Below are positions 1 to 29,734 of a stretch of 29,734 nucleotides of DNA, piece by piece (the first letter of the stretch is position 1; every line of letters starts with the position of its first letter). Below the pieces are notes generated by a model. It did not search any database. It had not been told where the DNA came from and saw only the letters and a program-made list of their open reading frames with translations. The stretch comes from an uncultured bacterium (lineage in GTDB: Bacteria; Hydrogenedentota; Hydrogenedentia; Hydrogenedentales; CAILVY01). The stretch is from NCBI GenBank assembly GCA_937951485.1, contig CALEDJ010000067.1, positions 1 to 29,734 on the forward strand, written 5' to 3'. A program made the position numbers and the translations under genes.

Positions 1-216
1 CCCTCTCCCTCTGGGAGAAGGCCGGGGGGCAATCTGTCCCACGTGGGCGCGGCGATTGGCTCCCTCTCCCTCTGGGAGAAGGCCGGGGGTCGTCCCAGTC
101 GGTAATCCACCGGCCAAAGACTCCCTCTCCCTCTGGGAGAAGGCCGGGGGGCAATCTGTCCCACGTGGGCGCGGCGATTGGCTCCCTCTCCCTCTGGGAG
201 AGGGATGGGGTGAGGG
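1..216. repeat. Tandem 61-base palindromic repeat array, CRISPR-like spacing
   Basis: Three 61-base units (1-61, 62-122, 123-183) are followed by a variant final copy (184-216). Each unit starts with the same 28 bases (CCCTCTCCCTCTGGGAGAAG, then GCCGGGGG). Counting the CT before each later copy, this gives 30-base repeats with 31-base spacers. Units 1 and 3 are identical throughout; unit 2 differs in its last 33 bases. The final copy has a perfect 9-base stem, CCCTCTCCC with GGGAGAGGG, and a GATGGGGTGAGGG tail. Nearly the same element occurs at 29507-29542, so this is a dispersed palindromic family that has become tandem here. The array may continue left of the window. The hairpin lies downstream of the glycosyltransferase stop and could end or stabilise that transcript, but no T-tract follows it. 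Confidence 0.85.
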
Positions 217-260
217 AAATGAAAGAATCAAGATTGTAATCAGTATCTGTCATTTTTGCT

Positions 261-1559
261 TCATTTCAGATTACTTTGGAGGGAGTGGTAGATCGTCAGC
301 ATTTCATCCGCGGCGCGGCTGATGTCGAAATGTTCCAGCACAGACTCCCGCCCCCGTTTACCCATCGCGCGCGTGCCTTCCGGGTCTGTCAATACCTTGC
401 GCAGCGCTTCCACCAGTCCGTTGTCCTGGTCGGGGTCATAGATGACGCCGCCCCCCGTTTTCCGGACGACCTCCGGATAAGCGCCCGCGCGGGGCTGCAC
501 CACGGGAATGCCGCGCGCCATAGCCTCGATCAGTTGAATGCCGAAGGCTTCGCCCTTGGGCACAGGGACGGAAAGCACGGTCAATCCCTTGAAAAAAGAA
601 GGATTCGGCGCAGTCTGGAAGGAACGTTGCAGCGTGACCGCATCGCTGAGATTCAATTGGGCCAGACGGCCCTCCAGTTTGCTCAAATAGGGTTGGTCCG
701 CCGGGGTGGCACCGCCCGAGGCCACCAGGCGGAGTTCCTTGAAGGCCGGGTCCTGCTTGAGTTTTATGAAGGCTTCAATAAGGATTCCCAGCCCCTGGGC
801 TTCATTCAGGCGGGAAAGAAAACCAATGGTGGGCGGCGTGAAGGAAGGGCCTTCAAAAACAGTGCCCGCGGTTTCAACACCGGGATACACCACGGCCATG
901 CGTTCACGGGGAATGCGCATCCGCTCGGTCATCAGGTCCGCATACCAGCGGCTGGTGGCGATGAATTTCCCCACATACCCGCCGAGCCGCGCCATGGCAT
1001 CCCAGCAGCGCCGGTCATAAGGCGGGCGCATGGCGTCCACCCACGGGGCTTCATCCTGAAGGCTGCACACAAACGGCGTGTCAAGGACGTCCCGGATGGC
1101 GGGGACAAAACCAAGCAGGAGCGCGTTGGAAATGTGGATGATGTCCTGGCGGGGTTGTTGGACAAGCCACCCAAGGAACCGGTCATATTCCCTCCGCTGT
1201 CTGCCGCCCCGGCCTTCCAGCATCGAAAGCGTCATCGCGCCGAGTTCCGCCGCGTTGGTTGAACCTTCCTGCCTGGCGGCCCGGCGGAGCGCCCAGGGCG
1301 TATCAAAAATGCGCTCAAGCCACCGGGGAGCATGACGAAACAAGGGGATTTTCTCGCGGAGATAGACGTTGACACCGCCGAAAAAAATGGGGGCGCGCCC
1401 TGCTGTGTCTTCGAAATCACCGAACATCGGCAAATACAGCGGGACAACCACCGCGTCGTGGCCCCGCGCGCGCAACGCGCGCACCAGCATCAGGTCTCGC
1501 AGGCAATTCTGACAGTAGAAGGAACCCCCGCTGCCCGGAATCAGGTGGAGTATCTTCAT
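261..1559 (-). CDS. GT4-family glycosyltransferase with N-terminal CxxC
   Basis: A 432-residue retaining glycosyltransferase with the GT-B fold is predicted, transferring a sugar from a nucleotide sugar to an unknown acceptor in the cytosol. The N-terminus (MKILHLIPGSGG) is the usual first strand and glycine loop. The C-terminal half has GFLSRLNEAQGLGILIEAF at about 246-264 and the E-x7-E signature E337/E345 in EAFGIQLIEA, followed by GIPVV. The start at 1559 is chosen because its ATG overlaps the upstream TGA as ATGA; an in-frame ATG at 1616 would add 19 residues and a 61-base overlap. It is the last gene of the redox operon. Cys16 and Cys19 form a CQNC motif just after the glycine loop, unusual for a plain GT4 enzyme. 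No membrane segment is seen. Donor and acceptor cannot be told from sequence. Confidence 0.85.
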   Translation of the reverse strand: MKILHLIPGSGGSFYCQNCLRDLMLVRALRARGHDAVVVPLYLPMFGDFEDTAGRAPIFFGGVNVYLREKIPLFRHAPRWLERIFDTPWALRRAARQEGSTNAAELGAMTLSMLEGRGGRQRREYDRFLGWLVQQPRQDIIHISNALLLGFVPAIRDVLDTPFVCSLQDEAPWVDAMRPPYDRRCWDAMARLGGYVGKFIATSRWYADLMTERMRIPRERMAVVYPGVETAGTVFEGPSFTPPTIGFLSRLNEAQGLGILIEAFIKLKQDPAFKELRLVASGGATPADQPYLSKLEGRLAQLNLSDAVTLQRSFQTAPNPSFFKGLTVLSVPVPKGEAFGIQLIEAMARGIPVVQPRAGAYPEVVRKTGGGVIYDPDQDNGLVEALRKVLTDPEGTRAMGKRGRESVLEHFDISRAADEMLTIYHSLQSNLK

Positions 1560-2998
1560 TCCCGTTCCTCGTGCGTTCGGATCGCCAGGGCCGCCGTTGG
1601 ACACGCCCGGGCGCATGCCTCGGCCAGAGGTCCCAGTCCCGCTGCCAACGGGCCGCCGAATGCGGGTCGCGGATACGAACCCAGTCCCCGTCCCGTCATG
1701 GTCATGCCGAGTGGCAGCCCTGCCGCCCGCGTCATTTCAACACATATTCCGCATCGGATGCACTTTCCCGTCTCAAAGATCACCTCGCCATACCGTTCGA
1801 TGGGCAACAAGGACATGCGCGGCATCGTCCTCCGTATTTGCGGCGCCAGCCCGTATTCTTCGGCGTACTGCCGCAATTTGCAAGTGACGATTTTGTGGCA
1901 ATCGCAATGTAGACACCGCGCGGCTTCCCGAATAAGCGCGTCCGTACTGCCGGGGGGGGAGGGCTGAAGGCGCTCCACGGCATATGCCGGAAGTTCCGCG
2001 GGTTCCAGGCGCGGCCCCAACGTGGAATTGAACATTTTCGCCGGGGGTGGCGGCACGCCGCGAAGAAATGCATCGGCGGCGAATGCGGCCTTTTTTCCGT
2101 GACCCACGGCGCGCACCGCCATAACGTCTTCGGGCGCGTCAAAAACCCGACCATCCTCTGCATGTTCCAGGCCGCAGGCCACAATCACCGCATCGTGCAC
2201 TTCCAGTAAAGCGTTCAGAGTATCAACCGCTTCGCCGAAGTGTGTCTCCACGCCGATACGCTGAACCGCCGCTATTTCGGCATCAAGGATTTCCGGCGGC
2301 AGTTTCTCCGCCGGCAGGCCGCGCAGGGCGGCGCAGGCGATGTCGCGTTTTTCGTAAACCCGGCAGGCATGTCCCCGCATCACCAGGGTCCACGCGGCCG
2401 CCAGGCCCGCCAATCCCGCCCCCACCACCGCGACGGATTGGCCGGTTTGTCCTGCTGCAATCGGAAAGTCTCCGGGCGTTTCACCGAGAAAACGGTGTGC
2501 ATGTCGTATCTCAATCGTCTTGTCGTACTGCTTGCGACGGCACACGCGCTCACAGGGCGCGCTACATACGCAACCGAGCGTCGCGGGAAAGACCAGGTCG
2601 CGCTTTGCGAGTCGCGCCGCCGCATCCGCATCGCCGGCGGCGATGTAGCGCAGCATCCGGGGAATGTCAAGTCCCGCCGGACACATCCGCGAACACGGCC
2701 CTTCACAATCACCCACGTGCTCATTCAGAAGCATCGTCAGCGTTTCGCGCCGCGCGGCCATGACATCATCGTCCGTGGTGCAAATCTCCATGCCGTCTTC
2801 CGCCGCCACCGCGCAGGAAGGCACAAGCCGTCCTGTAGCGAGGTCTTTGACCACGCACAACATGCAGGAAGTCAGCGGACCCGTTTCTTTCAGATAGCAG
2901 AGGGTTGGAATCTCGATGCCCGCTGCGCGGGCGGCCTCGAGCAGGGTGGCACCCCCGGCGACTTGCATCTCGCGGCCATCCATTTTCAGACGCGGCAT
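1556..2998 (-). CDS. GltD-like flavo-iron-sulfur protein with NuoG-like [2Fe-2S] N-terminus
   Basis: A 480-residue cytosolic electron-transfer subunit. In order: a ferredoxin fold (about 1-75) with [2Fe-2S] ligands C34, C45, C48 and C62, as in NuoG and HoxU; a GltD/dihydropyrimidine-dehydrogenase type Fe-S domain (about 90-170) with C98, C102, C106, C143, C145, C149 and C153; an FAD-binding Rossmann start, VAVVGAGLAG, at 189-198; and a C-terminal Fe-S region with C362, C365, C367, C373, C413, C416, C419 and C466. After the GltD-like VHDAVIVACG at 268-276 the sequence goes almost straight to KKAAFAADAFLRG, so the second Rossmann domain that binds NADPH in GltD seems deleted. The start (ATG at 2998) shares one base with the preceding TAA (TAATG). 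It probably pairs with the NuoEF-type fusion just upstream. Confidence 0.85.
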   Translation of the reverse strand: MPRLKMDGREMQVAGGATLLEAARAAGIEIPTLCYLKETGPLTSCMLCVVKDLATGRLVPSCAVAAEDGMEICTTDDDVMAARRETLTMLLNEHVGDCEGPCSRMCPAGLDIPRMLRYIAAGDADAAARLAKRDLVFPATLGCVCSAPCERVCRRKQYDKTIEIRHAHRFLGETPGDFPIAAGQTGQSVAVVGAGLAGLAAAWTLVMRGHACRVYEKRDIACAALRGLPAEKLPPEILDAEIAAVQRIGVETHFGEAVDTLNALLEVHDAVIVACGLEHAEDGRVFDAPEDVMAVRAVGHGKKAAFAADAFLRGVPPPPAKMFNSTLGPRLEPAELPAYAVERLQPSPPGSTDALIREAARCLHCDCHKIVTCKLRQYAEEYGLAPQIRRTMPRMSLLPIERYGEVIFETGKCIRCGICVEMTRAAGLPLGMTMTGRGLGSYPRPAFGGPLAAGLGPLAEACARACPTAALAIRTHEERE

Positions 2999-5382
2999 TA
3001 TTCCACCTTCACAGCGCCGACCGGACACACCTCGAAGCAGGCGTGGCAGCGTACGCATTTGGACATGTCAATTTCATGAACGCGATAAGGCGCGGGCCGG
3101 ATAGCGTCCGAGGGACACCGCTGCGCGCATTTCGTGCAGCCGATGCAGTTCTCTGTAATGGAGTAAGTAATCAGCGCCTTGCACTTGTGCGCCGGACATC
3201 GGCCTTCAACGTGCGCTTTGAATTCGTCCCGGAAATAGCGCAACCCCGTGAGGACAGGGTTGGGCGCGGTCCGGCCCAGCCCGCACAGACTTTGTTTCCT
3301 GATGGCCGGGGCAAGGCGTTCGAGTTCCTCCAGGTCCTCCGGCTTGCCTTTGCCGGTGCAGAGGCGGTCGAGGATTTCGAGCAGCATTTTCGTGCCGACC
3401 CGGCAGGGCACACAGCGCCCGCAGGATTCGAGTTGGGTGAACGACAGGAAGTAATGGGTCATCTCGACCATGCAATCCGTATCGTCCATCACCACGAAGC
3501 CGCCCGAACCCATCATCGAACCGGCGGAAAGCAGGGCCTCGAAGTCCACGGGCAGGTCGGCCAGTTCCGCCGGGATGCAGCCGCCGGAAGGCCCGCCTAT
3601 CTGCACCGCCTTGAGGGTGCGCCCTTCAGGGACGCCACCGCCCACCGCTTCGACAATCTGCCGCACTGTCAGGCCCATGGGCACCTCGATCAGGCCGCCC
3701 CGCCGGATTTTCCCGGCAAGAGAGAAGACCTTGGTGCCTTTGCTTCCCGGCGTCCCGAATGCGGCAAATGCGGCCGGGCCGTTTCGGATAATCCATGGAA
3801 CCATGGCCAGGGTTTCGACGTTGTTGACCAGCGTAGGCCGCCCGTGAAGTCCCTGCCGCGCCGGGAACGGCGGTCGGAGTCTCGGCGTGGGACGACGGCC
3901 TTCAAGCGAGGCAATAAGGGCGGTTTCCTCGCCGCAAACAAAAGCGCCCGCGCCTTCGCGGACCTCGGCCTTGAAAGCATGGCGGCTGCCCAATATCCGA
4001 TCGCCCAGCAAACCGGCTTCCGCGCAGCGGCGCAACGCGCCGCGCACGCGCTCGACCGCCAGGGGATATTCCGCGCGGAGGTAGAAAATGCCATGATGCG
4101 CTCCGACCGCGATCGAGGCGATGATCATGCCTTCGATGATGCGGTAGGTGAAAGATTCGAGCATCATCCGGTCCATGAACGCTCCGGGGTCGCCTTCGTC
4201 CCCGTTGCAGATGATGATTTTGGGGCCACCCGGCGCATCGCGGACCGCCCGCCACTTGCGGGCGGCAGGAAAGCCCGCCCCGCCCCGCCCGCGCAAACCG
4301 CTTTCCTCGATGACCGCGATGACGGCCGGGGGATCAAGCGGCATTCCTTCCTGCGGCGGCGGGCCGCCCAACGGAGCCAGACAGCGGCGCAATGCGGCAA
4401 AGCCGCCCCGACGCTGGTATTCCTCAAGGTCCGTCGGGTCGGCTTCGCCGCAGGATTCCGTGGCAATGCGGAACTGAACCCCGAGAAAATCCTCGACCGC
4501 AGGACTGTCGGGGCGGATGGCGTGGCGTTCCGGCGCGCTATCGGTCTCATCCGTGTACAGCCGCTGCAGCCAGGTATCCGTCGCGGCGCGCAGCCGGGCA
4601 AGCGGTTTCCGGGGCGTGAAATGGGCGAGCACCAGCGACGGCACGTCTTCCGCCCGGACTTTCGCGTACGTGATTGGCGATCTGTCGGGGAAAACTATCT
4701 GAACCATCGGCGTCTGGTGGCACATGCCCACGCAACTGACGGGTTTGATGCGGACACCCAATCCGAAACGGTCGCAGGTTTCAAGCAGTGCCTGCCGGAT
4801 TTGTCCGCTGCCCCCGGCCACACAACACGAACCGAGACCGATGCGCAGTTCGGCGGCGGTGACGGGTTCGGCATCTCCCTGTCCCTCCCCGCGTCGGTCT
4901 TTTTTGTCCCTGTGCGCCTGGAAATCTTCCAGAATGCGCGGGGCCATTTCCGGGCGGACGTGGCCGTAGGTCACGTCATCAATCTGCACGGCGGGCGCCA
5001 GCGTACAGCACCCGAGACACCGCACCATTTGCAGCGTGAAATTGAGGTCGCGGTCCGTGTCTTCGCCGGGCGCCAACCCCAAGGTTTCGGCCAAGGCTTC
5101 GTGCACGTCCGGCGCACCTTTGAGATGGCACGCCGTGCCGTCGCAGACCGATATGGTGTGGCGGCCCGCCGGTCGTCGCCGGAACTGCGGGAAAAAGGTG
5201 CTGACGCTGTCCACATCTGCGGGTGTGATTTCCGTCACTTCACAGACACGCCGCAGGGCCGCCTCCGGAAGATAACGGTACCGGCGCTGCAATGCGTGAA
5301 GAATCGGGATTAGCGCATCCCGGCCGGTGCCGCATTCCGCTACAAGGCGGTCCACGTCGGCGATGTCAATTTCCGGAGTCAT
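2998..5382 (-). CDS. NuoE-HydB/NuoF fusion, NAD(P)H-oxidising iron-sulfur flavoprotein
   Basis: A 794-residue fusion expected to exchange electrons between NAD(P)H, FMN and Fe-S clusters. Residues 1-160 are NuoE/HydC-like with [2Fe-2S] ligands C80, C85, C122 and C126. Residues 180-260 are a second thioredoxin-like [2Fe-2S] domain as in the HydB N-terminus, with cysteines at 186/187, 217 and 221. Residues 290-720 are NuoF: GLRGRGGAGFP at 362-372 and CNGDEGDPGAF at 392-402 (FMN/NADH loops), GAFVCGEETALI, and [4Fe-4S] ligands C654, C657, C660 and C700. The C-terminus carries two ferredoxin clusters, C746/C749/C752/C756 and C776/C779/C782/C786. HydB and HydC are usually separate genes. The start at 5382 overlaps the upstream gene by 17 bases; an upstream ATG at 5520 would add a basic, non-homologous tail. 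Whether it bifurcates electrons is unknown; no [FeFe] hydrogenase gene is present. Confidence 0.93.
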   Translation of the reverse strand: MTPEIDIADVDRLVAECGTGRDALIPILHALQRRYRYLPEAALRRVCEVTEITPADVDSVSTFFPQFRRRPAGRHTISVCDGTACHLKGAPDVHEALAETLGLAPGEDTDRDLNFTLQMVRCLGCCTLAPAVQIDDVTYGHVRPEMAPRILEDFQAHRDKKDRRGEGQGDAEPVTAAELRIGLGSCCVAGGSGQIRQALLETCDRFGLGVRIKPVSCVGMCHQTPMVQIVFPDRSPITYAKVRAEDVPSLVLAHFTPRKPLARLRAATDTWLQRLYTDETDSAPERHAIRPDSPAVEDFLGVQFRIATESCGEADPTDLEEYQRRGGFAALRRCLAPLGGPPPQEGMPLDPPAVIAVIEESGLRGRGGAGFPAARKWRAVRDAPGGPKIIICNGDEGDPGAFMDRMMLESFTYRIIEGMIIASIAVGAHHGIFYLRAEYPLAVERVRGALRRCAEAGLLGDRILGSRHAFKAEVREGAGAFVCGEETALIASLEGRRPTPRLRPPFPARQGLHGRPTLVNNVETLAMVPWIIRNGPAAFAAFGTPGSKGTKVFSLAGKIRRGGLIEVPMGLTVRQIVEAVGGGVPEGRTLKAVQIGGPSGGCIPAELADLPVDFEALLSAGSMMGSGGFVVMDDTDCMVEMTHYFLSFTQLESCGRCVPCRVGTKMLLEILDRLCTGKGKPEDLEELERLAPAIRKQSLCGLGRTAPNPVLTGLRYFRDEFKAHVEGRCPAHKCKALITYSITENCIGCTKCAQRCPSDAIRPAPYRVHEIDMSKCVRCHACFEVCPVGAVKVE

Positions 5383-7132
5383 GCGGATTCTCAACACAGA
5401 CCAGTTGTTCTTTGGTGCGGATGTATATCCGGCCGTCCGTGAAAGCCGGCGTCGCGACGGTTTCCTGTCCGAGTTTCGGTTCGCCGAGGAGTTCGTACGA
5501 ATCGCCCGGACGGAAGACATACCCGCTGCCCTGCTTGTCTATGGCGTAAATTTTATCGCCCATAAAAATGGGAGAGGAATAGAATCCCTCGTCATATTCC
5601 TCGAACCAGGCGACCTCGCTGGTTTCCGCGTCGAGACACACAATCTCGCCCCGCGAGGTGGCGATATACAAATGGTTTCCGACGGCCAGCGGGCTTGCCA
5701 CATCCGGCAGGGCTTCGTACCACTGCCACACGATTTCCGGAACAAGGGTATCGCCGTCCCGGTTGATGCGGATGGCGGTGGCGTCGGAGTATTCAGACGC
5801 GACATAAAACATACCGTTTGCATATGCCGGGCCGGTGGCCACTTCCCCGCTGAGGCATTCCACCTGCCAGAGTTCCCGTCCGATCATCGGGTCATAGGCG
5901 CGCACATCCTTGGAGGATACCAGCACAAGTTGCGGACCGAAGGCCGTCTGGACATACGCGGGAGAAGCCCAGGAAATGGTGGCGCGGGGAACGGTCCAGA
6001 CTTCCCGCCCGCTCTCAATGTCGAGCGCCGACAATTTGCCGTTGCTTCGCTGGTCATATTGAACGAAAAGCAAATTGCGGAACGCCAGCAGGGATGAGGA
6101 ATGGCCGTAATGATTGTCCGGCACGCCGAGATTCCGGCCCCATTTCACATCGCCGTCGGCGTCCACGCAGACCAGGTCGCCGTTGGCAAAGATGGCGAAT
6201 GCGCGGTCCTCCTGCACCGCCATTGTGGGCGCGGCATACCCCGTTTCTTTGAGAACCTTTGGCGCTTCGGCGGGGGTTCCCGCCAATGGCGGTGCGGCGC
6301 GCCGCCAGAGCATCTCGCCGGACTCCGTGTCAAAACAATAGATTTCCCGGGACGCCGCGTCGGCTCCGCTGACATACAGCCGGTTCCCCCAAAGCACCGG
6401 CGAGTTGGTTCCCGGCAGGGGGATTTCGGCGGTCCAGCGAATATTGCGTCCCGATGCCAAATCCCAGTCCACCGGGGTGTTGGTGTGAATGCCCACGCCA
6501 TAGCCGCCGGGTCCCCGGAAAGACGGCCAGTTTTGTTGCATTGTTTCCCAGTCCGGATAGGCGCGCTCCGCGACCACCGTCGTTTCCGGTGGCTCACCCG
6601 CGGGCCGATCCTCCGGAACAGGGTAATCCAGTCGCGTGAAATAGGCGGCCGCCAGCGCGGCCAGCACCCAGAGCGCGCCGGAGAAAGAGAGCAGTTCGCG
6701 CGCCCGGGCGCGCGTCAGCCAGTAGGACGCTTCGGGCGGCGGCAGTTCGGCGGGCTGGGGAACCTTCGGGCTGCATCGCGCTGCAATCCGCCATGCGATA
6801 ACCATGACGACCACGCCGCCGAGCAGGAGATAAGCGCCCATATTGAGATGACGCTGGCTGGTGAAGAAGGCCTTTCGCGCGAGGAGGTCCATGGCGCGGA
6901 TTTCCTGGACAAGGCGTTCGTCGGCTTCGGGCGCTTGCGCGAGTTGGCGGCGGAGTTCGAGCATCTCCGGATTGTCCAGGGGATTGATGGCCTGGATTTG
7001 CAGGTAATTGACAATCAACAGGGTCGCCACGCTCAGGGAGAACAGCCCCGAAACCGTCGCCACCCCCACCGCCGCCCACCATCCCGCATCGTATGCTGTG
7101 AAACGCTTCGCTTTTTTTTCAGGCCGCAACAT
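5366..7132 (-). CDS. Three-TM membrane-anchored PQQ-like beta-propeller protein
   Basis: A 588-residue protein with three predicted membrane helices (about 18-44, 98-118 and 148-166) and a C-terminal BamB/PQQ-like propeller from about residue 200. The Lys/Arg-rich N-terminus and the RARAR patch before TM3 favour a cytosolic N-terminus and a periplasmic propeller. The segment between TM1 and TM2 is charged and probably helical. The propeller starts with NWPSFRGPGGYGV and has repeated blade motifs such as YCFDTESGEMLW and CLDAETSEVAWF. I see no catalytic calcium or PQQ ligands typical of quinoprotein dehydrogenases, so a binding, scaffold or sensor role is as likely as catalysis. The start at 7132 has GGAG ten bases upstream and overlaps the preceding gene by 14 bases; the ATG at 7162 lacks a ribosome site. 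Confidence 0.85.
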   Translation of the reverse strand: MLRPEKKAKRFTAYDAGWWAAVGVATVSGLFSLSVATLLIVNYLQIQAINPLDNPEMLELRRQLAQAPEADERLVQEIRAMDLLARKAFFTSQRHLNMGAYLLLGGVVVMVIAWRIAARCSPKVPQPAELPPPEASYWLTRARARELLSFSGALWVLAALAAAYFTRLDYPVPEDRPAGEPPETTVVAERAYPDWETMQQNWPSFRGPGGYGVGIHTNTPVDWDLASGRNIRWTAEIPLPGTNSPVLWGNRLYVSGADAASREIYCFDTESGEMLWRRAAPPLAGTPAEAPKVLKETGYAAPTMAVQEDRAFAIFANGDLVCVDADGDVKWGRNLGVPDNHYGHSSSLLAFRNLLFVQYDQRSNGKLSALDIESGREVWTVPRATISWASPAYVQTAFGPQLVLVSSKDVRAYDPMIGRELWQVECLSGEVATGPAYANGMFYVASEYSDATAIRINRDGDTLVPEIVWQWYEALPDVASPLAVGNHLYIATSRGEIVCLDAETSEVAWFEEYDEGFYSSPIFMGDKIYAIDKQGSGYVFRPGDSYELLGEPKLGQETVATPAFTDGRIYIRTKEQLVCVENPHDSGN

Positions 7133-8393
7133 CGTTGGGTTTCTCCACCGGGCAATAGGCAAAACATCGCCCGCAACTCAGGCATGCGCCTCGGTCTATT
7201 TCATAATCCGGGCTTTTACGGATAACCGACAGCCGGACCATGCGCCCCCAGAAGGCCAATCCCAGAAACACGCCAAAGGCGGCGCTTGCGGCCCTGAAAC
7301 GCCGTCTGACCGCATCGGCTTGCGCATAGAGTTCCGCCGGCGACTGCTGACTCGCGTGAAACGCCTCGCTTTCAATCGTTAAATCGCCGAAATCGCCCCG
7401 CTGCTCCGCCGCGATACGCTCCGCAAGAAGAATCACCGGATGCAATCGCGACAGCAAGGGATGCGCAAGCACTCCGGCAAGTCCCGCCGCTGCAATCACC
7501 AACGGCATCGCCGCCAGCATCCACCCCAGCCGCCGTGCGCCGGCGCGCCGGGGTTCAGATTGGACAGCCGGGGTTGGAAGATTGATGGCGTTGTAGGGGC
7601 AGGACGTCTCGCAGAGACGGCACTGAATGCACTCGGCGGGCGTCACCGAGGCATGTCGGCGGGAGAAGATGGACGCCCAGCGCAGCAATACGCCATAGGG
7701 ACAGAGAAAACGGCAGTAGGGCCGAGCGATGAAAATGCCGATGACCAGCAGCACGCCGCCCGCCATCAGCATGTTGAAACTGCCGCCCAGGCGGAAAAAG
7801 CCGACAAACGGATCATAGCGGCAGATGAGGAACCCCGTGCCCGTGTACAGGCCAAGCATCGCGAGGCCAAGGTAGGCATAGGCGAACATGCCCAGCACAT
7901 TTTCCGCCGTGCGGGGGATTTGCACGGGCTGAACAGCGCAGGCTTCCTGGATGGCGCCCAAAGGACAGACCGCGGCGCAAAAGACCCGCCCGAAATAGAG
8001 CGCGAAAATTAACGGCAGCAAGAAGAATATCGAAATCAGCAGCGGCACGGGCGCGCCATCGCCAATCAGGATGTTGAAAACATTTTGCGTTGCCCCTACC
8101 GGGCATACACACCCCTTCCGGTAAAATCCGAAATAGAACAGGGAAACCACCATCAGCGTCAGCACCCAGTTGCGCGAGCGGAGTTTGAGCACCGCAAAAG
8201 CCGTCAGAGCCATCAATCCCGCGAGCAAGGCCACATCCACCACCGGCGACGTCAATTTCGGGGGCGGGGCTTCCATTTGGGGCCGCTCGTAGCCCGACTC
8301 GAATTCCGGCATCGGAAAACGGTATTCGGCTCCGGCCTGGTCGCCGAGGACCGCCGCCAGCGCCAGGGTGACGAGGGCAAGACGATAGATCAT
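7119..8393 (-). CDS. NapH/NosR-like polytopic membrane iron-sulfur protein
   Basis: A 424-residue membrane protein that probably carries electrons across or along the inner membrane. It begins with a signal-like helix (1-21), then about seven hydrophobic segments near 51-70, 76-92, 116-134, 168-186, 207-224, 290-311 and 371-390. Family-typical cysteine-proline motifs are GCVCPVGATQN (C95, C97), FCAAVCPLGAIQE (C139, C143) and YCRFLCPYGV (C227, C231). Two [4Fe-4S] sites follow: C255/C258/C261/C265 and, at the very C-terminus, C404/C407/C410/C414. In NapGH-type systems such a protein passes electrons from quinol to a periplasmic ferredoxin; here the genes for an exported ferredoxin and an NADH module lie either side. 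The start at 8393 overlaps the upstream stop as ATGA; longer forms add 61 residues without homology. Confidence 0.9.
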   Translation of the reverse strand: MIYRLALVTLALAAVLGDQAGAEYRFPMPEFESGYERPQMEAPPPKLTSPVVDVALLAGLMALTAFAVLKLRSRNWVLTLMVVSLFYFGFYRKGCVCPVGATQNVFNILIGDGAPVPLLISIFFLLPLIFALYFGRVFCAAVCPLGAIQEACAVQPVQIPRTAENVLGMFAYAYLGLAMLGLYTGTGFLICRYDPFVGFFRLGGSFNMLMAGGVLLVIGIFIARPYCRFLCPYGVLLRWASIFSRRHASVTPAECIQCRLCETSCPYNAINLPTPAVQSEPRRAGARRLGWMLAAMPLVIAAAGLAGVLAHPLLSRLHPVILLAERIAAEQRGDFGDLTIESEAFHASQQSPAELYAQADAVRRRFRAASAAFGVFLGLAFWGRMVRLSVIRKSPDYEIDRGACLSCGRCFAYCPVEKPNDVAA

Positions 8394-8953
8394 CCCTCGG
8401 ATTCCTCCCCGCTCACCCATTGTTTGAACAAATAACCGCGCCGCGCCGGCACGCGCCGGATGGCATCCGAGGGACAATTCCGCGCAATCGAGCATTCGTT
8501 GCAATTGACACAGAGATCGCGTTTGATCTGCAGATGAAGCGAACCATTGCCGAACTGGCCGCAACCTTTGACGCACTTGGCGCAGCCAAAGCAGCGTTCC
8601 TCATCCACTGTATATTCGTAGAAAGGCTCCTCAATGAACTTGCGTTTGAGCGCGCCCACCGGACACAGTTCGTTTTCCGCGCCCGTATCGCGCGCCTTGG
8701 CGCCCGGTTGCAGGTAACCGCTGCACAGGTCGCAGTAGCCGCAAATCTCGTAGGTGTGGACGCATTTGACGGCGGACGGGTTCAAGACGCAATTCGTGGC
8801 GCAGCGCCCGCACTGGATGCACTTGGCGGGGTCAATCTGCCAGACCATCCCTTCCGCGTCCGGGCGGGCGGCCATCCAGGCGCCGCCGCCCGCCGCCAGC
8901 ACCGCCGCCGCGCGAATGAACTCACGCCGGTCTATTTTGTCCCTGCTGTCCAT
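8390..8953 (-). CDS. Tat-exported multi-cluster ferredoxin (NapG-like)
   Basis: A 187-residue ferredoxin with a twin-arginine signal, DRREFIRAAAVLAAGGG (R9, R10), so it should fold with its clusters in the cytosol and be exported. Cysteines are arranged for about four [4Fe-4S] clusters: C45/C48/C51/C55, C64/C71/C74/C77/C97, C121/C124/C127/C131 and C148/C151/C154/C160. This resembles NapG and DmsB-like proteins. It is the natural periplasmic partner of the NapH-like protein, with which it shares an ATGA junction. The start at 8953 is fixed by an excellent AGGAG eight bases upstream and places the signal at the N-terminus; the ATG at 9034 would bury the signal behind 27 residues. A 55-base gap separates it from the upstream propeller gene. 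Its terminal acceptor is not identified. Confidence 0.92.
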   Translation of the reverse strand: MDSRDKIDRREFIRAAAVLAAGGGAWMAARPDAEGMVWQIDPAKCIQCGRCATNCVLNPSAVKCVHTYEICGYCDLCSGYLQPGAKARDTGAENELCPVGALKRKFIEEPFYEYTVDEERCFGCAKCVKGCGQFGNGSLHLQIKRDLCVNCNECSIARNCPSDAIRRVPARRGYLFKQWVSGEESEG

Positions 8954-9008
8954 ACTTGAAACTCCTGCTGCCAATGTATCTGGTTGAGCAAGTGGGGATC
9001 TTGCCTGA

Positions 9009-10025
9009 TTAGTTCTTGGGAGCCCGTTCTTCAAAAATCAGCAACTCCCTTCGTGGACCATGCAGCACCAGGACGCGGTCTTCACTGTCCACCGCCACAT
9101 CCCTCACCAAAGCCTCTTCCTGAAAAGAGGCCGCGGCCTCGGCCAGCGTGCCGATCATTTCCGGCGTGGCGACGACGCCCAACAAGGTGGTGTCGGGGGA
9201 ATACACCTTGACCCTGTTGATGCCTTTCTCGACGGTAACCAGCGAGGCGTCACTCCGGAAGACCGCGTGAATGGGATTACAGCATCCGCTGAATCCGTCG
9301 AGTTCGATGCCGGGCCGGTACCAGGAACTCGCCAGGCTGCCGTCGGCCCTGTAATGCTCAAAGCCAAGCCTGCCCGGATTCACCACCCACAGCCCGCCGC
9401 CGGGATCCAACAGCACATCAATATAGGGACTGGGCACAACCAGGCCGGGAATATCGCGTTCAGGGTCACGTTCGCCGATTCTGTTCAGTAGATTGCCGGA
9501 GATATCGAAGCGACAAATGACTTTGTTGCCTGCGTCGGCGGCAAACACATGCTGTTCGTCCGCAACAATAGAAGTAATCCATGCGCGCGGGCCAAGATCT
9601 TGCCAAGACTGTAGATGCGTACCATGGGGGTCATGCACGGCGATGCGGGTGCGCATGCCAAGATAGAGCCGACCGTCCGGACCTTCGGCCAGACAGTCCG
9701 GCGCGCCCTCAACTGCGATGCGCCCCTTTTCGCCACCCGAAGAATCCAGCACAAGGACGGCATCCTGCCCTGCTACCAGGATCGTTCCGTCGCCGCGCAC
9801 GCACAGGGCTGTCGGCGCATCGAGATTCAGGGAGATGCGCTTTGCCTCGCGGAACAGGACCTTGGCCGGGTCCACCGCCTCATAGGGCGAAACATCGTAG
9901 AGGAGTGCAGGTCCCGGTTCGCGCCGCCGTTCCGTCAGCGCCAGCGCAAGCGCCAAGACCATCGCAGCAACGGCGAGTACAGCCCAAAGCCACGCCGGAA
10001 TCAGATGTTTTGGGATTGCGTCCAT
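9009..10025 (-). CDS. Membrane-anchored NHL-type beta-propeller with CCNP motif
   Basis: A 338-residue protein with an N-terminal membrane anchor (about 9-30, LIPAWLWAVLAVAAMVLALA) and a six-bladed NHL-like propeller that should face the periplasm. Blades are seen as repeated x-D-x-x-G-x-L/I-x-V/L patterns, for example DGTILVAGQDAVLVLD and DGRLYLGMRTRIAVHD. One blade carries ELDGFSGCCNPIHAVF, a vicinal Cys-Cys followed by Asn-Pro. This is striking in an otherwise cysteine-poor propeller and could bind a metal or form a strained disulfide. The start at 10025 shares one base with the preceding TGA (TGATG) and has GGGAG ten bases upstream. It lies directly before the exported ferredoxin gene, so a partner role in the same electron path is plausible. 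No enzymatic activity can be assigned. Confidence 0.8.
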   Translation of the reverse strand: MDAIPKHLIPAWLWAVLAVAAMVLALALALTERRREPGPALLYDVSPYEAVDPAKVLFREAKRISLNLDAPTALCVRGDGTILVAGQDAVLVLDSSGGEKGRIAVEGAPDCLAEGPDGRLYLGMRTRIAVHDPHGTHLQSWQDLGPRAWITSIVADEQHVFAADAGNKVICRFDISGNLLNRIGERDPERDIPGLVVPSPYIDVLLDPGGGLWVVNPGRLGFEHYRADGSLASSWYRPGIELDGFSGCCNPIHAVFRSDASLVTVEKGINRVKVYSPDTTLLGVVATPEMIGTLAEAAASFQEEALVRDVAVDSEDRVLVLHGPRRELLIFEERAPKN

Positions 10026-11464
10026 CAGGAAACCGCTCCCACGGAAATACATACCATTTGGGTCAAATCTCGCAAGAGCATGCGGTCGCCGACGAGGGCG
10101 ATCGGCCCCCAGGCGTCGTGTCCATGCAATACCTGTGCGCGGTCGAGTTCTTCATAGGCTGTCCGGCTGATCCGCAGCATGGTCAGTTCGCCGGTGTCCC
10201 CTAAAATGTAGCACTTTCCATCGGCAAAGAGGAACGGCCCAAGCCCGAAACGTTGGGCCTGTCCGCTGGACCATACAAGGGTCCCGTCGGGATCGTAACA
10301 GACAAACTGCGAGCGCAACGCCCCGGCATCCTTGGGCATGATGCTGTACAACAAACCGTCATAATAGATTGGGGTATGCTGTTCGGCCGCCAGGCCCTCC
10401 CTGGGACCATGCCGATAGAGAACCTCGGCTGAAAAGACCCCACCGTTTTCCTGCACACGGATCATCATGCCGCCCTCGCCGTAGCCCGCCGCGATGAAAA
10501 TCCGGCCATCCCCCAATGGAACCGGCGACGGCGCGATGACGCGCGCGTTCCACGGTATCTGCCACAGCAAAGCGCCGGCCTCCGGGCCGTCGGCGGCCAC
10601 GCCCACGACACCGCCCACGGCACTGTACACATACATATATCGGCCCGCAATGGTCGTCGGAACGACCGAAGAGTGGGACATTTTCCAACCCGGCGTATTG
10701 GGCGTGGTCCAGACCGGTTCGCCCGTCTCGCCGTCAACCGCCATCATCAATACATCGGGGCCGCCCGGCGCGAGAATCACCCGGGAGCCGTCTATGAGCG
10801 GACACTGCCCGGTGTACCAGAGCGGTTCTTCCGCGCCGTAATCCCGCTGCATGTCTATACCCCAGCGGAAGCCGCCTGTGACGGGGTCAAGGCAGACCAC
10901 ATGGCAGCGCGGTCCGATGGTCACGAGCATATCGTCGGTCACGGCGGGCACGGTGCGCGACATGCCGTGGTTTTTCTTCACGTCCACGTAATAAAACCTT
11001 CGCCAGATTTCGCGTCCATCTTCCAGCGACAGACAGCGGATGGCGTCGGCCCGTTCCTCTTCGTCGTAATCCAAGAGATAAACCCGACCATTCCAGACCA
11101 CCGGCCCCGCGTATCCTTCGCCAAGTTCCACGCTCCAAAGGATGGGCGGTCCCGAAGCGCCCCAATGATCAGCCAAGGGCGCGGATTCCTTGACGATATT
11201 GTCAAAATCGGGACCTCTGAAACGGGGCCAGGAACCTTCGCAGACGGAGGGAACGCCATCGAATGCCTGAAATACACCCACAAGGTCAACGGCCTGACGC
11301 GCGGCCTGCGACCTCGCGGGAGCGCCGTCTTTCCCCGGCAAGCGCATTTCTATATCGAAAATTGATGGCGCGGCGAGCCACTGCCACGACACAGTCACCG
11401 CCGCCAACAAGGTCACAAGACCTGTCAGGGCGGCCAGGATAGGGTATCGTGATACGTTGTTCAT
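10025..11464 (-). CDS. Membrane-anchored PQQ-like beta-propeller protein
   Basis: A 479-residue protein with an N-terminal signal anchor (about 8-30, ILAALTGLVTLLAAVTVSWQ) and a BamB/PQQ-like propeller beginning at SWPRFRGPDFDNI. Blade motifs include IRCLSLEDGREIWRR, VVCLDPVTGGFRWG and VDGETGEPVWTTP. It is a paralogue of the 11574-12863 and 13091-14311 proteins: all share the opening W-P/R-F-x-G segment, a V-W-x-T-P style blade, and an end like RMLLRDLTQMVCI. PQQ-dehydrogenase active-site residues are not evident, so this is probably a non-catalytic propeller or an unusual enzyme. The start at 11464 puts the anchor at the N-terminus, although its ribosome site is weak; the ATG at 11518 would add 18 residues. 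A 109-base gap with strong hairpins separates it from the upstream gene. Confidence 0.82.
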   Translation of the reverse strand: MNNVSRYPILAALTGLVTLLAAVTVSWQWLAAPSIFDIEMRLPGKDGAPARSQAARQAVDLVGVFQAFDGVPSVCEGSWPRFRGPDFDNIVKESAPLADHWGASGPPILWSVELGEGYAGPVVWNGRVYLLDYDEEERADAIRCLSLEDGREIWRRFYYVDVKKNHGMSRTVPAVTDDMLVTIGPRCHVVCLDPVTGGFRWGIDMQRDYGAEEPLWYTGQCPLIDGSRVILAPGGPDVLMMAVDGETGEPVWTTPNTPGWKMSHSSVVPTTIAGRYMYVYSAVGGVVGVAADGPEAGALLWQIPWNARVIAPSPVPLGDGRIFIAAGYGEGGMMIRVQENGGVFSAEVLYRHGPREGLAAEQHTPIYYDGLLYSIMPKDAGALRSQFVCYDPDGTLVWSSGQAQRFGLGPFLFADGKCYILGDTGELTMLRISRTAYEELDRAQVLHGHDAWGPIALVGDRMLLRDLTQMVCISVGAVS

Positions 11465-11525
11465 GGTAAATACAAGTGACTTTCTGGAGAACACCACTGG
11501 AACGCGAAAACCGATCACCGTTCAA

Positions 11526-11573
11526 GGCGCGGCCTTCCGTGCGCGGCGGAAAGGGCCAACGCTGTTTTCCGCG
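11526..11573 (-). other. Intercistronic alternative hairpins
   Basis: Just after the stop of the first operon gene, two mutually exclusive stems can form: GCGGAAA (11546-11552) with TTTCCGC (11566-11572), and GGCCTTCCG (11531-11539) with CGGAAAGGGCC (11547-11557, two-base bulge). No T-tract follows, so RNA processing or 3' protection of the first cistron is more likely than full termination. This is inference from base pairing only. Confidence 0.35.
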
Positions 11574-12863
11574 TCAGGGGTTCTTCAGGTCAAGACACTT
11601 CATCTCACGCTGGCTGCGAACCAGAAGCCTGCCTTGCGAGAGGGCCATGGGCGCCCAAATCTCTCTGCCGCCGAGCAGATTGACCTGGGCCAGTTCCCTG
11701 TAACCGTCGGGGGACGGTTCAATCATGCACAGGATACCCTTTTTGCCGTCAAGGTTGAAGATCAGGCCGTCGGCGAGGAGCAAAGGTCCCCGCTCGAAGG
11801 ACATCGAGAACCAGGATTCACGGGTCTTCCATTTGACTTTGCCGTCGAGCGTCAGGCACATCAGGCCATCTTCGCGCTCGTTCGAGTTGCTGTTGACATA
11901 AAGATAACCGTCATAAAACAACGGCTGTTGAATCTGGCTGCCGCAGGCGTCGGTTTTGAAGATTTCCCTAACGGAGAACCCGCCGTTTTCTTTGTTAATC
12001 CGGATCATGGCGGAACCCGCATTGTACCCGCCGGTGATGAAAATACGGTCATCGGGCAAGGCGGTGGCATAGGGGATGGGAATGCGGCATTGGAAGCCGT
12101 CGTAGGTCCAGAGAATTGTCCCATCCTCCAGCGAAATGCCGGCCACCAAGCCCTTCGTGCCGCCGCTGCGTTCAGAGGCGCTGATCATGACAGCCTGATC
12201 CACCCCGCAAAGGGTGGCAATCACGGGCGTCGAATAGCCCACGTTGCCGAGCGAGGGCGTTTTCCAGACCACTTCGCCGGTATCCCGTTTCATAGCGACC
12301 ACAAAAGCGTCGGGTGCCTGGGGGGCGACAATGACCAAATCCCCGTGAAGGGATGGGGCTTGTGTGACTCCCCACCGCGGCAAACTCACGCCGAAATCGC
12401 TCAACAGGTTCTTCGACCATACTGGCTGACGGGTCTTGCGGTCTATGCAGTGCATGTGGCCCAGCAATCCGACCGTATAAACGTATCGTTCATCTATCGT
12501 GGGTGCCGTCCGCGACCCGTCATGGCTCACGCTGCCGGGCGCCGCATAGGAAAAACTCCAGAGTTCCTCGCCTGTTTCAAGGCTGAGACAGCGCAAAACG
12601 TCTTTTTCCCGGTCCGGACGGTCCAACAAATACACCTCCCCATCTCGGACTGAGGGGGAACCGTAACCGGCGCCCAGGGACACGGTCCAAAGCACTTTGG
12701 GGCCTTTTGACGGCCAGGTGCGGGCCAGGCCGGTTTCCCGCGAGATGTTATTCCGGTCCGGACCGCCAAACTGGGGCCAGTCCGCATGGGCCAACAGCGG
12801 CCAAATGAGACATAGCGCCACCAAGAACACGACAAGATTTCTTAGTAAATGGATAGTTTTCAT
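11574..12863 (-). CDS. Secreted PQQ-like beta-propeller protein, first operon gene
   Basis: A 429-residue protein with a Sec signal peptide (MKTIHLLRNLVVFLVALCLI, then WPLLAHA, cleavage after AHA near 27) and a BamB/PQQ-like propeller. The mature protein starts with DWPQFGGPDRNNIS. Blades include LRCLSLETGEELWSF, MHCIDRKTRQPVWSK and AMKRDTGEVVWKTP, and it ends RLLVRSQREMKCLDL. It is probably periplasmic. The start at 12863 has GAGG nine bases upstream. It is the first gene of the minus-strand block and is preceded by a leader with a promoter candidate at 12931-12959. The long ordered propeller without an obvious catalytic site suggests ligand or protein binding; a quinoprotein-like enzyme cannot be excluded. 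Confidence 0.87.
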   Translation of the reverse strand: MKTIHLLRNLVVFLVALCLIWPLLAHADWPQFGGPDRNNISRETGLARTWPSKGPKVLWTVSLGAGYGSPSVRDGEVYLLDRPDREKDVLRCLSLETGEELWSFSYAAPGSVSHDGSRTAPTIDERYVYTVGLLGHMHCIDRKTRQPVWSKNLLSDFGVSLPRWGVTQAPSLHGDLVIVAPQAPDAFVVAMKRDTGEVVWKTPSLGNVGYSTPVIATLCGVDQAVMISASERSGGTKGLVAGISLEDGTILWTYDGFQCRIPIPYATALPDDRIFITGGYNAGSAMIRINKENGGFSVREIFKTDACGSQIQQPLFYDGYLYVNSNSNEREDGLMCLTLDGKVKWKTRESWFSMSFERGPLLLADGLIFNLDGKKGILCMIEPSPDGYRELAQVNLLGGREIWAPMALSQGRLLVRSQREMKCLDLKNP

Positions 12864-12900
12864 TGCCTATCGCCTCGTTTGTGTCATTGGCCGGTCGCCG

Positions 12901-12959
12901 GTTCCAGGCGGAACAGCCGCCTTGCTGTTCAGTGTAAAGGTTTGGACTGCCTGATGCAA
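12901..12959 (-). promoter_or_regulatory. Candidate operon promoter and leader with overlapping hairpins
   Basis: Read on the minus strand, TTGCAT (12959-12954), a 17-base spacer and TACACT (12936-12931) match a sigma70-type promoter weakly (3/6 and 4/6). The following leader can fold three ways that exclude each other: AACAGC/GCTGTT (12929-12924 with 12917-12912), GGCGG/CCGCC (12921-12917 with 12911-12907) and GTTCC/GGAAC (12914-12910 with 12905-12901). This could be a regulatory leader for the redox operon. There is no leader peptide or recognised riboswitch core. Confidence 0.35.
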
Positions 12960-12987
12960 TAAACGGTTTTCTGCGGCGAATTCGGGC

Positions 12988-13017
12988 TTGCACCGGGTGC
13001 GGCGCGCAAGGCATAAT
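12988..13017 (+). promoter_or_regulatory. Candidate sigma70 promoter for the 13091 propeller gene
   Basis: TTGCAC (12988-12993), an 18-base spacer and CATAAT (13012-13017, 5/6 to consensus) lie about 74 bases before the start codon. It is divergent from, and within 30 bases of, the minus-strand promoter candidate, so the two could share regulation. Confidence 0.5.
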
Positions 13018-13090
13018 GCGCTCCAAAAGGCCAGAAATGTAAAAACTGTACAGGATACTGGCGGGTCCGGCACATCTGGAGGGAACGCCC

Positions 13091-14311
13091 ATGTTTCGGT
13101 TTGGCATCGTTGCGCTATTAATCGGCTCCGTATCCACCGCGATGGCGGATGTTACCCGGTTCCGAGGAGAAAACGGCGCTGGACATTTCGAGGGGGAAGG
13201 CGTGATGAAATCCTGGCCGGAGGGGGGGCCGCCACTGGCATGGATGGCCGATGGTTTGGGCCAAGGCTATGCTTCGCCAATCCAAGTCGGCGACACCATC
13301 TACGTCCCCGGCATGACCGATGATCAAGTCGGGCATATTTTCATACTGACTGCCGAGGGCGCGCCGTTGGGACGCATCACATACGGGCCTGAGACCCTGG
13401 ATAGTTACGCGCCGGGGTCGCGGTCCACCCCGACATTCGACGGCAACCGACTTTATATTCTGTCGGGCTTGGGAACGGTCTATTGCATCAACCTGGATAC
13501 GCAGCAAACGCTTTGGGCGGTGGATATTCTGGAGCGATTCCAAGGCAAAAACATCACATGGAGCCTGGCTGAATCGTTGTGGATTGAGGGGGATCGCGTC
13601 ATCTGCACGCCCGGCGGCCCGAACGGGGTCGTGGCGGCGCTGGACAAAATGACGGGCGAAACCGTATGGGCGACGACCGGTCTGGACGACCTTGCTTCGT
13701 ACTGCTCGCCGGTTATTGTGAACCATGGCGCACGAAGACTTCTTCTGACGGAAACCGCAAAATACCTTATTGGCGTGGATGCGGACAACGGCCGGCTGCT
13801 CTGGACACACAAGCATATCACTGATTACGACATCCATGCCGTGACGCCGGTCTATGACAAGGGGCTTGTTTATTACACCGGTGGATACGGTTCCGGTGGC
13901 GGCGTGGTTGAATTGTCGGAAGACGGTGCGTCCGTCCGCCAGAAATGGGAAGACAAGAAACTGGATTGTCAGCACCACGGCGTGGTGCTGGTGGATGGTT
14001 ATCTCTATGGAACGGGCCATCGGAACGCCCAGTTGATGTGCCTTGAAATGGCCACGGGCAAGCAAATGTGGTCCACGCGCGAGGTGCGCCAGGGCGTCGT
14101 CATTTATGCCGACGGCATGTTGTATGTTTATGAAGGTCCCCGTTCCGGCGTGGTCAGTCTGGTGAAAGCGACGCCGGAAGGTTTCGAACGCACCGGCCAC
14201 TTCTCGGTCACCGCGGGCGACGGCAACCACTGGGCGCACCCGATCATCATCAAGGGACGGCTATTGGTGCGACGGGGCGATGTCCTGCTGGCATATAATC
14301 TCAAACCGTGA
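13091..14311 (+). CDS. Secreted PQQ-like beta-propeller protein, divergent paralogue
   Basis: A 406-residue protein with a short Sec signal (MFRFGIVALLIGSVSTAMA, cleavage near 19) and a BamB/PQQ-like propeller. The mature N-terminus VTRFRGENGAGHF is a variant of the W-P-x-F-x-G-P opening of its three minus-strand paralogues. Blade motifs are VYCINLDTQQTLWAV, VAALDKMTGETVWATT, LIGVDADNGRLLWTH and LMCLEMATGKQMWST; the end RLLVRRGDVLLAYNL matches the RLLVRSQREMKCLDL end of the 11574-12863 protein. GGAGG lies eight bases before the start. It is transcribed away from the redox operon but from the same intergenic region, which suggests a common function. It converges with the prepilin-like gene after 58 bases. 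No catalytic residues of quinoprotein dehydrogenases are evident. Confidence 0.87.
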   Translation: MFRFGIVALLIGSVSTAMADVTRFRGENGAGHFEGEGVMKSWPEGGPPLAWMADGLGQGYASPIQVGDTIYVPGMTDDQVGHIFILTAEGAPLGRITYGPETLDSYAPGSRSTPTFDGNRLYILSGLGTVYCINLDTQQTLWAVDILERFQGKNITWSLAESLWIEGDRVICTPGGPNGVVAALDKMTGETVWATTGLDDLASYCSPVIVNHGARRLLLTETAKYLIGVDADNGRLLWTHKHITDYDIHAVTPVYDKGLVYYTGGYGSGGGVVELSEDGASVRQKWEDKKLDCQHHGVVLVDGYLYGTGHRNAQLMCLEMATGKQMWSTREVRQGVVIYADGMLYVYEGPRSGVVSLVKATPEGFERTGHFSVTAGDGNHWAHPIIIKGRLLVRRGDVLLAYNLKP

Positions 14312-14369
14312 TGTGGGGGCGATGCGCGGAGAGGCGGGGAACCGGTAATCGGCGCACCGTTTTATATCG

Positions 14370-15359
14370 CTATTCTCCCAGCCTGAACAGCGTGCCGAGG
14401 GCGGCGAATGATTTCGATGCCGGGAATTCGTCAGGGTACCTGTTGAACCGCACGTGGCCGTCCATATAGAGCGTGTTTGCGCCGCCCGGCATATGGTTGA
14501 ACTGAACGCTTGCCGAGGTGGTTGAAGAGACAACATCCCACATGACCGGCAAGGCGCTCTGCGCCATGGCGGATGCCGCAGGGTTATTGATGTCGGTGAC
14601 GACGAAACGCTCGATCCCTTCGCGAAGACGATAGATCGTGGTTCCGCTGCCATTTCCGAAGGTCACGCCCTGTGGGGTGGAAAATGCCGCGAAAATGCCA
14701 TACAGCGTTGCATCATTGAGGTCCCTGTCCAAAAGAAGGTCATTTCCGGGGTCCATATCTCCCAACGCGCCGTAGAACAGGGGCGGATAATGGGACAGGC
14801 ACCCCATCAGATACGCCATCTGCGCCGAGATGAACGCCTGCGGAAGCCCGAATGCGCCTACATTGATGGCCGGGGCCATTTCCGAGACCTTGTCGAGCAC
14901 AAAGCCGTAATAGAGGTAACTTGCGTCGGGTCTGGACGGAATCCCCTGGTAGGGGCACGCCTGCCCCGGCGCGTTTTGAACGACGCCCAACGGATTCACG
15001 CTTGCGGCGTCGGGATCGGAAGGGCAAATCAGCAGGTTAATATCGGACAGATATTCGGGGAAAACCGCGCTCATGTGGGCGGCCAGGCTGGCGCGCGAGG
15101 TTCCTTCCCGGCAAGTTGCCGGCAGGGCGTCCCCCCAGGGCTGGTCGCCGTGAATGCGCGGAAAAAGCCCCCCCGACTCACTGGCGTACATTTTGAACAC
15201 AAGCCCCATCTGCTTGAGGTTGTTCGCGCAACTGGCGCGCCGCGCCGCTTCGCGGGCGCGGCTCAATGCCGGCAACAGGACAGCCGCCAGGATGCCGATG
15301 ATGGCAATGACAACCAACAATTCAATCAGGGTGAATCCCTTGTTTCTTCTTCGTTGCAC
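14370..15359 (-). CDS. Prepilin-type protein with N-terminal methylation motif and H-x10-DG end
   Basis: A 329-residue pseudopilin-like protein. The N-terminus, [20 protein letters not shown], is a textbook type IV prepilin/type II pseudopilin cleavage and methylation site, cut after the Gly before Phe, followed by [19 protein letters not shown]. The C-terminus has [18 protein letters not shown], the H-x10-DG version of the H-x9-DG motif of the large pseudopilin-like families of PVC-type bacteria. The start is probably the GTG at 15359, giving a normal seven-residue leader with an AGAGAAG stretch just upstream; the ATG at 15440 would give an unusually long leader. No secretion or pilus genes lie nearby, as is common for this family. 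It may be a surface or assembly component; the function is unknown. Confidence 0.9.
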
Positions 15360-15808
15360 GTCTTCTCTTTCCCGACAGGTTCGCAGTACAGTCCGGCACT
15401 CTCGCAAGAGGATGCGATTTGAGGTGATCAAGATACTCAACCTGCCATGATATCGTCAACTTTTGAGAGGCGTTTGCGCCATGGGCGTTGTGACGCCGGC
15501 ATCGTTATCAAAACCCGATATTTTCATCTTCACGGCCAAAAATGGTCTGTTTCGCCGATGCCTGTCGGGGGCATTCCCAAAGGGCCCGTGCGGCATTTCA
15601 CTTGAGCCAAGCGATCAGGCCACAGGCGGAAATCGGGGGGAATTCGTCCCGGTATTGCAGTTCCGAAGGGACACCCCGCATAAACAGGCCGGTTTTTTTC
15701 TCAGTATAATCCGCATCGGAGTGCCGGGGAGCGGGCGTCAGGCGATTTCCATGCGGACACTTCTTCGCAGATATGACGAATGAAAACCACGGCGGTTATT
15801 GGAATTGG
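15360..15808. other. Intergenic region upstream of the prepilin-like gene
   Basis: Apart from the promoter candidate at 15430-15459 this 449-base stretch shows no supported gene. A 106-codon open frame on the plus strand (15463-15783) has no ribosome site, signal or recognisable domain and is treated as chance. No terminator is clear for the dehydrogenase gene ending at 15809. Confidence 0.6.
15430..15459 (-). promoter_or_regulatory. Candidate sigma70 promoter for the prepilin-like gene
   Basis: On the minus strand, TTGACG (15459-15454), an 18-base spacer and TATCTT (15435-15430) match consensus at 5/6 and 4/6. The GTG start lies about 70 bases downstream. It overlaps the alternative ATG region, which also favours the downstream GTG start. 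Confidence 0.4.
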
Positions 15809-17089
15809 TCACACCAGTTGTTCCACGCCCGGGACAGCGACAGGGGGCACGGGCAGGGGACCCATTTCCCACGCGGGCGGGGTCAGGTCGAGAGTGGACG
15901 TGTTCAGCGCCCAGTCCCACGTTACTTCCTGACCGGTGTAGGCGGACATGCGGCCCATGATGGCGGCAAGCGTGCTTTCCGCGAGGTCGCGTCCTTCATT
16001 CAGCGGCGTTCCGGAGCGGATGGCCGCCACGAGATCGGCGTGTTCTTGCTCATAAGGATTGGCCTGGTTCCCTTCAAAACGATACGCGTTCGGTCCGGAA
16101 ATGTTGCTTGCGGGATTGGTCGTGCCCAGAGTTCCAACCAGATGCTCGCCAACGCGCCGATAGGTGTCCTTGTTCTGGCGGCACAGGGACTGAACGCGGA
16201 TGCCGCCGGGATATTCAAACTCGACGGAAAAGTGATCATAGATATGCCCGAATTCGGGGCCGGTGCGCTGAGACCGACCGCCCATGCCCACCGCGCTGAT
16301 GGGATGCGACCTGAGCGCCCAGTTAATCACATCAATGTTGTGAAGGTGCTGTTCGACGATGTGATCGCCCGACAGCCAGGTAAAATAGTTCCAGTTGCGA
16401 ATCTGCCATTCCATATCCGACCACCCGTTCTGGCGCTCGACGGGCGGATAGTAATCATAGTCGCCTATCCAGTAACATGCCGCGCTTACTATCTCCCCAA
16501 TGGCGCCGTCATGGATGCGACGGAGAATTTCCTGGTAGGAAGGCTGATGGCGGCGCTGCGCGCCGGACACGATGCACAGCCCCTTTTGTGCGGCCAGTTC
16601 CGTGGAAGCCAGGACGGAACGGATGCCCACAGGGTCCACCGCCGCGGGCTTCTCCATGAACACATGCTTTCCCGCTTCGATTGCCGCGCGCAGGTGAAGC
16701 GGGCGAAAGCCCGGCGGCTCGCAGAGAAAAACAATGTCCACGTCGCAATTGATGACCTGTTGGTAAGCATCCCAGCCCGAAAAACAGGTTTCCGGCGTTG
16801 CCGTGAATCGTTTACCCAACGTGCGCAGTTTCTTCACCCCTTCCTCCAGGGCATCGGGGAAAAGATCGCCTGCCGCCGCAATGGTCACGTTCTCGGTCGC
16901 GCGGATACAATCCCGCGCCGCGCCTGTGCCGCGCCGTCCGCAGCCGATCAACCCCACACGCAATGGGGCCGCATCTTCCGCTCGCGCTGGAAGCGCACCT
17001 GCAGCCATCACGCCCACCCCCAGCGCGGCGGCGCGTCCCATGAATTCCCTGCGTGTTGTTGTATTCGTTGTATTCGGGTGCATGGCCAT
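15809..17089 (-). CDS. Tat-exported Gfo/Idh/MocA-family oxidoreductase
   Basis: A 426-residue NAD(P)-dependent sugar or cyclitol dehydrogenase/isomerase candidate. A twin-arginine signal, TTTRREFMGRAAALGVGVM, is followed by a Rossmann fold with VGLIGCGRRGTGAARDC and the family EKP motif in HVFMEKPAAVDP. The C-terminal sheet domain contains WLSGDHIVEQHLHNIDVINW, whose histidine is typical of the catalytic region. Gfo/Idh proteins with Tat signals are exported with bound nucleotide, as known for glucose-fructose oxidoreductase. The start at 17089 has AGGA nine bases upstream; an ATG six bases later is possible. It is paralogous to the 21591-22916 protein and divergent from the sodium symporter. 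Its substrate is unknown, but the glycosidases nearby suggest a released sugar. Confidence 0.9.
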   Translation of the reverse strand: MAMHPNTTNTTTRREFMGRAAALGVGVMAAGALPARAEDAAPLRVGLIGCGRRGTGAARDCIRATENVTIAAAGDLFPDALEEGVKKLRTLGKRFTATPETCFSGWDAYQQVINCDVDIVFLCEPPGFRPLHLRAAIEAGKHVFMEKPAAVDPVGIRSVLASTELAAQKGLCIVSGAQRRHQPSYQEILRRIHDGAIGEIVSAACYWIGDYDYYPPVERQNGWSDMEWQIRNWNYFTWLSGDHIVEQHLHNIDVINWALRSHPISAVGMGGRSQRTGPEFGHIYDHFSVEFEYPGGIRVQSLCRQNKDTYRRVGEHLVGTLGTTNPASNISGPNAYRFEGNQANPYEQEHADLVAAIRSGTPLNEGRDLAESTLAAIMGRMSAYTGQEVTWDWALNTSTLDLTPPAWEMGPLPVPPVAVPGVEQLV

Positions 17090-17123
17090 GATCGTTCTTC
17101 CTCTCGTCTGTTCTTGCGCGTGA

Positions 17124-17153
17124 AATATACGATACTGCTTTACAGTCAACCAA
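17124..17153 (-). promoter_or_regulatory. Candidate promoter for the Tat-exported dehydrogenase
   Basis: On the minus strand TTGGTT (17153-17148), an 18-base spacer and TATATT (17129-17124, 5/6) lie about 35 bases before the start codon at 17089. The -35 match is weak. Confidence 0.35.
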
Positions 17154-17300
17154 TACATCGGGCGACCGGGGATTATTGCAAGCATTGTCCGTTTACGGGT
17201 TGGAATGCAAGTGCCCTGATTTCAGCCGTCCGGAGGGGTGCGGGACAAGAACACACTGAAGCGAGAACAACATACTTTCTGGAGCCCTTCGGTCGGCCAT

Positions 17301-17325
17301 GTGGCGCGGTCGGAAGACCGGCCAC
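17301..17325. repeat. Bulged GC-rich palindrome with GGAA loop
   Basis: GTGGC (17301-17305) pairs with GCCAC (17321-17325), and CGGTC (17307-17311) pairs with GACCG (17316-17320). One G is bulged and the loop is GGAA. The tight, compensated structure in an otherwise empty region looks like a dispersed REP-type element. I cannot see another copy in this window. Confidence 0.45.
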
Positions 17326-17494
17326 AACAGATTGGGCAGAAACACTCAGGGCCGTCCGTAAGACCAAAAAAAGCACGCACAAAAAGAATGGATTCTCCTC
17401 GCGGCGGCGCAACCCAGTGAGTTTTGTCTCTTTGCATTATTGAGTTCTTGAATTGTAGACTCCAGCGGGCAATCAGCGGAAGGAAAACGCGGCC

Positions 17495-19123
17495 ATGACC
17501 ATGACATTTATAGACTATGTATCCATTCTTCTTTTTCTGGCGGCGGTGTTGGGGGTAAGTATGTATAAAAGCCGCCAGAGAAAGGACAGCGCGGCGTATT
17601 TTCTTGCGGGACGCGGGGCGACATGGTGGCTTATCGGGTTTTCGCTGATCGCGGCAAATATTTCGACCGAACAGTTCGTGGGCATGAGCGGCGCGGGCGC
17701 CGGGAACGTGGGCCTCGCGATTGCCAGTTACGAATGGATCGCCGCGGTCACGCTGGTCTTTGTGGCCGTATTTTTCCTGCCCCGTTTTCTGAGCGCGGGC
17801 ATCTTCACCATTCCGGAGTACCTGGAATACCGGTACAATGCAACGGCGCGCACGATCATGTCGTTGTTTCTGATGGTGGTGTACGTCTGTGTGACGATCG
17901 TGGCCGTGGTCTATTCCGGGGGCCTTACCATCCACACGATCTTTGACCTGCCGCTTGTCCCGAGCATCTGGATTATTGGGGTTCTTGCGGCGATTTACAC
18001 GGTGTTCGGCGGCCTGACGGCCGTCATCTGGGCGGACCTGATTCAAGGGTCCGCCCTCATTGTCGGCGGCGCCATTGTGTTGTTCTTCGGCCTGCATGCG
18101 ATGACGCCCGATGGCGGGCTGCTCGCCGGATGGGGCGTATTCATGGCGGAGGCCGGCGACAAGATGCACATGAGCCTGCCCAACGATCATCCATCGCTGC
18201 CTTTCACGGCGCTGCTTTTCGGCATCTGGATACCGAACTTCTATTACTGGGGGCTGAACCAGTACATTACCCAGCGGACCCTGGCCTCCAAAAGTCTCAG
18301 CGAGGGACAAAAAGGGGTTCTGTTCGCCGCTTTCCTGAAACTGATCATCCCCTTTGTCATTGTGATTCCGGGGATCATGGCGTGGATTCTCTTCCGCGAG
18401 GAACTGGGGGCGACGGAGAGCGCAGCCAAGGATGCGGCGTATCCGCTGATGATTCGACACCTGGTGCCGGCCGGACTGCGGGGATTCATGCTTGCGGCGT
18501 TGGCCGGCGCGGTGATGAGTTCGCTGGCCTCGATGCTCAACTCGGCTTCGACCATTTTCACGATGGATGTTTTCAAGCGTTTTATCCGGCGCGACGCCAG
18601 CGAGGGCCAACTGGTGCTTGTCGGTCGCTCTGCAACCGTGCTCTTCGTCGTCATTGGCTGTCTTATCGCGCCCATGCTGGCGGACCCGCGATTCGGCGGC
18701 GTGTTTCACTATATCCAGGATTTTCAGGGCTACATTTCTCCTGGAATCCTCACAGCATTCGTCTTCGGGCTTGTCGTCAAGCGTACGCCGGCGGCGGCGG
18801 CCATTGCGGCGATGGTCGCCAATGTTCCGATATACGGCGCGCTCCATTTCAGTTCCGTGCAGACGGCCATTGTCAAAATGTTGCCGTTTTTGGGCGCGAC
18901 AGGTCCCGACGGCATCGGCAATATTGCCTTCCTGAATCAAATGGCCATTACGGCGACTTGCCTGGTCATTGTCATGAGCATTGTGACATTGATCAGGCCG
19001 CTCGAAGCGCCGGTGGTCATGCCTGTGAACAAGGATTTTGATATGCGAAGTTCGCGTGTCGTGCCTGTCGCCGGCGCAGCGGTTGTTATCACAACCGCTG
19101 CGCTGTATTACATTTTCTGGTAG
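17495..19123 (+). CDS. Sodium/solute symporter, SLC5/SSS family
   Basis: A 542-residue inner-membrane transporter with about 14 hydrophobic helices, the usual size for sodium-driven sugar or polyol symporters of the SGLT type. Family features are SAAYFLAGRGATWWLIGFSL in the first loop and TM2, IAANISTEQFVGMSGAG (the sodium- and substrate-site region), FTIPEYLEYRYN, and the later NSASTIFTMDVFKRFI segment. AAGGA lies ten bases before the start at 17495. The neighbouring genes for glycosidases and exported sugar dehydrogenases suggest a sugar, sugar acid or keto-sugar substrate. The last 50 coding bases contain a perfect 12-base stem (19075-19102), which may attenuate transcription into the GH5-like gene 119 bases downstream. 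Confidence 0.95.
   Translation: MTMTFIDYVSILLFLAAVLGVSMYKSRQRKDSAAYFLAGRGATWWLIGFSLIAANISTEQFVGMSGAGAGNVGLAIASYEWIAAVTLVFVAVFFLPRFLSAGIFTIPEYLEYRYNATARTIMSLFLMVVYVCVTIVAVVYSGGLTIHTIFDLPLVPSIWIIGVLAAIYTVFGGLTAVIWADLIQGSALIVGGAIVLFFGLHAMTPDGGLLAGWGVFMAEAGDKMHMSLPNDHPSLPFTALLFGIWIPNFYYWGLNQYITQRTLASKSLSEGQKGVLFAAFLKLIIPFVIVIPGIMAWILFREELGATESAAKDAAYPLMIRHLVPAGLRGFMLAALAGAVMSSLASMLNSASTIFTMDVFKRFIRRDASEGQLVLVGRSATVLFVVIGCLIAPMLADPRFGGVFHYIQDFQGYISPGILTAFVFGLVVKRTPAAAAIAAMVANVPIYGALHFSSVQTAIVKMLPFLGATGPDGIGNIAFLNQMAITATCLVIVMSIVTLIRPLEAPVVMPVNKDFDMRSSRVVPVAGAAVVITTAALYYIFW
19075..19102 (+). terminator. Perfect 12-base stem-loop overlapping the symporter 3' end
   Basis: CGCAGCGGTTGT (19075-19086), loop TATC, ACAACCGCTGCG (19091-19102): a perfect 12-base stem ending 21 bases before the stop codon. 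It is followed by CTGTATTACATTTT, T-rich but not a clean U-tract. It codes for AAVVITTAA, so codon choice makes the palindrome. An intrinsic or partial terminator, or a 3'-protecting hairpin, is plausible. Confidence 0.45.
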
Positions 19124-19126
19124 AAA

Positions 19127-19140
19127 CGAAAACGATTTCG
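19127..19140. promoter_or_regulatory. LacI-family-like operator candidate
   Basis: CGAAAACGATTTCG is palindromic around a central CG except for one A/A pair. The GAAAnCGnTTTC pattern is typical of operators bound by LacI/GalR-type regulators. It sits four bases after the symporter stop and about 100 bases before the GH5-like gene. No regulator gene is in the window. Confidence 0.35.
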
Positions 19141-19242
19141 CGGATTCCGCGGAAGTTTAGAGTTGGAGTACTGGAGCCGTCGCAGCCGGAATCGGCGCCC
19201 ATCGCGCAACAGGGTGGGTGAAGAATCAGAGGAGAAACAACG

Positions 19243-20421
19243 ATGATTTGGTATCGGCAGTCGGGCATTGCTTCCGTTTTCGCCGTGAGCATCGCAATCA
19301 CGCTGAGTATTTTCGCATGTGCGTCAGGAGATGAAGGAAACATGGACATCAATTGGGAACACAACGGTGAACGTTGGAGCGCTGATCGCGCCAATGCGTG
19401 GTATGCCGGACTGCCCTGGCCGGCGGGGGCCAACTTCGTGCCGAGCACTGCATCGAATCAGTTTGAGATGTGGCAGGCGGAGACCTGGGACCCGGAGACC
19501 ATTGACCGGGAACTGGGCTGGGCGGCGGGCATTGGCTTCAACGTGATGCGCGTTTACCTGCACGACATGCTCTGGGCGGCGGATGCGGAAGGATTCGAGA
19601 AGCGTATTGATGAATACCTCGCCATCGCCGACAAACACGGCATCAAGACCATGCTGGTGCTGTTCGACAGCGTATGGGATCCTTTTCCGAAACTTGGACC
19701 CCAGAAGGAACCCGTGCCGCATGTGCACAATTCGCGCTGGCTGCAAAGCCCGCATATTGATATTCAGAAAGACCCGTCGCGCTATGAGGAACTCAAGCCC
19801 TATGTGACAGGCATTCTGACGCGCTTCAAGGACGATCCGCGTGTCCTGGCGTGGGACCTGTTCAACGAGCCCGGCAATCCCGTCCCGCAGTATCAGCCCA
19901 AGGAAGGCTGGACCCGCGAGGAGAAAGAACAGGCGCATCTGATTCTGCTGGGCAAAATTTTCGATTGGGCGCGGGAGGTCAATCCCTCGCAGCCGCTGAC
20001 CGTCGGGGTGTGGGTGGATGTTGGGCGGCGCACCAATCCCGTGCCGTCTCTGGACAAACTGATGCTTGAACGCTCCGACATCATCACCTTCCATTCCTAC
20101 AGCCCGCTCCCGGCGGTGAAGACGGCGGTGACATGGCTGAAACGTTCCGGTCGCCCAATCATCTGCACGGAGTACATGTCGCGGGGTTCCGGCAGCACTT
20201 TCGAGACAGTCATGCCATACCTCAAGGATCAAAATGTGGGCGCCATCAATTGGGGGCTGGTTGATGGGCGATCGCAAACCATCTATCCCTGGGACTCATG
20301 GGACAAGCAATACACGGCAGAACCTGATCCGTGGTTCCACGACATATTCCGGAAGGATGGGACGCCCTATGACGAGAAGGAAACCACTTTGATTCGCAAA
20401 CTTACCGGCGTTGCCCGATAA
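19243..20421 (+). CDS. GH5-like glycoside hydrolase, exported
   Basis: A 392-residue TIM-barrel hydrolase predicted to cut a beta-linked polysaccharide or oligosaccharide by a retaining mechanism. The N-terminus is a signal with a possible lipobox (LSIFAC, Cys26), so it may be a lipoprotein. Barrel motifs are WDPETIDRELGWAAGIGFNV then MRVYLHD, WDLFNEPGNP (general acid/base E209), and PIICTEYMSRG (nucleophile E310), the last strand reading GAINWGLVDG. This matches proteins usually labelled cellulase-family or, loosely, endoxylanase; substrate specificity cannot be read from sequence. GAGGAG lies eight bases before the start. It follows the symporter and precedes the short-chain dehydrogenase by 78 bases, consistent with a sugar-use cluster. 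Confidence 0.88.
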   Translation: MIWYRQSGIASVFAVSIAITLSIFACASGDEGNMDINWEHNGERWSADRANAWYAGLPWPAGANFVPSTASNQFEMWQAETWDPETIDRELGWAAGIGFNVMRVYLHDMLWAADAEGFEKRIDEYLAIADKHGIKTMLVLFDSVWDPFPKLGPQKEPVPHVHNSRWLQSPHIDIQKDPSRYEELKPYVTGILTRFKDDPRVLAWDLFNEPGNPVPQYQPKEGWTREEKEQAHLILLGKIFDWAREVNPSQPLTVGVWVDVGRRTNPVPSLDKLMLERSDIITFHSYSPLPAVKTAVTWLKRSGRPIICTEYMSRGSGSTFETVMPYLKDQNVGAINWGLVDGRSQTIYPWDSWDKQYTAEPDPWFHDIFRKDGTPYDEKETTLIRKLTGVAR

Positions 20422-20499
20422 ACGACAACATTCACGCCTGTGACTTGTCGTTGATTAACGGCGTATTTCATCTGTAAAAGAATTCATAAGGAAGATTGT

Positions 20500-21348
20500 A
20501 TGAATAGCGGGTATGTACTGGTGACCGGGGCTTCAACGGGAATCGGCCATGCCTGCGCGTCCGCTCTGGCGGACAAGGGTTTTCATGTTTTCGCCGGGGT
20601 GCGCCGTGAGGCGGATGGGGAACGCATCCGAAAAGAGATCGCCGGCAAGGTTGAACCCGTCATGCTTGACGTGACAAACCCCGAACACATTGTCGCCGCC
20701 AAACAGCACATCACGGAAGTTGCCGGGGAGAAGGGATTGCGCGGGCTGGTGAACAATGCCGGCATCGCCGTGGCGGCCCCGCTCGAATTCGTTCCAATGG
20801 CGGACTTTGAACTTCAAATGAATGTCAACGTGAACGGGCTCTTGGCGGTAACGCAGGCATTCCTTCCATTGCTGCGGGTGGCGTCGGGCCGCATCTGCCT
20901 GATCAGTTCCACCAACGGCTTTTTCGCTCCGCCGTTCATGGGGCCTTATTCGGCGTCAAAATTCGCGGTCGAGGCCCTCGGTGATTCCCTGCGCGTGGAA
21001 CTCGCCCCTTGGAATATCCGCGTGAGCATCGTGCAGCCAGGCGCCATCCAGACGCCCATATGGGAAAAATCCAAGGCATCCAACGAAGCCATGCTCAATC
21101 GCATGCCCGCGGAATGCCACGCACTCTATGGCAGAGCGATGGACGTCATGCGCCGTGAAGCCCAAAAAATGGCCAATCGTGCGGTGCCCGCCGGCCGTGT
21201 GGCGGATTGCGTGGTTCATGCCATCACCGCCGCGAAACCCAAGACGCGCTATCTTTGCGGCGGCGGCGCAAGGACGGAGTGGCTGGTGGCCCGGTGGATG
21301 CCCGATTCGCTGCGTGACAGGATCATCCGCATGGTCATCGGCATATAG
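20500..21348 (+). CDS. Short-chain dehydrogenase/reductase, classical type
   Basis: A 282-residue cytosolic NAD(P)-dependent oxidoreductase. The cofactor motif is TGASTGIG (9-16), the structural NNAG motif lies near 86-89, and the active site has ISS...YSASK with Y150 and K154. Arg residues after the second strand (GVRREADGER) favour NADP(H). The C-terminal extension, ending PDSLRDRIIRMVIGI, is like that of steroid or retinol dehydrogenase-type SDRs, so the substrate may be hydrophobic rather than a sugar. AGGA is seven bases upstream of the start. It lies between the GH5-like gene and the second Gfo/Idh gene, with a 242-base gap after it, so its link to the sugar pathway is uncertain. Confidence 0.92.
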   Translation: MNSGYVLVTGASTGIGHACASALADKGFHVFAGVRREADGERIRKEIAGKVEPVMLDVTNPEHIVAAKQHITEVAGEKGLRGLVNNAGIAVAAPLEFVPMADFELQMNVNVNGLLAVTQAFLPLLRVASGRICLISSTNGFFAPPFMGPYSASKFAVEALGDSLRVELAPWNIRVSIVQPGAIQTPIWEKSKASNEAMLNRMPAECHALYGRAMDVMRREAQKMANRAVPAGRVADCVVHAITAAKPKTRYLCGGGARTEWLVARWMPDSLRDRIIRMVIGI

Positions 21349-21590
21349 CCGCAACATCTATCCGCGCGGAATGGAGAAGAGGACAAAGCATACGGCGCGG
21401 GTCATCACCGGCAGCATGTGCGGATGACGGCGAAATCGCTTGAATTGCACGCCGCGCATAGACGGTACTCCCAACAATCTGTCCACACTTATATCCATAC
21501 TTTCCACTCACCATGCACACTGAAATCCGGTGATTGATTCACGGGGGAGGTCAGTCGTAAGATGATGTGCGATTCGCGAAAGGAGGGAAA

Positions 21591-22916
21591 ATGACAACTG
21601 CAAAGGGAACAGGAAGGGGCAATGGCGCAACGCGGCGCGACTTTCTGAAGCGTTCGGCTGTGGCGGCTTCCGCCGCCGTCACCGGTGTTCACCACGTCAC
21701 AAGGAACGCATATGCCGCAGGTAGCGATGTCATCCGCGTCGGCATGATCGGCTGCGGCGGGCGCAATACCGGCGCGGCGGTGGAGGCGCTGACCGCGGAC
21801 CCCGGCGCCCGGCTGGTGGCGATGTGCGATATCTTCATGGACCGGGTCAAGGCCAGACGTGAACGCCTCAAACAGCAGATGAAGGAACAGGTTGTTGTTA
21901 ATGATGACCTCTGTTTCGCGGGGTTCGACGGCTACAAGCACGTTATTGAAGCGTCGGACGTGGTGCTGATTGCCAACGCGGCGAAGTTTCACCCGCTCCA
22001 TGCCATGACGGCGTTGGAGGCCGGCAAGCACGTTTTTGTCGAGAAACCCCACGGCATAGACCCGGCCGGTGTGAAATTGATGCAGCGCGCGGCCGAGGTG
22101 GCGAAGGAAAAACGATTGTGCCTGGTTTCCGGACTGCAAAGCCGGTATCACGCCGGATATGCGGAAACGGTCCAGCGAATACATGACGGCGCCATCGGCG
22201 AGGTGGTCAGTATCGAGGAAAATTTTCTTCGTGCGCCGTATGTGATTATTGACCGCGCGCCCGGACTTTCCGAACTCGAATGGCAATGCAGCACGCAATA
22301 TCATTTCAGGTGGCTGTCGGGGGACGACGTTCCGCAGTCGCTGGTGCATAACATGGACCGGGCCAGTTGGGTGCTGCATGACGCCGCGCCGGTCAAATGC
22401 CATGGTCTTGGCGGGCGATCCTCCATGACGGCGCCGATCTACGGCGATGTATTCGACCACCATTCTGTCATCTACGAATTTGAGAACGGCGTTCGGGTCT
22501 ATGCTTTTTGCCGGACGACCGAGGGATGTTTTAACGATACTTCAAGTATTATATTCGGAACCAAGGGCAAGGCATCTCTTCTGCATTGTCATATTCAGGG
22601 CGAAAACGCGTGGCAATGGAAAGGCGAGTGCAACCCCTATCAAGTCGAGCACGATGTGCTTTTCAAGGCGATTCGTTCGGGCGAACCTGTCAACAACGGG
22701 GATTACATGTGCCGCAGCACCATGATCACCGTCATGGGGCAAATCTCGTGCTACACCGGCGAAGAGATCACCTGGGAACGGATCAACCGCTCCGATTTCT
22801 TCCATCCGCCCAGTCCCGAAGATTGCCACGATGGCATGGAACCGCCGGTGCTTCCCGGCCCCGACGGCAGTTATCCGGTCTTCAAGCCGGGATACACGCG
22901 ATTGCTTGAGACCTGA
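21591..22916 (+). CDS. Tat-exported Gfo/Idh/MocA-family oxidoreductase, second copy
   Basis: A 441-residue NAD(P)-dependent dehydrogenase candidate. A twin-arginine signal, ATRRDFLKRSAVAASAAV, precedes the Rossmann motif VGMIGCGGRNTGAAVEAL, with EKP in HVFVEKPHGIDP and the C-terminal domain motif WLSGDDVPQSLVHNMDRASW. The end of the domain, CYTGEEITWERINRSDFF, parallels AYTGQEVTWDWALNTS in the 15809-17089 paralogue, so the two are homologous but well diverged. The start at 21591 is fixed by a strong AGGAGGGAAA directly upstream; an ATG at 21567 would sit before that site. Both dehydrogenases lie around the symporter, suggesting two oxidation steps or two substrates in the periplasm. Confidence 0.92.
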   Translation: MTTAKGTGRGNGATRRDFLKRSAVAASAAVTGVHHVTRNAYAAGSDVIRVGMIGCGGRNTGAAVEALTADPGARLVAMCDIFMDRVKARRERLKQQMKEQVVVNDDLCFAGFDGYKHVIEASDVVLIANAAKFHPLHAMTALEAGKHVFVEKPHGIDPAGVKLMQRAAEVAKEKRLCLVSGLQSRYHAGYAETVQRIHDGAIGEVVSIEENFLRAPYVIIDRAPGLSELEWQCSTQYHFRWLSGDDVPQSLVHNMDRASWVLHDAAPVKCHGLGGRSSMTAPIYGDVFDHHSVIYEFENGVRVYAFCRTTEGCFNDTSSIIFGTKGKASLLHCHIQGENAWQWKGECNPYQVEHDVLFKAIRSGEPVNNGDYMCRSTMITVMGQISCYTGEEITWERINRSDFFHPPSPEDCHDGMEPPVLPGPDGSYPVFKPGYTRLLET

Positions 22917-22937
22917 GCGCCGGGCAGCCTCTCAATG

Positions 22938-22953
22938 CGGGTGATAAAACCCG
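22938..22953 (+). other. Small intercistronic hairpin
   Basis: CGGGT (22938-22942), loop GATAAA, ACCCG (22949-22953) lies between the second dehydrogenase and the PHP-domain gene. No T-tract follows. It may protect the upstream message; significance is low. Confidence 0.25.
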
Positions 22954-22989
22954 GCAGGGCCGCAAAACGGTCGAGGAGGAAATGACATC

Positions 22990-24117
22990 ATGAGAAAGTA
23001 TATCCGGAGAAGTCTTGCCTTTGCGGCGATTGTCGCTGTGCCGGTGGCAGGGGCCGTTTTCGCCCAGCGCACTGAGTTGAATTTCCCCGACATTGAGGGA
23101 TACGTGACGCTTGCGTGCGACCTTCACACGCACACGGTGTTCTCGGACGGCTCGGTGTGGCCCACCGTCCGGGCGGATGAAGCATGGCGCGACGGCCTGG
23201 ATGTGCTGGCGATTACCGATCACATCGAGTACCTTCCCCACAAAGACGATGTGATCATTGATTTCAACCGTCCCTATCAGATTGCGAAGCCCACGGCCGA
23301 TGACCTGCATCTGTTGTTGATTCCAGGAATCGAGATCACGCGGGACGAACCCCACGGTCATTTCAACGCCATCTTTATCAAAGACGGCAACGCCCTGAAC
23401 GTCGAAGACCAGAAAGACGCTGTGCGTATTGCGAATGAACAGGGCGCGTTTGTCTTCTGGAACCATCCTGAATGGAAGCGCAAGGGGGACACCGCGTGGA
23501 GCGAAATCCAGGCCGAATATCTCGCAAAAGGGTGGATGCACGGCATGGAGGTATTCAACGGCGACAATTATTATCCGTCCGCCCACAAGTGGTGCCTGAA
23601 ACACAATCTCACCATGCTGGCCAACACGGATATTCACGGCCCGCGCGATTACGGTGCCGACACGGACGGCGTCCGCACCATGACCCTCGTTTTCGCTCGC
23701 GAAAGGACGCCAGAAGCGGTTGAGGAGGCATTGCGTGCGCGGCACACCGTCGCCTGCAGCGGTAATACCCTTGTCGGCGAAGCGCAATGGGTTGCGCCGC
23801 TGTTCTACCAATCGGTGACCGTGCAGCATCCGGAGGGAACATTGAAGGAAAAGCAGTCGCTTTCGGTAGGCGTACACAATGCCTCGCCGATCACTTTCCG
23901 ACTCAAGGCCAAAGGCGGGGTCCAGGGGCTCTCGTTTCCCGGCGCATTGACCCTGCCGGCGGGCAAGACCGTCATGTTGCGTCTGGAAGGCCGCAACATC
24001 AGAGAAAGCGGTCAACGAGACGTGCAATTGCCGTATGTGGTCGAAAACATCTGGATCGCCCCGGAAACATATCTGCCGGTCACCATTGACCTGAAGATCA
24101 CTTTCCAGAAAGATTGA
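22990..24117 (+). CDS. Exported PHP-domain metal-dependent phosphoesterase-like protein
   Basis: A 375-residue protein with a Sec signal peptide (RKYIRRSLAFAAIVAVPVAG, cleavage near AVFAQ) and a PHP domain. Metal-binding motifs of the family are visible: DLHTHTVFSDG (D44, H46, H48), ITDHIEY, PGIEITRDE, NHPEW and ANTDIHG. PHP proteins hydrolyse phosphate esters with two or three metals; exported members of this size are common beside carbohydrate genes, but their substrates are poorly known. After about residue 260 comes a beta-rich C-terminal domain with LSVGVHNASPITFRLKAKGG. GGAGG lies ten bases upstream of the start. It ends 33 bases from the convergent glycosidase-like gene. Confidence 0.88.
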   Translation: MRKYIRRSLAFAAIVAVPVAGAVFAQRTELNFPDIEGYVTLACDLHTHTVFSDGSVWPTVRADEAWRDGLDVLAITDHIEYLPHKDDVIIDFNRPYQIAKPTADDLHLLLIPGIEITRDEPHGHFNAIFIKDGNALNVEDQKDAVRIANEQGAFVFWNHPEWKRKGDTAWSEIQAEYLAKGWMHGMEVFNGDNYYPSAHKWCLKHNLTMLANTDIHGPRDYGADTDGVRTMTLVFARERTPEAVEEALRARHTVACSGNTLVGEAQWVAPLFYQSVTVQHPEGTLKEKQSLSVGVHNASPITFRLKAKGGVQGLSFPGALTLPAGKTVMLRLEGRNIRESGQRDVQLPYVVENIWIAPETYLPVTIDLKITFQKD

Positions 24118-24150
24118 ACAAACGCCGGTGAACTCGCCGCACGCGGATTG

Positions 24151-25731
24151 TTATCTGCGTCGCTTGTCTTCCGCAACGGTAATCTGGAGGGTTTGCCCGG
24201 CCGTTACGGAGACCTCAAGCCCGGCGTGCAACTGGCGACCGGTATATTTGCGCGGCGGCGCATCCCCGCGCCGGACCACATACACGGTTTCGGGTTCGAC
24301 GGTGAACCATTCCGGCAGGGTGTTCATGCGGGGCCAATCCTTCTCGAAGCCCAGGTAGATGCGGTGGCGGGGTATGTCGAATTCCAGCACGCCGTTGTAG
24401 TCTTCCCCGGCGCGGATCGCGATGACGATACCTCCCCCGCCGTCGGGCGCGGCGCCCAGTTGAAGCCCTTGCCGCCAGGGGCGCGCGATGAGACCCTGCG
24501 TATGCATGAGTGAATGCATAAGCACTGTACGCACGCCGTTGGATTGCAGTTTCATCGTACCCCAGAGGTCTCCGTGTTCCAGCCGCGACGGATGGTCCAC
24601 CAGGTTGTTTCTGGTCTCACGGTCAACCCAGGCAAAACCCTCCTCCAGGGGGATCCGGTTGAGCAGATAGAGCGCTCCTTCGATGGAGTCGGCAAAACCG
24701 TCAATGGACTCACCTTCCCACGGGTAATCCTTATAGCGAGGTTTTTCAAGATTCTTCAGCGTGGCCGCCACTGTCGGCCGGTAAGTTTCAATGCCCGTGG
24801 CCATGTCGAAACACAGGAGTCCGACATAGTTGTAGCCCCATCCGTCACTGAGACGGCCGCTTTTCCCGCCAAGTTCATCGTACATCAGGCCGTCTTCATT
24901 GCAGCCTTCCGCAAGGATGATGTCGAAGACTCTTTTCAGTTTCGGCGCATATTGTCGCGCGCGTTCCGGCCGGTGGGTGGATTCGACGGCGTGCAAGAGG
25001 CCGAGGCCGCCGATGATTTCGCAACCGTGGTCGCGCAGGCGGGTCACCCTGAAATCCTCTTGGGCGAAGTAGTAGTCGGCCAGCCTGTCCGCCCAGTCGA
25101 GATACTTGTCTTCGCCTGTCATGGTGTAGAGACGCGCCAGGGCTTGCAGTTGTTCGCCGTTCACTTCGATGTTGGTGGAGGGAATTTTTCCGAAGGGCGT
25201 ATCATAGCGGGCGGTCATCCAGAGGTCATCGGTGATGGCACGCATGCGATCGAACCATTCGTCCGGGCCCGTGATTTCAACGATCGCGATAAGCCCGTCT
25301 TTGACATACTCCGACGCCTGGAAAACCATCTCATCCCATTCAATGTCTTTTAGGGGCGCGCCGGTATTGAAATCCCAGGGCACGGGAATGCGCCCCACTG
25401 CGTTGCACAGCGCTGTTTCGCGGTGCAGAACATTGCGGGCGGGGCCGTTGAGCACATCGCGGTCCACCACATGCGCCGCCCAGACGAAAAATGGGTAACA
25501 ATCGGCGGCGGTATCGCGGTAGTTCCAGTTGCCGTCGGCTTTATAGAGGCCCGTTTCAGGGTCAATTTTCGGAAGTGCGATTCCGTGCAGCCATCGGTGC
25601 ACCTTGTCGAGAGCGTGCCCCGCGATGGCCGCCGACTCCGAGGCTTGCTCGAAGGCGTCCTGTCCGCTCGCCAACGCGGCCGTCACGACGGCCGCAAGAA
25701 GGATTCCGATTGCCTTGTGGCTGGTGGTCAT
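24151..25731 (-). CDS. Secreted alpha/alpha-barrel glycosidase-like protein
   Basis: A 526-residue protein with a signal peptide (SHKAIGILLAAVVTAALASG) and a long helical domain of repeated W/Y-rich hairpins, such as NWNYRDTAADCYPFFVWAAH, LARLYTMTGEDKYLDWADRL and GWGYNYVGLLCFDMATGIE. These look like a six-hairpin toroid as in many glycoside hydrolases and lyases. A small beta domain (about 430-526) ends the protein. I cannot assign a numbered family or catalytic residues with confidence. The start at 25731 has GAGGAG nine bases upstream; the ATG at 25776 lacks this. It is the third gene of a minus-strand series with the M28 peptidase and GH36-like genes, 65 bases after the latter. It probably acts on the same glycan. 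Confidence 0.75.
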   Translation of the reverse strand: MTTSHKAIGILLAAVVTAALASGQDAFEQASESAAIAGHALDKVHRWLHGIALPKIDPETGLYKADGNWNYRDTAADCYPFFVWAAHVVDRDVLNGPARNVLHRETALCNAVGRIPVPWDFNTGAPLKDIEWDEMVFQASEYVKDGLIAIVEITGPDEWFDRMRAITDDLWMTARYDTPFGKIPSTNIEVNGEQLQALARLYTMTGEDKYLDWADRLADYYFAQEDFRVTRLRDHGCEIIGGLGLLHAVESTHRPERARQYAPKLKRVFDIILAEGCNEDGLMYDELGGKSGRLSDGWGYNYVGLLCFDMATGIETYRPTVAATLKNLEKPRYKDYPWEGESIDGFADSIEGALYLLNRIPLEEGFAWVDRETRNNLVDHPSRLEHGDLWGTMKLQSNGVRTVLMHSLMHTQGLIARPWRQGLQLGAAPDGGGGIVIAIRAGEDYNGVLEFDIPRHRIYLGFEKDWPRMNTLPEWFTVEPETVYVVRRGDAPPRKYTGRQLHAGLEVSVTAGQTLQITVAEDKRRR

Positions 25732-25796
25732 GTATCTGGACTCCTCTCGCAGGTTATCGGCGGTTCGACTCGGCATGTAATTGCTGAAATTGCTCG

Positions 25797-27839
25797 CTAA
25801 TGTTCCGGAACAAGTTCGTAGACAAGCACCTCGAAGGGCTTAAGTTCAAAGGTACATGGTTCGCTGACGTTGAGGACCTGAACAGGAAGGGAGCGCTGGT
25901 CGGGTCTTGGCGTGGACATACGGTATCGCCCAGGCGATCCTTCCGGCAGTTCCAGGGCCGCGGCTGGCTCCACGATGATGGCCTTGTTTTGATTCGCAGG
26001 GTTGCGCAGGACAAGGATGGCTTTGTCGGGGGTCCATGATGCCCACCCATAGACTTCATTCCCGCCGGGATCGCCGCCGACCCAATGCGTGTCCACCAGC
26101 ACGGCCGCATTGGATTTGGCCCAGGTCGCGGCGGCGGCCAGCACATCCCATTGGTCCGCCGTAAGCAGCGCCGGAGAAATATAAAGTTCCTGAAGACTGG
26201 TCCCGCTGCCGAAGAACGACCATATTTCGTCGGCCATTTCCTGGAGGGAATCACCGAGTTCCGCCGCCATGCCGTGACAGGCCTGCACGATGCCCTGTGT
26301 CATGAGCGCGTTCAGGGGGTAGAGCGGACCCTTTTGCACGATGTTGCGGCAGGTCCATGTGTCGCGATAGTTGATCCACTGTTGCCGTTTGGACCCTTGC
26401 CCGGAGAAGCCCATGTCGTCGGCGCCCCGCCAGATGTTGTCGGCATGCCACAGGAAATACGGCGATGGCCACGTGCCGGTGGTTGCGCTGATATAGAGGT
26501 TGGGTTCAATGGCTCTTAATTCATCCATAAGCCGCATAAGCGCTTCGATATCTTCAAGATACTCCGTATTGCCTCGGCCCCCCGCCCCAAGACCCGCCCC
26601 CATTCCATCGTATTTGAAGAAATTGACGCCGTACAGGCGGATCATTTCCTCGCAGATGGACTTGTATCGGGCATAGTAGCGCGGGCCGGCCATGGAAAAG
26701 CCGCTGTCATTGGTTTCAAAACCCTGTTGGCGGCCGAAGGCGAGGCGCTGCTCGCGCGCTTCTCCGTAGCCGCCGAAGGGAGAGAGCCATGTACCGATGG
26801 CCGATCCGTATTGGGCCGCCTTCTCGCGCAACGGGGCGAAGCCATCAGGAAATCCCTCGTGAAACCGCCACAGGGTGCTGTTGTCGTCCCAGCCGTCATC
26901 GAACACAAAACTCTGCAGGGGAACGCCGCGTTGCGCGGTCAATTCCTCCCCCCATAGCGTTATGGCCTGCAACGCCTGCGCCTCATTGAATTTGCGGTCG
27001 CCCCACGCAATATCGTACCAGGAATTGTAGTGCAGAAACGGCCGATAGGGGTGGGCGCGTTCCCGTTCAACGTAGTACAGGAATCCGCGGCGGACCTGTC
27101 CCGGAGGCGTGACACCCAGAACGCACGACTGTTTCAACGGTGTCCCCGCCTTTAACGTAGCGCCTCGTTTCATGCCGCACACCACGCTCCCGTCTTCCGC
27201 GCTGCTCTCGGACATGGGATGTTCAAACGCAAAGAACATCCTTCCGGCAACCACAGGCGCGCCGAGTGTGTCACCCATCAGATTGGCATCGGGAATCTTG
27301 AGATCAAGAAGTGTCAAGGCGTCTATAGCCAAATCCTCCTGTTTCGACGTGATGGACACCTCGTGCCTGACATAATTCGACGCATCACGCAACGTGGCGG
27401 TGAATAGCACCGCAATGCCGCCATCCCCGGTTTGCAGCGGCACGCGCACCTGCCAGCCCGCAAAGCGTTCCGTCAAACGGCGGGCTTCGGGGCGGGCCGC
27501 AATCGGCACCCTCTCTACATCGCCTTGAACCTGGAAATCCGAGGCGTCAACGATGCGACCATCGGCCAGTTTCAGATTGAACAGCGTATTTCCCGTCGCG
27601 GCATCGGTCTCCGGGGTCAGCCCCCGGAAGACCAGTGAAAAGCCTGCGGCATCCCATCTGTACGAGGCTTCGAGGAGATTGTTCTTCAGTACAGCGCCTC
27701 CGTCCAACACCGATGCCTGGGCTTCCTCCGGTGGCATACCGGGGTAGGGTATTGACCCGGAAGCCCCGGCTTGTGCGCCTATCGCCGCAAGAATAATCGC
27801 GGTTGTTCGGAACATGTTCCTGAATGCGGCCCCCGTCAT
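25797..27839 (-). CDS. GH36-like alpha-galactosidase, secreted
   Basis: A 680-residue clan-D glycoside hydrolase that should release alpha-linked galactose or a related sugar with retention. A signal peptide (about 1-26, AIILAAIGAQAGA) is followed by an N-terminal beta-sandwich (about 40-270), the TIM barrel (FVFDDGWDDN at 321-330, LSPFGGYGE), the nucleophile D411 in FFKYDGMG, and WRGADD at 470-475, where the acid/base Asp is expected. A C-terminal beta domain follows. This order is the normal GH36 layout. GGGAG nine bases before 27839 favours this start; an ATG at 27815 also keeps the signal. It lies 45 bases after the M28 peptidase gene and 65 before the alpha/alpha-barrel gene. Substrate could also be N-acetylgalactosamine or a sulfated sugar. 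Confidence 0.88.
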   Translation of the reverse strand: MTGAAFRNMFRTTAIILAAIGAQAGASGSIPYPGMPPEEAQASVLDGGAVLKNNLLEASYRWDAAGFSLVFRGLTPETDAATGNTLFNLKLADGRIVDASDFQVQGDVERVPIAARPEARRLTERFAGWQVRVPLQTGDGGIAVLFTATLRDASNYVRHEVSITSKQEDLAIDALTLLDLKIPDANLMGDTLGAPVVAGRMFFAFEHPMSESSAEDGSVVCGMKRGATLKAGTPLKQSCVLGVTPPGQVRRGFLYYVERERAHPYRPFLHYNSWYDIAWGDRKFNEAQALQAITLWGEELTAQRGVPLQSFVFDDGWDDNSTLWRFHEGFPDGFAPLREKAAQYGSAIGTWLSPFGGYGEAREQRLAFGRQQGFETNDSGFSMAGPRYYARYKSICEEMIRLYGVNFFKYDGMGAGLGAGGRGNTEYLEDIEALMRLMDELRAIEPNLYISATTGTWPSPYFLWHADNIWRGADDMGFSGQGSKRQQWINYRDTWTCRNIVQKGPLYPLNALMTQGIVQACHGMAAELGDSLQEMADEIWSFFGSGTSLQELYISPALLTADQWDVLAAAATWAKSNAAVLVDTHWVGGDPGGNEVYGWASWTPDKAILVLRNPANQNKAIIVEPAAALELPEGSPGRYRMSTPRPDQRSLPVQVLNVSEPCTFELKPFEVLVYELVPEH

Positions 27840-27884
27840 GGTTCAATCTCCCTTCCGTTTGCATGTGCGACAAGCATCATGCCG

Positions 27885-29093
27885 TCATGTCTTCCCCGTG
27901 TCGTATATCCGTATCGCGGCGCACACGACAGCGATGGCTTTGCGCAGGCACGCCTCATCCATGTTGTCCCAGTTGTCGCGTCGGGTGTGATAGTAGTCGG
28001 CGGGACGCGGGTCCATGGCGGCGAGCGCGCCCGCGCGCCAGCCCGCCTGGGCGAATGCGGCAGCGTCCGACGAACCGACAAAGACGGTGGCATAGGGGAG
28101 ATCAAGGCCACAGGCTTTGCCGGCATCCCGCAACAGCCGGCACACGGTATCGTCGAGTCTGATGGTGCCGTTCATGTCCCGGTTGTACACCTTGATGTGA
28201 TCGAGATCGCGAAGGGTTTCAAGGACGATAACTGCGGTTTCCACGTCGCAAAATTCATTCTTGTGCTTTTCCGCGAAGACCTTGGCCCCGCGCAATCCCG
28301 CTTCCTCAGACCCGAGAATGGCGATGCCCAGTTCCGTGTTCTGAAGTTGCACCCCTGATTCCTTCAGATGCTTCGCAATGCCCATTGCTGCGAAAGTGCC
28401 GCTGAGATTGTCATTCGCACCCGGCACGGTTCGACTCACATTGTTGAAAAAAACGCCGAGAAGAATTCCGGGAACCAGCAACCACTGCAGCCATTGCACA
28501 TTCTGTGCGGCCTCCCACATCGCCCCCCCCGCAAGCCATGCGATGAATCCCGCGAGATGCAGCAGGACAATTCCGGCGAGTCCTGCGAGAAGCGCTACAA
28601 AGAAATACGGGAACAGACGGGGCGCAAGGTACGCAAGGCGCCACTCGCGGGCTGCGTCCGCATGTCCCGAGAGAATGATCCGGCGCCTGGTTTCCCCTTT
28701 CGGTTTGATAAGGCCATAGACGTTGTACGACGTGCTCTTGGGGAAAAACGGATCAAGGAAAAGCCGGTATCGCCAAAACTGGAAATACAGGACCGACAAC
28801 GCAAGCATGTCCAACCCCAGGGATATCGCCGGATGCGCGTGCCAAAGCACAACCGAAGCCAAAAGGGTCAGGGCTGCAACCGCCTGCATCAAAAAGAATG
28901 CCTTTCCGGCAACCTGGAAAGGTTCAAACAACACCTCGCCATCGCAGCAGGCGGCCAGTTCCTCACGCACAAATTCCTGCGTCCTGCGTTCGCCCTCGCT
29001 GCCCGGCGCGCGCGGTCCGAACGATTCTATTACATGCCTGGTCCGGTTTGTGACATACCTTGCACACTTACTGATCGTGGACTCATTCAACAT
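27885..29093 (-). CDS. M28-family zinc peptidase with inserted transmembrane helices
   Basis: A 402-residue aminopeptidase-like protein. Zinc-ligand motifs of M28 are seen in order: H144 and D146 in LSGHADAA, D228 in PGANDNLSG, E263/E264 in GSEEAGLRG, a likely E292 in VLETLRD, and H369 in DYYHTRRDN. Two hydrophobic pairs interrupt the domain: about 66-84 and 88-107 before the H-x-D motif, and about 163-190 and 205-217 between H-x-D and D228. Normal M28 enzymes are soluble, so this is a membrane-embedded variant. An even number of helices on each insertion would keep all ligands on one side. There is no separate signal peptide. The start at 29093 has only a weak GGA upstream. It leads the series with the GH36-like gene. 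Confidence 0.85.
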   Translation of the reverse strand: MLNESTISKCARYVTNRTRHVIESFGPRAPGSEGERRTQEFVREELAACCDGEVLFEPFQVAGKAFFLMQAVAALTLLASVVLWHAHPAISLGLDMLALSVLYFQFWRYRLFLDPFFPKSTSYNVYGLIKPKGETRRRIILSGHADAAREWRLAYLAPRLFPYFFVALLAGLAGIVLLHLAGFIAWLAGGAMWEAAQNVQWLQWLLVPGILLGVFFNNVSRTVPGANDNLSGTFAAMGIAKHLKESGVQLQNTELGIAILGSEEAGLRGAKVFAEKHKNEFCDVETAVIVLETLRDLDHIKVYNRDMNGTIRLDDTVCRLLRDAGKACGLDLPYATVFVGSSDAAAFAQAGWRAGALAAMDPRPADYYHTRRDNWDNMDEACLRKAIAVVCAAIRIYDTGKT

Positions 29094-29130
29094 ACCGATG
29101 TATTCCAGTCCGGCGTTTGTCTCTATTGCG

Positions 29131-29139
29131 AATATACCA
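29131..29139 (-). promoter_or_regulatory. Extended -10 promoter candidate for the M28 gene
   Basis: On the minus strand TGG then TATATT (29139-29131) forms a TGn-extended -10, about 38 bases before the start codon. No good -35 is seen, which is acceptable for an extended -10 promoter. Confidence 0.35.
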
Positions 29140-29383
29140 TGGGTCGAACATCGTCGGCACTCAACGTCTCTCTATTGGTGTCAGTACTGTCCTGTATTCA
29201 TCATGCCGCGCTGTCCGAGGAAACCGGTGCCGGCAGGAAACATGGGGTTGATTTCCGGGCGCGTCTGGTTCAAAATCAAGGTGTAAACCTTATCCATGCA
29301 TTACGACATGAACAACAATGATGCATATTGATCAATTCCGAGATACAATTGTCTTCAAGCATCATTTCGATCAACATAGATTA

Positions 29384-29710
29384 TCAGTGCTGTCCAAAAT
29401 ATTCTGATTGCCGGGAAAAGCCTTCTATTATGGTAACCTTTCCCCTCACCCCACCCCTCTCCCAGTGGGAGAGGGGGTATATGGCGAAACCTGAGGCATG
29501 TTTGTGCTCCCTCTCCCTCCGGGAGAGGGGTGGGGTGAGGGGAGATAACACGGGACACCTTGGTAAAGGGGTCAATGATATCTCAAAAATACCCACGGAG
29601 CGGTTTACGCATAGGATAAGCCCGCCACATCATCTTGATTCCACAGGATTCTCAAGGGGTTCCGGGCATAGCCCTTCATTCCCTTAACAATCTGTTTTGG
29701 ACAACACTGA
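29384..29710. mobile_element. MITE-like unit with 16-base near-perfect inverted ends
   Basis: TCAGTGCTGTCCAAAA (29384-29399) and TTTTGGACAACACTGA (29695-29710) are inverted repeats matching at 15 of 16 positions and enclose 327 bases. The inside has no transposase frame but does have a 22-base perfect inverted pair. This is the form of a non-autonomous element or an insertion-sequence remnant. I see no target-site duplication (flanks ATAGATTA and GGAGCGGG), so the assignment is tentative. Confidence 0.45.
29442..29542. repeat. Nested palindromes with 22-base perfect inverted arms
   Basis: Positions 29442-29463 and 29521-29542 are perfect reverse complements over 22 bases. Each arm also continues into its own hairpin, CCTCTCCCAGTGGGAGAGG (29456-29474) and CCCTCTCCCTCCGGGAGAGG (29510-29529). 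The right copy (29507-29542) is nearly identical to 182-216 at the other end of the window, so this is the same dispersed family in head-to-head pairing. Confidence 0.85.
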
Positions 29711-29734
29711 GGAGCGGGGTCCTTTGAAAATGGA

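Follow-up and report, generated by a model that had tools for sequence, protein, structure and literature searches.

A conserved gene cluster encoding a Bfu-type core, a NapH-like membrane protein, a predicted exported ferredoxin and propeller proteins in Hydrogenedentota and other bacterial phyla

The nine genes and their products

Nine genes, all on the minus strand, run from position 12863 to 261 of the window, the 29,734-nucleotide stretch of DNA analyzed here, which forms contig C67 in a Hydrogenedentota genome of 4.5 Mb (Table 1). With gene starts refined from homology and ribosome-binding context, exactly six junctions overlap (by 4, 1, 17, 14, 4 and 1 bases), and at the other two the genes lie 55 and 109 bases apart. 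This bears out the nine co-directional genes and six overlapping junctions of the initial annotation. Domain scans likewise confirmed the NuoE-HydB fusion, the NapH-like membrane protein, the twin-arginine ferredoxin and the propellers that it had named. A promoter scan returned fewer sites than shuffled sequence. Positions 1-210, at the contig end, hold an 88-base repeat in overlapping copies at 61-base spacing, and any genes downstream of the glycosyltransferase are therefore hidden. On the other side of the operon, a divergent propeller gene has divergent propeller counterparts at the equivalent place in L039, L042, L047 and L048.

Table 1. Genes of the operon, listed in the direction of reading, and a divergent neighbor (positions in the window)
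Gene	Position	Strand	Length (aa)	Predicted product and features	Standing
PQQ3	11574..12863	-	429	Signal-peptide BamB-like propeller; Pfam PQQ_2	Operon gene no. 1; optional in relatives
PQQ2	10025..11464	-	479	Membrane-anchored propeller; 41-66% identity between phyla	Core
NHL	9009..10025	-	338	Membrane-anchored six-bladed NHL propeller; signature GFxGCCNP...EKGxxRxK	Core
Fdx	8390..8953	-	187	Twin-arginine-exported ferredoxin; Fer4 domains; 17 Cys, room for four [4Fe-4S]	Core
NapH-like	7119..8393	-	424	Polytopic membrane protein; two ferredoxin-type cluster motifs and seven membrane-proximal Cys	Core
PQQ1tm	5366..7132	-	588	Three TM helices, then BamB-like propeller; PQQ_2 8e-28	Core
NuoE-HydB (BfuC-BfuB) fusion	2998..5382	-	794	FMN/NAD(H) site; Fe-S C1 and B1-B5; C-terminal ferredoxin-docking domain	Core
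BfuA/StnC-like relay	1556..2998	-	480	[2Fe-2S], GltD-type [4Fe-4S], FAD half-domain, NuoG-type clusters; NADPH domain deleted	Core
GT4-family glycosyltransferase	261..1559	-	432	Glycos_transf_1; 4-base overlap with BfuA-like gene	Frequent, optional
Divergent BamB-like propeller	13091..14311	+	406	PQQ_2	Possible associate, outside core

The NuoE-HydB fusion contains 2Fe-2S_thioredx (2.3e-48), Complex1_51K, NADH_4Fe-4S, SLBB and Fer4 domains, and its best relatives in the PDB are 9bov, 9n5u (NfnABC), 8oh5 (StnABC) and NiFe/FeFe HydB, with NuoF behind. The C1 [2Fe-2S] ligands C80, C85, C122 and C126 occur in 68/68 fusion homologues, and the ligands of C1, B1, B3, B4 and B5 are kept in at least 66 of the 68. 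As reported by Schut et al. (2022, PMC9304861), the B2 site of BfuB is made up of three Cys, one Cys/Thr and one His, and the His is missing from only 8 of 1558 BfuB sequences and absent in non-bifurcating homologues. Here the B2 ligands are C637, H724 and C729 (68/68 each), C734 (67/68) and position 675, which is Cys or Thr in 53/68. Judged by these residues, the fusion matches the Bfu ligand set, including the Cys/Thr swap described by Schut and co-workers, and the cytosolic module reads as an electron-bifurcating BfuBC core with all of its ligands kept, not as a plain NAD(P)H oxidase. Given this complete bifurcating Bfu/HydBC signature, the cytosolic partners would be expected to include ferredoxin in addition to NADH. 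Set against six HydB paralogues, the 68 system fusions group in a single clade whatever their phylum (split support 1.0). A c-type heme was considered and rejected, since the only CxxCH lies in the cytosolic BfuB part and is a [4Fe-4S] motif. Another NuoE-HydB fusion, of 821 aa and about 42% identical, was seen at L159 (9643-12105), where it is surrounded by apparent genes for CO dehydrogenase/acetyl-CoA synthase and may represent a Codh-Bfu of Hydrogenedentota.

The flavoprotein next to the fusion was described in the initial annotation as GltD-like. The likeness stands, but the NADPH-binding domain is absent. The protein matches StnC-type chains on either side of a gap of ~190 residues that holds their NADPH domain; the equivalent stretch measures 34-63 residues and contains a second Rossmann motif in 0/61 homologues, while the first GxGxxG is retained in 60/61. 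C34, C45, C48, C62 and the later relay clusters are conserved at 90% or more, and the FAD domain has a C-terminal part that can be recognized outside Hydrogenedentota and is eroded within the phylum. By sequence comparison the subunit is a BfuA/StnC relative that has lost its NADPH domain and kept its cluster relay. NADP(H) was thus rejected as a substrate, the NADPH domain being absent in 61/61 homologues, and the deletion argues for NAD(H). Of the cytosolic NAD(P)H use proposed at first, the NAD(H) part is therefore favored and the NADP(H) part is not, with ferredoxin to be added from the Bfu signature. In StnABC, electrons run along FAD -> C7 -> C6 -> C5 -> C4 -> C3 -> FMN (PMC10482914), and a BfuA-like relay without the NADPH domain would consequently need another partner.

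The membrane protein resembles TIGR02163 and Fer4_5, its TIGR02163 score of 37.5 bits lying below the curated cut-off of 213. It carries two CX3CP motifs (C139xxxC143P and C227xxxC231P) and two 4Fe-4S motifs, and C95, C97, C139, C143, C191, C227 and C231 are invariant in 107/107 NapH-like homologues. Hydropathy and charges fit a signal/anchor segment followed by further helices, and are consistent with a topology in which both ferredoxin motifs face the cytosol. Structure matches span the ferredoxin motifs alone, with no solved homologue of the NapH membrane part among them. In the neighboring ferredoxin both the RR motif and the Cys pattern are conserved, the latter with 16-17 conserved Cys.

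The propellers NHL and PQQ2 carry N-terminal anchors (a TM helix at residues 9-27 in PQQ2), and PQQ1tm has its three TM helices ahead of the propeller. AlphaFold2 models of NHL and PQQ2 reached pLDDT values of 90.8 and 89.6. NHL adopts the NHL fold, and the folds nearest to PQQ2 are those of BamB, tetrathionate hydrolase and quinoproteins; fold searches with both models returned generic six-bladed NHL and BamB-like folds and no active site. Among the NHL homologues C248 is conserved in 89/89 and C249 in 85/89, and five Cys of PQQ2 are conserved at 90% or more, yet no conserved site in the propellers points to a substrate. The propellers are probably not PQQ enzymes, because their PQQ dehydrogenase family scores lie far below the cut-offs and the PQQ-synthesis gene pqqC occurs in 2 of 68 genomes. 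The same two observations tell against a reverse direction, in which a periplasmic substrate would be oxidized at the propellers and its electrons would travel inward to the Bfu core, to be bifurcated to NAD+ and ferredoxin. Bfu chemistry is reversible (PMC9304861) and the modeled propeller folds resemble quinoprotein dehydrogenases, but inward movement would in addition oppose the membrane potential, and we regard this reading as distinctly unlikely. Flavinylated extracytosolic electron transfer was also rejected, the nine proteins having neither an FMN-binding domain nor an ApbE motif.

Conservation of the core and co-occurrence of its parts

Neighborhoods were compared at 40 loci and at 80 more from a ferredoxin-alignment search of bacterial and archaeal genomes. 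Seven genes form a conserved core, in the order PQQ2-NHL-Fdx-NapH-PQQ1tm-NuoE/HydB fusion-GltD-like. Loci with all seven have the canonical order and strand in 20/20 cases within Hydrogenedentota and in 34/35 elsewhere, and over 114 loci neighboring core genes stand side by side on one strand at least 96% of the time. Fdx adjoins NapH in 108/108 loci with both, PQQ1tm adjoins NapH in 91/93 loci with both, and PQQ1tm is adjacent to NuoEF in 78/80. Such an arrangement is far beyond chance. The carrier records bear the labels of a dozen phyla, among them Bacteroidota, Verrucomicrobiota, Planctomycetota, Kiritimatiellota, Lentisphaerota, KSB1, Aminicenantes, Armatimonadota, Sumerlaeota and Spirochaetota; labels of MAGs are sometimes wrong, but seven carriers are named Bacteroidota strains without a MAG label, and cultured Bacteroidota are among the carriers. 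The cultured carriers include Draconibacterium sediminis, Mariniphaga anaerophila, Marinifilum flexuosum and Sunxiuqinia elliptica. One record labeled Nitrospiraceae (L074) matches G045:C213 in both length and gene layout, from the same phylum as the window, and its label is probably wrong; the label Bacteroides fragilis of L097 is doubtful.

The nine-gene system first proposed is thus reduced to seven, the glycosyltransferase and PQQ3 being optional, variable in relatives and outside the core. A close orthologue of PQQ3 (at least 53% identity) is found only in part of the Hydrogenedentota loci, and other propellers take its place elsewhere. The glycosyltransferase lies on the same strand as the BfuA-like gene in 10/25 Hydrogenedentota loci and at least 11/43 other loci, counts that are lower bounds since many loci end early. 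In most relatives the space between NHL and Fdx encodes a protein of about 65 residues that has a twin-arginine-like start and a motif of four Cys (e.g. L132 9715-9972), for which no Pfam match was found; it is absent from that place in the window because the 55-base gap is too small.

Across the 68 Hydrogenedentota genomes, the NapH-like protein was detected in 43 at E <= 1e-10 (42 clear hits and a marginal one). Of the four markers NapH, Fdx, PQQ2 and the fusion, all were present in 40 genomes and none in 23, and the five mixed genomes are assemblies of several hundred contigs. Fisher p-values for co-occurrence range from 1e-13 to 1e-18 and are overstated, the genomes being related. In G006-G009 and G020 the Bfu half and the membrane half lie on different contigs and both are kept; in G007, G008 and G020 several kilobases of flank show the halves to be apart. 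L129 and L149 have no fusion at the locus, yet a system-type fusion is encoded elsewhere in the genome. L148 (Lentisphaerae) and L147 (Verrucomicrobiota) have the membrane half, and their MAGs yielded no system-type fusion, perhaps because the assemblies are incomplete, perhaps because the halves have truly come apart. COX1, RnfC and FeFe hydrogenase each occur in some carriers and are missing from others, with no clear pattern by eye, and physiology thus offers no hint.

These data bear on whether there is one system at all. In principle the operon could unite two independent systems for co-regulation only, a Bfu oxidoreductase of the cytosol and a second one made up of NapH, ferredoxin and propellers, as the genomes with halves on different contigs might suggest. 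However, the halves still co-occur in the same genomes, and the Bfu half falls in a single clade specific to the system, with a BfuA of its own that lacks the NADPH domain, so that independence appears very improbable. The outcomes that the initial annotation had named as refuting its reading, no conserved neighborhood in relatives or Fe-S and propeller genes repeatedly apart, did not come about: the parts are kept together when unlinked, and gene order is maintained across phyla. That the genes constitute one functional system reaching from the cytosol to the periplasm is well supported, whereas a single physical complex, the direction of the electrons and a reaction at the propellers, all part of the same original proposal, are features that we infer, as we do the cofactor content, the electron path and the periplasmic substrate discussed below.

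A candidate electron path across the membrane

The simplest account of a Bfu-type module that has lost its NADP(H) input, retains its relay and occurs together with a membrane Fe-S protein and an exported ferredoxin is a membrane-linked Bfu enzyme that has a partner in the periplasm. We consider it somewhat probable that the core genes encode a membrane-bound enzyme of the HydABC/StnABC type, a NapH-like wire to the Tat-exported ferredoxin and a periplasmic propeller assembly. The cytosolic BfuBC fusion would couple electron exchange with NAD(H) to that with ferredoxin, by confurcation or bifurcation, and the BfuA-like subunit would hand mid-potential electrons to the cytosolic ferredoxin-type clusters of the NapH-like protein instead of to a soluble substrate. 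The invariant Cys of the NapH-like protein may then conduct electrons through the membrane, or gate their passage, on the way to the exported ferredoxin, from which the electrons could pass through an assembly of the anchored propellers PQQ1tm, NHL and PQQ2 to an acceptor. As to direction, outward flow appears about twice as probable as inward flow.

The path could instead turn aside within the membrane. NapH-type proteins can interact with quinones, and a Bfu enzyme with quinone as third partner has already been proposed (Nuo-Bfu; Schut et al. 2022, PMC9304861); the Bfu module and the NapH-like protein might accordingly form an NADH/ferredoxin:quinone oxidoreductase, or work in reverse, with NapH handling (mena)quinone and the ferredoxin and propellers accessory or structural. 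We hold this to be unlikely. Canonical NapGH sends electrons outward, and if the electrons ended at quinone, an exported ferredoxin so rich in conserved Cys and adjoining NapH at every locus with both would make little sense.

The membrane-linked Bfu reading also has a special case, suggested by the optional genes. A glycosyltransferase, another propeller, an ABC ATPase and a permease of the FtsX type come after the Bfu genes at L152, at L155 and at loci from several phyla; at L152 and L155, where the operon is split, these genes remain with the Bfu half. According to this version, the periplasmic arm would serve assembly of the cell envelope, its low-potential electrons going into the reduction of a protein, a lipid or a glycan whose making involves the linked glycosyltransferase, the propeller lipoprotein and an ABC transporter similar to LolCDE/MacB. 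The genes in question are missing from many loci, however, and there is no sign of their acting on a redox substrate, and we give envelope assembly a low probability. The run of four genes in L152 and L155 is itself a possible envelope export unit.

Returning to the membrane-linked enzyme with outward flow, a more specific form of it can be put forward tentatively. Confurcation of NADH and ferredoxin might expel electrons through a membrane wire of Fe-S clusters only and an exported four-cluster ferredoxin to a periplasmic reductase built of propellers. This would constitute a fifth Bfu type and, in many bacterial phyla, a route by which low-potential electrons enter the periplasm with no need of cytochromes or flavins.

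Relation to known systems

The closest known relatives are the transhydrogenases StnABC and Nfn-Bfu of Bfu Type 1 (8OH5 from Sporomusa ovata; Nfn-Bfu from Thermococcus sibiricus), which provide the best PDB matches and have the same BfuBC core with all cluster ligands; with the BfuA-like subunit they share the NuoG-like [2Fe-2S], the GltD-type clusters and the FAD half-domain. In contrast to these enzymes, BfuB and BfuC are fused here, the NADPH domain of BfuA is deleted, the C-terminal FdhF-like domain is absent, and a membrane and periplasmic module is attached. Nuo-Bfu and Mbh-Bfu, as proposed by Schut et al. (2022, PMC9304861), likewise join a BfuABC core to a membrane module; they use ion-pumping modules of complex I or group 4 hydrogenase, whereas the present operon has a NapH-like protein without pump subunits, together with the exported ferredoxin and the propellers. 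NapGH and the flavinylated NapH-like systems (Meheust et al. 2021) also place a NapH-like Fe-S protein with CX3CP motifs beside a periplasmic redox protein. Unlike those, our system lacks the FMN-binding domain and ApbE target motif, has three extra invariant membrane Cys (C95, C97 and C191) and is linked directly to an NADH/ferredoxin module. The bifurcating FeFe-hydrogenases of Hydrogenedentota (PMC11406978) are BfuB relatives in the same genomes, but the hydrogenase domain is absent here and the fusion falls in a separate clade; that report makes no mention of NapH, PQQ or propellers. The known Bfu types of PMC9304861 do not include this arrangement, and a search of the open-access literature returned no published account of the gene combination.

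Should the proposed path hold, the Bfu family, so far soluble or ion-pumping, would gain a member that transfers electrons through the membrane with neither cytochromes nor flavinylated proteins. A defined set of genes would also be at hand through which low-potential electrons could get to the periplasm in marine Bacteroidota, Hydrogenedentota, Planctomycetota and Verrucomicrobiota, of which several are in culture. Without any association with the system being implied, Labilibaculum, a cultured genus that includes a carrier strain, has fermentative Fe(III)/Mn(IV) reducers (PMC5760507).
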